This document shows positions 1-64,000 of a stretch of DNA of 64,000 nucleotides, piece after piece. Positions within the stretch are counted from its first letter, which is position 1; every line of letters starts with the position of its first letter. The stretch is from an uncultured Flavobacteriaceae bacterium (GTDB taxonomy: Bacteria > Bacteroidota > Bacteroidia > Flavobacteriales > Flavobacteriaceae), in the NCBI GenBank assembly GCA_947502975.1, contig CANNBV010000002.1:248001-312000 (forward strand), read 5' to 3'. The notes beneath the pieces were generated by a model, which was not told where the DNA came from, searched no databases, and saw only the letters and a program-made list of their open reading frames with translations. A program made the position numbers and the translations under genes.

Positions 1-105
1 ACACTCAGAAATTACAGATTTTCAAGCAACTAGCATAGAACAATAATTTTTTCAAGGTAAAGCATTGTAAAATCTAAAAAGGATTGTATATTTGCTGTCC
101 AATAT

Positions 106-178
<73 letters not shown>

Positions 179-184
179 CTAAGC

Positions 185-224
185 AAGGCTCAAGTACATC
201 ATGTATTTGAGCCTTTTCTTTTTT
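185..224 (+). terminator. Rho-independent terminator after tRNA-fMet
   Basis: Nine-bp stem AAGGCTCAA/TTGAGCCTT followed by a T-rich run. It directly follows the tRNA. From here to 428 I see only AT-rich sequence. Confidence 0.8.
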
Positions 225-428
225 ATTATTGTATTATTCTAAAAATGATTTGTTTAGCTTAAACAATAAGCAAATTTTACTGAATAAATACTCTATGTTT
301 TTCTATTAATTTGATTTTTAACTGCTTCTACCTTACGATTAATTAAGAAAAACTATTAAAATAGAATGAACGATAAAGTTTAAATCTATTATTGTTGTAT
401 AATTAATTTAAGTTATATTTTGTATTAT

Positions 429-445
429 TGCGTAATAATTACGCA
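429..445. promoter_or_regulatory. NrtR-type operator, perfect palindrome
   Basis: TGCGTAAT-A-ATTACGCA is a perfect 17-bp inverted repeat ending one base before the ATG at 447. A regulator bound here would block transcription or translation start of the Nudix regulator gene, which suggests autoregulation. Two weaker copies precede the next gene. Confidence 0.7.
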
Positions 446-446
446 T

Positions 447-1124
447 ATGATAAAACAATCCATTAAACTTTCCGTAGATGCTGTCGTGTTTGGTTACGAA
501 GAAGGCAAAATATCAGTATTACTTATAAAACGTAAGTACGAACCGTTCAAAGATAAGTGGGCTATTCCAGGAGGATTTGTTTTAAATGATGAGTCTTTAG
601 AAGAGGCTGTTGAAAGAGAGCTGCAAGAAGAGACAGGTGTAAAGATTAATTATCTTGAGCAATTATATACTTTTGGAGAACCGTCTAGAGACCCGAGAGG
701 AAGAGTAGTTTCTATAGCGTATTTCGGGTTAGTAAGACCTAATACATTTAAAATATTTGCATCCACAGACGCTTCCGAAGTTCAGTGGTTTACTATTGAT
801 GAATTGCCTGAACTCTCGTTTGATCACCAAGAAATTCTTGAAATGTCAATAAAAAGATTACAAGGAAAAATTACGTATGAGCCTATAGGTTTTGAATTAT
901 TAGATAAAAAATTCCCGTTTTCAGACTTAGAAAAATTATACACTACTCTCTTAGGAAGAGAAATTGATAGGCGCAATTTTAGAAAAAAAATATTAGGTCT
1001 AAATGTACTTGATGAACTCGATGAAAAAGTATCAAAAGGATCAGGTAGGCCAGCTAATTTATTCCAGTTTAATCAAAAACGTTACTTTCAACTTAAAAAA
1101 GAGGGTATAATTTTCGAAATATAA
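447..1124 (+). CDS. nrtR: NrtR-like Nudix transcriptional regulator
   Basis: 225-aa protein with an N-terminal Nudix hydrolase domain and a C-terminal winged-helix region (about residues 150-225) typical of NrtR regulators of NAD metabolism, which sense ADP-ribose. The Nudix box G-x5-E-x7-REUxEExGU is intact at residues 43-65, so the domain may hydrolyse as well as sense. I chose ATG 447 over an upstream in-frame TTG at 420, because the TTG start would place the operator inside the coding region. The gene lies just upstream of an NAD/ADP-ribose operon whose leader carries related operators, so it is the likely regulator of that operon. Function is inferred from family. Confidence 0.85.
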   Translation: MIKQSIKLSVDAVVFGYEEGKISVLLIKRKYEPFKDKWAIPGGFVLNDESLEEAVERELQEETGVKINYLEQLYTFGEPSRDPRGRVVSIAYFGLVRPNTFKIFASTDASEVQWFTIDELPELSFDHQEILEMSIKRLQGKITYEPIGFELLDKKFPFSDLEKLYTTLLGREIDRRNFRKKILGLNVLDELDEKVSKGSGRPANLFQFNQKRYFQLKKEGIIFEI

Positions 1125-1153
1125 TGAATTCATAATCAGTGAATTATATTTTT

Positions 1154-1170
1154 TGTGTAAAAAAAACGCA
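1154..1170. promoter_or_regulatory. degenerate NrtR-type operator copy
   Basis: Matches 13 of 17 positions of the perfect palindrome at 429-445 and keeps the ACGCA half. It lies about 80 bp upstream of the SPFH start. Weak on its own, but it is paired with the better copy at 1208-1224. Confidence 0.4.
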
Positions 1171-1207
1171 AAATATATTTGGTAAATTTGTTTTCTCAAT
1201 TTATATT

Positions 1208-1224
1208 TGTGTTATAATTACGCA
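1208..1224. promoter_or_regulatory. NrtR-type operator upstream of the ADP-ribose operon
   Basis: TGTGTTAT-A-ATTACGCA matches 15 of 17 positions of the palindrome in front of the Nudix regulator. It ends 25 bp before the ATG at 1250, where it could control the eight-gene operon 1250-6805. Confidence 0.65.
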
Positions 1225-1249
1225 AATTAATAATTTAAAACCCAAAATT

Positions 1250-2263
1250 ATGTTAGGAATAAATTATATCAAATTCGATTCAATGAACTATGTGATTCAT
1301 TATAAACGAGGTAAAATCAAGAAAGAAGGAAGAGGTTTGTCATTCTTTTATTTTTCACCAAACTCATCTATTGTTTCTATTCCAGTACAGAGTAACGATT
1401 TTCAATTTGTGTTTAATGAAACAACAAAGGATTATCAAGAAGTTACATTACAGGGGCAAGTCACGTATAAGATTCAGAATCCAAAGCAATTAGCTGAAAA
1501 TTTAAACTTTACTGTAAATAAGAAAAAGCAATATTTAAAAAATGACTACGAAAAAATTCAACAACGTATCATTAATGAAGCCCAAACGGCAAGTGCATCT
1601 ATCATACAACGCTTAAGTCTAAAAGAAGCTTTAAGAAAACTTGATGAGATTGAAACTGAAATATTTGAAAGTATTCAAAAATCAAAGACAGTACAAATGC
1701 TTGGGTTAGAAATTCTAAGTGTAAATGTGCTAGGTGTTACTCCTAATCCAGAAATGGCTAGGGCTTTAGAAGCTCAAATGAGGGAGTCATTACAAAAAGA
1801 AGCAGATCAAGCTATTTATGAGCGTAGAAACTTTGCTGTAGAACAGGAGCGTATGATAAAAGAAAGTGAGTTAAATACGGAAATAGCTGTTGAAGAAAAG
1901 CAAAAACAAATCGTAGAGAAGAAGATGGAAACAGATGTTGTTAAGCAGCAAAATGAACAGCAGCTAAAAGAAATGGAAATGACTTCCAATATATCTCTTG
2001 AAGAACAGAAAAAAGAACTGATAGACATTCAGGTTACTAATGAGAAGAAAGAAGCAGATGTGAAAGAGTATGTACTAAATGCGAATTTAAAACCGTATAA
2101 AGAACTAGATTGGAAAACGCTGATGGCTATCAGTAATACTGGAAATGACCCAAGTAATAATATTGCTTTAGCTTTTAGAGAACTTGCTGAAAACGCTGAT
2201 AAAATAGGAAATCTAAACATTTCTCCAGAATTATTGGATAGTATAGTTAGAAGTAAATCTTAA
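1250..2263 (+). CDS. SPFH/band-7 domain protein with coiled coil
   Basis: 337-aa protein with an SPFH (stomatin/prohibitin/flotillin) domain over roughly residues 20-190, followed by a Glu/Lys/Gln-rich coiled-coil segment (about 195-295). No signal peptide or membrane segment is evident, so it is probably cytosolic or peripherally bound as an oligomeric scaffold. The reading frame extends upstream to 1139, but ATG 1250 gives the expected domain start and leaves the operators at 1154 and 1208 outside the gene. It is the first gene of a tight operon (5 nt to the next). A band-7 protein in an ADP-ribose operon is a known association; its exact role is unknown. Confidence 0.8.
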   Translation: MLGINYIKFDSMNYVIHYKRGKIKKEGRGLSFFYFSPNSSIVSIPVQSNDFQFVFNETTKDYQEVTLQGQVTYKIQNPKQLAENLNFTVNKKKQYLKNDYEKIQQRIINEAQTASASIIQRLSLKEALRKLDEIETEIFESIQKSKTVQMLGLEILSVNVLGVTPNPEMARALEAQMRESLQKEADQAIYERRNFAVEQERMIKESELNTEIAVEEKQKQIVEKKMETDVVKQQNEQQLKEMEMTSNISLEEQKKELIDIQVTNEKKEADVKEYVLNANLKPYKELDWKTLMAISNTGNDPSNNIALAFRELAENADKIGNLNISPELLDSIVRSKS

Positions 2264-2268
2264 GTAAA

Positions 2269-3192
2269 ATGGAATTTGAAAGAGTAATCATCATAAGAGA
2301 TAAAACAAGGCTTGAGCAATTGATTGAAAGGTTTAATTCAAAAGCTCAGGCTAAGTTTTACATAGAAAGGTCTGAAGGAGATTTTGGATATTATGAACTC
2401 GAAAATGATACATTCTACAAATCACTTTATAAAATTCAAGAAGTTATTTCAAAACGTTTGAAGTATAAGGTAATTAATCGTTCTTTTTTGCCAACCTATA
2501 TCTTTACAGAGCAAGATTTAATAGTAGTTATAGGTCAAGATGGCTTAGTTGCTAATACAGCTAAGTATGTTGGCGGATTACCGATTATAGGCGTAAATCC
2601 AGACTCAGAGCGCTACGATGGCATTTTATTAAAACACAATCCAAATACATTGGATACAGTAATCAAAAATGTTCTCAAAGGCGATTTCGAAACCAAACAA
2701 GTAACAATGGCTAAAGCACAATTAAGTGACGGCCAAACGTTATTAGCCTTTAATGATTTTTACATTGGAGCAGATTCTCATGTTTCTTCTAGATATGACA
2801 TTGAGTTCAAAGGCAAAAAGGAAAGACAATCATCTAGCGGCATTATAGTCTCCACTGGAGCAGGCTCAACAGGTTGGTTAAGCTCTATATTTAATATGGC
2901 TAATAATATAAATAGGCAAAAATCGAATAGAGAAAAACAGCAACAATCATTAATCCATTGGGAAGATGAAAAGTTGGTATTCGTGGTTAGAGAACCTTTT
3001 TTAAGCAAGGTTACCCAAACGGATATTGGTTTTGGAATAATAACAAAAAGACAAACATTAAAAATTGAATCTAATATGCCAACCAAAGGTGTTATTTTTA
3101 GTGATGGTATTGAATCTGATTTTTTAAATTTCAATTCTGGAAGTCATGTTGAAATAGGCATTGCAGATGAAAAGGCTAATTTGATAATATAA
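2269..3192 (+). CDS. NAD kinase-like protein
   Basis: 307-aa protein of the NAD/diacylglycerol kinase fold. The central region has GQDG in place of the usual GGDG nucleotide motif (about residues 87-90), then an IGVNPD segment and, near residue 163, FNDFYIG in the position of the NE/D motif. The C-terminal half carries the family STGAGSTGW motif. It may phosphorylate NAD or a related nucleotide such as ADP-ribose. The altered GGDG motif leaves open a changed substrate or a sensor role. It starts 5 nt after the SPFH gene and ends 1 nt before the NADAR gene, so it is translationally linked to both. Confidence 0.75.
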   Translation: MEFERVIIIRDKTRLEQLIERFNSKAQAKFYIERSEGDFGYYELENDTFYKSLYKIQEVISKRLKYKVINRSFLPTYIFTEQDLIVVIGQDGLVANTAKYVGGLPIIGVNPDSERYDGILLKHNPNTLDTVIKNVLKGDFETKQVTMAKAQLSDGQTLLAFNDFYIGADSHVSSRYDIEFKGKKERQSSSGIIVSTGAGSTGWLSSIFNMANNINRQKSNREKQQQSLIHWEDEKLVFVVREPFLSKVTQTDIGFGIITKRQTLKIESNMPTKGVIFSDGIESDFLNFNSGSHVEIGIADEKANLII

Positions 3193-3193
3193 G

Positions 3194-3742
3194 ATGAAAT
3201 ATAATAGAGAAAGAATAATAATAGATTTTAAACAAAAAAAGAGGATAAAGTATCTATTCTTTTGGGGGCATACACCCAATAAAGATGGTAGTGTAGGTAA
3301 AAGTTGTTTTAGTCAATGGTGGGTTGCTCCTTTTACGGTGAATAGTATAGTTTATAAAACTGCTGAACATTGGATGATGGCAGAAAAGGCAAGATTATTT
3401 AATGATAATAAAATATTAGATGAAATTATAACATCAAACTCACCAATGGAAGCAAAACAATGGGGAAGAAAAGTGATTGGTTTTATTCCTGAAAAATGGA
3501 ATCAGCACAAATATGAGATTGTAAAACAAGGCAATATTCATAAGTTTTCTCAACACCCAGATTTAAAAAAGTTTTTACTTAACACAAAGAATCGAGTTTT
3601 GGTTGAAGCAAGTCCAAGAGATAGAATTTGGGGCATTGGGATGAGTCAGAGTAATGAGCAAGCAGAAAACCCAATTATGTGGAGAGGTGAAAACCTTTTG
3701 GGATTTGCTTTAATGGAAGTAAGAGATGAATTAAATAAATGA
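3194..3742 (+). CDS. NADAR (YbiA-like) family protein
   Basis: 182-aa protein matching the NADAR family. Visible signatures are the early FWGH segment, the central Y-K-T-A-E-H-W-M-M-A motif (about residues 55-64), and the late R-D-x-x-W-G-I-G-M and N-x-L-G motifs. NADAR proteins are N-glycosidases acting on ADP-ribose conjugates or riboflavin intermediates; some remove ADP-ribose from modified guanine. In this operon a role in processing NAD-derived or ADP-ribosylated molecules is the best inference. It overlaps the next gene by 4 nt (ATGA). Confidence 0.85.
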   Translation: MKYNRERIIIDFKQKKRIKYLFFWGHTPNKDGSVGKSCFSQWWVAPFTVNSIVYKTAEHWMMAEKARLFNDNKILDEIITSNSPMEAKQWGRKVIGFIPEKWNQHKYEIVKQGNIHKFSQHPDLKKFLLNTKNRVLVEASPRDRIWGIGMSQSNEQAENPIMWRGENLLGFALMEVRDELNK

Positions 3743-4281
3743 TGGACAAAAATCATAAAAAACAAGTAAGTAAGTTTTTGAGTTTAATATTAAGACATAA
3801 ACCAGAAACGATTAATTTAAATTTAGATAAAAATGGATGGGCTTTTGTGTCAGATATTTTATCCAATACAAAGCTTAAGTTCTCGAGAGAGGAATTAGAA
3901 GAAGTTGTGGCTACAAATGATAAGAGACGTTTTGTGTTTGATGAATTCAAAACAAAAATCAGAGCGAATCAAGGGCATTCTTTAAAGACGGTTGATTTAA
4001 AGTTAGAATCTATATCACCACCGCCATTGTTATATCATGGTACTGTAGAAAAATTTATTCCTAAGATAAAAATACACGGATTGAAAAAAATGAGTCGACA
4101 ACACGTCCACTTAAGTAACGATAAGGGTACTGCAACGAAGGTTGGATCGCGCAGGGGAAAACCTATAATATTAATCATAAGAGCTTTAGAAATGTGTAAT
4201 AGCGGATATGCATTTTTTAAATCAGAAAATGGAGTTTGGCTTACTGATAATGTTCCAGTTAAATTTATTGATTTTAAATAA
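3739..4281 (+). CDS. kptA: RNA 2'-phosphotransferase (KptA/Tpt1)
   Basis: 180-aa protein of the KptA/Tpt1 family, which removes an internal 2'-phosphate from RNA by transferring it to NAD+, giving ADP-ribose 1'',2''-cyclic phosphate. The N-terminal winged-helix region has the typical RHKPE segment. The C-terminal ADP-ribosyltransferase-like domain shows RANQGHS, YHGT, RQHVHLS and the final NGVWLTD motif, so the Arg/His/Arg/Arg set appears complete. The 2'-phosphate is left by plant/fungal-type tRNA ligases rather than by RtcB, so its substrate here is not obvious. It may act on damaged or phosphorylated RNA ends. Start could be 3739 or 3742 (two consecutive ATGs). Confidence 0.9.
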
Positions 4282-4292
4282 CAATTTTTATA

Positions 4293-4823
4293 ATGAAAAT
4301 AAGAGTTATACAATCTGATATTACAGCTATTAAAGTTGATGCTATTGTTAATGCAGCGAACTCTTCATTACTCGGAGGTTCTGGTGTTGATGGCGCAATA
4401 CACAGAAAGGGAGGCTCAGAAATTTTAAAAGCTTGTCAAGAAATTAGAAATAAGCAAGGCAAATGTAATGTTGGAGAAGCAGTCATTACAACCGCTGGAA
4501 ATTTGGATGCTAGATATGTAATTCATACCGTTGGCCCTGTTTGGAATCATGGAGGCATTGAAAAAGAAAAACTTTTAAGTGAATGTTATAATAATACAAT
4601 GGATCTTGCTATTGAAAACAACGTTAAAAGTATAGCATTTCCGAATATAAGCACTGGAATTTACAAATTCCCAAAAGAAATAGCAGCTCAAATTGCAATA
4701 CAAACAATCAAAAGTTTCAAAAACCAAGAGATCGTTAAAGAAGTTATTTTTGTTTGTTTTGATACTGAAAATTTTGAGTTGTACAATAGACTTTTTAAAA
4801 ATGAAAACAATAACGTTATATAG
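4293..4823 (+). CDS. macrodomain ADP-ribose/O-acetyl-ADP-ribose hydrolase
   Basis: 176-aa protein that is essentially one macrodomain of the YmdB/MacroD type. It has the N-A-A-N-S motif near residue 22, the following [14 protein letters not shown] loop, and the distal F-P-N-I-S-T-G-I-Y motif that binds the diphosphate. These proteins deacetylate O-acetyl-ADP-ribose and remove ADP-ribose from acidic residues; some hydrolyse ADP-ribose 1''-phosphate. The last activity would fit as the step after KptA, the gene just upstream. It overlaps the next gene by 23 nt. Confidence 0.9.
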
Positions 4824-5223
4824 ACCAATTGGAATAAAAGAGTTAGAACTTATTATTGAAAGTGATTTTTCAAAATTCCCTCCCAGATTAGATTGGCAAC
4901 CTATTTTTTACCCTGTAATGAATGAAGAATATGCTTGTGAAATAGCATTAAAATGGAATACAACTGATGAATTTTCTGGATATTCGGGTTATGTAACTGC
5001 ATTTAAAATGAACGCTGAATACATAGATGATTTTGAAATTCAAAATGTAGGTGGAGAAATACATAATGAATTATGGGTGCCGTCAGAGGAAATGGATAAT
5101 TTTAATAATCAAATACAAGGAAAAATAGAGGTCACTAAAACCTTTTTAGGAAAGCAATTTAAAAAAACGAATGATAAAGTTATAAATGATATTATCAAAA
5201 ATACAGAGGTCAAAGAGCTATGA
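4801..5223 (+). CDS. small ADP-ribosylation/crystallin J1-associated protein
   Basis: 140-aa protein recognisable as the small family often annotated as ADP-ribosylation/crystallin J1. It has a conserved YRPIG start, a FPPR-x4-QPIFYP segment and an IHxELWVP motif. I chose ATG 4801; an upstream in-frame start at 4693 would sit deep inside the macrodomain gene. It overlaps the ADP-ribosylglycohydrolase gene by 4 nt, and I recall the family as a usual partner of that enzyme. No catalytic activity can be assigned from sequence. Confidence 0.7.
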
Positions 5224-6167
5224 ATTTATTGGAAAGAATAAGAGGTGGGATTATAGGTGTAGCAGTTGGAGATGCCTTAGGAGTTCCATATGAATTTCTA
5301 TCAAGAAATGAAATGAAAGAGAATCCTGCAGAAAAAATGATTGGATATGGAAGCCATAATCAACCTGCTGGAACTTGGTCTGATGACAGCTCCCTTACAT
5401 TTTGTTTGATGGAAGGATTATTAAATGGTTACAATACTAAAAATATTGCTGATAAATTTATTGCATGGTATGATAAATCTTATTGGACGCCTCATGGACA
5501 TGTCTTTGATATTGGGGTGACTACAAGGCAATCCATTTTTTATATGGAAAAAGGACATACACCTGAAATTTGTGGTGGAATGGATGAATATTCTAATGGA
5601 AACGGTTCTTTAATGAGAATTTTGCCTCTTGTTTATTTCATAAGAAACATAGAGAATATTGATGAACGATATCAAATGATTAAAGATATTTCATCTTTAA
5701 CTCATGCTCATTTACGTTCTGTTATAGCATGTTTTATCTATGTGGAATACGCCATTGAGTTACTGAGTAATAGTAATAAAATTATAGCATATCAAATAAC
5801 TAAAAAAAGAGTAAGAACATATTTAGAAACTAAAGATTTAAATCCCAAAGAACTTGGTTTTTACTTTGATATTCTAGAGGGAGATATTTATAAAGTAGAA
5901 GAAGATCGTATTTCTGGAAGTGGGTATGTTGTAAATTCTTTAAAAGCATCGCTTTGGTGTTTTATCAATACAGACAATTATAAGAATGCAGTAATTAAAG
6001 CAGTTAACCTTGGGGAAGATACCGATACAACGGCAGCTATTACTGGAGGTTTAGCAGGATTGTATTATGGGCCTGAAGCGATACCGAAAGAATGGATAAA
6101 TAAATTAGCAAGGTATGAGGATATTGAAAATTTAATCTTGAGATTTAAAAAATCATTAGAGAAATGA
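5220..6167 (+). CDS. ADP-ribosylglycohydrolase (ARH/DraG family)
   Basis: 315-aa all-alpha ADP-ribosylglycohydrolase. The metal-binding signatures are present: GDALGVPYEF near the N-terminus, WSDDSSLTF (about residues 55-63) and GEDTDTTAAITGGLAG near the C-terminus, which supply the acidic ligands of the dinuclear Mg centre. It removes ADP-ribose from proteins or nucleic acids, or hydrolyses related NAD metabolites. It overlaps its neighbours by 4 nt on each side, so it is cotranscribed and probably translationally coupled. Confidence 0.9.
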   Translation: MNLLERIRGGIIGVAVGDALGVPYEFLSRNEMKENPAEKMIGYGSHNQPAGTWSDDSSLTFCLMEGLLNGYNTKNIADKFIAWYDKSYWTPHGHVFDIGVTTRQSIFYMEKGHTPEICGGMDEYSNGNGSLMRILPLVYFIRNIENIDERYQMIKDISSLTHAHLRSVIACFIYVEYAIELLSNSNKIIAYQITKKRVRTYLETKDLNPKELGFYFDILEGDIYKVEEDRISGSGYVVNSLKASLWCFINTDNYKNAVIKAVNLGEDTDTTAAITGGLAGLYYGPEAIPKEWINKLARYEDIENLILRFKKSLEK

Positions 6168-6805
6168 AACTAAATACAAAACTATATAAAGAACAAATAA
6201 AAAAATGGCCACAAACTGGGCATCATATTATGGCGCAGTTTGATGAAGAAAAAGTAATTGTATATCAATCTTATAGACCAGAAATCGGAAAATTTGCAGC
6301 TAAAAATCAGTTTTTTGGTGGTGCCTTTAGCTTGAATAGAATGACTTGGATAAAACCTAATTTTTTATGGATGATGTACCGAAATGGTTGGGGAGTAAAA
6401 GAAGGTCAAGAAGTTGTTTTGGCCATTCATCTCAAGCGAGAGGTGTTTGAACGTTATCTACATGATGCCGTTTATTCAAGTTACCAAGCTGACATATACA
6501 ATGATAGAGACGATTGGCAAAATGCTGTACAAAACTCAAATATTCGTTTGCAATGGGATCCAGATCATGATCCATATGGAACAAAATTGGAGAGGCGAGC
6601 TATTCAACTCGGAATCAGAAATGAAGATATAAAGAAGTATGCAAAAGATGATATTTTAGAGATTGAAGATATATCAGCATTTGTTAGAGAACAGCATCAA
6701 TATGTTCTTAATCATGAATTGGATAAATTGATTGTTCCTCTAGAACGTCCTTATCTTCCAAAAGATAAAAGTGTTAGTGATCGACTAAAAATAAGTGTAT
6801 TGTAA
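6164..6805 (+). CDS. DUF4291 family protein
   Basis: 213-aa protein matching DUF4291: an early IMAQFDEEKVIVYQSYRP segment and the R-M-T-W-I-K-P-N-F-L-W-M-M-Y-R core, then a W-D-P-D-H-D-P motif (about residue 126). The biochemical role is not established. The family recurs in ADP-ribose gene neighbourhoods, and its start overlaps the glycohydrolase gene by 4 nt. It is the last gene of the operon and converges on the WYL regulator gene. Confidence 0.8.
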   Translation: MKLNTKLYKEQIKKWPQTGHHIMAQFDEEKVIVYQSYRPEIGKFAAKNQFFGGAFSLNRMTWIKPNFLWMMYRNGWGVKEGQEVVLAIHLKREVFERYLHDAVYSSYQADIYNDRDDWQNAVQNSNIRLQWDPDHDPYGTKLERRAIQLGIRNEDIKKYAKDDILEIEDISAFVREQHQYVLNHELDKLIVPLERPYLPKDKSVSDRLKISVL

Positions 6806-6832
6806 TGATCTTTAATTTTAAAGAAGTTCAGT

Positions 6833-7849
6833 CTATTCTTTTTCATAAAAACCAACAGCCTTTTCTAATTTTTGTTTCATTCTATCCCTAAGGCGTTTGG
6901 GTTTTATAACTTCAATAGAATCTCCAAAGCCCAAGATCATACGCTCCAATTCAAAATTGATTTGAACAAATATGTTGAAGATTACACCATCATCTCTTGT
7001 TTCTATAATTCTCTGTGAGTTATGAAAGGGTTTGGTTATCACATAAGGTGCATTTTTTTGATCTACCCAAAACTGGACGCGTTCTGCACGAGTATTTGAA
7101 ACAGTAACCCCAATAACATCTTTATAATATTTGTCACCATTGAAGTTGTCGTTTTTATATGTAATTGTGGTATCATAATCAATGGCAACTATTCTATCTA
7201 AAGCAAAAGTAACGATTGGTTTTTTAGCTTCTACTCCTGGTCTTCCTATTAAAAACCAACGATTATTAAATTCTTTTAAAATAAAAGGATGAAAAATAAT
7301 TTCAGATGATGTTCTGGCTTTAAAAGATTGATAAGTGATTTTTAATACCATTTTCTTTAAAATAGCTTGATATAAAACATCTAAATGTTCCAAACCTTTG
7401 AGTTTCTCATTCTTATCTAAATGAATGATAGCGGATTGATCTGTTTTTTCTGTATACACTTTATCTTCTAAACGCTGGATAATACCTCCTAACTCCGAAA
7501 AAAGCGAGAAATCTTTAAACTGTTTGAGCATTTCAACCGTTTCTGATAGCACATTCATGTCATTTTCATTAAGTGGAATATCAGTTATAGAATAGTCTTC
7601 ATCTCCATATTTGTAGAACTTCTTATTGTAGACAACTATGGGAGCGTTGTAACCTAGTTTATCACTACGCATCATTTGAATGTCTAACTGAACAGTACGT
7701 TTGCTCACATTCACTTCCCTGCCTTCATACTCATATAATGTATCTGAACAAGCTTCTATTAAATCATCCAATGTCCATTGACGGTAGTTGTTTTGTAAAC
7801 ATTTATCAATAGTTTTATAGCGTATAAGTGCATTTTTATTTAATGCCAT
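6833..7849 (-). CDS. WYL-domain HTH transcriptional regulator
   Basis: 338-aa regulator with an N-terminal winged helix-turn-helix (about residues 1-80), a central WYL domain (about 145-260, containing HPFILKEFNNRWFLIG) and a C-terminal WCX extension. WYL domains bind nucleic-acid or nucleotide ligands and often control RNA-repair and defence genes. I chose the ATG at 7849; a longer frame from 7894 would run into the operator. The palindrome at 7888-7906 lies 39 bp upstream and is shared with the divergent rtcB gene. This makes the WYL protein the best candidate for the factor that binds all TACGCA-N7-TGCGYA sites in the island (inference). Confidence 0.8.
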   Translation of the reverse strand: MALNKNALIRYKTIDKCLQNNYRQWTLDDLIEACSDTLYEYEGREVNVSKRTVQLDIQMMRSDKLGYNAPIVVYNKKFYKYGDEDYSITDIPLNENDMNVLSETVEMLKQFKDFSLFSELGGIIQRLEDKVYTEKTDQSAIIHLDKNEKLKGLEHLDVLYQAILKKMVLKITYQSFKARTSSEIIFHPFILKEFNNRWFLIGRPGVEAKKPIVTFALDRIVAIDYDTTITYKNDNFNGDKYYKDVIGVTVSNTRAERVQFWVDQKNAPYVITKPFHNSQRIIETRDDGVIFNIFVQINFELERMILGFGDSIEVIKPKRLRDRMKQKLEKAVGFYEKE

Positions 7850-7887
7850 AAGTATAATTTTGAGGAAAAATAAAGAATAAATTTTTC

Positions 7888-7906
7888 TACGCAAAAAGAT
7901 TGCGCA
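7888..7906. promoter_or_regulatory. island operator 1 (WYL gene / rtcB1 intergenic)
   Basis: TACGCA-AAAAGAT-TGCGCA, an inverted repeat with a 7-bp spacer. Its right edge is 14 bp before the TTTG (7920-7923) of the -7 element of the rtcB1 promoter, so it covers the -33 region. Three other sites in the window have identical spacing. Confidence 0.75.
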
Positions 7907-7939
7907 TATATGTAGAATATTTGTATCGGAATCATAAAT

Positions 7940-7995
7940 AAGTCTATTGAAAGACTTTAAAGTAGTACTCCGTCAGACAAGGAAGCTGACGGAGT
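7940..7995 (+). promoter_or_regulatory. two-hairpin leader of rtcB1 mRNA
   Basis: First hairpin AAGTCT/AGACTT at 7940-7958, then the shared string AGACTTTAAA, then a perfect 10-bp stem ACTCCGTCAG/CTGACGGAGT at 7967-7995. There is no T-run, so it is not a plain terminator. The same two-hairpin layout precedes the interrupted/permuted tRNA unit at 22179-22239. Confidence 0.6.
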
Positions 7996-8007
7996 TTAAA
8001 GAAATAA

Positions 8008-9408
<1,401 letters not shown>

Positions 9409-9410
9409 GG

Positions 9411-9445
9411 AATAACGCCAGTAATATTTTGTTACTGGCGTTATA
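9411..9445. terminator. bidirectional terminator rtcB1 / DUF6569 gene
   Basis: Perfect stem AATAACGCCAGTAA/TTACTGGCGTTAT between two convergent genes, with a T-rich flank on both strands. Confidence 0.8.
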
Positions 9446-9452
9446 AATTTTA

Positions 9453-10565
9453 TTAATTTTCATTAATCAACAAGTTATTTTGATAGCGATTTCTATTCTG
9501 TGCTACTGCTGCTGTATCTATTTTCATATAACTTCTATGAATCCATTTTTGCTTATCCATATCTTCAGTTGAAAAAACAACATTCCCATTTTTATTCTCG
9601 GTAGTTATTAAGTTTGTTATTGTATTAAGTTTTTTAGAGGTCTTTTTATCACTGTTTTTCACAGCTTTCATATATACTACAATATCTTTTTTAGTTACTG
9701 TAGTATTAACTTTTTCTTGGTCTTTACTAATGGCTTCCACAACCACAGACTCTAAAAGTTTATCCCATAAATCTGTAAAAAGTTGCTTATTATTATAAAC
9801 CTCAATACCATAAATTTCTCCGTTTATAGCATAAGCAAAACCAACAGCATCAGGTATTTTAATTAAATGTTTTAGTTTTTCAAAAATAGAATCTTTACTT
9901 TTTTTAAGTTCTTTGCTTTCTAATGCCAACTGTAAGCTACTATTAGATTCGTTAGCAGTAACATCTACTGCATACCCTTTTTTTGCAGATAATTTTTGGT
10001 TTAGCGATGCGTTTTGTTCGGAGACCTTATCCCAAACTCTACTCTGATTTTTTTCATGTTTAGCAGCTAATTTCAAATCTCTAGAGGATAGCATTTTTGT
10101 GTTAGCACTAAATGAACTAACATTCTCATCAGACCTTTGTTGCCATCGTCCCTGTTCAACACAAAAACTCTCTAATGGAATGTTCTTTGTATTGGGAGGA
10201 ATAATAACATCATAACTAATAGTTCTATCTTGCTTTCCGCCTTTTACAATATCTCCTGAATGTATAAAGATATAATCAGAACTATTATTATCTATGGAAA
10301 GTTTGTTTACTGAGCCCGTTTCCTTAACTGTCACCTCTTTCATTTCCATAGCTTCAGATAGAGTTTTATAAGCCTTGTCTTTTACTTGCTCTTTACCAAT
10401 AAGGATAAAGAGGCTTAGGTTTTGTTCTTTGTGTGGGTCGCCAATAGTAATACCATCTACCTCAAACACTTCTTGAGGAATGACTTCAGATATATTTATT
10501 TTAGTGGGTTCTTCTTTACATCCTGTAATACATAGGAGAAGGCATAAAGCTATAATGGTTTTCAT
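9453..10565 (-). CDS. ARPP-1/DUF6569-like lipoprotein
   Basis: 370-aa predicted lipoprotein: signal peptide with lipobox ending CITGC (Cys16). The body matches the ARPP-1/DUF6569 domain: an N-terminal part with N-L-S-L-F-I-L, then SDYIFIHSGDIVKGGKQDRT (about residues 102-121) and a P-L-E-S-F-C-V-E-Q-G-R-W segment. The family was named for its association with ADP-ribosylglycohydrolases and is linked to NAD/ADP-ribose systems, but no activity is known to me. It is on the opposite strand to its neighbours and forms its own unit. Export to the envelope is unexpected for a partner of cytosolic RNA repair. Confidence 0.7.
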   Translation of the reverse strand: MKTIIALCLLLCITGCKEEPTKINISEVIPQEVFEVDGITIGDPHKEQNLSLFILIGKEQVKDKAYKTLSEAMEMKEVTVKETGSVNKLSIDNNSSDYIFIHSGDIVKGGKQDRTISYDVIIPPNTKNIPLESFCVEQGRWQQRSDENVSSFSANTKMLSSRDLKLAAKHEKNQSRVWDKVSEQNASLNQKLSAKKGYAVDVTANESNSSLQLALESKELKKSKDSIFEKLKHLIKIPDAVGFAYAINGEIYGIEVYNNKQLFTDLWDKLLESVVVEAISKDQEKVNTTVTKKDIVVYMKAVKNSDKKTSKKLNTITNLITTENKNGNVVFSTEDMDKQKWIHRSYMKIDTAAVAQNRNRYQNNLLINEN

Positions 10566-10711
10566 GAATTATTATTTTTTTTGAAGGTAGTACTAGCAAT
10601 ATAAAGAATGAAATGACAATTCGTAAAAGACCTATTTTACTGGGTAAAATGATCATTTGAATGAGTTAATAGTCTATTTATATAATTAAACGTCAATTAG
10701 TATTTTTTGGT

Positions 10712-10742
10712 ATTTACAATATAATCTTTCATCTTTGCACCA
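10712..10742 (+). promoter_or_regulatory. promoter of the S24/S26-like gene
   Basis: Bacteroidota-type arrangement: a TTTTGG box near 10710 and a CATCTTTGC -7 element ending about 10739, close to the consensus TAnnTTTG. It lies about 85 bp upstream of ATG 10823. Confidence 0.5.
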
Positions 10743-10822
10743 GTTCATTGAAACGTTTCTTTTGAAAATTTTATGGGATATGTAATTCAATAGTGGATTA
10801 CATAACTTTTAAAATTGAAATT

Positions 10823-11119
10823 ATGAATTGGAAAATTCAGAAATTAAGTAATGGAGAAACCATTATTTCAAAAGAACCTGGTAATTCTATGTTACCGCTT
10901 TTAAAATCTAAACAACCCGTAAGGTTAATTCCTATAAGTTGGGAAGATTGTAAGGTGGGAGATATTGTTTATTGTAAAGTTCGTGGAAACTGCTTTACAC
11001 ATCTTGTAAAAGGTAAAAATGATAAACGAGGTCTATTGATTGGAAACAATCATGGTAGAATTAACGGATGGACAAAAAATGTGTATGGAAAAGTAGTAGA
11101 AATACTGCCGATGTCATAG
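10823..11119 (+). CDS. small S24/S26 signal-peptidase-like protein
   Basis: 98-aa protein resembling the core of the LexA/signal-peptidase superfamily. It has G-N-S-M-L-P (Ser about residue 22, the nucleophile position), then PVRLIPI, GDIVYCKV, and a T-H-L-V segment followed by IGNNHGRINGW. The expected catalytic Lys is not obvious; the His of T-H-L-V fits the Ser-His dyad of ER-type S26B enzymes. There is no membrane anchor, unlike true signal peptidases. I chose ATG 10823 rather than 10793 because it follows the usual AT-rich leader and starts the recognisable domain. Target unknown. Confidence 0.6.
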   Translation: MNWKIQKLSNGETIISKEPGNSMLPLLKSKQPVRLIPISWEDCKVGDIVYCKVRGNCFTHLVKGKNDKRGLLIGNNHGRINGWTKNVYGKVVEILPMS

Positions 11120-11154
11120 ACATTATTAATTTTAAAACAACAAAAAACACCTAT

Positions 11155-11214
11155 ATGAATCTATTTGTAACACATAACAAGGACGCAAATCTGCGCTATG
11201 ATTGGTATATATAG
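11155..11214 (+). CDS. short ORF of leader unit A (19 aa)
   Basis: ATG-to-TAG frame of 19 codons lying about 30 nt before a strong terminator (11241-11277). It contains GGACGC at 11181-11186, complementary to the GCGTCC 5' arm of that terminator. No homology recognised. It is listed because three other units in the island have the same layout. It may be a leader peptide or chance. Confidence 0.35.
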   Translation: MNLFVTHNKDANLRYDWYI

Positions 11215-11240
11215 AGTAGGTAAATAACATAAAAATTAAA

Positions 11241-11277
11241 AAAAGCGTCCAAAATTATTTATTTGGACGCTTTTTTT
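11241..11277 (+). terminator. terminator of leader unit A
   Basis: Stem AAAGCGTCCAAA/TTTGGACGCTTT with a T7 tail. The 5' arm could alternatively pair with 11181-11186 inside the preceding short ORF. Confidence 0.85.
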
Positions 11278-11428
11278 ATAATTTTTTTTCAATGCCTAAA
11301 TAATGTGTATTGATTAACTACATATCACACCGTCAAGGACTTATAAATCTGAAGTAATTCGGACAAGGTTTCTAGTGTCTAAAATCATCATAATTAATTG
11401 ATTTTCAGTAAATTAAATTAATATTTTA

Positions 11429-11461
11429 TTTGGATATTTCAAATATTCCATTTTATATTTG
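11429..11461 (+). promoter_or_regulatory. strong promoter of leader unit B
   Basis: TTTG at 11429-11432 and a perfect TATATTTG -7 element at 11454-11461, 21 bp apart, matching the Bacteroidota consensus. The surrounding 75 bp are clearly similar to the promoter at 18598-18628 that drives leader unit D. Confidence 0.75.
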
Positions 11462-11488
11462 CACAGCAATAAATAATAATCTTTGAAT

Positions 11489-11560
11489 GTCACCTTGAGC
11501 ATTGGTTGAAATCAAAATATATTTTGATTGAAGCCACACTACGAAGTAGTCGAAAGGTCT
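11489..11560. repeat. flavobacterial dispersed repeat-like segment
   Basis: Begins TGTCACCTTGAGC and ends GTAGTCGAAAGGT, with an internal palindrome ATCAAAATATATTTTGAT. From memory these end motifs recur in short dispersed palindromic elements of flavobacterial genomes. Copy number cannot be checked here. Confidence 0.5.
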
Positions 11561-11582
11561 TTCAAACTAAAAACGAAGTAAC

Positions 11583-11669
11583 ATGTTTAATAAAAGAATA
11601 AACAAAAGTATGACAGGAGAACTAGGTTCTTTAGCATACCCGCTTCGTGACATCTTTCCAGATAAATAG
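11583..11669 (+). CDS. short ORF of leader unit B (28 aa)
   Basis: 28-codon ATG-to-TAG frame downstream of a consensus promoter and followed by a terminator at 11692. It contains GCTTCG (11642-11647), complementary to CGAAGC in the terminator's 5' arm (11697-11702). No recognised homologue. Between this unit and the PcfJ start (11670-11946) I see no other gene. Confidence 0.35.
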   Translation: MFNKRINKSMTGELGSLAYPLRDIFPDK

Positions 11670-11691
11670 ATATCTATTTTTATCATACAAA

Positions 11692-11723
11692 GAGTCCGAA
11701 GCCAAACGTTTCGGACTTTTTTT
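11692..11723 (+). terminator. terminator of leader unit B
   Basis: Stem AGTCCGAA/TTCGGACT with a T7 tail. Confidence 0.8.
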
Positions 11724-11946
11724 GTATGCCTTTTTTTAAAAGTATTGAGCTTAAAACTTCCGAAGAAAATCAATTGAACTGTATCCTTTATAAGGGGTGC
11801 CGAACCGAAAGCATTATGTATTAGATACTGCTTTCTATATAAAAGAAGTAAAAGCCAAATTAAGATATGATTACATACAGCTTAGTAACATGTACTGAAG
11901 GATTAAGTGGCTTTACATAGATAATCATCTAGTAAAGAACTTTGAA

Positions 11947-13311
11947 ATGAAAACAAATTGGAACACACAGAAGAAAATTACAAGACAAGGTGCTTACGTA
12001 GCATTAGTTGAAAAAATTTATAACGAGAATAATAAACCTCAGCGATACAATGGTTCTATAGAATCTATGCTTCGTGAATTCTTTTCTAAAACTAGTAAAA
12101 AGAAGTACTTATGGAAAAGAAAAACACTTAAGAGGCTATTGGTACACATGTATAACCAAAAATGCTATGCTTTGTTAAGAAATTACAGCTACGTAACTGT
12201 TTTGCATAACATTAGTGCATTTGGAAATGTAATTGTAAGAGATATAGAAGACTGGAAAAGTACTAGCTGTAATGAACAAGATCAATTAAACGATTTGATT
12301 GGATACTGCTTTGCGCTTTATAAAACACCTAGTTTTTTAGAACAAGCATTCTTTTTAAGCGATAAAAAACACATGCTTTGGTATGTACAGTTAGGAAAAG
12401 GGAAAAGTGTTAAAGATCTATCGCAGATGCCAATACAACTCACTAGTAAAATGGCACACGAGTTTAGAAATGCACCTTCTTTTTTAACAGTTAATGAAGC
12501 ATTGCGATATGCTCAAGCTATAGGGTTTGGGGCTTCAACCAAAGTTGCAAAATTGATTGCTTTTTCAAGATTATCAATTATAAGAGAAGAGCAAGAAATT
12601 TTTTTGGCAACAGTGGTACAGTTCTTTTCAAAAGAAGATGATTTAAACGTAAATGAATTAGATGATGTTGTGGACTATCTAACACATAAGTATTGTGAGG
12701 ATTCATCTTTTTCAATGAAAAACAGAACCTACAGTGGGTTGTTAAATCAATCTGAAGAATGGCATCGTGTTGTTTACCTGAAAGAAAAGGATACAACATA
12801 TTCTTGGAGTACTTCAGGCATTAAGCCTTTGTATTATGAAGAAATTATTGATAACAAAAAGGTTGTTTACAAAACTGAAGAGCTTTTAAGTTCAGAAGAA
12901 CTTTATGATGAAGGGAGTGCAATGCAACACTGTGTTGCTGAGTATGACAATGATTGTGAAGAAGGGAGATGTTCAATTTTTTCATTGCGAAAAGAAATTG
13001 AAGGAGAACCAGTAAAGCGTTTGGTGACTTTAGAAATAGGTTTGCCAAGCTATGAAATCGTTCAAGCCAAATCTAAATGTAATCAACAACCGGATCGTAA
13101 GTCCATGGAATTAATCAATCACTGGATTGACAATTCCCAGTTGAGGCAAAAATCTGAAGTAGTATATCATCAGCCTCAGAATGAGCCACAGGCTTATGAG
13201 AGATTAGTTGAACGAAGACAAATGAATGAAAGACAAGGTTATGACTCAGCTTTAGTGCTAAAAATAATCTTCTGGATTCTGTATTTCATTTTAAGAACGA
13301 TGATGAATTAA
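11947..13311 (+). CDS. PcfJ-like protein
   Basis: 454-aa protein with a PcfJ-like C-terminal region: the AMQHCVAEYDNDCEEGRCSI segment near residue 325 is the family signature (HC followed by acidic/Gly residues and S-I-F-S-x-R). The N-terminal two thirds are helical and basic, and the extreme C-terminus is hydrophobic (about 435-454), a possible membrane tail. PcfJ is named from a conjugative plasmid but recurs beside RNA-repair genes. Activity is not established. A hairpin at 13316-13342 separates it from rtcB2, so part of transcription may stop there. Confidence 0.7.
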   Translation: MKTNWNTQKKITRQGAYVALVEKIYNENNKPQRYNGSIESMLREFFSKTSKKKYLWKRKTLKRLLVHMYNQKCYALLRNYSYVTVLHNISAFGNVIVRDIEDWKSTSCNEQDQLNDLIGYCFALYKTPSFLEQAFFLSDKKHMLWYVQLGKGKSVKDLSQMPIQLTSKMAHEFRNAPSFLTVNEALRYAQAIGFGASTKVAKLIAFSRLSIIREEQEIFLATVVQFFSKEDDLNVNELDDVVDYLTHKYCEDSSFSMKNRTYSGLLNQSEEWHRVVYLKEKDTTYSWSTSGIKPLYYEEIIDNKKVVYKTEELLSSEELYDEGSAMQHCVAEYDNDCEEGRCSIFSLRKEIEGEPVKRLVTLEIGLPSYEIVQAKSKCNQQPDRKSMELINHWIDNSQLRQKSEVVYHQPQNEPQAYERLVERRQMNERQGYDSALVLKIIFWILYFILRTMMN

Positions 13312-13315
13312 AAAT

Positions 13316-13342
13316 GAGAAGGTGAGAAAATCACCTTCTCTT
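13316..13342 (+). terminator. hairpin between PcfJ gene and rtcB2
   Basis: Perfect 10-bp stem GAGAAGGTGA/TCACCTTCTC with a 5-nt loop. Only a short T-run follows, so termination may be partial. Confidence 0.6.
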
Positions 13343-13355
13343 AAAAACTAAAACA

Positions 13356-14747
13356 ATGGGAAAGAAACTAAGCGGAAAAGACTTAATTAAATTAGGCTTT
13401 CCAAAGAACAATAGTATTAATGTGACTTTAGGTCAGATTAATCGCTATCATAAACGCGTAAAAAAAGAGAAAATATTAACTGAAGCAAAAAAAGTATTAC
13501 TAAATCCTGAAGCCTATAAAGGAGATGGAGTTTGGGGAAAAATAGCAGAGAGCCTGCTAGACCCAGTACATGTGGTAAAACAAAAATTAAACACACATCG
13601 TGCACCATTTCAAATTTATGGAGAAAACGAAATTGACGATCAGGCAAAATACCAATTGTATGATGCTTTAAAGCTACCAATAGCAGTTGCAGGAGCCTTA
13701 ATGCCAGATGCTCATGTAGGCTACGGTTTACCAATAGGTGGTGTCTTGGCAACAAAAGATGCTGTAATTCCTTATGGCGTTGGTGTAGATATTGGTTGCA
13801 GAATGTGTTTAACAATTTATCCCGTAAAAGCCTCTTACTTAAAAGGTAAAAAGCATCAACTGGAAAACATATTGTCAGAACACACCAAATTTGGGATGTA
13901 CGAAACACATAAAGTAAAGCATGATGATCCGGTTTTTGAACGTGAAGAATTTAAAACCATTCCGTTAGTAAAACGCTTAAAGGATAAAGCTTATAAGCAA
14001 TTAGGAACCTCTGGTGGAGGTAATCATTTCGTTGAGTTTGGTGTTATCAGCATCATAGATGGCAATAACGAATGGAACTTACCATTAGGTGATTACTTAG
14101 GCGTGTTATCACATAGTGGCTCACGCGGATTGGGAGCAAACATTGCCAAGCACTATACATATTTAGCCACAAAGCAATGTCCATTACCAAAACACGTACA
14201 GCATTTAGCATGGTTAGATTTAAACACACACGATGGACAAGAATATTGGTTAGCTATGAATTTGGCTGGTGATTATGCAAAAGCGTGTCATGATAATATT
14301 CATAAACGTATTGCAAAACTCTTGGGAGAAAAGCCAATTGCGAAGATTGATAATCATCACAATTTCGCTTGGAAACAAGAGATCAACGGACAAGAATGTA
14401 TTGTACATAGAAAAGGAGCAACACCAGCAAAAAAAGGAGAGTTAGGCATTATTCCAGGATCAATGACTGCACCAGGATTTGTAGTAAGAGGGTTAGGTAA
14501 TACAGAAAGTTTACAGTCGGCATCTCATGGAGCAGGACGTGTACTATCTAGACGCCAATGCAAAATGACATTAACGCAAAGTGCTATAAAAAAAGAATTA
14601 CAAAAGCACGATGTCACTTTAATTGGAGGTGGTATAGATGAAGCACCAATGGCATATAAGAACATTGAAACTGTGATGAAAAACCAACAAGAATTGGTTG
14701 AAATCGTTGGGAAATTCACACCAAAGATTGTGAGAATGGCTAAGTAA
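13356..14747 (+). CDS. rtcB: RtcB RNA ligase, paralogue 2 (PrfH-linked)
   Basis: 463-aa RtcB ligase with the classic motif GVGVDIGCRM (about residue 145), GGGNHFVEFG, SHSGSRG, HRKGATP and the nucleotidyl-accepting His391 in SHGAGRVLSR. It is clearly closer to typical RtcB than paralogue 1. It precedes a nucleotidyltransferase and PrfH. RtcB encoded beside PrfH is known to re-ligate ribosomal RNA cut in the decoding centre after PrfH has released the stalled peptide. I therefore infer that this copy serves ribosome repair, leaving paralogue 1 for tRNA work. Confidence 0.95.
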   Translation: MGKKLSGKDLIKLGFPKNNSINVTLGQINRYHKRVKKEKILTEAKKVLLNPEAYKGDGVWGKIAESLLDPVHVVKQKLNTHRAPFQIYGENEIDDQAKYQLYDALKLPIAVAGALMPDAHVGYGLPIGGVLATKDAVIPYGVGVDIGCRMCLTIYPVKASYLKGKKHQLENILSEHTKFGMYETHKVKHDDPVFEREEFKTIPLVKRLKDKAYKQLGTSGGGNHFVEFGVISIIDGNNEWNLPLGDYLGVLSHSGSRGLGANIAKHYTYLATKQCPLPKHVQHLAWLDLNTHDGQEYWLAMNLAGDYAKACHDNIHKRIAKLLGEKPIAKIDNHHNFAWKQEINGQECIVHRKGATPAKKGELGIIPGSMTAPGFVVRGLGNTESLQSASHGAGRVLSRRQCKMTLTQSAIKKELQKHDVTLIGGGIDEAPMAYKNIETVMKNQQELVEIVGKFTPKIVRMAK

Positions 14748-14750
14748 TAT

Positions 14751-14830
14751 TTGGGCGTTACCACAAGGGTCGGGCTTTCGGCAGTCGCTCTCTGCGAGGA
14801 GCTTCAACAAATGCCTCAATCCCTAACGCA
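14751..14830. repeat. dispersed palindromic repeat (GGGCGTTA...TAACGC)
   Basis: 80-bp non-coding element with terminal inverted repeats (GGGCGTTA near 14753 and CCCTAACGC near 14821) and internal hairpins (GCTC/GAGC, GGTCGGGC). It is GC-rich compared with its surroundings. I recall similar elements in many flavobacterial genomes. It interrupts the rtcB2-nucleotidyltransferase spacing. Confidence 0.6.
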
Positions 14831-14890
14831 AAGGAAAATAGATAAGAATTAATACTAATGGCTAATAGCCAATAGCTAAAGACAAAAAAA

Positions 14891-15445
14891 ATGGGAGCAA
14901 ATCATAACATCAAACGATACGGAGAACAATGGCCAAGCTATAGAATAGAACAAGGCTTGAACATATTAAATAAATTAAAAACATGGGTTATTATATCCGG
15001 AGGTTGGGCTTGGCATTTTATGTCGCCAGAACATCATACAGAATATAAACATGCTCATGATCATAAGGACATAGACATTTTTGTACATCCAAAAGATGTG
15101 GCAAAAGTGATGGTAATATTACAACAACAAGGCTTTAAAAAAGTATGGACGCGATACGACAATATGCCGAGTAATGAAAACTTTAGACGTTACGAAAAAA
15201 TAGATTGGCTAGATTCTGGCAAACAAATAAGAGTCACCATAGATTTTTTTGAATCTAACACAGTAGAAACGATACAAGTTAATGGTTGGACCTTAGTTGA
15301 ACCTAAAACATTGTTAAGCTACTATTCTAACATTCATTCTAGCGATAAGTGTTGGGCTGTCAAGGCGGCTATACAATTAATTGCTATAGGCAAAAGCCCA
15401 ATTGGAAATGTATTACTCTCTAAAAACCCTTTAGAAAAAGTATAA
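14891..15445 (+). CDS. minimal nucleotidyltransferase (pol-beta fold)
   Basis: 184-aa protein with a pol-beta-type nucleotidyltransferase core: GGWAWHF (Gly37-Gly38) followed by the acidic pair D60-x-D62 in KDIDIF. It resembles antibiotic/AbiEii-type nucleotidyltransferases. It lies 3 nt before PrfH and downstream of RtcB2, so it probably belongs to the same RNA-repair unit, perhaps modifying RNA ends or tRNA. No substrate can be read from the sequence. Confidence 0.7.
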   Translation: MGANHNIKRYGEQWPSYRIEQGLNILNKLKTWVIISGGWAWHFMSPEHHTEYKHAHDHKDIDIFVHPKDVAKVMVILQQQGFKKVWTRYDNMPSNENFRRYEKIDWLDSGKQIRVTIDFFESNTVETIQVNGWTLVEPKTLLSYYSNIHSSDKCWAVKAAIQLIAIGKSPIGNVLLSKNPLEKV

Positions 15446-15448
15446 CAC

Positions 15449-16141
15449 ATGGAAACTAAAATTATACAAATTACCTCAGGTCGTGGCCCAGCAGAATGCT
15501 GCTGGGTTGTGGCCCAGGTTTTAAAACTATTTATAAAGACTTTAAAAGAAGAGCAAATAGCATACACCATTCTTCAAAAAGAACAAGGAACAGAAAACCG
15601 AACCATACAATCGGTCACAGTTCAAATTGAAGGAAAAGGTCTCAGTCTATTTTTAGAACCTTGGATAGGTACTATTCAATGGATTGGTATATCCTCATTT
15701 AGACCTCAACATAGGCGGAAAAACTGGTTTGTTGGTCTTTGTGAAATTGAGAACAATCAAACCTTTCAAATCGATGAAAAAGATATTACATACCAAGCCA
15801 CTAGGAGTTCTGGCCCGGGAGGGCAACATGTCAATAAAGTAAGTTCTGCAATAAGGGCTGTTCACAAACCAAGTAACATTCAAGTACTGGTAATGGATAG
15901 CAGATCTCAGCATCAAAATAAAAAAATTGCCAAACAACGTTTGCAAGAAAAGGTTGCTGAATTGCAATTACAAGCTTTGCAAAAGCATGTAAAACATCAG
16001 TGGGAAAACCACCTAAAAGTTGATCGTGGAAATCCTGTTAAGGTATTTAAAGGTTCTGATTTTAAAGCTCAAAAAAAAGAGAAGAATTATAAATCAAAAC
16101 GGAATCAATTAAAAACTGATTTACGTAAACAATTAGAATAA
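15449..16141 (+). CDS. prfH: peptide chain release factor H (PrfH)
   Basis: 230-aa release-factor paralogue with the catalytic GGQ at residues 124-126 inside SSGPGGQHVNK. It lacks the long codon-recognition domain of RF1/RF2, as expected for PrfH, and has a basic C-terminus. PrfH hydrolyses peptidyl-tRNA on ribosomes whose 16S decoding centre has been cleaved, and RtcB then repairs the rRNA. The partner RtcB2 is two genes upstream. Its stop codon overlaps the next start by one base. Confidence 0.93.
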   Translation: METKIIQITSGRGPAECCWVVAQVLKLFIKTLKEEQIAYTILQKEQGTENRTIQSVTVQIEGKGLSLFLEPWIGTIQWIGISSFRPQHRRKNWFVGLCEIENNQTFQIDEKDITYQATRSSGPGGQHVNKVSSAIRAVHKPSNIQVLVMDSRSQHQNKKIAKQRLQEKVAELQLQALQKHVKHQWENHLKVDRGNPVKVFKGSDFKAQKKEKNYKSKRNQLKTDLRKQLE

Positions 16142-16668
16142 TGACACTAGTAAATAACTACATATTTAAAGCATTAGATGCATATCCTTATGAGTTAGAA
16201 GAAGCTATAGAAGCTTTAAATTATGCATTGTCTTATGATGAAAAGAACACCATGGCTTTATGTTTAATGGGACGTATTTATGCAGAAACATTATACGATT
16301 ATGAAAAAGCTAAAACTGTCTTTGCTGAAGCTTTGGCAGAAAATGTAAATGCATTTCATATCTATCCGCATTACCTCAACCTCTTATTATGGAATGAGGA
16401 TTATGAAGAAGCAGAGCGTTTTATCGATTTTGCTTTAACAGTAAAAGGTTCTGATAAAGCGGTGTTGTATTACAAAAAGGCCATCCTTTTTGAGCAACAA
16501 GTGCGTTACAAAGAAGCATTGTTGAATCTTAAACTAGCTAAACGTTTCACATATAACGGAAGCTTTATGAGTGATATTAAGGAAACTAAATCTCGAATCA
16601 AGGATAAGATGCCTAAAAAGAAAGTTTCAAAAAAGAGGAAACAGGATAAGCAAAACAAGAATAAATAA
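16141..16668 (+). CDS. TPR-repeat protein
   Basis: 175-aa protein built of about three to four tetratricopeptide-like helical pairs (for example the repeat near residues 30-60 with ALCLMGRIYAE) and ending in a very basic Lys-rich tail. There is no signal peptide, so it is cytosolic. The basic tail suggests RNA or ribosome contact (inference). Its start overlaps the PrfH stop by one base, indicating translational coupling. Confidence 0.65.
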   Translation: MTLVNNYIFKALDAYPYELEEAIEALNYALSYDEKNTMALCLMGRIYAETLYDYEKAKTVFAEALAENVNAFHIYPHYLNLLLWNEDYEEAERFIDFALTVKGSDKAVLYYKKAILFEQQVRYKEALLNLKLAKRFTYNGSFMSDIKETKSRIKDKMPKKKVSKKRKQDKQNKNK

Positions 16669-16710
16669 TAACAGTAATTACTGCGTAGGTAGTAATCTAA
16701 AATCAAAAAA

Positions 16711-17271
16711 ATGAAATATAATAACAACATAATAATTATAGATTTAGAAGCCACTTGTTGGAACGGAAAAGCTCCACAAGGACAAGTCAATGAGATCATT
16801 GAAATAGGTATATGTGTTCTAAACACATCTACTGGATTAATAACAAAGAATGAAGGTATATTAATTAAACCCGAACGCTCAGAAGTAAGTGCTTTTTGCA
16901 CAGAATTAACAACAATAACCCAAGACCTTTTAGATACTAAAGGTATTTCTTTTGGAGAAGCTTGTACAAGGCTTAGAGAAAATTATAGTGCACATTATTA
17001 CACTTGGGCTAGCTATGGCGCTTATGACTTGAATATGATGAAGAAACAATGTAACATAAGAGGTATTGATTATCCTTTATCTCAAAACCATATTAATGTT
17101 AAGACTTTGTTTTCTGAAACCAAAGGACTAAGAAAAAAAGTAGGAATGAATGGTGCTTTAAATATTCTTGACATTCCATTAGAAGGAACCCATCACAGAG
17201 GCATTGATGACGCTAAAAATATTGCGAAGATTTTGAACTGGTGCATAATGAATAAAACCAAAAACTTCTAA
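16711..17271 (+). CDS. DEDDh 3'-5' exonuclease (Eri1/KapD-like)
   Basis: 186-aa exonuclease of the DEDDh superfamily. Asp11 and Glu13 (IDLEATCW), a middle Asp in Y-G-A-Y-D (about residue 107) and the final H-R-G-I-D-D-A motif give the complete DEDDh set. The sequence is closest in style to Eri1-type RNA exonucleases. It could trim 3' ends of cleaved or processed tRNAs. It lies 42 nt after the TPR gene. A lone TGCGTA half-site at 16682 lacks a partner. Confidence 0.85.
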   Translation: MKYNNNIIIIDLEATCWNGKAPQGQVNEIIEIGICVLNTSTGLITKNEGILIKPERSEVSAFCTELTTITQDLLDTKGISFGEACTRLRENYSAHYYTWASYGAYDLNMMKKQCNIRGIDYPLSQNHINVKTLFSETKGLRKKVGMNGALNILDIPLEGTHHRGIDDAKNIAKILNWCIMNKTKNF

Positions 17272-17311
17272 TAAAACGAAAAAAGACTAAAAAGAAGTAA
17301 TTATTTTTTAC

Positions 17312-17330
17312 TACGTAATAACAACGCGTA
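17312..17330. promoter_or_regulatory. island operator 2 (pseudo-receiver gene)
   Basis: TACGTA-ATAACAA-CGCGTA, N7 spacer. The right edge is 14 bp before the TTTG at 17344-17347, the same geometry as the other three sites. Confidence 0.65.
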
Positions 17331-17380
17331 GTTGAATTGAATTTTTGTCTTATTAAATAGAATTTATAAAGCTAACTATT

Positions 17381-18058
17381 ATGAATAACTCAATTAATGT
17401 TTTTATAATTGAGAATGAACCAATAATTATTGATGCAATTTTGAATGCTTTAGAAGTCATAGGTAAATCAGCATATACTTTTAATATCGAAACAAAAATT
17501 GCAAAAGATTATGATGAAGCATTAGAAGTAATAAGTGTGATAGACAACCATATTGTCTTCAATTTGGTAATGTTAAACATTAATATACCATTGTCAAATA
17601 ACGAGAAACCTTTTTTTGCAGAAGATGTTGGTCTAAAAATTAAAGCATTGTTTACAGAAGCCAAGTTTATAACTTTTAGCTCTAATTGTGATAATTACAG
17701 AATCAATAATATATTGAAAACAATTAACCCTGAAGGCTTTTTTATTAAAAGTGATGTTGATCATAAAGAGCTTGAAAAAGCGGTCAATATGGTCTTATCA
17801 GGTGAAGTATATTATAGCAAAATCATTATGTGCTTAATACGAAAGCATATAGTTAATGATATTGTTTTGGATACTGCCGATAGACAAATTATATATTTTT
17901 TATCTAAAGGAGTAAAAACAAAAAATCTATCAAAATATATTTACCTATCTGATGGAGGTATCCAGCGTCGTAAAAAACGTCTAAAAGAACTTTTTGGAAT
18001 AGATAATGGAAATGACATGATGTTATTAAAGGTAGCCAAAGAGAAAGGATTTATTTAA
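17381..18058 (+). CDS. atypical response regulator with pseudo-receiver
   Basis: 225-aa protein with a receiver-like domain (about residues 5-140) and a C-terminal helix-turn-helix of LuxR/GerE style (about 155-225). The phosphoacceptor Asp is replaced by Asn66 (LVMLNINIP), and the acidic pocket reads E-N-E, so phosphorylation is unlikely. It may respond to a ligand or act constitutively. Its promoter carries the shared operator. It precedes leader units C and D and the tRNA array, which makes it a candidate regulator of the array (inference). Confidence 0.75.
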   Translation: MNNSINVFIIENEPIIIDAILNALEVIGKSAYTFNIETKIAKDYDEALEVISVIDNHIVFNLVMLNINIPLSNNEKPFFAEDVGLKIKALFTEAKFITFSSNCDNYRINNILKTINPEGFFIKSDVDHKELEKAVNMVLSGEVYYSKIIMCLIRKHIVNDIVLDTADRQIIYFLSKGVKTKNLSKYIYLSDGGIQRRKKRLKELFGIDNGNDMMLLKVAKEKGFI

Positions 18059-18149
18059 GTTTTTTTATTGTTGGAATAAACTTAAAAGTTAAACCCAAAT
18101 AGGTTTAAATAAAAAACAACAAATAAAAATGCCATATTTGCAAAACAAA

Positions 18150-18272
18150 ATGAGTACAAAACAGATACATAAACAACCGATGTCGCGCTTTAATGAATGT
18201 GGCGATTATAGATGGGCAGTCATTTTACTGAGTACCATTACAGGACGTTTTGTATCTAATTTTAAGTGTTGA
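18150..18272 (+). CDS. short ORF of leader unit C (40 aa)
   Basis: 40-codon ATG-to-TGA frame just after a CATATTTG -7-like element (18133-18140). It contains GGACG (18243-18247), complementary to CGTCC in the following terminator (18309-18313). No homologue recognised. Confidence 0.35.
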   Translation: MSTKQIHKQPMSRFNECGDYRWAVILLSTITGRFVSNFKC

Positions 18273-18305
18273 ATATGATTTAAATACTATTAAAACTATA
18301 ATATG

Positions 18306-18339
18306 AAGCGTCCAACCTAAAAGTTGGGCGCTTTTTTTT
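18306..18339 (+). terminator. terminator of leader unit C
   Basis: Eleven-bp stem AAGCGTCCAAC/GTTGGGCGCTT (one G-T pair) with a T8 tail. Between here and 18590 I see a small repeat-like hairpin at 18389-18412 and an AGAATCC/GGGATTCT hairpin near 18511-18542, but no gene. Confidence 0.8.
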
Positions 18340-18597
18340 GTTTGAAACTTATATAAAAATGTATGAAATGAAAGAACAAGTTGAACTCATCTCGATGAAA
18401 ATCGGGATCTTAACATAAATTTTTTGAAAATATTTTGGAGCTATAAAACGATAACATAGAAGCTAAATAAACAGTGAAACAATTGAGAGACAGGCTATTG
18501 TAAACATGTTGAGAATCCGTAGACATACGGACAGGGATTCTATTGCTCAAAAACAACTCAACTAGTTGATTATCAATAAATTAAATTAAAATTTTTC

Positions 18598-18628
18598 TTG
18601 TGTAATTCAAAAATACATTTCATATTTG
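18598..18628 (+). promoter_or_regulatory. promoter of leader unit D and probably of the tRNA array
   Basis: TTG at 18598-18600 and CATATTTG at 18621-18628, 20 bp apart. The upstream 60 bp align well with the promoter of unit B. Only 26 bp separate the unit D terminator from tRNA-Lys, too few for another promoter of this type, so I infer the array is read from here through the terminator. Confidence 0.65.
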
Positions 18629-18652
18629 CACCGTCGAAATAATTAAAAACAA

Positions 18653-18778
18653 ATGACAAACTATTTACAACATATAATTCAAAAAAATCTCTGGTTACGC
18701 TCGCCGAAACAGGATATGGTCGAGAACAGTTGTGATGAGAGGTTTATAAAATATAATAGGAAGGTTATAGATATATGA
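18653..18778 (+). CDS. short ORF of leader unit D (41 aa)
   Basis: 41-codon ATG-to-TGA frame with basic residues and no recognised homologue. It contains GGAAGG (18759-18764), complementary to CCTTCC (18808-18813) in the terminator hairpin. Layout suggests a leader, but translation is unproven. Confidence 0.35.
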   Translation: MTNYLQHIIQKNLWLRSPKQDMVENSCDERFIKYNRKVIDI

Positions 18779-18801
18779 GTTGATGTATCTATAGATATAA
18801 G

Positions 18802-18834
18802 AAAGCGCCTTCCGTAAAACGAGGCGCTTTTTTT
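18802..18834 (+). terminator. terminator/attenuator directly before the tRNA array
   Basis: Stem AAAGCGCCT/AGGCGCTTT with a T7 tail, ending 26 bp before tRNA-Lys. Confidence 0.8.
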
Positions 18835-18860
18835 ATGGTGTTCATTGAAATAAAAAATAG

Positions 18861-18933
18861 TGACGCGTAGCTCAGTTGGTAGAGCAAGGTGCTTTTAACG
18901 CCGAGGTCGTGGGTTCGAGACCCACCGCGTCAA
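18861..18933 (+). tRNA. tRNA-Lys (TTT)
   Basis: First gene of the array. Acceptor TGACGCG/CGCGTCA, T-stem GTGGG/CCCAC, loop CTTTTAA. Ordinary class I cloverleaf; no CCA encoded. Confidence 0.93.
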
Positions 18934-18939
18934 CACAAT

Positions 18940-19082
18940 GGAAGGACAAGCCAATTTGGAGGTGGTCGCTGTCTTGAAATGAGTTTATGAATTCAACGAA
19001 TCCCATTTATCAAAATAGAATTCTTTGAGTTAAAACAGTTAGGAGTTAACGACTCGTGTGGGTTCAACTCCCACTCCTTCCG
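18940..19082 (+). tRNA. tRNA-Ser (TGA) with 55-nt insertion in the anticodon loop
   Basis: Acceptor GGAAGGA/TCCTTCC, T-stem GTGGG/CCCAC and a long variable arm (GAGT/GACTC) define a class II tRNA. The anticodon stem GCTGT/ACAGT is split: after CTTGA comes a 55-nt insertion, about 18977-19031 (the exact ends slide within an A-run). Removing it gives a normal 7-nt loop CTTGAAA with anticodon TGA and an 88-nt tRNA. The insertion contains GAATTC/GAATTC (18989/19018) able to pair. It is far too short for a group I intron. Confidence 0.85.
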
Positions 19083-19087
19083 CAAAA

Positions 19088-19159
19088 CTAGGAGAATAAC
19101 AATGGCTGTTTACTCGCTTTGGAAGCGAGAGGTTGCAGGTTCGAATCCTGTCTCTTAGA
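19088..19159 (+). tRNA. tRNA-Pro (TGG)
   Basis: Acceptor CTAGGAG/CTCTTAG (one G-T), anticodon stem CTCGC/GCGAG, loop TTTGGAA, T-stem GCAGG/CCTGT. The D-stem is only 3 bp. Confidence 0.88.
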
Positions 19160-19242
19160 CGAAAGAATCAAACCAAGTTTATTTGAGTTTGATTTTCAAT
19201 GAGTCCAGACAGGAAAGACGAAGTCAATCCTGTCTCTTAGAC
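19146..19242. repeat. direct duplication of the tRNA-Pro 3' end
   Basis: The 15 bases AATCCTGTCTCTTAG plus AC recur at the tRNA end (from 19145) and about 81 bp downstream (19227-19242). The second copy pairs with an upstream AGACAGGA, and an AATCAAAC/GTTTGATT hairpin lies between. Such a 3'-end copy can be an attachment-site scar or a decoy/processing element. Confidence 0.65.
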
Positions 19243-19247
19243 AATTT

Positions 19248-19334
19248 GGAGAGTAGACAAATATTGGTTTGTTGTGCTTGCCTGCTAAGCAAGTCTGCTT
19301 AAATGCAGTAAGAGTTCGATTCTCTTACTCTCCG
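19248..19334 (+). tRNA. tRNA-Ser (GCT)
   Basis: Class II: acceptor GGAGAGT/ACTCTCC, anticodon stem CTTGC/GCAAG, loop CTGCTAA, variable arm CTGC/GCAG, discriminator G. Confidence 0.93.
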
Positions 19335-19342
19335 CAAAAAAT

Positions 19343-19415
19343 GGGGTCATAGTTTAACGAGCCAAAATCGTGGGTTTGCAACCTGCAGAACGGAGTGCAA
19401 GTCTCCGCGACTCCA
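19343..19415 (+). tRNA. tRNA-Ala (TGC)
   Basis: Acceptor GGGGTCA/CGACTCC with the G3-U70 pair that specifies alanine; position 7-66 is a mismatch. Loop TTTGCAA. The T-loop reads TGCAAGT instead of TTCnAnT, and the D-stem is weak, so it is a somewhat degenerate tRNA. Confidence 0.85.
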
Positions 19416-19420
19416 CAAAA

Positions 19421-19492
19421 GATAGTGTAGCTCAACGGCAGAGCGTGGACCTGTTAAGTCCTAGGTTGTAGGTTCGAATCCTATCGCTATCT
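19421..19492 (+). tRNA. tRNA-Asn (GTT)
   Basis: Acceptor GATAGTG/CGCTATC, anticodon stem GGAC/GTCC, loop CTGTTAA, T-stem GTAGG/CCTAT. Confidence 0.93.
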
Positions 19493-19496
19493 CAAA

Positions 19497-19569
19497 GACA
19501 AGGTGGCTGAATAGCTAAGGCGACAGACTGCAAATCTGTTATTTATGAGTTCGATTCTCATCCTTGTCT
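19497..19569 (+). tRNA. tRNA-Cys (GCA)
   Basis: Acceptor GACAAGG/CCTTGTC, anticodon stem ACAGA/TCTGT, loop CTGCAAA, discriminator U as usual for Cys. Confidence 0.92.
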
Positions 19570-19576
19570 CAAATTT

Positions 19577-19659
19577 GGAAGTATTGAGCAATTGGTTGGC
19601 TCGCCAGACTGTAAATCTGGTCCCGAAAGGGCTTGTAGGTTCGAGTCCTACTGCTTCCA
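19577..19659 (+). tRNA. tRNA-Tyr (GTA)
   Basis: Class II: acceptor GGAAGTA/TGCTTCC, anticodon stem CCAGA/TCTGG, loop CTGTAAA, variable arm CCC/GGG. Confidence 0.93.
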
Positions 19660-19665
19660 CATTAA

Positions 19666-19737
19666 GCATCTATGGTGTAATTGGCAACATAATAGACTTC
19701 CAATCTATAGTTTCGAGTTCGAGTCTCGATAGATGCT
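19666..19737 (+). tRNA. tRNA-Gly (TCC)
   Basis: Acceptor GCATCTA/TAGATGC, anticodon stem TAGA/TCTA, loop CTTCCAA, discriminator U. Confidence 0.92.
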
Positions 19738-19747
19738 CAGATAAAAC

Positions 19748-19819
19748 ACGCTTATAGTGTAATTGGTAGCATTTGAGTCTCCAAAACTTAAGGTTAAGGT
19801 TCGAGTCCTTATAAGCGTG
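19748..19819 (+). tRNA. tRNA-Trp (CCA)
   Basis: Acceptor ACGCTTA/TAAGCGT, anticodon stem TGAGT/ACTTA, loop CTCCAAA, discriminator G. Confidence 0.92.
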
Positions 19820-19825
19820 CAAAAT

Positions 19826-19897
19826 ATATCTATGGTGTAACGGAAAGCACAAAAGGTTTCTACCCTTTAAGTCCAAGTTCGACTCTTGGTAGATATA
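19826..19897 (+). tRNA. tRNA-Arg (TCT)
   Basis: Acceptor ATATCTA/TAGATAT, anticodon stem AAAGG/CCTTT, loop TTTCTAC, T-stem CCAAG/CTTGG. Confidence 0.9.
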
Positions 19898-19904
19898 CAA
19901 TATT

Positions 19905-19976
19905 GGTTCATTGGGGTAATGGCTATCCTTCCCGACTGTCTCTCGGGAGATACGAGTTCGATTCTCGTATGAACCG
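19905..19976 (+). tRNA. tRNA-Asp (GTC)
   Basis: Acceptor GGTTCAT/ATGAACC, anticodon stem CCCGA/TCGGG, loop CTGTCTC, discriminator G. Confidence 0.92.
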
Positions 19977-19982
19977 CAAACT

Positions 19983-20054
19983 GTTCCGTTGGTCAAATGG
20001 TTAAGACGGCTGACTTTCTATCAGCAGATGGGAGTTCGATTCTCCTACGGAATT
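19983..20054 (+). tRNA. tRNA-Glu (TTC)
   Basis: Acceptor GTTCCGT/ACGGAAT, anticodon stem GCTGA/TCAGC, loop CTTTCTA, T-stem GGGAG/CTCCT. Confidence 0.9.
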
Positions 20055-20059
20055 CAAAT

Positions 20060-20131
20060 TGAGGTATAGCTCAGTGGAAGAGCATCACGCTTACATCGTG
20101 ACAGTCATAGGTTCGATCCCTATTGCCTCAA
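20060..20131 (+). tRNA. tRNA-Val (TAC)
   Basis: Acceptor TGAGGTA/TGCCTCA, anticodon stem TCACG/CGTGA, loop CTTACAT, T-stem ATAGG/CCTAT. Confidence 0.92.
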
Positions 20132-20136
20132 CAAAT

Positions 20137-20209
20137 TGAGATATAGCTTAACTGGTAGAGCACCGCTCTCATAAGGCGGTTTGTTTAGGTTCGAGTCCTA
20201 ATATCTCAA
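20137..20209 (+). tRNA. tRNA with CAT anticodon (Ile2 or elongator Met)
   Basis: Acceptor TGAGATA/TATCTCA, anticodon stem CCGCT/GGCGG, loop CTCATAA. It is not an initiator: pair 1-72 is intact and the GGG/CCC signature is absent. Since a permuted tRNA-Met(CAT) follows later in the array, this one may be the lysidine-modified Ile reader of AUA (inference). Confidence 0.88.
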
Positions 20210-20213
20210 CGAT

Positions 20214-20287
20214 GCAGGAATGGCGGAATAGGTATACGCTCTTGTCTTAGAAACAAGGTTTTGAGAGTTCGAGTCTCTCTTCCTGTA
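20214..20287 (+). tRNA. tRNA-Leu (TAG) without long variable arm
   Basis: Acceptor GCAGGAA/TTCCTGT, anticodon stem CTTGT/ACAAG, loop CTTAGAA, discriminator A. The D-arm (GCG/CGC) looks Leu-like, but the variable region is only GTTTT where bacterial Leu tRNAs carry a long arm. Confidence 0.85.
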
Positions 20288-20353
20288 CGAAGTAAGAAGA
20301 GAGATGAGAAGTTTATCCTGAGCGTAGTCGAAGGGAGTCTCTCTTCCTGTACA
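20270..20353. repeat. duplication of the tRNA-Leu(TAG) 3' end with dispersed repeat
   Basis: GAGTCTCTCTTCCTGTAC at the tRNA end recurs at about 20335-20352. Between the copies lies TTTATCCTGAGCGTAGTCG plus AAGGG (20312-20335), which I recall as a dispersed flavobacterial palindrome half. Beyond it (20368-20399) is a near-perfect hairpin AAAATGTCTA/TAGACATTTT. Confidence 0.65.
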
Positions 20354-20424
20354 GGACGTTACGTTAGGAAAATGTCTAGTAGACATTTTTAGCAAACGTG
20401 CCAGATGGTGCGAAGGCAACTAAA

Positions 20425-20498
20425 GCTCCACTAGCCCAAATGGAAGAGGCAAAGGTTTTAAGCACCTTTAAGTCCAAGTTCGAATCTTGGGTGGAGTA
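20425..20498 (+). tRNA. tRNA-Leu (TAA) without long variable arm
   Basis: Acceptor GCTCCAC/GTGGAGT, D-stem GCC/GGC, anticodon stem AAGGT/ACCTT, loop TTTAAGC, variable region only TAAGT. It is the second Leu tRNA in the array lacking the class II arm. Confidence 0.85.
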
Positions 20499-20503
20499 CA
20501 AAT

Positions 20504-20576
20504 AGGTTTATAGTGTAATTGGATAACACTCCAGAATACGACTCTGGGAATATGGGTTCAAGTCCTATTAAACCTA
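20504..20576 (+). tRNA. tRNA-Arg (ACG)
   Basis: Acceptor AGGTTTA/TAAACCT, anticodon stem CCAGA/TCTGG, loop ATACGAC. A34 would be deaminated to inosine by TadA. Confidence 0.9.
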
Positions 20577-20582
20577 CAAAAA

Positions 20583-20704
20583 TAACTTGTGGTGTAACGG
20601 TAGCATTGAAGATTTACTCATGACATTCCTATATCATTAAATAGGTATTCGTGAATGCTTTGCATTTGAATCTTCAGGTATAGGTTCGAATCCTGTCGAG
20701 TTAA
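20583..20704 (+). tRNA. tRNA-Gln (TTG) with 51-nt insertion in the anticodon loop
   Basis: Acceptor TAACTTG/CGAGTTA with the weak U1-A72 pair typical of Gln, D-arm GTGT...GCAT and T-stem ATAGG/CCTGT. The anticodon stem GAAGA (20608-20612) pairs with TCTTC (20671-20675), but 58 nt lie between them. Removing 51 nt (about 20614-20664; the boundary slides in a repeated TT) leaves loop TTTTGAA, anticodon TTG. The insertion contains CATTC/GAATG and CCTAT/ATAGG pairings. Reading the 5' side alone would suggest Val(TAC), but Val is already in the array and the D-arm is Gln-like. Confidence 0.8.
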
Positions 20705-20710
20705 CAATAA

Positions 20711-20783
20711 TCTGACATAGCTTAATTGGTAAAGTGCAAATCTGATACGTTTGCGGATAAAGGTTCAAGTCCTTTTGTCAGAA
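20711..20783 (+). tRNA. tRNA-Ile (GAT)
   Basis: Acceptor TCTGACA/TGTCAGA, anticodon stem CAAAT/GTTTG, loop CTGATAC, T-stem AAAGG/CCTTT. Confidence 0.92.
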
Positions 20784-20791
20784 CTAATTAT

Positions 20792-20864
20792 GGTGGCTTT
20801 AGTTTATGCGGTAAAACACCTCACTGTGAATGAAGAAAATAGGGTTCGAATCCCAAAGTCACCC
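20792..20864 (+). tRNA. tRNA-His (GTG), no encoded G-1
   Basis: Acceptor GGTGGCT/AGTCACC, loop CTGTGAA, discriminator C73. Position -1 in the DNA is T, not the G that normally pairs with C73. The anticodon stem has one C-A mismatch and the T-stem one mismatch. Confidence 0.82.
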
Positions 20865-20869
20865 AAAAA

Positions 20870-20942
20870 GGAACAATAGCAAAGCAGGTCTATGCGTCCC
20901 GCTGAAGACGGGAAGATACTGGTTCGATCCCAGTTTGTTCCA
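20870..20942 (+). tRNA. tRNA-Phe (GAA)
   Basis: Acceptor GGAACAA/TTGTTCC, anticodon stem TCCCG/CGGGA, loop CTGAAGA, T-stem ACTGG/CCAGT. Last tRNA of the first block. Confidence 0.92.
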
Positions 20943-20975
20943 CAATATAAATGTTTAACTAAAAAATGAGTAATC

Positions 20976-21461
20976 ATGAAAATTGCACAACAAAAATGGA
21001 GAAACTTTAGTGGTAAAACTTTTGATGAGCCAATTACAAAGCTAATAAAGGATGCTATTATTAGGGAACAGAAGGCGGGGTATCGTTTAAAGATTTGTGT
21101 AGGTTCAGATTCGCAAGCTTACCAAGATCATATTGCATATGCTACCGTAGTTGTAGTACTTCGAGAAGGTAAGGGTGGTTTTATGTTTATCCGAAACTTA
21201 AAAGGAACTACAAAGATTGGGATTAAAGAGCGTATGCTAAAAGAAGTAACAATGTCTGTAGAAGTGGCTTATGCGATATGTCATATCCTGGAAGCTTACA
21301 ATGTAGAACTAGAGGTGCACGCAGATATTAATACTGACCCAAAGTTTCAGTCTAATGTAGCACTTAAAGATGCTATGAGCTACATCTTGGGAATGGGATT
21401 TGTATTTAAAGCGAAGCCTTATGCTTTTGCAAGTTCTTCTTGTGCAGATAAGGTAGTGTAA
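20976..21461 (+). CDS. RNase H-like YkuK-family protein
   Basis: 161-aa protein of the YkuK/DUF458 family with a predicted RNase H fold. It has a V-G-S-D-S-Q-A motif (Asp45) on the first strand, a mid-domain Glu (SVEVAYA region) and the HADINTDPKF segment providing later acidic residues. It is inserted directly after the first tRNA block (33 nt after tRNA-Phe) with no clear promoter of its own, so it is probably cotranscribed with the tRNAs. A nuclease acting on structured RNA or a tRNA processing factor is a reasonable guess. Two small hairpins follow: AGGAACAG/CTGTTCCT and GATTTTAG/CTAAAATC. Confidence 0.75.
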   Translation: MKIAQQKWRNFSGKTFDEPITKLIKDAIIREQKAGYRLKICVGSDSQAYQDHIAYATVVVVLREGKGGFMFIRNLKGTTKIGIKERMLKEVTMSVEVAYAICHILEAYNVELEVHADINTDPKFQSNVALKDAMSYILGMGFVFKAKPYAFASSSCADKVV

Positions 21462-21573
21462 AGAACTTCTCTGAGGAACAGGTCCCTGTTCCTAGTTAGT
21501 TAATTCTGCTGGATTTTAGTTAGCCTAAAATCTGGTGGAATTTTTAACCAAGAGAACAAAATTTAAGAAAATT

Positions 21574-22086
21574 ATGGAAGGAATTATTTGTAGAGAAAAT
21601 TTTTTAACCAATGATGAGTCACTGTTTGAAATTTTAAAAAATAATATTGTTTGGGATGAAAGAATGTCGGCAAGGAAAACAGCTAGTTTTGGAAGGGCTT
21701 ATAATTACTCTCAGATGGAATATCCTTTTCAGGAGTTCACAAATGAAATTAAAGAAATTATAGCTTCTATTGACGAATTTCTAGGCTTCAGGCCAAACAA
21801 CTGTTTGATCAATTATTATGAAAATGGAAACTCTACAATGGGATTTCATTCTGATCAAATAGACATTCTAGAAAATGATACTGGTGTAGTGATTATTTCT
21901 GTGGGTGAGACTAGAATACTTCGGTTTAGAAATATTAAAAACCGAGAGATAATTGTTGACTTTAATCTTGTTTCTGGTTCATTAATTTATATGGCTAATG
22001 AGATTCAAAACGATTGGCAACATGCTATAACAAAATCAAATACTGAAAACGGAAGAATGAGTTTAACATTTAGAAAATTAAAATAA
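21574..22086 (+). CDS. AlkB-family 2-oxoglutarate/Fe(II) dioxygenase
   Basis: 170-aa AlkB-like protein. The iron ligands His92-x-Asp94 (FHSDQ) and His150 are present, as are the 2-oxoglutarate-binding arginines in NGRMSLTFR (Arg161, Arg167). AlkB enzymes demethylate alkylated bases in DNA or RNA, including tRNA. Its place between two tRNA blocks in an RNA-repair island favours an RNA substrate (inference). I chose ATG 21574; an upstream GTG at 21535 would add 13 residues and overlap a hairpin. Confidence 0.88.
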   Translation: MEGIICRENFLTNDESLFEILKNNIVWDERMSARKTASFGRAYNYSQMEYPFQEFTNEIKEIIASIDEFLGFRPNNCLINYYENGNSTMGFHSDQIDILENDTGVVIISVGETRILRFRNIKNREIIVDFNLVSGSLIYMANEIQNDWQHAITKSNTENGRMSLTFRKLK

Positions 22087-22093
22087 TTTTTAC

Positions 22094-22112
22094 TACGCAG
22101 AATCATTGCGCA
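22094..22112. promoter_or_regulatory. island operator 3 (interrupted/permuted tRNA unit)
   Basis: TACGCA-GAATCAT-TGCGCA, 14 bp before the TTTG at 22126-22129. The whole promoter, including AGAATATTTG, closely resembles that of rtcB1. Confidence 0.75.
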
Positions 22113-22152
22113 ATAGCATAGAATATTTGCAGAGTAATTGATAGATAACTGT

Positions 22153-22239
22153 CATTCCCGAGAAATTGGGAATCTAAAAAGTCTTTTTGGAATCAGACTT
22201 TAAATAAGCGCTCTGCCAGATATTAGAAACTGGCAGAGC
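22153..22239 (+). promoter_or_regulatory. structured leader of the second tRNA unit
   Basis: Three hairpins: ATTCCC/GGGAAT (repeat-like, 22153-22172), AAGTCT/AGACTT (22179-22200) and a perfect 10-bp stem GCTCTGCCAG/CTGGCAGAGC (22210-22239). The last two and the string AGACTTTAAA match the layout of the rtcB1 leader at 7940-7995. Confidence 0.6.
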
Positions 22240-22262
22240 TTAATAAAGTTCATTAAATAAAT

Positions 22263-22467
22263 ACCTCTTTAGCTTAAAGGGAAGAGCTGTGTCAAAAGAT
22301 TTTGATTCGTAGGCACGGAGTGATAGGATGATGTGGTTGGTGGCGTGCCTGCCAATGACTAGATTTTGCAGAAGCACCGAAATACACGGGATGTAAAGTA
22401 GGGAAGCGCATTTAGAGCCTATCTGTTCACTTTTGTGAAAGTACCAGTTCGAATCTGGTAAGAGGTA
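22263..22467 (+). tRNA. interrupted tRNA-like gene, anticodon unresolved (possibly Thr)
   Basis: Acceptor ACCTCTT/AAGAGGT pairs 7 of 7, D-stem GCTT/GAGC, T-stem ACCAG/CTGGT with loop TTCGAAT and discriminator A. Between the D-arm and T-arm lie about 155 nt instead of about 22. The insertion has its own pairings: CAAAAG/CTTTTG (22293/22430), TAGGC/GCCTA (22310/22417) and GGCACG/CGTGCC (22312/22344). I could not find a unique 5-bp anticodon stem, so it may be a spliced tRNA, a decoy or a decayed gene. Thr is the only amino acid otherwise missing. Confidence 0.6.
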
Positions 22468-22630
22468 CAAATAAAATTAAGATTTCTGCCTTGGCGGGAA
22501 CTAAAAATATCAAGTAAGTCTTGTTATGTGTTTCGGTATAGCACTATTGTATAAATCCTTACGGTTTCGTATGAGGTTTTTATGTTCAACTTGACTTGGT
22601 ACCAACTGGTTATTTGGTTAAACAATAACC

Positions 22631-22725
22631 GACATCTATGTGTCATGGGTTCGATTCCCATCTTCCCCACAAATTATACCGCAACATAAGGGGAAGTAGC
22701 TCAGCGGTTAGAGCAATAGATTTTT
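22631..22725 (+). tRNA. circularly permuted tRNA A (anticodon unresolved)
   Basis: The 3' half comes first: anticodon 3' stem TCTAT (22635-22639), T-arm ATGGG/CCCAT, acceptor CTTCCCC (22662-22668), then A. After about 20 nt the 5' half follows: acceptor GGGGAAG (22690-22696), D-arm GCTC/GAGC and anticodon 5' stem ATAGA (22716-22720). In the swapped order the acceptor pairs 7 of 7 and the anticodon stem 5 of 5. The loop joins TTTTTG (22721 onward) to GACA (22631-22634), so the anticodon depends on the splice point. A 7-bp hairpin GGTTATT/AATAACC (22608-22630) borders the 3' half. The stretch 22468-22607 holds no gene I can see. Confidence 0.75.
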
Positions 22726-22806
22726 GCGCAGGTTCGATTCCTGTCAAGGCCACCATTTTAGGCTTTGTAGCTCAGTAGGTAGAGCACTACACTCATAATG
22801 TAGGAT
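22726..22806 (+). tRNA. circularly permuted tRNA-Met (CAT)
   Basis: 3' half first: T-arm GCAGG/CCTGT (22728-22744), acceptor CAAGGCC (22745-22751), discriminator A and encoded CCA (22753-22755). Five bases (TTTTA) later the 5' half begins: acceptor GGCTTTG (22761-22767), D-arm GCTC/GAGC, and a complete anticodon arm CTACA-CTCATAA-TGTAG (22787-22803). The acceptor pairs 7 of 7 (one G-U) only in the swapped order. The break lies in the variable loop. It resembles an elongator tRNA-Met. Confidence 0.8.
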
Positions 22807-22828
22807 ATGGACTTTTATCCATCTTTTC
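22804..22828 (+). terminator. weak hairpin-plus-T end of the second tRNA unit
   Basis: ATGGA/TCCAT hairpin followed by TTTT straight after the permuted tRNA-Met. The following 22829-23221 stretch (about 390 bp) contains no gene or promoter I can support. Confidence 0.45.
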
Positions 22829-23221
22829 ACCAAGAAGGTCACTTGTAAAAATCGACTACCAAGTGTGTCTCACTCTAAACGACAAAAACAAAGTGAATTA
22901 AAACTGGCAAAGGCAACTTGTTACCAAAGCAGTCTAGACAGCACCTTGAAATACTCATGTATTTTAAGCTGTTTTAGGTGTTCTTTTAAAGATTCATTTT
23001 TCAATTTAAGATTCAGAAATTATTTGTTTCAAAATTGATTAACCATCTGAAAAACAATATTGAAAAACACTTTTAATCGGTTGTATTTCCGTAGTTAGAA
23101 AGATGGTTTTCTTTCGCTTTGTTTTACAAAAGAATAGTCATTCTCATAAAGAGAACTCTATTATAAATGTTTAACCGTTTTGATATAAAAACGAAAATAT
23201 CAGAACAAAAAATTAGAAATC

Positions 23222-24322
23222 ATGAAAAGAGTAAGAATTCATGCAGGTATGGTAGGTTTAGTGTTTAAAAGCGGTAATTACACACGTGTGATTAGTGAAG
23301 GTAAACATTGGATAGGCTTTAGAACGCAAGTTGCAAAATATAGCTTATCTCAGCCATTTAACGCGCCAAGAGCACTAGAGATCTTACTTAAAGATCAAGC
23401 TTTGGCAGAGATGTTAACCGTAATTGAGGTTAAGGATAATGAGATTGTTTTGGTATACGAAAACGGTAACTTTAAGCAGGTATTAACTGCTGGTCGTTAC
23501 ACCTACTGGAATGGTTTGATTGACTATAAATTTGTAACTGCAGATTTAAGTAAAATCGAGATTACAGAAGCTATCGAAAAAGCAATCTACAATAAGCCAG
23601 AATTGAGCAGATACATTAGAGTATTTGAAGTAGCTGCTTACGAAAAAGCCGTTATGATTGTAAACGATAAGTTTGTAAAAACTTTAGAACATGGTACATA
23701 CCACTTCTGGAGAAATGACCAAACCATTAAAATCGCTAAAGCCGATTTACGTCAATTACAATTAGAAATTGCAGGTCAAGAATTGTTAACTAAAGACAAA
23801 GCAACCGTTCGTATTAACTTTTACGCACAATTTAAAGTCGCAGATATTGAGACTGCATTAATGCACAATAAAGATTACGAAAAGCAATTGTACATTGTCT
23901 TACAATTAGCATTGAGAGCTTTTGTTGGTGCTTACACATTAGATGAATTGTTAGAGCAAAAGGAAACTATTGCTAAAGCCGTTTTAACAGATGTAAAAGC
24001 ACAGGCTAGTAAATTGGGTGTAAACGTATTACATACTGGTATTAGAGATGTGATTTTGCCTGGTGATATGAAAGATATCATGAATCAAGTATTGATTGCT
24101 CATAAAAAAGCACAAGCAAACGTGGTCACTAGACGTGAAGAAACAGCATCTACACGAAGCTTGTTAAATACCGCAAAGTTAATGGAAGACAACAGCATGT
24201 TGTTTAAATTAAAAGAGATGGAATACGTCGAGAAAATCGCTGATAAAATTGGTGAAATCACGGTTGCTGGTAACGGTAATGTTATTGAACAATTGAAGGA
24301 TATTTTCTCAGTGAATAAGTAA
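23222..24322 (+). CDS. slipin-like SPFH protein with three N-terminal repeats
   Basis: 366-aa soluble slipin/SPFH protein. The SPFH core spans about residues 165-320 (RQLQLEIAGQELLTKDKATV onward) with a coiled-coil tail. Before it the N-terminus contains three related beta motifs, V-x-L-V/I-x3-G/D-x-x-x-x-V/T-L/I-x-x-G-x-Y/H-x-x-W, at about residues 10-31, 79-101 and 141-163. There is no membrane segment. Slipins recur in bacterial RtcB neighbourhoods as putative scaffolds. It is the second SPFH protein of the island. A terminator follows directly. Confidence 0.8.
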   Translation: MKRVRIHAGMVGLVFKSGNYTRVISEGKHWIGFRTQVAKYSLSQPFNAPRALEILLKDQALAEMLTVIEVKDNEIVLVYENGNFKQVLTAGRYTYWNGLIDYKFVTADLSKIEITEAIEKAIYNKPELSRYIRVFEVAAYEKAVMIVNDKFVKTLEHGTYHFWRNDQTIKIAKADLRQLQLEIAGQELLTKDKATVRINFYAQFKVADIETALMHNKDYEKQLYIVLQLALRAFVGAYTLDELLEQKETIAKAVLTDVKAQASKLGVNVLHTGIRDVILPGDMKDIMNQVLIAHKKAQANVVTRREETASTRSLLNTAKLMEDNSMLFKLKEMEYVEKIADKIGEITVAGNGNVIEQLKDIFSVNK

Positions 24323-24324
24323 TA

Positions 24325-24358
24325 GGAAATGCGTTGATTTAGATTGACGCATTTTTCT
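24325..24358 (+). terminator. terminator of the slipin gene
   Basis: Stem AAATGCGT/ACGCATTT with T-rich tail, 3 nt after the stop codon. Confidence 0.8.
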
Positions 24359-24404
24359 ATTGTTATAGAATATATTTAAAAGTATAACAACAAAGAAAAT
24401 ATAC

Positions 24405-24423
24405 TACGCAAAATAACTGCGTA
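24405..24423. promoter_or_regulatory. island operator 4 (RlaP pair), perfect palindrome halves
   Basis: TACGCA-AAATAAC-TGCGTA, 14 bp before the TTTG (24437-24440) of a perfect TAnnTTTG element at 24433. It is the best-conserved copy of the island operator. Confidence 0.8.
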
Positions 24424-24460
24424 CTATGATTTTACTTTTGAAGTATAAATTAGTGAAATC

Positions 24461-25207
24461 ATGAAAGCAAAAATATTAGATAAATTAAAACAAATAGAAC
24501 AGGATAAAAATATAGAAATCTTGTTCGCAGTAGAATCGGGAAGTAGAGCCTGGGGCTTTGCTTCCCCAGATTCTGATTATGATATACGTTTTGTGTACAA
24601 ACATTCTAAAGATTGGTATTTAAACCTTTGGGAACAAGCAGATACGATACAGTTTATGACAAAAGATGATTTGGATGGTTCAGGTTGGGATATCCGTAAA
24701 GCATTGCGATTATTAGCGAAGTCAAATGCATCTTTTACAGGATGGTTATTTTCGCCAATAGTATATCTTGCAGATAATGATTTCTTGAATGAGATAAAGA
24801 ATCTGGCCAATACTAACTTTAACCCTGTTTCTGGGTTTTATCATTTTCATAGTATGAATAAAAATTTTGAAGAAACATTAGGTTCGGAGAAGATGACATT
24901 AAAAAGTTTTTTTTACGCAATACGTACAGCGCTTTGTGCAAATTGGATTTATAAAAATGAAACTATTCCACCAGTGCTGTTTAGAGAAATGTATTCCTTA
25001 ATAGATACAAGTTATCATTCAAAATTAGATGCACTTATTACATTAAAAAGTGAGCGTATTGAAAAGAGTAATGATCCTGTAGAAGCAGATTTAATACATT
25101 TAGTAAAGCGTATAGTTAATGAAAATAACAACGTTAAAGATAGATTAGTAAATAAAAAGACGAATCCAGATGACTTTAACGAGTTGTTTTTAAAAACACT
25201 AAAATAA
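24461..25207 (+). CDS. RlaP-type nucleotidyltransferase 1
   Basis: 248-aa predicted nucleotidyltransferase of the RlaP (RNA-ligase-associated pol-beta) family. The active-site motif GSRAWGF (Gly27-Ser28) is followed by D-S-D-Y-D-I-R, giving Asp39 and Asp41 as metal ligands. RlaP proteins are encoded with RNA ligases and are predicted to modify or extend RNA termini before sealing. It is under the shared island operator and overlaps the next gene by one base (TAATG). Confidence 0.85.
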   Translation: MKAKILDKLKQIEQDKNIEILFAVESGSRAWGFASPDSDYDIRFVYKHSKDWYLNLWEQADTIQFMTKDDLDGSGWDIRKALRLLAKSNASFTGWLFSPIVYLADNDFLNEIKNLANTNFNPVSGFYHFHSMNKNFEETLGSEKMTLKSFFYAIRTALCANWIYKNETIPPVLFREMYSLIDTSYHSKLDALITLKSERIEKSNDPVEADLIHLVKRIVNENNNVKDRLVNKKTNPDDFNELFLKTLK

Positions 25208-26259
25208 TGACACTAGAAGCATTAAAATTATCAGGGCATATCATTTTTAAATGTATAAGTGGAAGTAGAGCTTATGGATTGGACACGCCTACATCAGATA
25301 CTGATATAAGAGGTGTGTTCGTCCTTCCTAAAAACCATTTTTATTCGCTTGATTATACTGGTCAAATAAATAATGAAACAAATGATATTGTGTATTACGA
25401 GTTACGAAAGTTCATAGAACTTTGCTCAAAAAACAATCCTAATATCCTAGAATTATTAAATGTACCTGAAGAATGTGTCCTGTATAAGCATCCGATATTT
25501 GATGAGATAAAGCTCGACTGTTTTTTATCTAAGCAATGTGAAAAATCATTTGCTAACTATGCTTATGCTCAAATTAAAAAAGCAAGAGGTTTAGAAAAGA
25601 AAATTGTAAATCCTGTTGAAAAAGAACGTAAGTCGGTTTTAGATTTTTGTATGGTATATGAAAAAGGAAAGACAATGCCTTTAAAAGTATTCTTAAATGC
25701 TAAAAATATAAAACAGGAAAATTGTGGCGTAGCTAATATTTCTCATCTCAAAGATTGTAATAATCTATACCATAGTTTGGATATCCCTTATAAAGGTATA
25801 ATAAAGAGCGAAAGAGCTAATGATATTGCTTTAAGTTCTATACCGAAGGAAGAAGAGGCTATAGGTATGCTATTCTTTAATAAAGATGGCTATTCAACAT
25901 ACTGTAAAAAGTATGCAGCATATTGGGATTGGGTTGAAAAACGCAATGAAGAACGCTATAAAACAACCGTATCTCATGGTAAAAATTACGATTCCAAAAA
26001 CATGATGCATACATTTAGGCTTTTGCACATGGCAAAGGAAATAGCTACCGAGAAAACCATAAATGTTAAACGTCCTGATAGAACATTTTTACTGGATGTT
26101 AAGCAAGGTAAATACGAATATGATGAGTTGGTTAGTTGGGCAGAAGAACGAAAATTAGAATTGGAGAAATTATATGCTAGTTCTAATCTGCCAGAAAGAC
26201 CAAACCTAGAAACGGTAAATAAGTTATTAATTGAATTAAGAGAGAGATTTTATCTTTGA
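25207..26259 (+). CDS. RlaP-type nucleotidyltransferase 2
   Basis: 350-aa paralogue of the preceding enzyme with GSRAYGLDTPTSDTDIRG (Gly19-Ser20, Asp31, Asp33) and a long helical C-terminal part. The two differ enough in length and sequence to suggest different substrates or a heterodimer. It ends the RNA-repair island; downstream is a gene-poor 440-bp stretch. Confidence 0.85.
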   Translation: MTLEALKLSGHIIFKCISGSRAYGLDTPTSDTDIRGVFVLPKNHFYSLDYTGQINNETNDIVYYELRKFIELCSKNNPNILELLNVPEECVLYKHPIFDEIKLDCFLSKQCEKSFANYAYAQIKKARGLEKKIVNPVEKERKSVLDFCMVYEKGKTMPLKVFLNAKNIKQENCGVANISHLKDCNNLYHSLDIPYKGIIKSERANDIALSSIPKEEEAIGMLFFNKDGYSTYCKKYAAYWDWVEKRNEERYKTTVSHGKNYDSKNMMHTFRLLHMAKEIATEKTINVKRPDRTFLLDVKQGKYEYDELVSWAEERKLELEKLYASSNLPERPNLETVNKLLIELRERFYL

Positions 26260-26414
26260 GTAATACCGTTACTATTCTTAAGTTTTTTAGAAATTAACCC
26301 ACTCAAACTTTTTTAGTTCTTCAATTAAAAAGTTCGATTTTATTTCTTTACTAAAAATGCTTTAGTTTTTTGATGCAGACATTGTTTTGATTGTCTAACG
26401 ATGCTATAATAAAC

Positions 26415-26557
26415 TGATATATTTTATAATATTTCTCTTTTTAATTATCAATATATTAGCGTAGGCGTAACCGAAAGTTCTGGAGGTAGAGAAGCAGAAG
26501 ATTATTTGAGCTCTAGACCAAATGATGGTGCAGAAATAACTATATTATATCAATAAT
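26415..26557 (+). pseudogene. possible 3' remnant of a coding sequence
   Basis: An open frame without a start codon runs from about 26415 to a TAA at about 26557. Its last 34 codons have a protein-like composition (ESSGGREAED, SSRPNDGAE) and end cleanly. I do not recognise the family. The rest of 26260-26702 shows nothing else. It could mark the right edge of the island where an insertion cut an older gene. Confidence 0.3.
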
Positions 26558-26702
26558 AAATATTAATCAATCCCTAATTTAGGATGTCTAGATTATATAT
26601 TTGAATTTTATTTAAGGCAAATGCTTTACATGTATCATCTATATTAAAACACACATTCTTTTATAGTACAATTAAAATTGAAGTTGTATAAAAACAATAT
26701 TT

Positions 26703-27803
26703 ATGACAAAAAAAATCAAATTAGTTTTAGCACTTTTAATTAGTATTCAATTTTGTTTTGCTCAAAAGTCAAATAAGAAAATGGATACAACAAAAATTAA
26801 CGATTGCCCATATATATTCTATAAAGGTAATACTGTAGAAGTAAAATGGGTTGTGGCTGGAGTTTTAAAAAAGAAGGTGTTTTCTTCTGAAAAATTCAAG
26901 AGATTGAAAATCAAAACCTGTGAGGAGTTTGTGTCAAAATATGTTAAAATTAAGCCTCAGTATAGTATTGATGAAGAACAACAATATCATGATGTTTCTA
27001 AAATTGTTGTTTTAAGTGATATTCATGGGCAACATGATCTGTTCATGGATTTGATAAAAGCAAATAACATAGTTGATAAAAAAGGTAATTGGAATTTTGG
27101 AAATGGTCATTTTGTAATTGTAGGAGACATTTTTGATAGGGGGGATAAAGTTACTGAAACACTTTGGTTTGTCTATAAATTAGAGCAACAAGCAAACAAA
27201 GCAGGAGGAAAAGTGCATTATCTCTTAGGTAATCACGAGGTTATGGTGCTAAAGGGATCAAATAGCTATGTAAATGAAAAGTATCGCTGGGTTGCTAAAC
27301 AAATGGGAATGAAGCATCAAGAATTATATGGTGCAGAAACTCTTATGGGTGAATGGATTAGAACAAAACCTGTGGCAATTGCCATTAATGATATTGCCTT
27401 TGCTCACGCTGGTTTTTCCCCAGAATTTACAGAGCGAAAGTACGATATATCTACAGTAAACAATTTATTTCATCATCGTATTATAGATCATAAGCGAGAA
27501 GATATCAAAGCTGATAAAGAATTAACATTTATGACAAAAAAACAAGGCCCTATATGGTATAGAGGATACTTTCGAGATGAAGATTTCAGCAAAGAAAAAG
27601 CACAAAAAATTTTAGATGATATGGGTATGAAACATATTGTTGTGGGGCATACTTCTTTTGAAAAAGTTTTGTCCCATTTTGATGGATTGATTTACAGCGT
27701 AGATTCTAGTATGAAGAAAGGGAAATATGCAGAAGTATTGTTTTGGGAAAATGGAATTTTTTATCGAGGCGACTTGAAGGGCAAGCGTACCAATTTGAAT
27801 TAA
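26703..27803 (+). CDS. secreted metallophosphoesterase
   Basis: 366-aa calcineurin-like phosphoesterase with an N-terminal signal peptide (cleavage after about residue 20, CFA-Q). The metal motifs are SDIHGQ (near residue 104), GDIFDRGD, LLGNHE, AHAG and a distal VVGHT, the pattern of Shewanella-like/PPP-type phosphatases. It is probably periplasmic. It stands alone with a terminator after it, and shows no clear link to either neighbouring island. Confidence 0.85.
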   Translation: MTKKIKLVLALLISIQFCFAQKSNKKMDTTKINDCPYIFYKGNTVEVKWVVAGVLKKKVFSSEKFKRLKIKTCEEFVSKYVKIKPQYSIDEEQQYHDVSKIVVLSDIHGQHDLFMDLIKANNIVDKKGNWNFGNGHFVIVGDIFDRGDKVTETLWFVYKLEQQANKAGGKVHYLLGNHEVMVLKGSNSYVNEKYRWVAKQMGMKHQELYGAETLMGEWIRTKPVAIAINDIAFAHAGFSPEFTERKYDISTVNNLFHHRIIDHKREDIKADKELTFMTKKQGPIWYRGYFRDEDFSKEKAQKILDDMGMKHIVVGHTSFEKVLSHFDGLIYSVDSSMKKGKYAEVLFWENGIFYRGDLKGKRTNLN

Positions 27804-27891
27804 GCAATTATTACATATGATATTATATAAATGATTGCCTCTATAAATTAATGTAAGATATCATCTAAAATTAAAGTTTTTGAATTAATCA

Positions 27892-27926
27892 GAAACCTCC
27901 CTTCGTATTTACTTAGGAAGGTTTTA
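27892..27926. terminator. terminator between phosphatase and RraA-like genes
   Basis: Imperfect stem AAACCTCCCTTC/GGAAGGTTTT with T-rich flank, between convergent genes. Confidence 0.6.
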
Positions 27927-27975
27927 TTATTCAAAAAACACTATGAGTAAAATCTAACTAAACAAGTATAAGTCA

Positions 27976-28662
27976 CTACATAATTCCAAACTTTTCAAAA
28001 GCTTCTACTGTACTCATACCTGCTTCTAAAGCTTTTTTAACTTGTTGTTCTCCTCTTGCTTTTCCTATAGCGCCTTCAAAAGCTTCTTTTTCTACCTCTT
28101 TAGGAATAATTAAAACACCATCTCTATCTCCAAAAACGATATCTCCAGGGTTAATTTTAATATCATTAATTTCAATAGGCACACCATAATCTATTACTTT
28201 ACCTCTTGGGCCTTGGTCTTGTGCATAAGTACCAATAGAAAATGTTGGGAAATTTAATTTTTCTATCTCATTTGTATCTCTGGAGTAGCCATTTACCACA
28301 GCGCCATTTGCAGCTAATTTTATGGCACGCGTGCTCATGAGACCTCCCCATAAAGCATAAGTAAAGGATGCACCAGTACAAATATACACCTCGTTCTTTT
28401 TTAAACTATCTAGAGCTTCGAACATCAAACCAAACGGCTTTTCCATAATTGGATTTTTTGTGTTTTCTACAGTCTCTGCAAAAACATCTGCTTCTAATAC
28501 GGGCATTGCTCTGCCAATAACCACCATAGTTTTTTCCACAGGTTTAATATCTGGTGATAAAAATTGGTGTTCATACCCCATCTTATCGAGTATATCACCA
28601 ACTAAAGCAGTAAATAATTCGTTTTTTGCTATTGCAAATAATTCATCGTCAGATTTCCACAT
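27976..28662 (-). CDS. RraA-family class II aldolase-like protein
   Basis: 228-aa RraA-family protein; many members are divalent-metal pyruvate aldolases (4-hydroxy-4-methyl-2-oxoglutarate type) rather than RNase E inhibitors. The G-D-R-D-G-V-L-I-I-P motif near residue 175 and an A-x-G-A-V-x-N-G-Y segment are typical. In this uronate locus it may cleave a 2-keto-3-deoxy sugar acid to pyruvate, downstream of KduI (inference). It lies 8 nt after the DUF4861 gene, in one operon. Confidence 0.75.
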   Translation of the reverse strand: MWKSDDELFAIAKNELFTALVGDILDKMGYEHQFLSPDIKPVEKTMVVIGRAMPVLEADVFAETVENTKNPIMEKPFGLMFEALDSLKKNEVYICTGASFTYALWGGLMSTRAIKLAANGAVVNGYSRDTNEIEKLNFPTFSIGTYAQDQGPRGKVIDYGVPIEINDIKINPGDIVFGDRDGVLIIPKEVEKEAFEGAIGKARGEQQVKKALEAGMSTVEAFEKFGIM

Positions 28663-28670
28663 ATCTATTT

Positions 28671-29888
28671 TTATTTTTCTGTAATATTTATTTTAATTGG
28701 ACTGTTTTTTTGTTTAGACTGTTGTGAAAGATACTGTTCCCAGTCTTCTGCAGACTCAAAATCACCTGCTTTTTGCCAACCAAATCCAGACCAATAACTA
28801 ACAGTTTGATTAACTACTTTTGAACTCAACCAAATATTATTAAGGCTTTCATCAATATTAATCTCGTTATCTAATTTCATATCGATAATATCTTTAGGAG
28901 ATATTAATACACCAGTTCCTAAATTAGAATCGCCGTAAGGCTCCCAATATGACAACCAACCCTGATTTTCGTTAGAGGTTATTTTGCCTTTACCACTGTG
29001 TAAAGCAATGCCTATTGCAGTATTACTTAGATTTTTTTGAGACTCATATGAGACTTTACAGTAATATAGGTTACTACCTAAATCAATGCTTATTTGTTTG
29101 GTTTCAGTTACTTCTACGCTATCAATACTTATGGGCGCATATTTAAGCTCAAAAATACTTCGTATGGGGCCGTTAGCTAATATTTTCCATGAGATAAAGT
29201 TTTGACTTAAAACCTTTTTTTTATCATCAATAAAGGCAATGCCTCCGCAACCTCTGGTGGTCCCCACATGATATGCATCTAAGCCTTCTCCATGGTCTAC
29301 ATGATAAGATATACCTTTTTGATAATTATCATACCATTTATCTATTATGGGATATGCTACTCTTTTTGTCCAGCAATCTATTCCGCTAGAAATTAGTCCG
29401 CTAGAGTCACCATTTTCAAATAATTGCTGGCATTTTGGTCCATATGTTCTGAATGCTACTTTGTCATTTTCCCAAGCAAAATCATCCATTCTTTCGGGCA
29501 CTATTCTGCAAAATGTACGTAAAGAAGTTGAGGTGCTTTCATCTTCAATAGCTCCATCTTTAAGTTTTATTTTGAACTTCTTTGTCTCGTTAGGTTCAAA
29601 GTTAGTTTGAAAAATTAAATAATCATTTATAGCATCTTTATCGATGTCTATCAGTTGGGAAGAAATTTGTTTTCCATTGTTATCTATTACAGTCAAATGA
29701 GATGATTTTTCATCCAAATAACTGCTAATTTGATTTATTTCAATTTCAATGGTCTCCGATACTCTTTCTATGTTTAGTTGATTTGTCAAAGAGACAGAAT
29801 ATATATTGTTGTCTTTTTCACATGAATTAAAGAGACAAAAAAAGAAAATTAATAAATATGCTAGACATTTTAAATTCATAATCATCAT
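28671..29888 (-). CDS. DUF4861 lipoprotein
   Basis: 405-aa predicted lipoprotein (lipobox near Cys23, FNSCE) of the DUF4861 family, with conserved W-x-N-D-x-V-A-F-R, YHVDHGEGLDAYHVG and SGFGW segments. The family is common in polysaccharide utilisation loci for uronate-rich polymers; an enzymatic role is suspected. Three nearby ATGs (29888, 29885, 29879) make the start uncertain by three residues. It is divergent from the AraC regulator across 120 bp. Confidence 0.75.
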   Translation of the reverse strand: MMIMNLKCLAYLLIFFFCLFNSCEKDNNIYSVSLTNQLNIERVSETIEIEINQISSYLDEKSSHLTVIDNNGKQISSQLIDIDKDAINDYLIFQTNFEPNETKKFKIKLKDGAIEDESTSTSLRTFCRIVPERMDDFAWENDKVAFRTYGPKCQQLFENGDSSGLISSGIDCWTKRVAYPIIDKWYDNYQKGISYHVDHGEGLDAYHVGTTRGCGGIAFIDDKKKVLSQNFISWKILANGPIRSIFELKYAPISIDSVEVTETKQISIDLGSNLYYCKVSYESQKNLSNTAIGIALHSGKGKITSNENQGWLSYWEPYGDSNLGTGVLISPKDIIDMKLDNEINIDESLNNIWLSSKVVNQTVSYWSGFGWQKAGDFESAEDWEQYLSQQSKQKNSPIKINITEK

Positions 29889-30008
29889 TATTTAGAATTA
29901 TCAAAATAAATTAAATTGCGCTTATAACAATAGTGATATATTACCTATTTTTTTATAAAAATTTGCATTTTTGTCCCAAAAACAATATTTTTTGATAAAA
30001 TTCATTTA

Positions 30009-30890
30009 ATGGGCAAGCCAAAATACCTTTCTTTAGATGTACCTTCTAGTTCTGCTGTTTCAGTAAAATATCATGAAATTAAGCATTTTCCTAATCCACT
30101 TCATTATCATAAAGAACTAGAATTAGCATATATTGTTAAGGGGTATGGTACAAGATATGTTGGCAGTAGCATAAAATCTTTTGAAAAAGGTGATTTGGTT
30201 TTAATTGGACAAGAGCTTAACCATGTTTGGATGAGTCACAATGATTTTTATAATCAAGAAAACGATTTGCATACAGAGGCCATAGTAGTAAAATTTTATC
30301 CAGATTTTGCAGGAAAAGATTTTATAAAAATTCCTGATGTTTCTCCCATAAAAAAGGTTATTGATGAAGCTCAAGGCGGTTTACGCATTAGAGGTGAGGC
30401 TAGTAGGATGATTAGAAAAATAATGCACGGGATGTTAACCGAATCTCCATTAGACCAGATTGTATCTTTAATACAAGTTCTTAATTTAATTTCTAAAGGA
30501 GATGATGTTAGTATTCTTTCAAACTTCGATTACCATAAATCTTCTAATCCAAAAGAAAAAGATAGGATGAATAAAATCATTCAACATACAATGCTAAATT
30601 TTAAAAGAAATATTCCTCTTTCTGAAATTGCTAGCATTGCTAACTTATCCAAAAGTGCATTTTGCCGTTACTTTAAGAACACAGTTAAAAAAAGTTATAA
30701 TGACTTTCTTTATGATATAAGAGTTGAATTTGCTATTAAACTTTTAATGGAAACTGATATGGGTATAACTCAAATATGTTATGAATCTGGGTTTAATAAT
30801 CCGTCTGCTTTTTCTCAAATATTTAAACGTGTAAAAGGGGTTTCTCCAAATAAATATAGAAATCAAAATTTTATTAGTGCATCTGATTAA
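30009..30890 (+). CDS. AraC-family regulator with cupin sensor
   Basis: 293-aa protein: N-terminal cupin-like sensing domain (HYHKELELAYIVKG near residue 34, YVGSS, FEKGDLVLIG) and a C-terminal double helix-turn-helix of AraC type (about residues 190-290, with the conserved F-x-R-x-F-K and G-V-S-P-x-x-Y-R motifs). It probably senses an oligosaccharide or sugar acid and controls the surrounding degradation genes. The gene lies between the two divergent halves of the locus. Confidence 0.9.
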   Translation: MGKPKYLSLDVPSSSAVSVKYHEIKHFPNPLHYHKELELAYIVKGYGTRYVGSSIKSFEKGDLVLIGQELNHVWMSHNDFYNQENDLHTEAIVVKFYPDFAGKDFIKIPDVSPIKKVIDEAQGGLRIRGEASRMIRKIMHGMLTESPLDQIVSLIQVLNLISKGDDVSILSNFDYHKSSNPKEKDRMNKIIQHTMLNFKRNIPLSEIASIANLSKSAFCRYFKNTVKKSYNDFLYDIRVEFAIKLLMETDMGITQICYESGFNNPSAFSQIFKRVKGVSPNKYRNQNFISASD

Positions 30891-31024
30891 TCTCAACTCA
30901 TCTAGTTAGCCATTACTACAGTTGCTATATTTATATTAACATCAAAATAAATTATTTTATAATAAATATCAATATCAATATAAATTTCATCAAAATTTAT
31001 ATAATACCTCAGTAACGCAAAGTA

Positions 31025-31032
31025 TAAATTTG
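31025..31032 (+). promoter_or_regulatory. candidate -7 element upstream of the GH105 gene
   Basis: TAAATTTG matches TAnnTTTG. It lies about 175 bp before ATG 31207, so the leader would be long. I see nothing else in 30891-31206 apart from very AT-rich sequence. Confidence 0.35.
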
Positions 31033-31206
31033 TAGAATAAACTAGATAAAATATCAAAGCAATACCTAAATAGTTTTGCTGATTCATCACAGTAATTGAT
31101 CACCTGTTCACTTAATGTATTAATGATAATGGACCGAAACATAATCATATACACAAAAGAGTTCATAGATAAGTTATTGTAAATTAATAGAAAAACTGAT
31201 TTTATT

Positions 31207-32301
31207 ATGAAAAAAAACATTTTAGCATTGTCGGCTATTATTATGCTCTCTGTAAACATAAAAGCTCAATCCATTTTCAACAAGAGTACTATCAAAGAGC
31301 TTATGGAAAGAACAAATGCATACCAATTGGAGCATCCATGGCGAGAATACGATGATAACTGGATTCGTGGTACTTATTATGCTGGTGTTATGGCATGTTA
31401 CAATGCAACAGGAGATGAAACGTTTTTACAACAAACGGATAAATTATGTGAATCTTTAAATTGGAAAGTACCAACATTACCACCTGTACATCCAGCAAGT
31501 GGTGCTAATTTATTAACTACAGGACAAGCGATGATTCAGTCATACATGGCTAAGCCTGAAAAGAGTAAGATTAGAGGAATTATCGACCATTTAGACAATC
31601 CGAATCTTAGAAATCCAAAAGGCAACCCTCACCAATGGTATTATGAAAATGGGACAAGATATGTAGATGCTTTATTTACAGGACCACCAACTTTAGCTAT
31701 GCTCTATAATGTTACAGGTGATCAAAAATATTCAGACTGGATGGATGCTATGTTTTGGGATGTTTATGGTAAATTATATAATACAGATACTAATTTATTC
31801 TATAGAGATAAACGCTTTTTCCCATCAAATAAAAATGGAAAAAAAATAGTTTGGTCCAGAGGAAATGGATGGGCAATTGCTGGTATTGCACGAATTTTGG
31901 AGTACTTGCCTATGGAGCATGGCAACTATAAGCGCTATGAAGCGGTTCTTAAAAACATGGCAGCAGCTTTAAAAGAATGTCAAACAGAAGAAGGGTTTTG
32001 GTACCCTAACTTGGCAAATCCAGATGATGCACCTTTTAAAGAAACGAGCGGAACAAGCTTCTTTATTTATGGTCTTGCTTATGGTATCAATAATGGTATT
32101 CTTGATAAAAAAGAGTATTTACCAGTTGTAAAAAAAGCTTGGAAATCGGTTACAGATGAAATAAGTAAAGAAGGAAAAGTACAATGGGGGCAATTGGTAG
32201 GAGATCAACCTGTAAATTTATCGAAAGATGATTCTCATGAATATGTTACAGGAACATTCCTATTAGCAGCAAGCGAAATGTATAAAATGAATTTAAAATA
32301 A
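31207..32301 (+). CDS. GH105 unsaturated uronyl hydrolase
   Basis: 364-aa (alpha/alpha)6-barrel enzyme of family GH105. It has a signal peptide (IKA-Q near residue 21), the catalytic Asp154 in RYVDALFTGPP, and the WSRGNGWAIAG motif. It removes the 4,5-unsaturated uronic acid left at the non-reducing end by a polysaccharide lyase, acting in the periplasm. It heads the operon GH105-KduI-lyase-transporter, and its product rearranges to the substrate of KduI, the next gene. Confidence 0.92.
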   Translation: MKKNILALSAIIMLSVNIKAQSIFNKSTIKELMERTNAYQLEHPWREYDDNWIRGTYYAGVMACYNATGDETFLQQTDKLCESLNWKVPTLPPVHPASGANLLTTGQAMIQSYMAKPEKSKIRGIIDHLDNPNLRNPKGNPHQWYYENGTRYVDALFTGPPTLAMLYNVTGDQKYSDWMDAMFWDVYGKLYNTDTNLFYRDKRFFPSNKNGKKIVWSRGNGWAIAGIARILEYLPMEHGNYKRYEAVLKNMAAALKECQTEEGFWYPNLANPDDAPFKETSGTSFFIYGLAYGINNGILDKKEYLPVVKKAWKSVTDEISKEGKVQWGQLVGDQPVNLSKDDSHEYVTGTFLLAASEMYKMNLK

Positions 32302-32317
32302 AATAATAAACGCAAGA

Positions 32318-33163
32318 ATGACAAAGACCACTTATGAAGAGCGCTATGAAGCACATCCTGATGATGTGAAATCTTATGATACCACAAAATTAAGAGATCA
32401 TTTTTTAATAGATAAAATCTTTATTGAAAATGAAGTAAAACTAACGTATACGCATTATGATAGATACATTGCTGGAGGTGCTGTACCTGTAAATGAGGTA
32501 TTAAGTCTAGACGCGATAGATCCTTTAAAAGCTGAATATTTTTGTGATCGAAGAGAAGTTGGTATCATTAATATCGGTGGAACAGGAACTGTTTCTGTAG
32601 ATGGTACAGCATATAATTTAAATAAAAAAGAAGCGCTTTACATTGGTATGGGTGCAAAATCTATAACTTTTGAAAGTTCTGATGCATCTCATCCGGCATT
32701 ATTTTATATAAACTCTGCACCTGCTCATCATGCATTTCCAACTAAAAAAATTGGTAGAGAAGATGCCAATGTTTTACAACTTGGAAGTAAAGCAGATGCT
32801 AATGAGCGTGAGTTGTTTCAATACATTGTGTCTGCAACGGTACAAACTTGTCAATTACAAATGGGTATTACAGAATTAAAATCTGGTAGCGTATGGAATA
32901 CCATGCCAGCTCACACTCATAATCGTAGAATGGAAGTATATATGTATACTGATGTTGCAGAAGATCAAGCGGTATGTCATTTCATGGGGCAAGGTCATGA
33001 AACACGCCATATTTGGATGTCAAATAATCAAGCAGTTATTTCGCCACCTTGGTCTATACATTCTGGTGCTGGTACTTCTAACTATAGTTTTTTATGGGGA
33101 ATGGCAGGAGAGAATTTAGACTTCACCGACATGGACGGTATTAAAAAAAATGAGTTAAGATAA
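32318..33163 (+). CDS. kduI: 5-dehydro-4-deoxy-D-glucuronate isomerase KduI
   Basis: 281-aa cupin-fold isomerase, the length usual for KduI. It converts 5-keto-4-deoxyuronate to 2,5-diketo-3-deoxygluconate. The zinc-site segment PAHTHNRRMEVYMY (near residue 197) and the C-terminal HSGAGTSNYSFLWGMAGEN are characteristic. There is no signal peptide, so it is cytosolic. It starts 16 nt after GH105. Confidence 0.93.
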   Translation: MTKTTYEERYEAHPDDVKSYDTTKLRDHFLIDKIFIENEVKLTYTHYDRYIAGGAVPVNEVLSLDAIDPLKAEYFCDRREVGIINIGGTGTVSVDGTAYNLNKKEALYIGMGAKSITFESSDASHPALFYINSAPAHHAFPTKKIGREDANVLQLGSKADANERELFQYIVSATVQTCQLQMGITELKSGSVWNTMPAHTHNRRMEVYMYTDVAEDQAVCHFMGQGHETRHIWMSNNQAVISPPWSIHSGAGTSNYSFLWGMAGENLDFTDMDGIKKNELR

Positions 33164-33182
33164 TAACCAAATTTGTATTAAA

Positions 33183-35132
33183 ATGAATATTAGATTTCTG
33201 TATAATATGTCTAAAATATTAGTTTATGGAATATTTAGTATTGCTTTACTCATACTTACTCAAGCATGTACATCTCATAAAGATAGAAACTCTAGGGTGG
33301 GAGCTAAAGTTTTAGATACTACTTTTATTCCTAAAGAAGCAGCTTCATTACATACATTAACTTCTGAGATACATCCGATTTCAGAAAAAATTAAATCCTT
33401 CTTAGATACCCAAGAGATTACACAAAATTTTAATACGTCTGAATTAAGCAAAAGAGATTATCTTAAAATAATAGAGAATCAGGTAAGTGCTATGGTTAAA
33501 TATCAAGACAAGAGTGGCCGTATTATAGATCCGGTTGAAAACATCGAAAAATATTATACAACTCCTTGTTTTGCACATGCTATATCAGTTTTAGTAGCAT
33601 CTTCTAACATAGATAAAGATAGTCCACTTGCTAAAAGTGGTATGAAGGCCTTAAGTGCGTCACTTGATGATATGGTAAACGATACTGTAAATGGAAATCA
33701 TGGTGACTTTTATACGTGGCCTGTAATGCTTGCATATATAATGTTTAAAGATATTGCCAATGCAGATTTAGTGAAATCGTGGGATGAAAAAATAAGAACT
33801 ATTGATATTTCAAAAGTATACGAATTCTATAATAAGAAGAGAAATCTCAACTGGATTTTAGTACATGCTTCTGGAGAGTTTCTAAGAGCTAAAGAAGGCT
33901 TTACATCTCCCGAATATCATGAACGAATGATCAAGTATCAACTAGGTAATTTTACAGATTTAGGAATGTATGATGAACATGGTAACCCATTTGCATACGA
34001 CCTTTTTGCAAGACATTATTTAAATGGAATGTTGCAGTTTGATTACACTGGAGAGCATTTTTTAGTACTGAGAGATAATTTATGGAGAGGCGCATGGACT
34101 TCTTTATTTATGCAATCACCTTTTGGAGAATTACCAGCTGGTTTTAGAAGTAGTCATCACATTTGGAATGAAGCAGAACAATGTGTTGTTTTTGAAATCT
34201 ATGCTGCTGCTTATGCTAAAATCGGACTTACCAAAGAAGCTAGTGCATTTAAAAGGGGTGCGATGTTATCTCTAGGTTCTATAGCTAATTGGATTCGTGA
34301 AGATGGCTCTGGATATATTGTTAAAAATAAGTTTCAAATAGAAAAAAAGCATGGGTATGAAAGATATTCAGTACATACATGTTATAATATGTTAGCTATG
34401 TCTATGTTAGCTCAAGCATGGCAATTTTCTAATGACAATATAAAAGAACTTCCTGCGCCAGCAGATATTGGAGAATTTGTATTACCAGTAGTGGAACCTT
34501 TTCATAAAGTATTTGCAAATTTCAAAGGAAATTATATTGAATATGATACCAAAGGCGATCAAAAATATAACCCAACAGGAATTATTCGTGTACATTTAAA
34601 AGGAGGACATCCACAACTAGGTCCATCTGATGGTGTTGCAGAGTTATTTGGTGGAAAGGGTAATGTAATGGCTTTGGGACCAATGTGGCGCGATAAAGAA
34701 GGGAAATGGGTTTCATTAGCAAAATATACTGAGCCTAAACCAGAAGTAACTATATTAAAGGAAACAGCTGCTGAAGTGAAGTTTAGTATTAGCTACAAAT
34801 TGTCTGAATCCACTAAAGTTGATGAGATTATTTCTATCAATGATGATGGTATCACTGTGACAGATGAATTTACAGGAATTACCGGAGCTAAAAAATTACT
34901 TTGGCCTATGCTAATTAATGATGGGACCAACGATGTTAATATAGAAAAAAGCAATAATTCAGTATCACTTACATTAAATGGTAAAGGTATAAATTTGAGT
35001 ATTGAAAGCCCTCAAAATGTTAATCTCACTATTTCGCAAGAAAAATTAAATCACAGAAATGGTATAGCAAGCCCGCTTTATGTTGATTTTAAAGACAACA
35101 AAATTACATACAAATTAAAAGCAGTACAATAG
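33183..35132 (+). CDS. toroid-fold lipoprotein, possible polysaccharide lyase/hydrolase
   Basis: 649-aa protein with a lipoprotein-like N-terminus (LTQACTS, Cys near residue 29). Residues of about 90-420 look like an (alpha/alpha) toroid (GDFYTWPVMLAY, DEHGNPFAYDLFARHYLNGML, FRSSHHIWNEAEQ), and about 440-645 is beta-rich, the layout of heparinase-fold lyases. I do not recognise a specific CAZy family. Position between KduI and the transporter argues for action on the polymer or oligosaccharide of this locus. Confidence 0.6.
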   Translation: MNIRFLYNMSKILVYGIFSIALLILTQACTSHKDRNSRVGAKVLDTTFIPKEAASLHTLTSEIHPISEKIKSFLDTQEITQNFNTSELSKRDYLKIIENQVSAMVKYQDKSGRIIDPVENIEKYYTTPCFAHAISVLVASSNIDKDSPLAKSGMKALSASLDDMVNDTVNGNHGDFYTWPVMLAYIMFKDIANADLVKSWDEKIRTIDISKVYEFYNKKRNLNWILVHASGEFLRAKEGFTSPEYHERMIKYQLGNFTDLGMYDEHGNPFAYDLFARHYLNGMLQFDYTGEHFLVLRDNLWRGAWTSLFMQSPFGELPAGFRSSHHIWNEAEQCVVFEIYAAAYAKIGLTKEASAFKRGAMLSLGSIANWIREDGSGYIVKNKFQIEKKHGYERYSVHTCYNMLAMSMLAQAWQFSNDNIKELPAPADIGEFVLPVVEPFHKVFANFKGNYIEYDTKGDQKYNPTGIIRVHLKGGHPQLGPSDGVAELFGGKGNVMALGPMWRDKEGKWVSLAKYTEPKPEVTILKETAAEVKFSISYKLSESTKVDEIISINDDGITVTDEFTGITGAKKLLWPMLINDGTNDVNIEKSNNSVSLTLNGKGINLSIESPQNVNLTISQEKLNHRNGIASPLYVDFKDNKITYKLKAVQ

Positions 35133-35186
35133 CTTTTAATTTTTACAAGATTCTAATTCATAATGAGTTAGATAAAACAACTAAGT

Positions 35187-36434
35187 ATGTCGAAATTTAA
35201 AAAACTACTCATAAGCGTTTTACCAGGAATCTTTTTAATTGGGTATAATGTAGGAACAGGAAGTGTAACTTCTATGTCAAAAGCTGGCGCTAACTTTGGT
35301 TTAGATTTGCTGTGGACTGTATTGGTAAGTTGCCTAATGACATACTATTTAATCGTATTATTTAGTCGCTATACGATGGTGACCAAAGAAACGGTTATTC
35401 AAGGTATTAAAAAGCATATTCATCCCGCTTTAGCTATTGTTTTGATTGTTGCCTTATGTACAATAATAGTAAGTGCTCTTACAGGTTTATTAGGAATAAT
35501 GGCAGATGTAATGGAAGAATGGTCTTTGGCTGTATTACCATGGCATATTTCATCTCTAGTATGGGCTATTATTATAGGTGCCTTAATTTACATACTTATT
35601 TGGGTTGGTAATTATGATTTATTTGAGAAAATATTAGCCGTTTTAGTAGCTATAATGGCTCTAGCTTTTATCACAACCATGTTTGTAAATTTTCCGTCAA
35701 TATCTGAATTGGCAAAAGGGTTTGTTCCAAGATTTCCTGAAACAGCAGAAGGTAGTGATAATAGTCCGTTCATTATAATAGCTGGTATGGTAGGTACAAC
35801 AGTCTCTGTATTTGCATTTGTAATTAGGTCGCAAATTGTAAAAGATACAGGTTGGGATATGTCGGATAACAAAGTTCAAAAACGTGATGCTTTTGTAAGT
35901 GCGTCTTTAATGTTTATTATTAGTGCTGCAATATTAATTACAGCCGCCTCAACATTAAATGTTCAAGGGTTAAGTCTAAATAATGTTGCAGAAATGATTC
36001 CACTTATGGAACCTATAGCCGGTAAAGCGGCACTTGCTGTTTTTGTTATTGGTATTCTTGCAGCTGGTTTATCTTCTCATCTACCCAATACATTGGTGAT
36101 TCCTTGGTTAATTATTGATTATAGAGAACAAGAAAGAAATACAAAAACGATAACATCCCGTCTAATTGTATTGCTTCTAACGCTTTCTAGTATTTTAGGT
36201 ATAGGTTTTGGTTTTAGACCAGTATTTATTTTGATGCTATCACAGGCTAGTATAGCTATAGTGTTACCAATTACTGTTGGATCAGTGTTTTATTTAACTT
36301 GCAAAAAATCATTAATGAAATCGCATGTAAACAAAATACATGATATCATTATACTTATATTGATTATGGTATTTACAATTTATGTTAGTAGTTTAGGTGT
36401 TGAGGGGTTAATAAAAGATCTTATGCATAATTAA
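35187..36434 (+). CDS. Nramp-like membrane transporter
   Basis: 415-aa protein with about eleven hydrophobic segments and an Nramp/LeuT-type start (PGIFLIGYNVGTGSVTSMSKA). The Nramp metal motif D-P-G-N is replaced by N-V-G-T-G, so metal transport is doubtful. Relatives in polysaccharide loci may carry organic substrates such as unsaturated uronate monomers (inference). It is encoded within the same operon, 54 nt after the preceding gene. Confidence 0.65.
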   Translation: MSKFKKLLISVLPGIFLIGYNVGTGSVTSMSKAGANFGLDLLWTVLVSCLMTYYLIVLFSRYTMVTKETVIQGIKKHIHPALAIVLIVALCTIIVSALTGLLGIMADVMEEWSLAVLPWHISSLVWAIIIGALIYILIWVGNYDLFEKILAVLVAIMALAFITTMFVNFPSISELAKGFVPRFPETAEGSDNSPFIIIAGMVGTTVSVFAFVIRSQIVKDTGWDMSDNKVQKRDAFVSASLMFIISAAILITAASTLNVQGLSLNNVAEMIPLMEPIAGKAALAVFVIGILAAGLSSHLPNTLVIPWLIIDYREQERNTKTITSRLIVLLLTLSSILGIGFGFRPVFILMLSQASIAIVLPITVGSVFYLTCKKSLMKSHVNKIHDIIILILIMVFTIYVSSLGVEGLIKDLMHN

Positions 36435-36528
36435 GGTTATAAAATTATTTTTTAGTTTGAATTTTTCTAATTAAAAATTCAATAAAACTTATACATGCTA
36501 TAATTTTATTTTACATATTAAAAAACTT

Positions 36529-38574
36529 ATGAAGTTTTATAAATCATTACTAATCTTTATATTTTGTTTGTCTTACGTAACGTTAAATGCACAAAAAGTA
36601 TGGGAAACTATAAATTCTGTTGAAGACTTTTACGAAACTTATCCATCCCAGGTAGACTCAATATTCAGTGCTATAAATCTTGATTATAAGGGGCTCAAAA
36701 AGGCTAAAATAGCTTTTGAAAAGGGAAAAAAAAATATAGCTCTTAAAGAAATATTAAGGTATTACGATACTAAAGAAATGCCAAAGTGGATGTATAGAAG
36801 TATCCCGCAGATATCGGATAAGACAGATCCAAAAGTCGGTCACATTTTAGATGATATTTTTATTGTACAGAATGTGGCAAATAAAGTTCCTATTTTAGAA
36901 AATGGACATAGAGACTGGTACTATACAGGAAAATATAATGAGAAAGAATGGGCAATGATTTCAAATAGACATCATCAATTAGATACCATGCGTACATGTT
37001 TTTTTAATACAGGTAATCCTAAATACGCGAATTACATTGATGCTTTTTTAAAAGATTTTATAACTGCAAGCTGGCCTTATCCTGAAAAACAAGAGTGGGG
37101 TGTTTTATGGAGAGGATTAGAGATTTCTTTTAGAGCAAAAGCTTGGGCAAAGATTTTTTATGAGTTTAGGAATACAAAATACATCTCTGATGCTACACGA
37201 TTGTTGATGTTGGCAAGTCTTCCAGATCATGCTCATTACAATAGAAATTTTCATATAGGTGGTAATTGGCTAGCAATGGAGATTTCTGGTTTAGCTAATG
37301 TAGCAGGTTATTTTCCTGAATATAAAAAGTCACCTGAATGGATGGAATATGCCATGAATAAACTCACATGGAGTTCAAAAAATCAAACGTATCCTGATGG
37401 CGTTCAAAACGAATTAACCTCACACTACCACAGAGTAGCGGTAGAGAATTTTTTAGAGTTTGAAGCTGTCTGTAATGATGTAGGTGTAGCTATAACAGAT
37501 GAATTGGAAAGTACAATCAAAAAAATGTTAGCGTATACAGCAAAAACAATGCGCCCAAATGGTATGCGTATCTTGAATAATGATGGCGATTTAGCAGATG
37601 ATAGAGATTTTACTATTCAAAATGCCAAAAAATATGACACGCCAGAACTTATATACATAGCGACCAATGGTAAAGAAGGTATAAAACCTACAGATGGTCC
37701 ATCTTACATTTATCCATGGGCTGGTCATTTAATTTCCAGAAACGGGTTCCATAAAGACGCGCATTGGTCTTTCTTTGATATTGGTCCATATGGAAGTACA
37801 CATCAACATAAAGACAAACTACACATTTCTATACACGCTTACGGAAGAGATCTTTTGGTAGATAGTGGTCGCTTTGCTTATTCTGGAGAAATAGCAAAGA
37901 AGTTTAGAGAATATGCATTAAGCAGTTTTGGTCATAATACCATTTGTATAGATGGGAAAAGTCAATCCAAGTATGAAGGTATGGCAAAAAAAGCCATTGA
38001 TACTAAAAATTATAAGCTCGCTAAAACCTACGATTATGCTTCGGCAAGTATGTCTTTTTATGAAAATTTAGAAGGAGAAGCTACTCATACGCGAGCTTTA
38101 GCTTATGTGAAAAATAAATTTTGGCTAGTAGCTGATAAGATTACCTCAGATAGAAAAAGGAATTTAGATATCAATTGGATATGGCATCCTAGAAATAATG
38201 TTAAAGTAGATGGAACTGTTGTAAAAACTGAAAACGATAGAGGGAACTTAAAAGTTATACCTATTACAAATCAAAAGTTTACAATCAAGGTAGAAAAAGG
38301 AGAAGAAAACCCTGTTAGAGCTTGGTATAGTAGAGAGTATAATATCTTTGAACCTACACCAAATACAAAATATACATGTAAGTCAAAACCTAATGAAGTA
38401 TTGGCTTGGTTATTAGTGCCCTACGAGAGCGAAGCACCTAATATTACTACTAAGATAATTAGTATAACAGATGATGAAATTAAGGTAAGCGTGTCAATAA
38501 ATGATGAAGAAGTTGAGGTAGATTTACCTTTTGAAAACTCTAATGATGTATCGGTCACCTTAAATAGGAGTTAA
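36529..38574 (+). CDS. heparinase II/III-family polysaccharide lyase
   Basis: 681-aa protein with signal peptide (LNA-Q near residue 22), an N-terminal toroid domain (about 90-380, with NFHIGGNWLAME and DGVQNELTSHYHRVAVE) and the heparinase II/III beta domain. The diagnostic HQHKDKLHISIHAYGRDLLV occurs near residue 425, followed by DSGRFAY. These enzymes cleave uronic-acid polysaccharides by beta-elimination, giving the unsaturated ends that GH105 removes. It closes the operon. Confidence 0.9.
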   Translation: MKFYKSLLIFIFCLSYVTLNAQKVWETINSVEDFYETYPSQVDSIFSAINLDYKGLKKAKIAFEKGKKNIALKEILRYYDTKEMPKWMYRSIPQISDKTDPKVGHILDDIFIVQNVANKVPILENGHRDWYYTGKYNEKEWAMISNRHHQLDTMRTCFFNTGNPKYANYIDAFLKDFITASWPYPEKQEWGVLWRGLEISFRAKAWAKIFYEFRNTKYISDATRLLMLASLPDHAHYNRNFHIGGNWLAMEISGLANVAGYFPEYKKSPEWMEYAMNKLTWSSKNQTYPDGVQNELTSHYHRVAVENFLEFEAVCNDVGVAITDELESTIKKMLAYTAKTMRPNGMRILNNDGDLADDRDFTIQNAKKYDTPELIYIATNGKEGIKPTDGPSYIYPWAGHLISRNGFHKDAHWSFFDIGPYGSTHQHKDKLHISIHAYGRDLLVDSGRFAYSGEIAKKFREYALSSFGHNTICIDGKSQSKYEGMAKKAIDTKNYKLAKTYDYASASMSFYENLEGEATHTRALAYVKNKFWLVADKITSDRKRNLDINWIWHPRNNVKVDGTVVKTENDRGNLKVIPITNQKFTIKVEKGEENPVRAWYSREYNIFEPTPNTKYTCKSKPNEVLAWLLVPYESEAPNITTKIISITDDEIKVSVSINDEEVEVDLPFENSNDVSVTLNRS

Positions 38575-38629
38575 ATCGATATCTATAACATTTTAAGTTG
38601 CTCTAAATACATTGGTTTTCTTTAACGAT

Positions 38630-39229
38630 TTAGGTATGAAATATCTTTAAGGGATGTCTAGTTAATATAAATAAGATAGTGCTATTATTTTTACCAATTT
38701 TCTCCCTAAGAATCCTAAATGCTTTACTCATATGGGTTTCTACGGTTTTTATAGAAACTTTTAAATAATTTGATATTTCAACATAAGATAGGCCCTCCAT
38801 TCTACTCAATAAAAATGTTTCTTTACATTTCGGAGGTAACGATTCAATTTCTTGTTTTATAAGATTAACCAAGTCATTAAATTCTTTTTCGCTAGTTTTT
38901 TCAAGATAAAGGTCCATTTCTTCAATATACTTTTTTTCTAAAGCTGTAGTTGCCACATCCTTTCTATAAAGATCTATAAATTCATTGTATACCGATTTGT
39001 ATAAGAATTTTTTTAGAGAAGCAATGTGCCTTAATCTCTTGCGTTTTTCCCAAACTACAATAAAAACATTTTGCACAATATCATCTGCTCGATAATGGTC
39101 TCTAGACAGATTTTTTGCATAATTAAACAAGTCACTATAGTAAATGTCAACCATATACATATAAGCCTTTTCATCTCCTTTTTCAAGACGTTTTAAGAGG
39201 TAATCATGGTTTTTAAAATTGTTTTTCAA
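38630..39229 (-). CDS. ECF RNA polymerase sigma factor
   Basis: 199-aa sigma-70 family ECF factor: region 2 with D-D-I-V-Q-N-V-F (about residues 47-60) and region 4 HTH (SYVEISNYLKVSIKTVETHMSKAF). The apparent start is TTG at 39229; no in-frame ATG lies before region 2 begins. In Bacteroidota such factors are released by a FecR anti-sigma and switch on a SusC/SusD pair. Here the partner FecR is encoded divergently instead of in the same operon. Confidence 0.9.
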   Translation of the reverse strand: MKNNFKNHDYLLKRLEKGDEKAYMYMVDIYYSDLFNYAKNLSRDHYRADDIVQNVFIVVWEKRKRLRHIASLKKFLYKSVYNEFIDLYRKDVATTALEKKYIEEMDLYLEKTSEKEFNDLVNLIKQEIESLPPKCKETFLLSRMEGLSYVEISNYLKVSIKTVETHMSKAFRILREKIGKNNSTILFILTRHPLKIFHT

Positions 39230-39343
39230 GAGAGAAAATGAAGAAAATTTAACTCAAATATAACTTTTTTTTTAATCTCACTCAGGGTATAAGACTTTTA
39301 GTTTCGTCTCAAAAATATAACAAGTAAAAAGTTATAAGATTCA

Positions 39344-40528
39344 ATGATAGACAAATTACTTCCCAAATTCTTATCTAATGATGCAAATTTTGAAGAATTG
39401 CAACAATTAGAGCGTTGGATTAAAAATGAGGAAAATAAAACCTTATTTCTGGAATATATCAAGATAAATACAGCTGTTAATAAGGTTATGAATGACACTA
39501 ATCAAGACATTGAAAATAAGCAGGAAATCAAAAAAGCTATTAGACTTAGAATTAAAGAAATAGAACGCAGGGACAGAAAAAACAGGTATAAATTTCTTAA
39601 GTACGCAGCTGTAATAGCAGTAGCTTTTGGATTGGGTTATATATTTAATACTAAGATATTAAACAAAGAAAGATTAATAGAGACACCTATTATTGTTGAT
39701 AATCAAGTAGAGACAGGAACGTATAAAGCCACACTTACTTTAGAAAATGGTTTACAGATAAAATTAAAACAAGGAGAATCTTATCAATTAAATGATATCG
39801 TTAGTAATGGCGAGAGGCTTGTTTATAAAATGAATAAAAAAGTCAATGATAACAAGCCAATACATGACAACGTAGTTTACAATTATTTAACGGTACCTAG
39901 AGGAGGGCAATTTTTTGTTCAATTATCAGACAGTACAAAAGTATGGTTGAATTCAGATTCTCAATTAAAGTATCCAGTTACATTTAAGCCTAATGAGGCG
40001 CGACAAGTAGAACTAGTTTATGGCGAAGCTTACTTTGATGTTTCTCCTAGCACACATCATAATGGAGCTTCCTTTAAGGTGCATCATCATAAACAAGATG
40101 TTGAGGTATTAGGGACAGAGTTTAATATAAAAGCTTATGAAGATGAAGTAGAGGTTCTAACAACATTAGTTGAAGGAAAAGTTATGGTGAGCAATGCTAT
40201 TATGAAACAAGGTTTATCGCCAAATCAGCAATCCATTATAGATAGAAGCAACAACAACATTATAGTTTCAGATATAGATGTTTATATGGAAGTATCATGG
40301 CGAGAAGGTGTTTTTAGTTTTAGAAGAAAATCTCTTGAAGAAATAATGATAGTATTATCAAGATGGTATGATATAGATGTGCGATTTGAAGACGAGGCGC
40401 TTAAAAATGAAAAATTTATAGGAACCCTAAGTAAAAATCAAAGTATTATAGATATTCTATCAGCTATAAAAAGCACCAATACAATCAATAATTATGAAAT
40501 TAATAAAAAAGTAGTAACACTTAGATAG
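39344..40528 (+). CDS. FecR-family anti-sigma factor
   Basis: 394-aa protein: cytoplasmic N-terminus, one membrane helix (YAAVIAVAFGLGYIF, near residue 90), the periplasmic FecR domain (LTVPRGGQFFVQLSDSTKVWLNS onward) and the C-terminal DUF4974 region. It transmits a signal from the outer-membrane SusC-like transporter to the ECF sigma factor. It lies 187 bp upstream of susC. Confidence 0.9.
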   Translation: MIDKLLPKFLSNDANFEELQQLERWIKNEENKTLFLEYIKINTAVNKVMNDTNQDIENKQEIKKAIRLRIKEIERRDRKNRYKFLKYAAVIAVAFGLGYIFNTKILNKERLIETPIIVDNQVETGTYKATLTLENGLQIKLKQGESYQLNDIVSNGERLVYKMNKKVNDNKPIHDNVVYNYLTVPRGGQFFVQLSDSTKVWLNSDSQLKYPVTFKPNEARQVELVYGEAYFDVSPSTHHNGASFKVHHHKQDVEVLGTEFNIKAYEDEVEVLTTLVEGKVMVSNAIMKQGLSPNQQSIIDRSNNNIIVSDIDVYMEVSWREGVFSFRRKSLEEIMIVLSRWYDIDVRFEDEALKNEKFIGTLSKNQSIIDILSAIKSTNTINNYEINKKVVTLR

Positions 40529-40715
40529 ACGATTAAATACATTATGATAAACCACAAGAATATAATTTAACTCAAAAAACTTTATTGCCTATGATAATAT
40601 AATACTTAGAAAATAAAAAGGAGGAAAGTAGTTTATACCTGGACAGTTTCTTACTACTTCCCCCTTAAGTGTATTAATTAATTAAACATTTAACTAACCA
40701 ATAACTTTCAAATTT

Positions 40716-43700
40716 ATGGAAATTAAATTAACCAGAACTATTTCTCTATTGGGAAAAGTTCCCCTAATGTTCATTATGCGAACGTTTGTATTTTTATTTT
40801 GTACTGCTCTTTTTAGCTTAACACCATCTCTCACTTTATCTCAGAATAGTAGAGTTATTATTGAAGAAGATAAGGTGATAAGTGTTGATGAAGTATTTGA
40901 AATAATTGATAGACAAACAGATTATAGTTTTATATATCACGAAGATTTATTTAAGAATGCTCCAAAAGTCGAACTCAAAAAAGGACGAATAGGCATAAAC
41001 AAACTTCTTAAAAAAAGCCTACTAGGTAAGAATTTAAATATAGTCGTTACCAAGAATAACGTGATTCTGATAAGAGATAAATCTAAATACAAGATAAGTT
41101 TTCAACGCTCAATATCTGGGAATATAAAAGATGAAAATGGTGTTCCAATGCCAGGAGTAACCATACTGATAAAAGGGACAACTAAAGGCACAGCTACAGA
41201 TTTTGATGGTAATTATGATATAGATGTACCAGACCCAGAGAATATTTTAGTCTTTTCATATTTAGGTTATGAAAAACAAGAAATTATAGTTGGTGAGCAA
41301 TCTGTAATTAATGTTACAATGCAACCCAAGGATCAGGGATTAGATCAAGTCGTACTTATTGGGTATGGAAAAGTAAAACGAGAAAATTTAACAGGATCTG
41401 TTGGAACTGTAGATGTAGAGAATATAACAAATCAAGTTCCTACAATAAATGTAGATAATGCATTGCAAGGTCAAGTAGCTGGTGTTTATGTAACAAGTTC
41501 CTCTGGGCAACCGGGTTCTGCAGCAAGGGTAAGAATAAGAGGAAATACATCATTGTTAGGTTCAAATCAGCCTTTATATGTTATTGATGGTATCCCGGTA
41601 GCACCTAATAGTAATATTCCAATTGGTGGCCCAGAAGGAAGAACCCTTGGAAATGAATTAGCCCAAGAAGGCATTAGTACACCATTAGGAAATATTAATG
41701 CTGCAGATATAGAATCTATAAGTATTTTAAAAGATGCTTCTGCAGCAGCTATTTATGGGTCTAGGGCTGCAAATGGAGTTATAATTATTAATACTAAGCA
41801 AGGAAATTATTCTATGGAGGCGAGGTTTGATGCTAGTGCTTCGCTCACTACACAAAATGCACAAACCCTTGAAGTATTAAATGCACAACAATTTAGAGAT
41901 TTATGGACTACGGCTGTGGAAAATGGAACTCGTAATGATGTTTTCGCTCGTGCTATCTTGGATGGGTCCTATTTTGGTACTGCTGATACGAATTGGGAAG
42001 ATGAAGTAAGTCCAGGTAGTCCAATTTCCACAAATTATTATTTAAATGTAACTGGTGGCTCTTCAAATACTAGGTATAGTACATCTCTTGGAGTACTTAC
42101 CCAAGATGGCGTTTTTGATAATACAGGATTTGATAGGTATTCATTCAATTTAAATTTAGATACAAAAATCAGTAATGATTGGACTTTTGGTACCAGGTTA
42201 AATGTATCGTCAACTGATCAGGATGCTACAGATGGTGGACTTACACAGCTTATTTATAATTTTAGACCAGACCTTCCAGTTTTTGATGAAGATGGTAATT
42301 TTTCTTTCTCCACCCAGTTTAATCAGGAAAACCCAGTGGCGCGTTCAAAAGCAACTAATAATAATAAAACGTTATTACTGCTAGGTTCATTGTATACGCG
42401 TTTAAAGTTAGCAGATGGTTTACATATAAAAACCTTGTTCTCATTAAATTATAATGCAGGAAACCAACAAAGTTTTTATCCACTTTTTACAAGCACAGGA
42501 GGATGGAGTAGGCTACAAGGAAACGGAGATGGTTATGCTCAAGAGAGTAGAAGTAGAAGTACAAATACACTATTACAAACTACATTAACTTATGATAGGT
42601 TATTCGGACTGCATAATATTAATGCAGTTCTAGGAGCATCATTCGAAAAGAATAAAAGCTCCAATGTAAAAGCTTGGGGTGAAGGTTTTTTTAATGAAGT
42701 GTTAACTAACATATCTAGCGCAACAATATTTACTGATGGTTCTTCCTTAGAAGTTGGTTCTGGGTTATCTTCTTATTTCGGAAGAGTCAACTATGATTAT
42801 GATAGTAAATATTTACTAACAGTTTCCGCAAGAGTTGATGGATCTTCAAGATTTGCACCAGATAACCAATACGCTTTTTTTCCTGCTGCTGCTGTAGCTT
42901 GGAGAATTTCTAATGAGGAGTTTTTAATAGATAGTAGATTTCTTGACGAACTAAAGTTACGAGCTAGTTTTGGAACTACTGGACAACAAGATTTTGGAGA
43001 ATATGCATGGAGAACACTTTTTGAAACTGATGATTACGGACCAGACCCTTCCATAATTGCAACACAATTAGGTAATTCACGTTTGAAATGGGAAACTACT
43101 GAGCAAATAGATTTTGGTATTGATTTTTCAATGTTCGAAGGTAGATTTAGTGGTGGTTTTGGTTATTATTCTAAAGAGACTAAAGATGCTTTGTTTACGG
43201 CTATTCCTCCTGGAAGTACAGGCTTTAATAGAATTATCGCCAATATTGGGGATACGAAAAACACAGGTCTAGAACTAGAATTAAGAGGGGATATTTTAAG
43301 GACAAAAGATTTTAACTGGAATGTATCCTTAAATGTGAGTAAAAATGAAAATGAATTGACCAGAATTTCTGATGATTTTAAAGGTGAAGATGGCTTTTTA
43401 ACAGGTTTTCCTGGTGGTGGTAGACTAAAGGAAGGAAGCCCTATTGGACTTATTTTTGGATATGTTTCTGAAGGACTGTTTCAAGATCAATCAGAAATAG
43501 ACGATTTAAACACAGCATCTCCAACAGGTACATATCAAAATGCACAAACATCACCAGGAGATGTAAAGTTCCGAGATATAACTGGGCCAGACGGCGTGCC
43601 TGATGGCAGAATTACTAGCTTAGATCAACAAACAATAGGTGATACACAACCAGACTTTTTTGGAGGGTTTAATAGTACACTTAGTTATAAAGGTTTTCAA

Positions 43701-44162
43701 TTATCCACGTTTTTCACGTTTTCAGTAGGTAATGATGTGCATGCTTTTGGCCTAGCACGAGATACAAATTTTGCAAGCACTTTTGTTGGGGAAAATAAAG
43801 ATGTCAGCGCATTAAACGCTTGGACTCCAGAAAATACTAATACTAATATTCCTAGACTTGTTTATTTTGATCCTAATAACAATGATAGAATATCATCGCA
43901 CTATGTTTATGATGCATCATATTTAAGACTTAAAACTCTTAATTTAAGCTATACTCTCCCAAAAGAGACTTTAAAACAGTTAAAATATTTTAATAATATT
44001 TCAATTTTTGTTGCAGCACAAAACCTGTTTACTATAACGAATTACCCAGGAGCAGATCCGGAGGCTTCAAACTTATTTAATAATGATATTAGTGCAGGAA
44101 GAGATATCAATCGTTTTCCGATTGCTAAGGTATTTACAACAGGTGTTAGAATAGGATTTTAA
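40716..44162 (+). CDS. SusC/RagA TonB-dependent transporter with STN domain
   Basis: 1148-aa outer-membrane transporter. Order: signal sequence, STN signalling domain (about residues 45-115), carboxypeptidase-like beta-sandwich (about 128-205, ISGNIKDENGVPMPGVTILI), plug (about 225-330 with AAAIYGSRAANGVIII) and a 22-strand barrel. The STN domain is the element that contacts FecR, fitting the anti-sigma gene just upstream. The substrate is probably an oligosaccharide from the uronate locus, although no sulfatase or SusE/F is present to narrow it. Confidence 0.95.
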   Translation: MEIKLTRTISLLGKVPLMFIMRTFVFLFCTALFSLTPSLTLSQNSRVIIEEDKVISVDEVFEIIDRQTDYSFIYHEDLFKNAPKVELKKGRIGINKLLKKSLLGKNLNIVVTKNNVILIRDKSKYKISFQRSISGNIKDENGVPMPGVTILIKGTTKGTATDFDGNYDIDVPDPENILVFSYLGYEKQEIIVGEQSVINVTMQPKDQGLDQVVLIGYGKVKRENLTGSVGTVDVENITNQVPTINVDNALQGQVAGVYVTSSSGQPGSAARVRIRGNTSLLGSNQPLYVIDGIPVAPNSNIPIGGPEGRTLGNELAQEGISTPLGNINAADIESISILKDASAAAIYGSRAANGVIIINTKQGNYSMEARFDASASLTTQNAQTLEVLNAQQFRDLWTTAVENGTRNDVFARAILDGSYFGTADTNWEDEVSPGSPISTNYYLNVTGGSSNTRYSTSLGVLTQDGVFDNTGFDRYSFNLNLDTKISNDWTFGTRLNVSSTDQDATDGGLTQLIYNFRPDLPVFDEDGNFSFSTQFNQENPVARSKATNNNKTLLLLGSLYTRLKLADGLHIKTLFSLNYNAGNQQSFYPLFTSTGGWSRLQGNGDGYAQESRSRSTNTLLQTTLTYDRLFGLHNINAVLGASFEKNKSSNVKAWGEGFFNEVLTNISSATIFTDGSSLEVGSGLSSYFGRVNYDYDSKYLLTVSARVDGSSRFAPDNQYAFFPAAAVAWRISNEEFLIDSRFLDELKLRASFGTTGQQDFGEYAWRTLFETDDYGPDPSIIATQLGNSRLKWETTEQIDFGIDFSMFEGRFSGGFGYYSKETKDALFTAIPPGSTGFNRIIANIGDTKNTGLELELRGDILRTKDFNWNVSLNVSKNENELTRISDDFKGEDGFLTGFPGGGRLKEGSPIGLIFGYVSEGLFQDQSEIDDLNTASPTGTYQNAQTSPGDVKFRDITGPDGVPDGRITSLDQQTIGDTQPDFFGGFNSTLSYKGFQLSTFFTFSVGNDVHAFGLARDTNFASTFVGENKDVSALNAWTPENTNTNIPRLVYFDPNNNDRISSHYVYDASYLRLKTLNLSYTLPKETLKQLKYFNNISIFVAAQNLFTITNYPGADPEASNLFNNDISAGRDINRFPIAKVFTTGVRIGF

Positions 44163-44173
44163 AAAACATAATT

Positions 44174-45517
44174 ATGAAAAAAACATCAATATATATCATC
44201 ATATTACTTCTAATTTATTCGTGTGAAATCGTGGATGTTTTAGAGAACGACCCACCAAATAATTTGGTAGCTGAAAATGTAGTAGAAAATGAAACCGATG
44301 CTAGAGCATTATTGAATGGGGTATATACTACAATTACTGCAAGGACAACTGACAAATATTATATGTTTTCAGAACTTATACCAAGTGCTATGATAGGCTC
44401 TATGAGTAGATCTGGACTAGGTACAATTAATGCACAGTTTTCTGAGAACGAACTACAATTTGATAATATTTTTGTTAGAGACTATTGGCTTGTTTTTTAT
44501 AAAGTGATAGACCTAGCTAATAACTCTATTGTGCAAACTGAACAATTATCAAGTGATTTAATTACTGAAGAAAGTAGAAGAGAAATTTTAGGAGAGGCAC
44601 ATTATTTACGAGCAATGGCAACGTTTGATGCACTCAGATATTTTGGGCAATTTTTTGATGTAAATAGCAATTTGGGTGTGGTTTTAAGAACCGAACCATC
44701 AAATTATGTTAGTAGAGATAAACCCAGAAGTACAGTGGCAGAGTGTTATGCTCAAATTATATCAGACTTAGATATAGCAATATCTGATGCTCCAGATTTT
44801 AGTGTTACTTATAGAAGTTCCAAAACTGCTGCAAAAGCATTAAAAGCAAAAGTGCTATTGTTTCAAGGTCAGTATGCAGAAGCTGCAACTTTAGCAGATA
44901 ACGTTATTAATGACGGTACAAGAAGCTTAGAAGTAGATTTTGAAACAGCTTTCAGTAATGGTCTTAATTCTTCAGAAATGATTTTTATGACCTATCGTGA
45001 CGAGAATTCAGATTCGGAGGATAATAACAGAAAACGATTTTATTTTGGAAGAGCAGGTAATACGTGGTTTGCTGATTTAATGGATGCTGATCCTAGAAGG
45101 CCATTTACATATAATGGAGCTACAGTTTTAAAAACAAATGATGCTGATAATTTTAGACCAACTTATTTCTTACGTCTATCAGAAATGTATTTGATTAAAG
45201 CGGAAGGATTAGCGTTTAGTAATGCAACTCTTGCCGATGCAAGTGCACCTTTAAATATAGTAAGGAACAGAGCAGGAATTGGTGATACACCTGCAACGAA
45301 TATGGATGAGCTTAAAGATGATATTTTTAATGAAATAGCAAGAGAATTGGCCTTCGAAAATGGTAGTGAATGGTTTGCTGCTATTCGCTTTGATAAGGCT
45401 ATGACCTTAAAGCCTACCATCATAAGTTCCAATCAATATATTTTACCTATACCAGAACAAGAAATAGAAGGTAACGGTAGTATATCTATTGCAGATCAAA
45501 ATCCAGGTTACGAATAA
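44174..45517 (+). CDS. SusD/RagB family substrate-binding lipoprotein
   Basis: 447-aa lipoprotein (lipobox YSC near residue 17) with the SusD helical TPR fold: an N-terminal ARALLNGVYT segment, AHYLRAMATFDALRYFG and a C-terminal NPGYE end. It sits as a lid on the SusC barrel and captures glycans. It starts 11 nt after susC. Confidence 0.93.
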   Translation: MKKTSIYIIILLLIYSCEIVDVLENDPPNNLVAENVVENETDARALLNGVYTTITARTTDKYYMFSELIPSAMIGSMSRSGLGTINAQFSENELQFDNIFVRDYWLVFYKVIDLANNSIVQTEQLSSDLITEESRREILGEAHYLRAMATFDALRYFGQFFDVNSNLGVVLRTEPSNYVSRDKPRSTVAECYAQIISDLDIAISDAPDFSVTYRSSKTAAKALKAKVLLFQGQYAEAATLADNVINDGTRSLEVDFETAFSNGLNSSEMIFMTYRDENSDSEDNNRKRFYFGRAGNTWFADLMDADPRRPFTYNGATVLKTNDADNFRPTYFLRLSEMYLIKAEGLAFSNATLADASAPLNIVRNRAGIGDTPATNMDELKDDIFNEIARELAFENGSEWFAAIRFDKAMTLKPTIISSNQYILPIPEQEIEGNGSISIADQNPGYE

Positions 45518-45779
45518 ACTTATTTAATGTTTGAGTTAGTCAATTTTTGAATAGGGCTCTTAACGTCCCCAATAGTTTGGAGTCCTATTTTTTTATCAAA
45601 AGCATTATGAAAAATTATGACTAAGAGTTGATAATTATAAATAGCGCCATCTATTTAAGCTTATAACTGATTTTTTAGATTCAACGTAATTGTCCTCAAA
45701 TCAATATCAAATATAAGTTTGTTAACTGCATTATTCGAATATAAAAATTGATAAATATTTCAATCATCGAAAAGCTCTA

Positions 45780-48497
45780 ATGAAATACCTCTTTCTATTA
45801 ATTACTTTTTTGTTTAGTATGGTTTTATATGCTCAATCAACTTCTTTTAAGATTACTGGAACTATTCTATCTTACGAAAGTATGCCATTAGAGTCAGCTA
45901 CTGTACATTTAGAAAAAGTTCAAGATAGCTCTGTAGTTACTTATACTATTTCAGACAAAAAAGGAAATTTTTTTTTAGAAGGTAAAACATATGAAAAAGA
46001 GTTAAACCTGTTTATATCCCATATCGGTTATCAGCCTTATTCTTATAAGCTTACACTTACCAAAAAAGATTTTCAATTAGGAACTATTATTCTTAAACCT
46101 GATACAAATTTATTAGATGAAGTATTGATTAAGTCACGTGCACCTGTTACTATTAAAAAAGATACCATAGAATTCAATGTAAGTTCTTTTAAAACTAAAA
46201 AAGATGCAACCGTTGAAGATTTATTAAAAGAATTACCTGGTTTTGAAGTCAATGAAGAAGGAGAAATTACAATAAATGGAAAACCTGTAGATAAAGTTTT
46301 GTTAAACGGAAAAACTTTTTTTGGTGATGATCCAACAATTGCTACAAGAAATTTACCTAAAGATATAATAGATAAGGTACAGGTTAGTGATACAAAAACA
46401 AAATCGGAGGCATTTGCCGGTGAGAAAGGTGCTCAAGAAAACAAAACAGTAAACTTAACTACAAATGAAGAAAATAGTAAAGGTTGGTTTGGACGTTTGG
46501 TTGGAGGTTTAGGGACTGATAAACGCAATGAATATGCAACTATTGCAAATCACTTTAACAATGACAAACAAATAGGCGTTTTGGTTACTGGAAACAATAT
46601 AAACGCACCAGGATATAACTTTAGAGGTACACAATCAATAGCCCTTACATCGAATGGTTTGGGTGGGTTTAACTTTGGAGGTATTGGCAGCCAAGGCATC
46701 ATAAAATCTAATGCTTTTGGGACTTCGTATGCCGATGAATTTGGTAAAGATGCAGAACTAAACTCAGATTATTTTTTATCAGAAAGTAATTCAGAAAACA
46801 AATCAGTTAGAAATTCTGAAAATATATTACCAGATAGCAGGTTTTTCTCAAATTCTGTTACAAACTCAATTAACGATAAAGAGAAGCACACAGCTAATTT
46901 AAAATTTGATGTAGTAATAGATTCTACATTGCTGATAAATATTGCTCCCACTTTTATTTTAGTTAAAAACAATCAATTCTATACAAGAGATCAAGAATCA
47001 TTAGATGAGAGTAATGTTTTAATCAATAGATCAAATAGTATAATTACTAATGAAAAAATCGATAGAAACTTTAACAATAAACTTGATTTAACAAAAAGAT
47101 TAGGAAAAAAAGGGTCATTTATAAAATTTATTATGAGAAATCAATTTAATGATTCGGAAAGTGATGATTATAACATTTCCACTACTGAAATTTTAAATTC
47201 ATCAACAATTAATCAAAATCAATTTACTGATGGAGATTTAAGCTTCAATAGTTTAGAAGCCCAATTAACATATAGACATTCTATTGTTGATAAAAAGTTC
47301 TTTTTAGATTTTAAATACGATTACCGAAAAGAAAAAAGAGAAAGTATAAAAAGTACATTCGATTTTGATAGTATTACGAATCAATATTCAACGTTTAATA
47401 ATCAGTTAAGCACAGATTTTATTTCTGATAACATTAGAAATAAACCTGCTTTAGCATTGCGTTATGTAAGAGATACATGGAACGTAAGTATAGAAAGTGG
47501 TTATGTATTTCAAACGCTTGAAAACCAGGATAAACTTCGTCCAAATTTTGATTTAAAAAGAAATTTTAATGCTTTAGAGTTGGCTAGTCATTTTTATTAT
47601 AAGTTTAATCCGAAAGTATCTACATATTTACGCTATAGTTTACAAAATAAACCTCCAGATATTAGCCAAATACAACCTTTTGAAGATATAACAAACCCAT
47701 TAAATATTACTATTGGTAATCCAAATTTAAAACCAACGAATAATCACGCTTTTATGGTAGGTTTTAATAGGTTCAATATAGAAAAGAGCACTAGTTTTAA
47801 TGCTAGAATAATGATAAATTTTATGGAAAATCAGGTAATTTCCAAAAATAGTATTAATGACAACCTTGTTAGAAATACAACATTTACAAACGTAAATGGA
47901 AACTATAATCTTTTCATGACAGCCAATTATAATAAAAAAATAAAGATAGACCCTGCTAGAAGTCTTAAATTAATTATTGGAATGAATTCAGTGACAATAA
48001 AAAGTGTCAATTTTTTTAATGATACACAATATAGCTCACAAACAACGTCTGTTATTCCAAAGGTAGGTGCCACTTTTGAATGGAAAGATGTCGTTAAAAT
48101 TGACCCAAGCTACAGGGTTTCCTTTTCAAAGACCGATTTTGATTTAGATACTTTTGAAAAACAAAGATTCACACAGCATTCTTTAGGCATAAACACAATT
48201 ACGTATGCTCCGAAAAGGTTAGAATGGAGAAACGATATACGTTATCAGCTTAACCCTAATGTGCCAGCTGGATTTCAAAAGAGTTCATGGTTTTGGAATT
48301 CATCTATAACTTATACTATGTTCAAAGATAAAGGACTCTTAACTTTAAAAGTTTATGATTTATTAAATCAAAATACCAATGCACAAAGAATAGCTACTAC
48401 CAATTTAATTTTAGATTCTCAAAGTACAGTTTTGCGACAATACTTTATGCTAAATTTTAGTTGGAAGTTTGGGGACTTAGGGAAAAGGAAGAGATAA
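45780..48497 (+). CDS. outer-membrane beta-barrel (TonB-dependent receptor-like)
   Basis: 905-aa protein with signal peptide, a carboxypeptidase-like beta-sandwich (about residues 22-110), a plug-like segment (VEDLLKELPGFEVNEEGEIT near 145) and a long barrel of the type found in non-Sus TonB-receptor-like proteins (OMP_b-brl_3). There is no SusD partner. It forms an operon with the following LolA-like and M16 protease genes, so a role in peptide or lipoprotein handling is more likely than glycan import (inference). Confidence 0.8.
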   Translation: MKYLFLLITFLFSMVLYAQSTSFKITGTILSYESMPLESATVHLEKVQDSSVVTYTISDKKGNFFLEGKTYEKELNLFISHIGYQPYSYKLTLTKKDFQLGTIILKPDTNLLDEVLIKSRAPVTIKKDTIEFNVSSFKTKKDATVEDLLKELPGFEVNEEGEITINGKPVDKVLLNGKTFFGDDPTIATRNLPKDIIDKVQVSDTKTKSEAFAGEKGAQENKTVNLTTNEENSKGWFGRLVGGLGTDKRNEYATIANHFNNDKQIGVLVTGNNINAPGYNFRGTQSIALTSNGLGGFNFGGIGSQGIIKSNAFGTSYADEFGKDAELNSDYFLSESNSENKSVRNSENILPDSRFFSNSVTNSINDKEKHTANLKFDVVIDSTLLINIAPTFILVKNNQFYTRDQESLDESNVLINRSNSIITNEKIDRNFNNKLDLTKRLGKKGSFIKFIMRNQFNDSESDDYNISTTEILNSSTINQNQFTDGDLSFNSLEAQLTYRHSIVDKKFFLDFKYDYRKEKRESIKSTFDFDSITNQYSTFNNQLSTDFISDNIRNKPALALRYVRDTWNVSIESGYVFQTLENQDKLRPNFDLKRNFNALELASHFYYKFNPKVSTYLRYSLQNKPPDISQIQPFEDITNPLNITIGNPNLKPTNNHAFMVGFNRFNIEKSTSFNARIMINFMENQVISKNSINDNLVRNTTFTNVNGNYNLFMTANYNKKIKIDPARSLKLIIGMNSVTIKSVNFFNDTQYSSQTTSVIPKVGATFEWKDVVKIDPSYRVSFSKTDFDLDTFEKQRFTQHSLGINTITYAPKRLEWRNDIRYQLNPNVPAGFQKSSWFWNSSITYTMFKDKGLLTLKVYDLLNQNTNAQRIATTNLILDSQSTVLRQYFMLNFSWKFGDLGKRKR

Positions 48498-48526
48498 AAA
48501 AGTGAAAATAGACTAAAATAAATATT

Positions 48527-49273
48527 ATGAGAAGAATAGTAATGATAGTTATGATTTGTGTGCTAAAAATGAATATACTTAATGGGCAAACCGCAGAAAT
48601 TATCATTTATAACTATATAGAGAATATTGGAGGCTATAATAATTTAAGAAAGGTAGAGGGTGTAAAGATAATTAAAGATGTACCTAAAGCCAGCTATATA
48701 GATTCGATAGAGGTTATTCGTTTAAAAAATGGCAAGCAATTAATTACTTATGTAGTCAAAGGCGAACAAAATATTGAATCAGCGTTTGATGGGAACGTAG
48801 CTTGGAGGCATTACTCTTCTCAAAGAAAACCAAAGTTGCAAAGTGATGATGAAACTGAAATAATAAGACTTAAAAAATTAGATTTCTTAAATCCATTTAT
48901 TGATTATAAAGAAAAAGGTTTTAAAATAACGTTACTAGGCAAAGAAACTATTAATGAAACTCTATGCTTTGTATTACAATTAACTAAACTCCCACTTTAT
49001 ATTAATGGACAAGTTGAGGACAATATTGAGTTCTATTATTTTGATACAAAAACTTATTTGCCAATACTAATAGTTAGGGAAGAAAAAGTTGGCTTAGCTC
49101 GAGGAAAATTAGTAAAAGAATATGTGTCTGATTATAAAAAAGTTGAGGATTTATTTTTTCCATTTAGGGTAGAACGCAAGTACAAAAACTCTGCTATACA
49201 ATCTGTTGAAATTATTAAATCAATAGAGCTAAATCCAAAGGTAGAGGATAGTTTATTTATAAGTCCAAACTAA
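48527..49273 (+). CDS. LolA-like exported protein
   Basis: 248-aa protein with a signal peptide (about residues 1-20) and an all-beta pattern resembling outer-membrane lipoprotein-sorting (LolA/LolB-like) folds: the core runs FDGNVAWRHY, LLGKETINETLCFVLQL, FYYFDTKTYLPIL, DLFFPFRVERKY. Exact family not identified. It lies 29 nt after the barrel protein and 39 nt before the M16 protease. Confidence 0.55.
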   Translation: MRRIVMIVMICVLKMNILNGQTAEIIIYNYIENIGGYNNLRKVEGVKIIKDVPKASYIDSIEVIRLKNGKQLITYVVKGEQNIESAFDGNVAWRHYSSQRKPKLQSDDETEIIRLKKLDFLNPFIDYKEKGFKITLLGKETINETLCFVLQLTKLPLYINGQVEDNIEFYYFDTKTYLPILIVREEKVGLARGKLVKEYVSDYKKVEDLFFPFRVERKYKNSAIQSVEIIKSIELNPKVEDSLFISPN

Positions 49274-49312
49274 GAATAATATCATATATAAAAATTTAAC
49301 CCATCATCAATC

Positions 49313-52126
49313 ATGAAAAACAAAACAGTAATATTAATAACCTTTTTATGCTTTACATGGCATAATATATTTGCGCAAATAGAAGACCTTAATCAAGAAA
49401 TCCCAGCAGACCCATCAGTCAAAATAGGAAAGCTAAGTAATGGGCTTACTTATTACATTAAGCACAATGCAAAACCAGCCAATAAAGCTGAGTTACGTTT
49501 AGTACTTAAAGCGGGTTCAATACTTGAAGATGAAGATCAGTTGGGACTAGCTCATTTTATAGAGCACATGGCATTTAATGGTACAAAGTCTTTTCCAAAA
49601 AACGAACTTATCGATTACCTTCAAAGTCTAGGTATTGAGTTTGGAGCAGATTTAAATGCACATACTGGTTTTGATGAAACTGTTTACAAATTATCTGTAC
49701 CAACTGATGCATCTACACTTAACACTAGTTTGCAAGTGTTAAGAGACTGGGCAGATGGTATTACATTTTCTCATGAAGAGATAGATAACGAACGTGGCGT
49801 AGTGGCTGAAGAATTAAGAGCAAGAAGTGGTGCACGCATGCGCATGTATTATAAATCGATACCGGTATTAACGAATAATTCACGCTACGCAGAGCGGTTG
49901 CCAATAGGCACTTTAGATGTTATTATGAATTCAGAGTATGATGTGATGAAGCGATTCTACAACGATTGGTATCGTCCAGATTTAATGGCTTTGGTGCTTG
50001 TGGGTGATTTTGATGTCAACCAAACTGAAGAAAAGGTTAAAGACATTTTTGAAAGTATCAAGCCTCACGAAGCTTCAAAAGAAAGAGTATACTATAAAAT
50101 TCCCAATAATGAAAACACCAAAATTACTGTAATCACAGATAAAGAAGCTCGTGGTATTCAATTTACAGTTTATATTAAAAGAGAAGAAGAAGCTATAAAA
50201 ACTTTAAAGGATTACAGACAACAAGTTTTAAATGCGCTGTATTCTGGAATGTTAAGACAGAGGTTTGATGAACTCACCACAAAGCCAGATCCTCCATTTT
50301 TATCTGCAACAGCTGGGATTGGCAACTTTCTGGCTAATATGGATTGCTATTATTTAAGGGTTAATCTTAATGAAGATAAAGTAAATGATGGCATCAGTGC
50401 TTTGTTAATAGAAAGTGAGCGTGCCAGAAAATTTGGTTTTACCGAGGGCGAATTACTACGCTATAAAGCATCTATGTTAAATAGGGCAGATATGCTTAAA
50501 AAAGAAAAAGGAAAGCTATCTACGCGATTTTACATTGAGCAGTATATAGATAATTTTACAGATAACGATCCTATTCCTGGTGAAGCGTTTAACTATGAAT
50601 TTTATAAAAGCGTATTGCCAACCATTACATTAGATGAGGTAAATAGCGTAGCAAAAAAGTGGGTGAGGGATGATAACATAGCTATTGTTTTAAACGCTGT
50701 AGAAAAATCAAGTTTTACACCACCAACAGAAGATGAAATTTCACAGATTTTAGAAGACGTAGCAACAAAAAACATCAGTCCTTATAAAGATGAATTGGCT
50801 AATGCCAAGTTAATGGATGAGTTGCCTATATCTGGAAAAATTATAAATGAGCTGTACAATGAAAAGATGGATGTTACCACTTGGGAATTACAAAATGGGA
50901 TTACTGTAATAGCTAAACCAACTCAGTTTCAAAATGATTTGATTTCAATGTCAGGTTTTAGGCCAGGAGGTAGTTCGGTGGTGCCAGATTCGTTATATAT
51001 ATCTGCTAGAAATGCTGGAACCATAGTGTCTCGAAGTGGTGTCAATGGTATTTCTCCAACTGACTTAAAAAAGATTAATATGGGGAAAACACTTAATGTA
51101 ACGCCGCGTATTAACTTTTACGATGATTTATTTTCAGGTATCAGTTCAAACAAAGATTTTGAAGATTTATTTCAAATGACTCACCTGTATTTTACGAGTC
51201 CAAATAAGGATGAAAATATTTTTAATTCATTTAAAGAAAACATGAAGTCTATCGCCAAAGACCAAGACAAGACTCCTGGTATTTATTTTGATAATAGGAT
51301 AAGTGATATAATGACTAAAAACCATTTGAGAGCAACAGAACTTTCGGAAGAAGACATCGAAAAAAATCTAAATCTTGATGATGCATTCAATTTTTATAAA
51401 GAACGGTTTTCGTTTGCTAATGGCTTTACATTTGTTTTTGTAGGCAGTTTTCAAATAGATCAACTTAAGGATTATGTATCTCAATATTTAGGAAGCCTGC
51501 CTTCAGATTTAAATAAAAAAAGTAATTGGAAAGATATCGGGCTAAGATATACACATGGTATCATTAAAGATACTACAATAAAAGGCGTAGATGACAAAAG
51601 TAAAGTAGATATGCGCTTTGTTGGCCAGCTTAAATTTTCATTGGAAGAGAAGAAAAAAATAAGTCTCTTGGGAAAATTACTCAAAATAAAGTTAACAGAA
51701 GAGTTGCGTGAAAAAATGGCTGGAGTTTATGGTACTCAAGTTTCTGGGTTTGCTGCAGATAGACCATATGATTGGTATAGGTTAAATATAAGATTTACTT
51801 GTGACCCTGATAATGTAAATAAGTTAATCACAAAAGTTTTAGAGGAAATCGATAAGATAAAAAGAAACGGTGCCTCAGACACTGATGTAAATAAAATAAA
51901 AGAAGCAGAACTTACGAATGCAAAAGATGCTTTAGAGTATAACCAATATTGGATCTATAAACTCAAAGAGTCTTACATGCATGGATTAAATTTTGAATCA
52001 ATTTTAGATTATGAGGAAAGTATAAACAAAATAGACTCTAATATGTTTAAAGAAGCAGCAAATACATATTTTAATATGAATAATTATGCTGAATTTATAT
52101 TAATGCCTGAGCAATTGGATGAGTAG
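49313..52126 (+). CDS. M16-family zinc metalloprotease
   Basis: 937-aa exported insulinase-type peptidase (signal peptide, FAQ near residue 22). The inverted zinc motif H81-F-I-E84-H85 and the downstream Glu in NERGVVAEELRAR form the active site in the first half; the second half is the inactive partner domain with PRY-like contacts. It is probably periplasmic and degrades peptides imported by the neighbouring receptor. A terminator follows. Confidence 0.93.
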   Translation: MKNKTVILITFLCFTWHNIFAQIEDLNQEIPADPSVKIGKLSNGLTYYIKHNAKPANKAELRLVLKAGSILEDEDQLGLAHFIEHMAFNGTKSFPKNELIDYLQSLGIEFGADLNAHTGFDETVYKLSVPTDASTLNTSLQVLRDWADGITFSHEEIDNERGVVAEELRARSGARMRMYYKSIPVLTNNSRYAERLPIGTLDVIMNSEYDVMKRFYNDWYRPDLMALVLVGDFDVNQTEEKVKDIFESIKPHEASKERVYYKIPNNENTKITVITDKEARGIQFTVYIKREEEAIKTLKDYRQQVLNALYSGMLRQRFDELTTKPDPPFLSATAGIGNFLANMDCYYLRVNLNEDKVNDGISALLIESERARKFGFTEGELLRYKASMLNRADMLKKEKGKLSTRFYIEQYIDNFTDNDPIPGEAFNYEFYKSVLPTITLDEVNSVAKKWVRDDNIAIVLNAVEKSSFTPPTEDEISQILEDVATKNISPYKDELANAKLMDELPISGKIINELYNEKMDVTTWELQNGITVIAKPTQFQNDLISMSGFRPGGSSVVPDSLYISARNAGTIVSRSGVNGISPTDLKKINMGKTLNVTPRINFYDDLFSGISSNKDFEDLFQMTHLYFTSPNKDENIFNSFKENMKSIAKDQDKTPGIYFDNRISDIMTKNHLRATELSEEDIEKNLNLDDAFNFYKERFSFANGFTFVFVGSFQIDQLKDYVSQYLGSLPSDLNKKSNWKDIGLRYTHGIIKDTTIKGVDDKSKVDMRFVGQLKFSLEEKKKISLLGKLLKIKLTEELREKMAGVYGTQVSGFAADRPYDWYRLNIRFTCDPDNVNKLITKVLEEIDKIKRNGASDTDVNKIKEAELTNAKDALEYNQYWIYKLKESYMHGLNFESILDYEESINKIDSNMFKEAANTYFNMNNYAEFILMPEQLDE

Positions 52127-52206
52127 TGCTTAATAAATGATATTCCAAAAATACCCTAATTATAGAACTAATTTACCTTAGTATTTTTCTTAATGCTATT
52201 TCAAAC

Positions 52207-52237
52207 AAAAAAGCTTCCAAATAAAGGAAGCTTTTTT
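52207..52237. terminator. bidirectional terminator between M16 and starch loci
   Basis: Perfect 12-bp stem AAAAAAGCTTCC/GGAAGCTTTTTT between convergent transcription units. Confidence 0.9.
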
Positions 52238-52322
52238 TATTGTTATCAGTAATTATTTCAACCAATAACCAAACTAAACTAAACAATCGACTTTTAGCTA
52301 TTAATCAATTCTTAGGTTTTAT

Positions 52323-53051
52323 TTATTCAACTGAAAATTGGAATACTTGTGATTCCGAATTATTATTCTGTTGATCATGCGTAATAATACGCCAATAGTA
52401 TGTGTTTCCAGAACTAACATTTACTGAAGCATTAGTGTTACTTGTAGTTGATACCTTCTCTGTTGGAGGGTTTGCGGTTCCAAAAAACACATCATATGTT
52501 TCAATATCGTCATCAACATCTTCTCCATTCCATTCAAGAGATATATTAGTTGTTGATGCCTCTAATTTTGCTGAAAGCGCAGGAGCTACCAATTCTGCAG
52601 GGAATGGGGCATAAGATGATATTGCCTCTCCTGCATTATAAAATTTCCATGTTGGACTTTGCGCAGTTTCTGTGCCTGAATTTCTTGAAACAACATACCA
52701 TGAATAGGGTGTACCTCTTAAAATAGTGACACTTCTTTCTGAAACGTTGGATGTGTAATTCTCGGTATTTTGGGTGTTCAAATTTTTAACAAATAACTGA
52801 TACGAAGTTGCATTACTTGCATCACTCCAATTAAAAACAATGGTACTTTCCGTACTAGTTAAATTGGAACCTGTTGTACATTCAGAGTTTTGCTCTGGAA
52901 AAGCTAAAGTTGCAGCGCTTGGTGGATTTATTGTGCCAGGCCCTGGATCTGGTCCTGGGTCTGGTGTGTCATCACCACCGCCACTGCTACAATTCAACAT
53001 AAAAATACAAAGCACAACACCTCCGAATATATATTTAATTGACTTTTTCAT
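52323..53051 (-). CDS. Fn3-domain surface lipoprotein
   Basis: 242-aa lipoprotein (LNC at Cys21, then SSGGGDDTPDPGPDPGPG linker typical of surface-exported flavobacterial lipoproteins) with two fibronectin-III-like domains (about residues 45-135 and 145-240). It starts 1 nt after the amylase stop, the last gene of the starch locus. A glycan-binding or scaffold role is likely; no catalytic residues seen. Confidence 0.7.
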   Translation of the reverse strand: MKKSIKYIFGGVVLCIFMLNCSSGGGDDTPDPGPDPGPGTINPPSAATLAFPEQNSECTTGSNLTSTESTIVFNWSDASNATSYQLFVKNLNTQNTENYTSNVSERSVTILRGTPYSWYVVSRNSGTETAQSPTWKFYNAGEAISSYAPFPAELVAPALSAKLEASTTNISLEWNGEDVDDDIETYDVFFGTANPPTEKVSTTSNTNASVNVSSGNTYYWRIITHDQQNNNSESQVFQFSVE

Positions 53052-53052
53052 A

Positions 53053-56000
53053 TTATTTCTTAATTATTTTGAAGCTTTTATTAGTAGTTTTCGTGGCTAT
53101 TCTCAATATATAAATGCCTTTTGAAAAACCAGAAGTATCAATTTTTAAGCTAGGTGCGTTACTAATTGTATTGAAAACCCTATTCCCTAAAACTGAATAT
53201 ACTTCTACAGAACTATTTTCTTTGTTTTGATCTCCTAAATACACATTAAGTTGATTTGTAATAGGATTTGGAAAAGCCATCATTTGTTCTCCATAAAAAA
53301 TAGTTTCTTCATAAACGCCTTGGCAATCTTTACTGGTTTTTACACTGATATTATTCTCGCCAAATTGTAAAGCTAACTCAATATTAGAACCTGTGGTTTC
53401 TGTTGTAACACCATTTAGAGTCACAACATAACTATCACTACCATTTAAACTTAAGGCTACAACATTTTTAGTCTCAATAACTTTAGAAGTCACTGATAAA
53501 TCTTCAGGTTCTGTAATGGTGATATTAAAACATTGTTCATAATCAGACTGTCCTTCTACTGTTATACAAACTTTATAATCTCCAGCTTCTAAATTGGATT
53601 TAATAAAGGATGTCGTAAATGTATCAGAGCTATTTACGCCATTACCAGTAACGGTTGCTGTATAGTTTAAATTTTCAACTGTAGTAATATCTATGATACC
53701 ATTATTACTACTTCTACAAGTCTCACTTGCAATTTGTAACCTAAAATTATTGATAGGTAAAACAAAAATTTCGCAACCATTTGCATCAACCGAAGCACCA
53801 ATAGGTGTATTATCACAACTATCTTCAGAGTTTATAACACCGTCGCTATCTAAATCGTTTGGATCGATAACCGGTTGACTACCATAAACACGATATTCAC
53901 CAGGAGCTAATGTTATTGATGAAGACACATTTGTAACCTCAGTAGGGGAGTTGTTATCCAGTAAACTGTACCAAGTACCTGTTTTTGAAAAATTAGGAAC
54001 GACTGTTTTTTCAACGATATCAAAATTTGCAATAACCGTAACATCAAAGTCGCCAGCATTATCATTTAGATTAATACGTTTTACTAAACCATCCAGACTA
54101 TACGAAAAATCATTTGTATTAAAAGTTGAAGGATACTCTGTTTTCATCTTTATCATTTTTGATGTGATGTTATATAGGTCTAATCTATCTTCATCTTCAT
54201 CATAATTTAGAGTCCAAGCAACAGGTTTTCTATCCAATCTACAGTTGCCATTAGTAATATCGTTTTCACAATTGATACTTTTATCATAACCCAACTCTCC
54301 AAATTGCCATAACATTTTTGGCCCTGGAACACTATAAAAAATAGCAGTTGCTGCTTCTATTCTGTCAAGAGCTATTTGAAAGTTTTTCGTATCATGCTCT
54401 GTATTAGCGTTACCATTATTGATGTTTCTCACCATTAAGCGTTCTTCATCGTGACTTTCCATATAACCAATTACGTGCGGATCGTTCCAATTTCGTTCTG
54501 TGTAGGATAACCAGGATACATTAGCATCTGAGGCAAACCCCATAGTGTTTTGGTTGAAACTATGATTGAGATTTCCCCAAAACATAAAGCCATAATCAGA
54601 AAGTTCTTTTTCTTCAGAATTGTCTGCGAAATGTTCTAAAATTAAGTAAGCATCAGGTGATACATTATTCCAAATATAGTCGCCATAATCCTGAAGAATG
54701 GCAATTCTAGATGCATCACGATTACCCCAAGCACCAACATTATCTGGGTTGTTGGTTTGCGTAAATCCTTTTGATAAATCGAATCTAAAACCGTCAATCT
54801 TAAATTCATCAATCCAGTATTTTAATGTTTGTTTTACGTAGGTTTTCGTGTAGTCACTTTCATGATTAAAATCGTATCCTACATTAAAGGGATGTTTTGC
54901 ATCTGGATTTAACCAAGGATTATCTGGTGTAGGTTTAAAACTTGCACTGTCCCAGTACATTTGAGCCAAAGGACTTTGACTAAACGCATGGTTATACACC
55001 ACATCAATAATTACGGCAATTCCTCTTTCATGACAAGCGTCTACAAACGCTTTAAAATGGTTTTGAGTGCCATAATATTTATCTAAAGCCCCATGAAATG
55101 AAGGATTGTATCCCCAACTGTCATTGCCTTCAAACTCACTCACAGGCATTAATTCTATAGCATTTATACCTAGATTTTCAAGATAATCTAAATGCGTCAT
55201 AGCTGCTAAAAACGAATCATCTTCGGTAAAATCACGAATTAACATTTCGTAAACTACCAGATTTTCTTGATTAGGTTTGGAAAACGTATTTACTTGCCAG
55301 TTAAAAGGTGTTTCATTAATTTGAAATGTAGAAACATTACCAGAAGTTTTTCCAGAAGGATAATCCATTAAATCTGGATATGTTGCATCTGGAATAAATT
55401 GATCATTATTAGGGTCAAGGACTTTTTTAGAATACGGATCTGCAACTCTTAAGCTATAATCAATGTAATATTGATAGGCATACTCAGTATCCGGGTCTAA
55501 TCCATTTAATGTTAACCAAAAAGTGTCGCCATCTTTTTTCATTTGGTATGTTGGATCTAGTATCCAATCGTTAAAACTTCCGATAAGGAAAACATCATTT
55601 TTAAGTGGTGCTTGTAATACAAATGTTACCGAGCCATCATTGTTTTTATTAAGCCCATATTCTAATCCAGTAGGAACAGTTTCTATTTGCGTTGGTGTTT
55701 TAACATAAACAGAAATAGTTTCTTCTTTAGTTTCTGAACTTTGAGTAGCCGAAGCATTTATCGTAAAAGCTCCTGTAGTAGTAAATGTATATGCTGAAGA
55801 TATACTCGTGCTTCCTGTTTCTGTTGCTATGGAAGTATTGTTTACTTTTAATTCTAAATCGGCATTGGTACTAGATTCTGCTGAAATTGTAATATTATCA
55901 TTTAAATCAAATACATCATCATTTGAAGGATTGGTAATAGTAACATTTAAACCAGCTTCAAAAATCTCTATGAAGATATCAGGTCTAGATTGTTGGTTAC

Positions 56001-56373
56001 CAGCAGCATTTCTAAATACAATGGCAATATCTGTTACAGTCTCACTAGCATCAACATTATAAAATGAATTGATGTTAGGTGTAATCACTAATTCATAAGT
56101 ATTTGCTGTTAATCGTGTTAGTTGAGGTTGTGTCGTATTATTTCCCCAAGAACCGATAACATGTTTCCAATCTGTATTGCTTGTAGAAGCTGTTGTTAAT
56201 ACACCTGTATGTGCATAAACATCTCCAGTATAGCCCTCTAATTCTGATCCTGTTGCATCAAACGTAATAGTAAGTGCATTGTCAGCTGTTGGAATAGCTG
56301 GGTTAGTTGAAACCGATTGCGCATATACAAACGGTGCAACTAATATAAATAGTAGTAATAGTTTCTTTTTCAT
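53053..56373 (-). CDS. secreted GH13 alpha-amylase/pullulanase-like enzyme with T9SS sorting domain
   Basis: 1106-aa multidomain enzyme. Signal peptide (VYA-Q), N-terminal Ig/CBM-like domains, a CBM48-like module (about residues 240-330, VFLIGSFNDW), then the GH13 barrel (about 370-800). Region I is DVVYNH, region II DGFRFDLS (nucleophile Asp), region III LILEHF (acid/base Glu), region IV YMESHDEERL, where the usual NHD reads SHD. After the barrel comes a calcium-binding DLDSDGVINSEDSCD segment and a C-terminal type IX sorting domain (MAFPNPITN...KSFKIIKK). It degrades starch-like glucans outside the cell. Confidence 0.92.
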   Translation of the reverse strand: MKKKLLLLFILVAPFVYAQSVSTNPAIPTADNALTITFDATGSELEGYTGDVYAHTGVLTTASTSNTDWKHVIGSWGNNTTQPQLTRLTANTYELVITPNINSFYNVDASETVTDIAIVFRNAAGNQQSRPDIFIEIFEAGLNVTITNPSNDDVFDLNDNITISAESSTNADLELKVNNTSIATETGSTSISSAYTFTTTGAFTINASATQSSETKEETISVYVKTPTQIETVPTGLEYGLNKNNDGSVTFVLQAPLKNDVFLIGSFNDWILDPTYQMKKDGDTFWLTLNGLDPDTEYAYQYYIDYSLRVADPYSKKVLDPNNDQFIPDATYPDLMDYPSGKTSGNVSTFQINETPFNWQVNTFSKPNQENLVVYEMLIRDFTEDDSFLAAMTHLDYLENLGINAIELMPVSEFEGNDSWGYNPSFHGALDKYYGTQNHFKAFVDACHERGIAVIIDVVYNHAFSQSPLAQMYWDSASFKPTPDNPWLNPDAKHPFNVGYDFNHESDYTKTYVKQTLKYWIDEFKIDGFRFDLSKGFTQTNNPDNVGAWGNRDASRIAILQDYGDYIWNNVSPDAYLILEHFADNSEEKELSDYGFMFWGNLNHSFNQNTMGFASDANVSWLSYTERNWNDPHVIGYMESHDEERLMVRNINNGNANTEHDTKNFQIALDRIEAATAIFYSVPGPKMLWQFGELGYDKSINCENDITNGNCRLDRKPVAWTLNYDEDEDRLDLYNITSKMIKMKTEYPSTFNTNDFSYSLDGLVKRINLNDNAGDFDVTVIANFDIVEKTVVPNFSKTGTWYSLLDNNSPTEVTNVSSSITLAPGEYRVYGSQPVIDPNDLDSDGVINSEDSCDNTPIGASVDANGCEIFVLPINNFRLQIASETCRSSNNGIIDITTVENLNYTATVTGNGVNSSDTFTTSFIKSNLEAGDYKVCITVEGQSDYEQCFNITITEPEDLSVTSKVIETKNVVALSLNGSDSYVVTLNGVTTETTGSNIELALQFGENNISVKTSKDCQGVYEETIFYGEQMMAFPNPITNQLNVYLGDQNKENSSVEVYSVLGNRVFNTISNAPSLKIDTSGFSKGIYILRIATKTTNKSFKIIKK

Positions 56374-56390
56374 GACTATGGGTTTAAACT

Positions 56391-56426
56391 AAAAAAGGCT
56401 GTACAATCATTGGCACAGCCTTTTTT
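56391..56426 (-). terminator. hairpin between susF-like and amylase genes
   Basis: Stem AAAAAAGGCTGT/ACAGCCTTTTTT. On the minus strand it follows the susF-like stop and precedes the amylase ATG, so it would cut expression of the last two genes unless there is read-through or an mRNA-processing role. Confidence 0.8.
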
Positions 56427-56442
56427 ATCACTCAAACTAAAC

Positions 56443-58119
56443 TTAATTTTTGGTATATGTCGGGTTGTTTGGATCTGAGAAATCCAATACAAATGAGTAT
56501 GTGCCAGCAGTTGTAACAAGGTTAGCCCCGTTAAGTTCTAAAACACCATCACCACCGTCGTCACCATAGTTTGTTCCCCAATCATTATTGGCTCTAAACT
56601 TGTATTCACCATCAATAAGTGTCACATCATTTAAAATCCAAATATCATCAAATGGGCGAGACCAATCTCTGGTAAATTGAGCATCTGGTGTAGCTCCCCA
56701 GTCGTTAAAAGCACCACCTACAAGTCCCCAAACATTATCGATTGGTTCTAGGCTGTATGTTAAATCATTTAAATTAACGGTAGCGATATAGATACCAGCG
56801 GTAACTACTATGTTAGCGCTACCAGCTTCTAAAGTGCCGTCTGCTCCATCATCACCCCAATTGGTTCCCCAATCATTGTTCATTCTAAACTTCATCTCAC
56901 CATCAATAAGTGTCACAATTCCTCTAAAAACATCAGAGTATTGATCGTATTCTAACATGAAGTCTGGTGTAGCTCCCCAATCGTTAAAAGCACCACCTAC
57001 AATACCTAAAGAGAAAGGTTCGATAGTATAAGTAAGATCGTTTAAGTTCATTGTAATTTTATACGAACCTGCTGTAACTGCAATATTATCGCCGCCTTGA
57101 TCTAAAGTTCCATCTGCACCGTTATCTCCATAATTGTTATCCCAAGCCATATTCTCTCTAAACTTAATTTCTCCATCAATTAGGTTTACATAGGCAGCTA
57201 ACACACCATCAGTTTCAGTTTGGAAGAATGGTAAATCAGGAGTAGCTCCCCAATCATTTGCAGCAGAACCTACAACCCCCCAATTAGTTGATAAATCTAA
57301 TGCAGTAGCATAAGTTGTCACTGTAATAGTTACTGAATCTGTTATTCTTTCTAAAACTGAACCAGAAGCCCCATCGGTTATAGTAGCTACAACACGAATA
57401 TCTAAATCTCCAGTCATATCAGCTTCGATACCACTTTGAATTGCAGCAGCATTTAATTGCGCATTTGTCCAAGATATAGAGTTCATATTCATAACCTCAC
57501 CACCTTCAACAGGCATTGCAAAATCAGTACCTGCTAACGCTACTTGTATTGTGTAAGTGATGTCCATGTTTAAAGATGACTCTAATATTGGGTCATTCCA
57601 TTCCAAGGTGGTAGCAACTACGTTGTTATTATCAATAGAAAGTGCAAAAGTACTACCGCTGCTAGGACTTGTTATTTCAGGAGCGTTTACAGGATAAGTA
57701 GTAGCTAACATTAAAATGCTATTACTAATTTGATCGCCAGCTAGAACTCTCATATAAACAGGGATGTCTTTAAATTGACTATTAGCTGTAGAAGTTAACG
57801 CACTATTAAATTCTGAAACGGACATTGAAAAGTTATCCGAATCTGAAGTTCCTAAAGTCATAGGAGATGTAAAGTCAGCATCAGTTGCCATTTCTACAGT
57901 GTATGACGAACTTTCAGTTACCTCATCGTTCCACGAAATTGTAAACGCCGGATTGTCTGGTAATGCAAAATTTAAAAATACAGTACTAATACCTGGGGTA
58001 TTTAATACAAACTCTGCATCTGGAGTTGTAATTTCTAAGGTTTCTTCTGTTTCACACGAGGTAAACGCTAACGTTACTGCTAACAACAGAATACCTATTT
58101 TATTTATAATTGATTTCAT
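56443..58119 (-). CDS. SusF-like starch-binding lipoprotein with three tandem modules
   Basis: 558-aa lipoprotein (TSC near Cys22). An N-terminal SusE-type domain (about 28-275) is followed by three near-identical starch-binding modules at about 283-368, 370-455 and 462-555. Each begins W/LGxVGxAxNDWGATPD and contains INLIDGEIKFR-like and NYGDDGADGTLE-like strings. These CBM-like modules hold starch at the cell surface for the amylase encoded downstream. Confidence 0.88.
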   Translation of the reverse strand: MKSIINKIGILLLAVTLAFTSCETEETLEITTPDAEFVLNTPGISTVFLNFALPDNPAFTISWNDEVTESSSYTVEMATDADFTSPMTLGTSDSDNFSMSVSEFNSALTSTANSQFKDIPVYMRVLAGDQISNSILMLATTYPVNAPEITSPSSGSTFALSIDNNNVVATTLEWNDPILESSLNMDITYTIQVALAGTDFAMPVEGGEVMNMNSISWTNAQLNAAAIQSGIEADMTGDLDIRVVATITDGASGSVLERITDSVTITVTTYATALDLSTNWGVVGSAANDWGATPDLPFFQTETDGVLAAYVNLIDGEIKFRENMAWDNNYGDNGADGTLDQGGDNIAVTAGSYKITMNLNDLTYTIEPFSLGIVGGAFNDWGATPDFMLEYDQYSDVFRGIVTLIDGEMKFRMNNDWGTNWGDDGADGTLEAGSANIVVTAGIYIATVNLNDLTYSLEPIDNVWGLVGGAFNDWGATPDAQFTRDWSRPFDDIWILNDVTLIDGEYKFRANNDWGTNYGDDGGDGVLELNGANLVTTAGTYSFVLDFSDPNNPTYTKN

Positions 58120-58143
58120 TTGTCTTTAATTATTAGGTTAGTC

Positions 58144-59277
58144 TTATAAATTTAATGGTATAAGGATGTAACGCCCTGTTAAAGTGTTAAACCAAACATC
58201 ATAATCATCTTCAACAACCACAGGAATAGCACTTCCTCCGCTGCTTGCTACACCTGAAAAACTTGTGGCAGCACCCCAAGTAGCACCTGTATCTGTTAAA
58301 AATGATACTTCACCAGGTGTTAAGCGAATTCCAGCAGCATACCAAATGTGTCCATCAAATGTTAATTGTGTCATCGCTGTAGTTGAAACGCTAGATCCTT
58401 GAATACTCATGCCTGAGAACACTGTAGCTCCAGAGGCATCGTATGGGTTCATTGTATATGTCTTCGTAGAGAAATTTATTGTGAATTCGTAGTATCCATC
58501 TGAAGGTACTCCAAAACGACCAGGATCACCACCTTGAGTTGCTGGGTTTCCTGCTATTTCTCCTCCAGTTTTAATTTCATCTTCACCTTCGTTATCGGTT
58601 ACACCCCATTGAGGTTGCCATAAGCCTCTAAATTCTAAAACTTTAAATCTTCCATCATTAAAATCTCCTCCGCCTTTACTAAAGAAACCGGTGTAGTAGT
58701 ATTGATTTGGATTATCTGCATCTCTAAATAATGGAGGGTTGTTGGCATTATTATCCCACCCGGGAGCAGTACCGTTTCCAACTAAATAATAATCATCAAA
58801 TGTATAATTGAAAAATGGGAATACCTCAAACTGTAGTATATTAGAATTAATAGATTCACTTTGTTGTGTTCCTAATGAAGCTACAACTCTTGTGTATAAA
58901 GTAGCCCATTCAAATGGATTTAAACCTGCGTTACCTGCAGCAGAATTCACTTCTCCTACAGATAAGGTAATATTATTACGTCCCGTTACACTCGTTGCAG
59001 TAACTGGTGAGGTAAAGGCTTCATCCATTGAAAATTGTACTGCATAGCTTACTGCAGTTGGTTGTCCATAATCAGACTCAGACCAATTTAGAGCTATCGC
59101 AGGGTTTCCTGTATTGGCAGCATCTAATTCAATTTGAGTGATTCCCAAATCTGTCAATACAGGAGCATTAGGATCAGATATTGTGAATAGTGTTGAATCG
59201 TCATCACATGAACCAAGGCATAGTAAAACTAACCCAATCATGCAAAGTGTTGAAATTCGTTTTATTTTTTTCATCAT
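58144..59277 (-). CDS. susE: SusE-like starch-binding lipoprotein
   Basis: 377-aa lipoprotein (LGSCDDD, Cys near residue 24) with an N-terminal SusE domain (LDAANTGNPAIALNWSESDY onward) and a C-terminal region with one starch-binding-type module (FNDGRFKVLEFRGLWQPQWG). It lies between susD and the susF-like gene with 24-nt gaps, as in classic Sus operons. Confidence 0.85.
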   Translation of the reverse strand: MMKKIKRISTLCMIGLVLLCLGSCDDDSTLFTISDPNAPVLTDLGITQIELDAANTGNPAIALNWSESDYGQPTAVSYAVQFSMDEAFTSPVTATSVTGRNNITLSVGEVNSAAGNAGLNPFEWATLYTRVVASLGTQQSESINSNILQFEVFPFFNYTFDDYYLVGNGTAPGWDNNANNPPLFRDADNPNQYYYTGFFSKGGGDFNDGRFKVLEFRGLWQPQWGVTDNEGEDEIKTGGEIAGNPATQGGDPGRFGVPSDGYYEFTINFSTKTYTMNPYDASGATVFSGMSIQGSSVSTTAMTQLTFDGHIWYAAGIRLTPGEVSFLTDTGATWGAATSFSGVASSGGSAIPVVVEDDYDVWFNTLTGRYILIPLNL

Positions 59278-59296
59278 TTTGTGTATTATTTAGTTT

Positions 59297-60898
59297 TTAG
59301 TATCCTAGGTTTTGCTTTAAATTTGGATTGGCAGCCATACTTCCTACAGGTATAGGGTATAAATCAAAGTGAGCAGGTATAGCTATACCATTACTTCCGT
59401 TTCCTTTCCAAGCCCAGTTATAATTACCACCAGTATATCTACCGTATCTAATTAAATCTTGTCTTCTATGTGCTTCCCAGTGTAACTCACGAGATCTTTC
59501 ATCTAGAATAAAGTCTAATGTTAAATCTCCTGAAGAAATCGTGTTAGGATTATTGGCTCTCGTTCTTAAATCATTGATGTAACCGATAGCGGTAGCAACG
59601 CTTCCACCACCGCCTCTAAGGTGTGCTTCTGCATACATTAAGTATACATCGGCTAATCTATAGAGAGGGAAATCTGTGTCAACAAAAGTTTTATCTATAC
59701 CGAAACCTCCAGTAGATGTTGCATTCGAGTATTTTTGAATGATATAACCTGTATCTCTATCAGAAATATCAGAAATGTTAATAGGTCTATCTGCTGAAAT
59801 AATTGTATTTCTATCATCATTATTAAAAGAACCATCCCAAAGTTCAGCAAATTCTGGTCTCACTCTTAAAGCGCCTCCCCAACCTTCGGTACCAACTCCA
59901 ACAGGGTCACCATTCTTTTCTAAACTTCCAACGGAACCATTGATCATTACTGTAGTAGGGCCAAAGTTTTGTGTTGTAGTACCATCAGAAACTATAGGGA
60001 AAATAATTTCCTTTGTTGCAGAGTTTGTATTGTTATCTGCCATGAAATTATGTAGATAGTTGTCTGCCAATTCATAGCCTCCAGCTATAACCTGCTCACA
60101 GTAGCTGATACAATCACTATATCTGTTTTCACCAATATAAACCTCAGCATTCAGATAAATCTTTGCTAAAATCATTTGTGCAACAGCTCTATCTGCTCTA
60201 CCGTACTCATTTTGTCTAGCAGCTACTAATGAATTTTCAATATCTTTTAATTCTGATTCTATAAAAGAAAATAATTGTGCTCTATCTAATACTTCTGGAA
60301 GAGAATTAATTGGTGTAGTTTCATCAGCAAAATTTGCTTTTCCAAACAAATCCATCATATAATAGTAAGCCATGGCTCTCATCAATCTAGCTTCGGCACG
60401 ATATACAGTGATTTCATTTCTAGTGTCATCTGAAACGCCTCTAGCATCTAATTTATCTGCAGTGGTTTCACGAAGAAAATTGTTGGCTAAGGCTACAGAT
60501 AAATGTGCTCTACTAAACATACCAAGTAATAATGGGTTTTGTGCTGTCCAGATGTTTCTTTGAAGCTCTCTGGTACCAGGGTCATTTTCGTAAGACCATA
60601 TCATTTGGTCTGCAGCCAATGTTTGAGTGTATAGCAATACACGACCAAATTGACTTGTACCTGCATCGATATTCTTTAGGTTAGAACTACCAGCTCCATC
60701 TGTTCCCGTAAGCGCTAAGTTTGCATAAATACCAGCTAAAACTTGTTTATAAGCAGATTCATCTTCAAAAAGATTTTCACTTAAAACAGTTTGATCATCA
60801 TTAGGTACGATATTCAAATCATCGGTACAAGATACTAGCGTAACGATAAAAAGACATATCATTCCAATTGTTTTGTTCATTTTAAATCTTGTTTTCAT
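59297..60898 (-). CDS. susD: SusD-like starch-binding lipoprotein
   Basis: 533-aa SusD family protein with lipobox VSC (about Cys24), AYKQVLAGIYANLA, EARLMRAMAYYYMMDLFG and a C-terminal NPNLKQNLGY end. It is the lid of the SusC pore for alpha-glucan oligosaccharides. A second in-frame ATG at 60880 also gives a good signal peptide. Confidence 0.93.
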   Translation of the reverse strand: MKTRFKMNKTIGMICLFIVTLVSCTDDLNIVPNDDQTVLSENLFEDESAYKQVLAGIYANLALTGTDGAGSSNLKNIDAGTSQFGRVLLYTQTLAADQMIWSYENDPGTRELQRNIWTAQNPLLLGMFSRAHLSVALANNFLRETTADKLDARGVSDDTRNEITVYRAEARLMRAMAYYYMMDLFGKANFADETTPINSLPEVLDRAQLFSFIESELKDIENSLVAARQNEYGRADRAVAQMILAKIYLNAEVYIGENRYSDCISYCEQVIAGGYELADNYLHNFMADNNTNSATKEIIFPIVSDGTTTQNFGPTTVMINGSVGSLEKNGDPVGVGTEGWGGALRVRPEFAELWDGSFNNDDRNTIISADRPINISDISDRDTGYIIQKYSNATSTGGFGIDKTFVDTDFPLYRLADVYLMYAEAHLRGGGGSVATAIGYINDLRTRANNPNTISSGDLTLDFILDERSRELHWEAHRRQDLIRYGRYTGGNYNWAWKGNGSNGIAIPAHFDLYPIPVGSMAANPNLKQNLGY

Positions 60899-60908
60899 AG
60901 TTGTTTTT

Positions 60909-63854
60909 TTAAAATTTAATGTTAGCTCCTACCAATACGGTTCTTGGTCTTGGATAAACCACATTATCTATACCTAATGTTAGTGTGAGGTCAGAATCGT
61001 TATCTGTTACTTCAGGGTCTAAACCACTGTAGTTAGTAATAGTAAATACGTTTTGCACACCACCCCAAATTCTAACACTTTTTAGCATTTTAGAAATATC
61101 GTTAAACGTATATCCCAAAGTGATGTTGTCCATTCTTAAGAATGAAGCGTTTTCTACAAAAAGGTCAGAAATAATAACATCGGCGGTTCTTTGGAAACCA
61201 GTGTTTAAAACATTAGTTGGAATATTACCTAAAACGGCATTATCAAGCAATAATTCATATTGTGCTCTTGAAGATTGTACATTGTTGTACACATAATTTC
61301 CAAGATTGGCTCTTAAGTTGAAGGAGAAATCTAAATTTTTGTAAAATACATTGGATTGAAAACCAAAAATAGCATTTGCACCAGGGTTTTCTTTTACATA
61401 ACGGTCATTATCATTAATAACGTTGTCTCCATTTAAATCGGCATATGCTCCTTCAATTGGGCTACCGTTGGCATCATACAATTGTTTAAACACGTAGAAA
61501 GAATTTGGAGCTTCTCCTTCACGGTGAATTTGAATGTTATTTCCTGTTCCACCGCTAATGCCTCCAGTTCTAACGTCTTGTCCGAGAGCTAATTCTTTTA
61601 CTTCTCTATCTAATAACGTTGCGTTAAAATTGAAATCAACTTTCCAATCTTCATTCTTAACCACATCAGTGTTTACCGAAAACTCTAAACCTTGAATTTG
61701 TAACTCGCCAATGTTTTGGATAATACTGTTTGAAAAGTTTACGCCATCAGGTACTGCAGCTGTGAATAATAAATCGGTTGAGTTTTTCTGAAAGAAGTTT
61801 AATGAACCTGATACTTTGTTGTTAAATAAACCATAATCTATACCAACTTCTATAGTAGCGGTTTCTTCCCATTTTAAATCAGGATTTATTTCCGAGGCAA
61901 TTAAAGATTGAATTACTTCATTACCAAATTGGAATTGAGAATCTCCTCTACCACCTCTGTAACGGTTTAAGAAAATATCTTTTTCGTCAACTGATTGTTG
62001 TCCAGTGATACCATAACCCAAACGTAATTTCAAATTTGAAAATACTTTAGAATCTTTCATAAAATCTTCATCACTAATACTCCATGCAAAAGCAGCAGCA
62101 GGGAAATTACCCCATTGGTTTTCTTTGCTAAAACGAGAGGTGCCGTCACGTCTGTATGTAAGTGTTAATAGATATTTGTCGTCTAATGAGAAATTAGCTC
62201 TACCAAAGAAACCTATTAAAACTACATCAGGATCGGTATAAAAATCATCAACACTTAATGGGTCTGTTGCATTTCTACCATTTAGACCACTATTTGTAAA
62301 TCTTTGATAAGAATAACCAGCTGTAAAATCTAAACCTACATTATCTATATCTTTTTTGTAGTTAAGATATCCATCAAATAATTCGTTTGTTCTTTCTTGA
62401 GTGTTTTGTCTAGACTCTCCTTTAAAAAGAATATCTTGATCTGTAGTTGCTTGTAGTCTATCTCTGGTATCAAAGCCTTTAGCTTCAGTTTTATCATAAC
62501 CAAGATTTATTACGGCTCTCAATTCGGGTAAGAAATGGAATTTATAGTCAAAATTTAAATTCCCGTAAAGTCTATTGGCATCACCAAGATTAGTTCTTTG
62601 TAATAATTGTGCAATTGGGTTAGTAGTACCGTTTGCCACCAAATTTCCTGTTCTGTGTTGGTAGAATCCACCAAAAGGAGAACTAGAATCAAATACAGGT
62701 TGTGTAGGGTCATAACGCATTGCAGCACCAATTTGTCCTGCATCTGCAAAACGGTTATCTTCAAATGCAAAGTTTGCATTAAGACTCACTTTTAAATGAT
62801 CATCAAAAAACTTAGGATTTAATGATAAGCTCAAGTTACGTCTTTCGAATTTAGATGTTTTTAAAGCACCTTCTTGATCTACAACTCCAAAAGAAAATCT
62901 AGCAGGTATTAATTTAAATAAAGACCCTTGCATAGAAACATTGTGTTGTGAAGAAAAAGTATTTCTAAAAATTTCATTTTGCCAATTAGTATTAGCGCTT
63001 CCTAATAAACTTTCATCAATTGTAGTACCGTTTATTGGTTGCGATGCTACTAATTGTCTGTAAGCATCTGCCGAAAACACATCAATAGTATTGGTTACTT
63101 CACCAAAGCTATATTGCGTATCATATGTAGCGCTAAAGGTAGATTTACCTTTTTTAGTAACTATAATAATAACCCCGTTAGATGCACGAGAACCGTAAAT
63201 AGCAGTAGCTGATGCATCTTTTAAAACAGAAAATGAGTCAATGTCATTTGGGTTAATAGAAGCTAAAACACCTCTAGAACCTGTAACACCATCGTTTGAT
63301 ATTGGTAAACCATCTATTATAATTAAAGGATCGTTAGAACCATTAATAGAGGCTCCACCTCTAATTCTAATTTGAGATCCAGAACCTGGTGCACCACTCG
63401 TATTAACACTTACACCAGCTATACGTCCGTTAATTAAGTTTTCTGGAGTTACTATATTACCTTTAGTAAACCCTTCAGCTGTAATAGCTTCAACCGATCC
63501 AGTTGCATCTTTTCTAGTAGTAGTACCATAACCGATTACAACCACCTCTTCTAATTGAGCAGCGTCTTCAGCTAATTGTACATCTAAAGTAGATTGACCA
63601 GAGTATGCAATTTCTTGAGAAGCATAGCCTACATAAGAAAAAACAATAATATCTCCATTATTTGCTTCAATCTGATAATTTCCATCAAAATCAGTGGTGG
63701 TTCCAGTAGTCGTGCCTTTTATAATGACATTAACTCCTGGAAGAGGGATGGAGGTAGATTGTTCTGTTACTGTTCCTTTTACAATACTTTGTCCAAATAT
63801 AAATACGGGCAAAAGCATCATAAAAAACAGTAATGTTTTAGTATTTGTTTTCAT
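60909..63854 (-). CDS. susC: SusC-like TonB-dependent transporter (starch locus)
   Basis: 981-aa outer-membrane transporter: signal peptide (IFGQ), carboxypeptidase-like beta-sandwich (about 23-110, VKGTVTEQSTSIPLPGVNVI), plug with ATAIYGSRASNGVIII, then the barrel. Unlike the SusC at 40716 it has no STN domain, so it is not part of a sigma/anti-sigma relay. This fits control by the LacI-type operator upstream. First gene of the six-gene operon. Confidence 0.95.
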   Translation of the reverse strand: MKTNTKTLLFFMMLLPVFIFGQSIVKGTVTEQSTSIPLPGVNVIIKGTTTGTTTDFDGNYQIEANNGDIIVFSYVGYASQEIAYSGQSTLDVQLAEDAAQLEEVVVIGYGTTTRKDATGSVEAITAEGFTKGNIVTPENLINGRIAGVSVNTSGAPGSGSQIRIRGGASINGSNDPLIIIDGLPISNDGVTGSRGVLASINPNDIDSFSVLKDASATAIYGSRASNGVIIIVTKKGKSTFSATYDTQYSFGEVTNTIDVFSADAYRQLVASQPINGTTIDESLLGSANTNWQNEIFRNTFSSQHNVSMQGSLFKLIPARFSFGVVDQEGALKTSKFERRNLSLSLNPKFFDDHLKVSLNANFAFEDNRFADAGQIGAAMRYDPTQPVFDSSSPFGGFYQHRTGNLVANGTTNPIAQLLQRTNLGDANRLYGNLNFDYKFHFLPELRAVINLGYDKTEAKGFDTRDRLQATTDQDILFKGESRQNTQERTNELFDGYLNYKKDIDNVGLDFTAGYSYQRFTNSGLNGRNATDPLSVDDFYTDPDVVLIGFFGRANFSLDDKYLLTLTYRRDGTSRFSKENQWGNFPAAAFAWSISDEDFMKDSKVFSNLKLRLGYGITGQQSVDEKDIFLNRYRGGRGDSQFQFGNEVIQSLIASEINPDLKWEETATIEVGIDYGLFNNKVSGSLNFFQKNSTDLLFTAAVPDGVNFSNSIIQNIGELQIQGLEFSVNTDVVKNEDWKVDFNFNATLLDREVKELALGQDVRTGGISGGTGNNIQIHREGEAPNSFYVFKQLYDANGSPIEGAYADLNGDNVINDNDRYVKENPGANAIFGFQSNVFYKNLDFSFNLRANLGNYVYNNVQSSRAQYELLLDNAVLGNIPTNVLNTGFQRTADVIISDLFVENASFLRMDNITLGYTFNDISKMLKSVRIWGGVQNVFTITNYSGLDPEVTDNDSDLTLTLGIDNVVYPRPRTVLVGANIKF

Positions 63855-63910
63855 ACAGTTTTGTTAATTTAATGTTCTAATTAGTCAGTTTATATTTTCA
63901 CTCCTCACTC

Positions 63911-63918
63911 CAAAGCTA
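63911..63918 (-). promoter_or_regulatory. -7 element of the starch operon promoter
   Basis: Reads TAGCTTTG on the minus strand, matching TAnnTTTG, about 57 bp before the susC ATG. The LacI-type palindrome lies about 46 bp further upstream. Confidence 0.6.
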
Positions 63919-63963
63919 TGTAAAGAAATTGTTAAGAGATAATTTTCAATTACGAAATATTTA

Positions 63964-63979
63964 ACGAAAACGTTTTCGT
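63964..63979. promoter_or_regulatory. LacI-family operator upstream of susC
   Basis: ACGAAAACGTTTTCGT, a perfect 16-bp palindrome with the CG centre typical of LacI/MalR-type regulators. Maltose/starch loci of flavobacteria are commonly governed by a LacI-family regulator. The regulator gene is not in the window. Confidence 0.8.
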
Positions 63980-64000
63980 GTTGACAACTTTATATTTTTT

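Follow-up and report, generated by a model that had tools for sequence, protein, structure and literature searches.

Tandem circularly permuted tRNA-like modules in a conserved RNA encoded ahead of a soluble slipin gene in Flavobacteriaceae

The RNA-repair island and its RNAs

The window, by which we mean the whole stretch of 64,000 nucleotides that was analysed, encodes two RlaP-family nucleotidyltransferases, two proteins of the RtcB family and a protein with an RF-1 domain, the last of which we take to be PrfH. Together these proteins identify the region as an RNA-repair island. The coordinates of its features are collected in Table 1. The island also encodes a slipin of the SPFH/Band-7 type that is most probably soluble, as the highest Kyte-Doolittle mean over 19 residues is 1.31. 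The slipin sequence matches the structures of stomatin and, more weakly, QmcA and HflK. A conserved structured RNA of ~470 nt (about 22508-22975) is encoded ahead of the slipin gene and is the subject of this report. It begins with a 5' domain that closes on itself in the structure of R1, a model of this domain with 29 pairs, and continues with two tRNA-like modules and a 3' hairpin. A stem of at least 4 bp flanks the loop motif of this hairpin in 113 of 156 loci, a count that still includes duplicates. No intrinsic terminator was found from 22480 to 23240 of the window.

Table 1. Features of the island and of the slipin-linked RNA (positions in the window)
Feature	Position	Strand	Description and basis
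Second RtcB-family protein	8011-9408		PF01139
RtcB RNA ligase	13356-14747	+	PF01139
tRNA gene array	18861-20943	+	5' of the RNA, same strand; ARAGORN
5' domain	22508-22603	+	Three-way junction: basal stem, GUGU..GCAC hairpin, AUAAA..UUUAU hairpin; seven aligned loci
Module 1	22635-22720	+	Anticodon-stem 3' strand, T-arm, capped acceptor stem, D-arm, anticodon-stem 5' strand; opening at the anticodon loop
Module 1 acceptor-like hairpin	22662-22696	+	CTTCCCC / 21-nt loop / GGGGAAG; 7/7 pairing; one helix of the covariation test
Module 2	22728-22803	+	T-arm, capped acceptor stem, D-arm, complete CAU anticodon arm; opening in the variable region
Module 2 T-arm	22728-22744		GCAGG-TTCGATT-CCTGT; direct sequence reading
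Module 2 acceptor-like hairpin	22745-22767	+	CAAGGCC / ACCATTTTA / GGCTTTG; 7/7 pairing, one G-U
Module 2 3' acceptor strand	22745-22751		CAAGGCC; direct sequence reading
Module 2 acceptor loop	22752-22760		ACCATTTTA; direct sequence reading
Module 2 5' acceptor strand	22761-22767		GGCTTTG, followed by TA; direct sequence reading
Module 2 D-arm	22770-22785		Direct sequence reading
Module 2 anticodon arm	22787-22803		CTACA-CTCATAA-TGTAG; direct sequence reading
3' hairpin	22837-22861	+	Loop motif CUUnnnAAAA, in 120/145 distinct loci (a count that implies no significance against chance)
Additional conserved 3' stretch of the RNA or leader	22862-22975	+	Alignments by eye; end not sharply defined
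Slipin	23222-24322	+	SPFH/Band-7, without evident transmembrane segment; PF01145, E 1.8e-29
Two RlaP-family nucleotidyltransferases	24461-26259	+	RNA repair pathway; PF10127, E 7e-66 and 3e-28

Several other tRNA-related elements were observed in the same region. By eye, two tRNA genes of the array that ARAGORN does not call (18938-19080, which resembles Ser-UGA, and 20583-20705) carry inserts of ~55 nt in the anticodon loop, and the 3' ends of a tRNA-Pro and a tRNA-Leu are duplicated after short inserts (19160-19247 and 20288-20425), one of them with TTTATCCTGAGCGTAGTCGAAGG. A second tRNA-like RNA lies at 22263-22470 and has an acceptor, a D-arm and a T-arm, with a structured insert of ~130 nt in place of the anticodon arm; the conserved core of this insert is GCAGAAGCACCGAAAU ... 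GGGAAGCGCAUUUA. In the loci examined this RNA has 20 matches, 15 of them distinct, and 12 of these 15 are found 63-136 nt before the motif of the slipin-linked RNA. A search of Rfam with 22263-22470 returned just a 16-bit tRNA match over the 3' part and families at chance level.

Permuted topology, covariation and closed acceptor stems

The arms of module 2 are arranged in a circularly permuted order. An earlier note on this DNA had placed the T-arm and the 3' acceptor strand ahead of the 5' acceptor strand, the D-arm and the CAT anticodon arm, and direct reading of the sequence confirms this arrangement. The note had also held that the acceptor pairs at 7 of 7 positions in the swapped order only, which is borne out: the linear alternative, in which the 5' strand of the upstream module is combined with the 3' strand of module 2, gives 3/7 pairs. 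Of 380 non-cognate acceptor strand pairs formed among the 20 tRNA genes of the window, 2 reach 7/7. The note did not mention module 1, a second permuted module that lies directly 5' of module 2. The model R2 matches module 2 at 42.7 bits and module 1 at 73.5 bits, the window sequence being part of the R2 seed.

The minimum-energy fold calculated with ViennaRNA contains the T-arm, the capped acceptor hairpin and the D-arm of both modules, as well as the anticodon arm of module 2. Missing from it is the anticodon stem of module 1, the upstream strand of which forms part of a local hairpin. Neither module is called as a tRNA by ARAGORN, and the tRNA model of Rfam barely passes its threshold of 29 bits on them (29.8 and 29.2 bits), with the acceptors broken. 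In those loci that were scanned at Rfam gathering scores, the tRNA model alone fired, on pieces of the slipin-linked RNA.

Covariation was determined for module 1 in an alignment, A3, that comprises 41 of 44 loci; the other three were left out because of a missing module (L031), a T-loop insertion (L042) or an aberrant module (L062). In A3 the ends of the module were located through the complementary five-base strand and the T-arm through its pairing, so the anticodon-stem and T-arm helices are biased towards pairing; the acceptor and the D-arm were not chosen in this way. Across the anticodon stem, T-arm, acceptor hairpin and D-arm, 96.2% of 839 cells are paired, and changes on both sides are observed at 20 of 21 pairs, whereas registers slid along the same alignment are just 38.5-52.9% paired. 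Double-change cells number 188 versus 52 in shuffled alignments, and none of 500 shuffles equals the alignment on any of five measures. When the anticodon stem is removed, 95.3% of the cells remain paired, both-side changes occur at 15/16 pairs and double-change cells number 170 versus 49; 0/500 shuffles match on four of the five measures, and on the fifth, the number of further pair types, 39/500 do. The acceptor itself shows both-side changes at all 7 pairs, with the two loop-side pairs unpaired in 8 and 16 of 33 sequences. Additionally, the anticodon stem of module 1, read at fixed positions, forms 5/5 pairs in 104 of 115 distinct loci (112/124 with duplicates), compared to 59 loci on average and 68 at most when the partners are re-dealt. 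The earlier note had argued that the element is not random debris and had named, as an observation that would count against it, halves that drift in relatives in the absence of compensatory changes. The relatives examined contain massive compensatory change, and the permuted order is, as far as such comparisons can tell, under real and strong selection.

The acceptor stem is closed by a loop in most loci of the family. The set analysed consists of 145 distinct loci, which are 156 loci minus 11 duplicates fetched from two collections. A closed acceptor hairpin was found in module 1 of 137 and in module 2 of 127 of the 145 loci. Two closed modules are present in 108 loci and three in 15, such that 123/145 have two or three of them behind the same 5' domain. 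With the same parser, 47 of 410 ordinary tRNAs of related loci appear closed (13 of these with loops of at most 6 nt), as do 12.4% of 5800 shuffled tails, a control that, like the stem count for the 3' hairpin, rests on the 156 loci including duplicates. Parsed loop lengths are lower bounds, since stem extension by the parser is greedy and loops of 2 nt can result. Where the loop of module 1 is a tetraloop it is GNRA in 38 of 52 cases, over 18 distinct stems (38 of the 137 closed module 1 hairpins), and the D-loop of module 1 contains GG in 136/137. The closed hairpins, the GNRA caps and the D-loop GG seen across loci indicate that the tRNA elbow features have been retained and that the acceptor is kept shut. 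One further locus (L023, 11400-12200) has, by eye, a third permuted unit that is seemingly opened at the D-loop, with the acceptor TTTGACT-GAAG-AGTCAAA.

Linkage to slipin and distribution among relatives

The linkage between the RNA and slipin is nearly perfect. Scanning named genomes for the exact motif gave at least 116 stretches. In 109 of these 116 loci the motif is followed on the same strand, at a distance of 469-995 nt, by slipin, and the other 7 have less than 1500 nt of sequence left downstream. Among 397 genomes of the family, R1 matches 41, a slipin hit at E 1e-40 or better is present in 43, and 40 have both. The few genomes that deviate were inspected individually. G044 has a full-length slipin and no R1 hit, yet it contains module 1 at an R2 score of 64.3 bits, the R1 match being weak (17.7 bits). 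G047, the sole R1 genome that lacks slipin, also lacks the modules and retains the 5' domain. The slipin hits of G249 and G412 are partial (residues 177-363 and 261-365, respectively); the G412 copy lies at a contig end, and upstream of the G249 copy no R1 or R2 match was found. The G249 partial slipin lacking an upstream RNA counts against our main reading, as do the loop-side acceptor pairs of module 1 that are often unpaired.

Of 99 genomes searched at the DNA level, 17 contain matches, the source genome included, and most of these matches are short or weak. The relatives read were the five best of the other genomes and G071, with G084 and G073, whose E-values are slightly better than that of G071, left out. 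In five of these six relatives the three-way-junction 5' domain is followed by tandem modules whose acceptor stems diverge in sequence yet stay complementary. In addition to the 41/397 family genomes, R1 matches 13 of 395 genomes of a sample of the phylum (some genomes are in both sets), and each RNA-bearing genome has one match. Among the 80 matches listed by title, 78 are, as we judge from the names, Flavobacteriia (Flavobacterium, Tenacibaculum, Aquimarina, Kordia, Chryseobacterium, Winogradskyella and others), and the remaining two are one Chitinophagales and one Limnohabitans MAG. A phage origin was considered and rejected: the exact motif has 0 matches in viral_contigs, and the slipin has one viral relative, at 40% identity over residues 30-91.

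More distant slipins (31-39% identity) are encoded on plasmid records, and from the six with a query coverage of 80% or more we took five, those of E. coli, Citrobacter, Burkholderia, Subdoligranulum and Photobacterium. An R2 match lies at most 400 nt upstream of slipin in all five loci. Several of these matches are weak, with E. coli at 18.0 bits (E 0.009) and Citrobacter at 16.2 bits (E 0.03), both based on the T-arm and the capped hairpin, and they prove little by themselves because an ordinary tRNA junction in the window scores 35.7 bits with R2. By eye, the leaders of Subdoligranulum, E. coli and Citrobacter consist of a T-arm and then a capped hairpin. Those of Photobacterium and Burkholderia contain, again by eye, tRNA-like units in linear order, with the Rfam tRNA model scoring 54 and 46 bits in the Photobacterium leader, and this counts against our main reading. 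The linear unit of the Burkholderia leader (L200, 5604-5710) has an anticodon arm that by eye is capped by GAAA. The E. coli slipin leader is found in 1624 of 5426 complete E. coli genomes (about 30%). In Citrobacter the RNA-like segment lies between the divergent rtcR and slipin genes. A TGGCACG element, presumably reminiscent of a sigma-54 promoter, was noticed ahead of two slipin leaders (L199, 5546-5995; L198, 5469-5998).

Relation to Y RNA and possible role

The order of T-arm, capped acceptor stem and D-arm is that of YrlA (RF02553, 6CU1), a circularly permuted tRNA mimic. According to the accessible text of PMC11472068, the Y RNA structure 6CU1 superposes on tRNA as a circular permutation, and that of PMC8394870 describes YrlA as built of modules, with a D, a T and an acceptor arm, and as tethering both Ro and PNPase. 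The settings are also alike, as YrlA occurs in RNA-repair operons; some rtcBA operons include Y RNAs, as stated in excerpts of PMC7790460. In the source genome the two modules are the only RF02553 hits at E 0.001 or better (33.9 and 30.3 bits), the match to module 2, at 30.3 bits, spanning 22727-22785 with E 2.4e-4, compared to a gathering score of 69. Across 27 genomes RF02553 matches 23; these sub-threshold matches are not specific by themselves because 7 of 14 control genomes also give them. Unlike YrlA, the slipin-linked RNA stays below the gathering score in all 27 genomes, has tandem modules after a separate three-way-junction 5' domain, and is linked to a slipin gene and not to Ro. Ro (TROVE) was not found in the source genome and is present in just 3 of 54 RNA-bearing genomes. 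Two Y-RNA-like modules linked to Ro (L204, 5528-5604; L205, 2474-2552) are matched by R2 at 52 and 49 bits and, unlike the slipin-linked RNA, are located near a TROVE gene and not ahead of slipin. Within 6 kb, one island (L204, 1011-5604) combines a slipin RNA and the slipin gene with Ro (TROVE), a tRNA and a further, separate module of the Y-RNA-like kind. In YrlA, a basal stem that is bound by Ro joins the two ends of the RNA around the module. The strand AAC-UU-GACUUG of the 5' domain presumably recalls vertebrate Y RNA; a Ro-binding Y stem was rejected as a reading of this domain, because the UU varies among relatives (UA, UC) and Ro is mostly absent.

An association of a tRNA-like RNA with SPFH proteins may have been noticed before. 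Burroughs and Aravind reportedly described in 2016 SPFH/Band-7 modules in RNA-repair systems with a cognate "novel tRNA-like molecule". The RNA described here likewise resembles tRNA and accompanies an SPFH gene in an RNA-repair island, its place ahead of slipin agrees with that description, and the two RNAs may be the same thing. An open-access literature search, as far as its results reach, surfaced no description of an SPFH-linked tRNA-like RNA. A related set of genes is known from Anabaena, for which the accessible portion of PMC10272220 reports a stress-induced trn array and a TrcR regulon that includes rtcB and slipin. A tRNA array, RtcB and slipin are found in both cases; in Anabaena they are repressed by one factor, and the repression is relieved under translational stress. 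In contrast to the source island, the Anabaena tRNA array, rtcB and slipin genes lie apart.

We consider it nearly certain that the slipin-linked RNA is a conserved tRNA mimic and not a tRNA gene. The earlier note had proposed a tRNA-Met gene that matures through a circular intermediate, and such a transcript would be cut and circularised with RtcB, after which RNase P and tRNase Z would open it at ACCA/TTTTA. The swapped 7/7 acceptor, the encoded CCA, the intact CAU arm and RtcB in the island all speak for this proposal, and short loops alone do not exclude it, since the known permuted tRNA genes (34 in six algae and one archaeon, by a review count) have intervening sequences as short as 1 bp (1-74 bp) in the available text of PMC3978253. 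It nevertheless fares badly in the comparison with relatives, whose acceptor hairpins are capped by GNRA and other short loops and whose anticodons vary between species, with module 2 loops that by eye carry CAU, UAG, UCA or UAA. In 123/145 loci two or three such modules follow the same 5' domain, and slipin comes after them; it is the GNRA caps, the varying anticodons and the embedding in a longer RNA that weigh against a tRNA gene. Additionally, no member of the splicing endonuclease family PF01974 turned up in the source genome, in a search to which four archaeal controls of 14 responded. The same points, namely no splicing endonuclease found, an acceptor closed in relatives and a module within a longer RNA, set the element apart from the algal and Thermofilum genes covered by the excerpts of PMC3978253, and an open-access literature search for bacterial permuted tRNA and RtcB returned no title on a bacterial case. 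The encoded CCA named in the note is present in the window but is not a feature of the family, as it is rare at the loop start in relatives (within the first five loop bases in 1/137 module 1 and 5/127 module 2 closed hairpins; 6/43 and 7/34 in a smaller set when CCA may lie anywhere in the loop or across its start). A missing encoded CCA is itself weak evidence, and CCA stands directly 3' of 0 of the 20 tRNA gene ends called by ARAGORN in the window. RtcB, which the note regarded as the required ligase, is indeed encoded in the island, by two genes of the family, but its proximity is explained by the whole island being devoted to RNA repair. Taken together, a permuted tRNA-Met gene is very improbable. 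Even less credence can be given to accidental pairing between adjoining truncated tRNAs left over from the array, although tRNA 3' fragments are by eye repeated near tRNA-Pro and tRNA-Leu; this origin is rejected on the compensatory changes at 20/21 pairs of module 1 and the conservation in 145 distinct loci, and the same-parser control, which closes just 47/410 ordinary tRNAs, also opposes it. The probability of a permuted two-piece tmRNA is equally negligible. RF04321 matches module 1 at 26.6 bits (E 0.0028), which is below its gathering score of 47, while the source genome has a tmRNA elsewhere that matches above the cut-off over the full model length (136.8 bits), and these two results led us to reject it; module 1 moreover carries a D-arm with GG.

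The role of this tRNA mimic can be stated with less confidence. To the explanation as a whole, a slipin-linked, YrlA-type RNA with tandem permuted tRNA-mimic modules and a role connected to slipin, we assign a probability of roughly 0.6. The ~470-nt RNA would be the leader of the soluble slipin gene or be encoded just ahead of it, and its capped modules would allow the tRNA elbow to be rebuilt with no free aminoacyl end. It may be produced together with slipin under translational or RNA-damage stress and act as the stable cognate RNA of a slipin assembly, in which the tRNA-shaped modules might attract tRNA-handling proteins or hold the place of a damaged tRNA during repair by RtcB and RlaP, in parallel to the service of Y RNA to Ro. 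That the RNA serves specifically as a slipin scaffold comes slightly short of even odds. The strict placement of the RNA ahead of slipin is equally compatible with a leader acting in cis and an RNA acting in trans, and the main rival to the scaffold is a leader within the slipin mRNA whose modules would sense tRNA-directed damage or factors that modify or bind tRNA and would switch the expression of slipin and RlaP. The same-strand position upstream of slipin in 109/116 loci, the lack of a detected intrinsic terminator between the RNA and slipin in the window, and the Citrobacter RNA-like segment in the rtcR-slipin intergenic region with its TGGCACG element agree with a leader; the large independent 5' domain and the strictly kept elbow features do not, nor does the description of YrlA, the closest relative in shape, as a protein-tethering RNA (in the accessible text of PMC8394870). 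On this evidence we regard the leader as unlikely, though as a serious competitor. A third role, in which anticodon nucleases or other toxins that attack tRNA are soaked up by the modules and the real tRNAs are spared, would suit an RNA-repair island and the complete anticodon arm that module 2 retains in the window, and excerpts of PMC7790460 propose YrlA as a competitive inhibitor of a tRNA nuclease. Such a decoy is quite unlikely, considering that module 1 has no anticodon loop and that one R1 match per RNA-bearing genome makes for the stoichiometry of a poor sponge; in the same excerpts Salmonella YrlA fragments were not detected, which opposes a bait that is cut and not a competitor.

Returning to the slipin-linked tRNA mimic with its YrlA-like module topology, the finding means that the permuted tRNA topology of Y RNA extends beyond Ro systems and that a conserved RNA belongs to a slipin gene of RNA-repair islands. 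It also advises caution, as swapped tRNA halves in bacteria can be tRNA mimics and not permuted tRNA genes. Soluble slipins could, as a tentative generalisation that we hold to be somewhat less likely than not to be correct, form a second class of Y-RNA-like RNPs that is independent of Ro and has its own tandem permuted tRNA-mimic RNA, with members in Bacteroidota, Bacillota and Pseudomonadota, including the ~30% of complete E. coli genomes. With the RNA now defined and a protein proposed as its partner, it can be asked what role SPFH proteins play in RNA repair.
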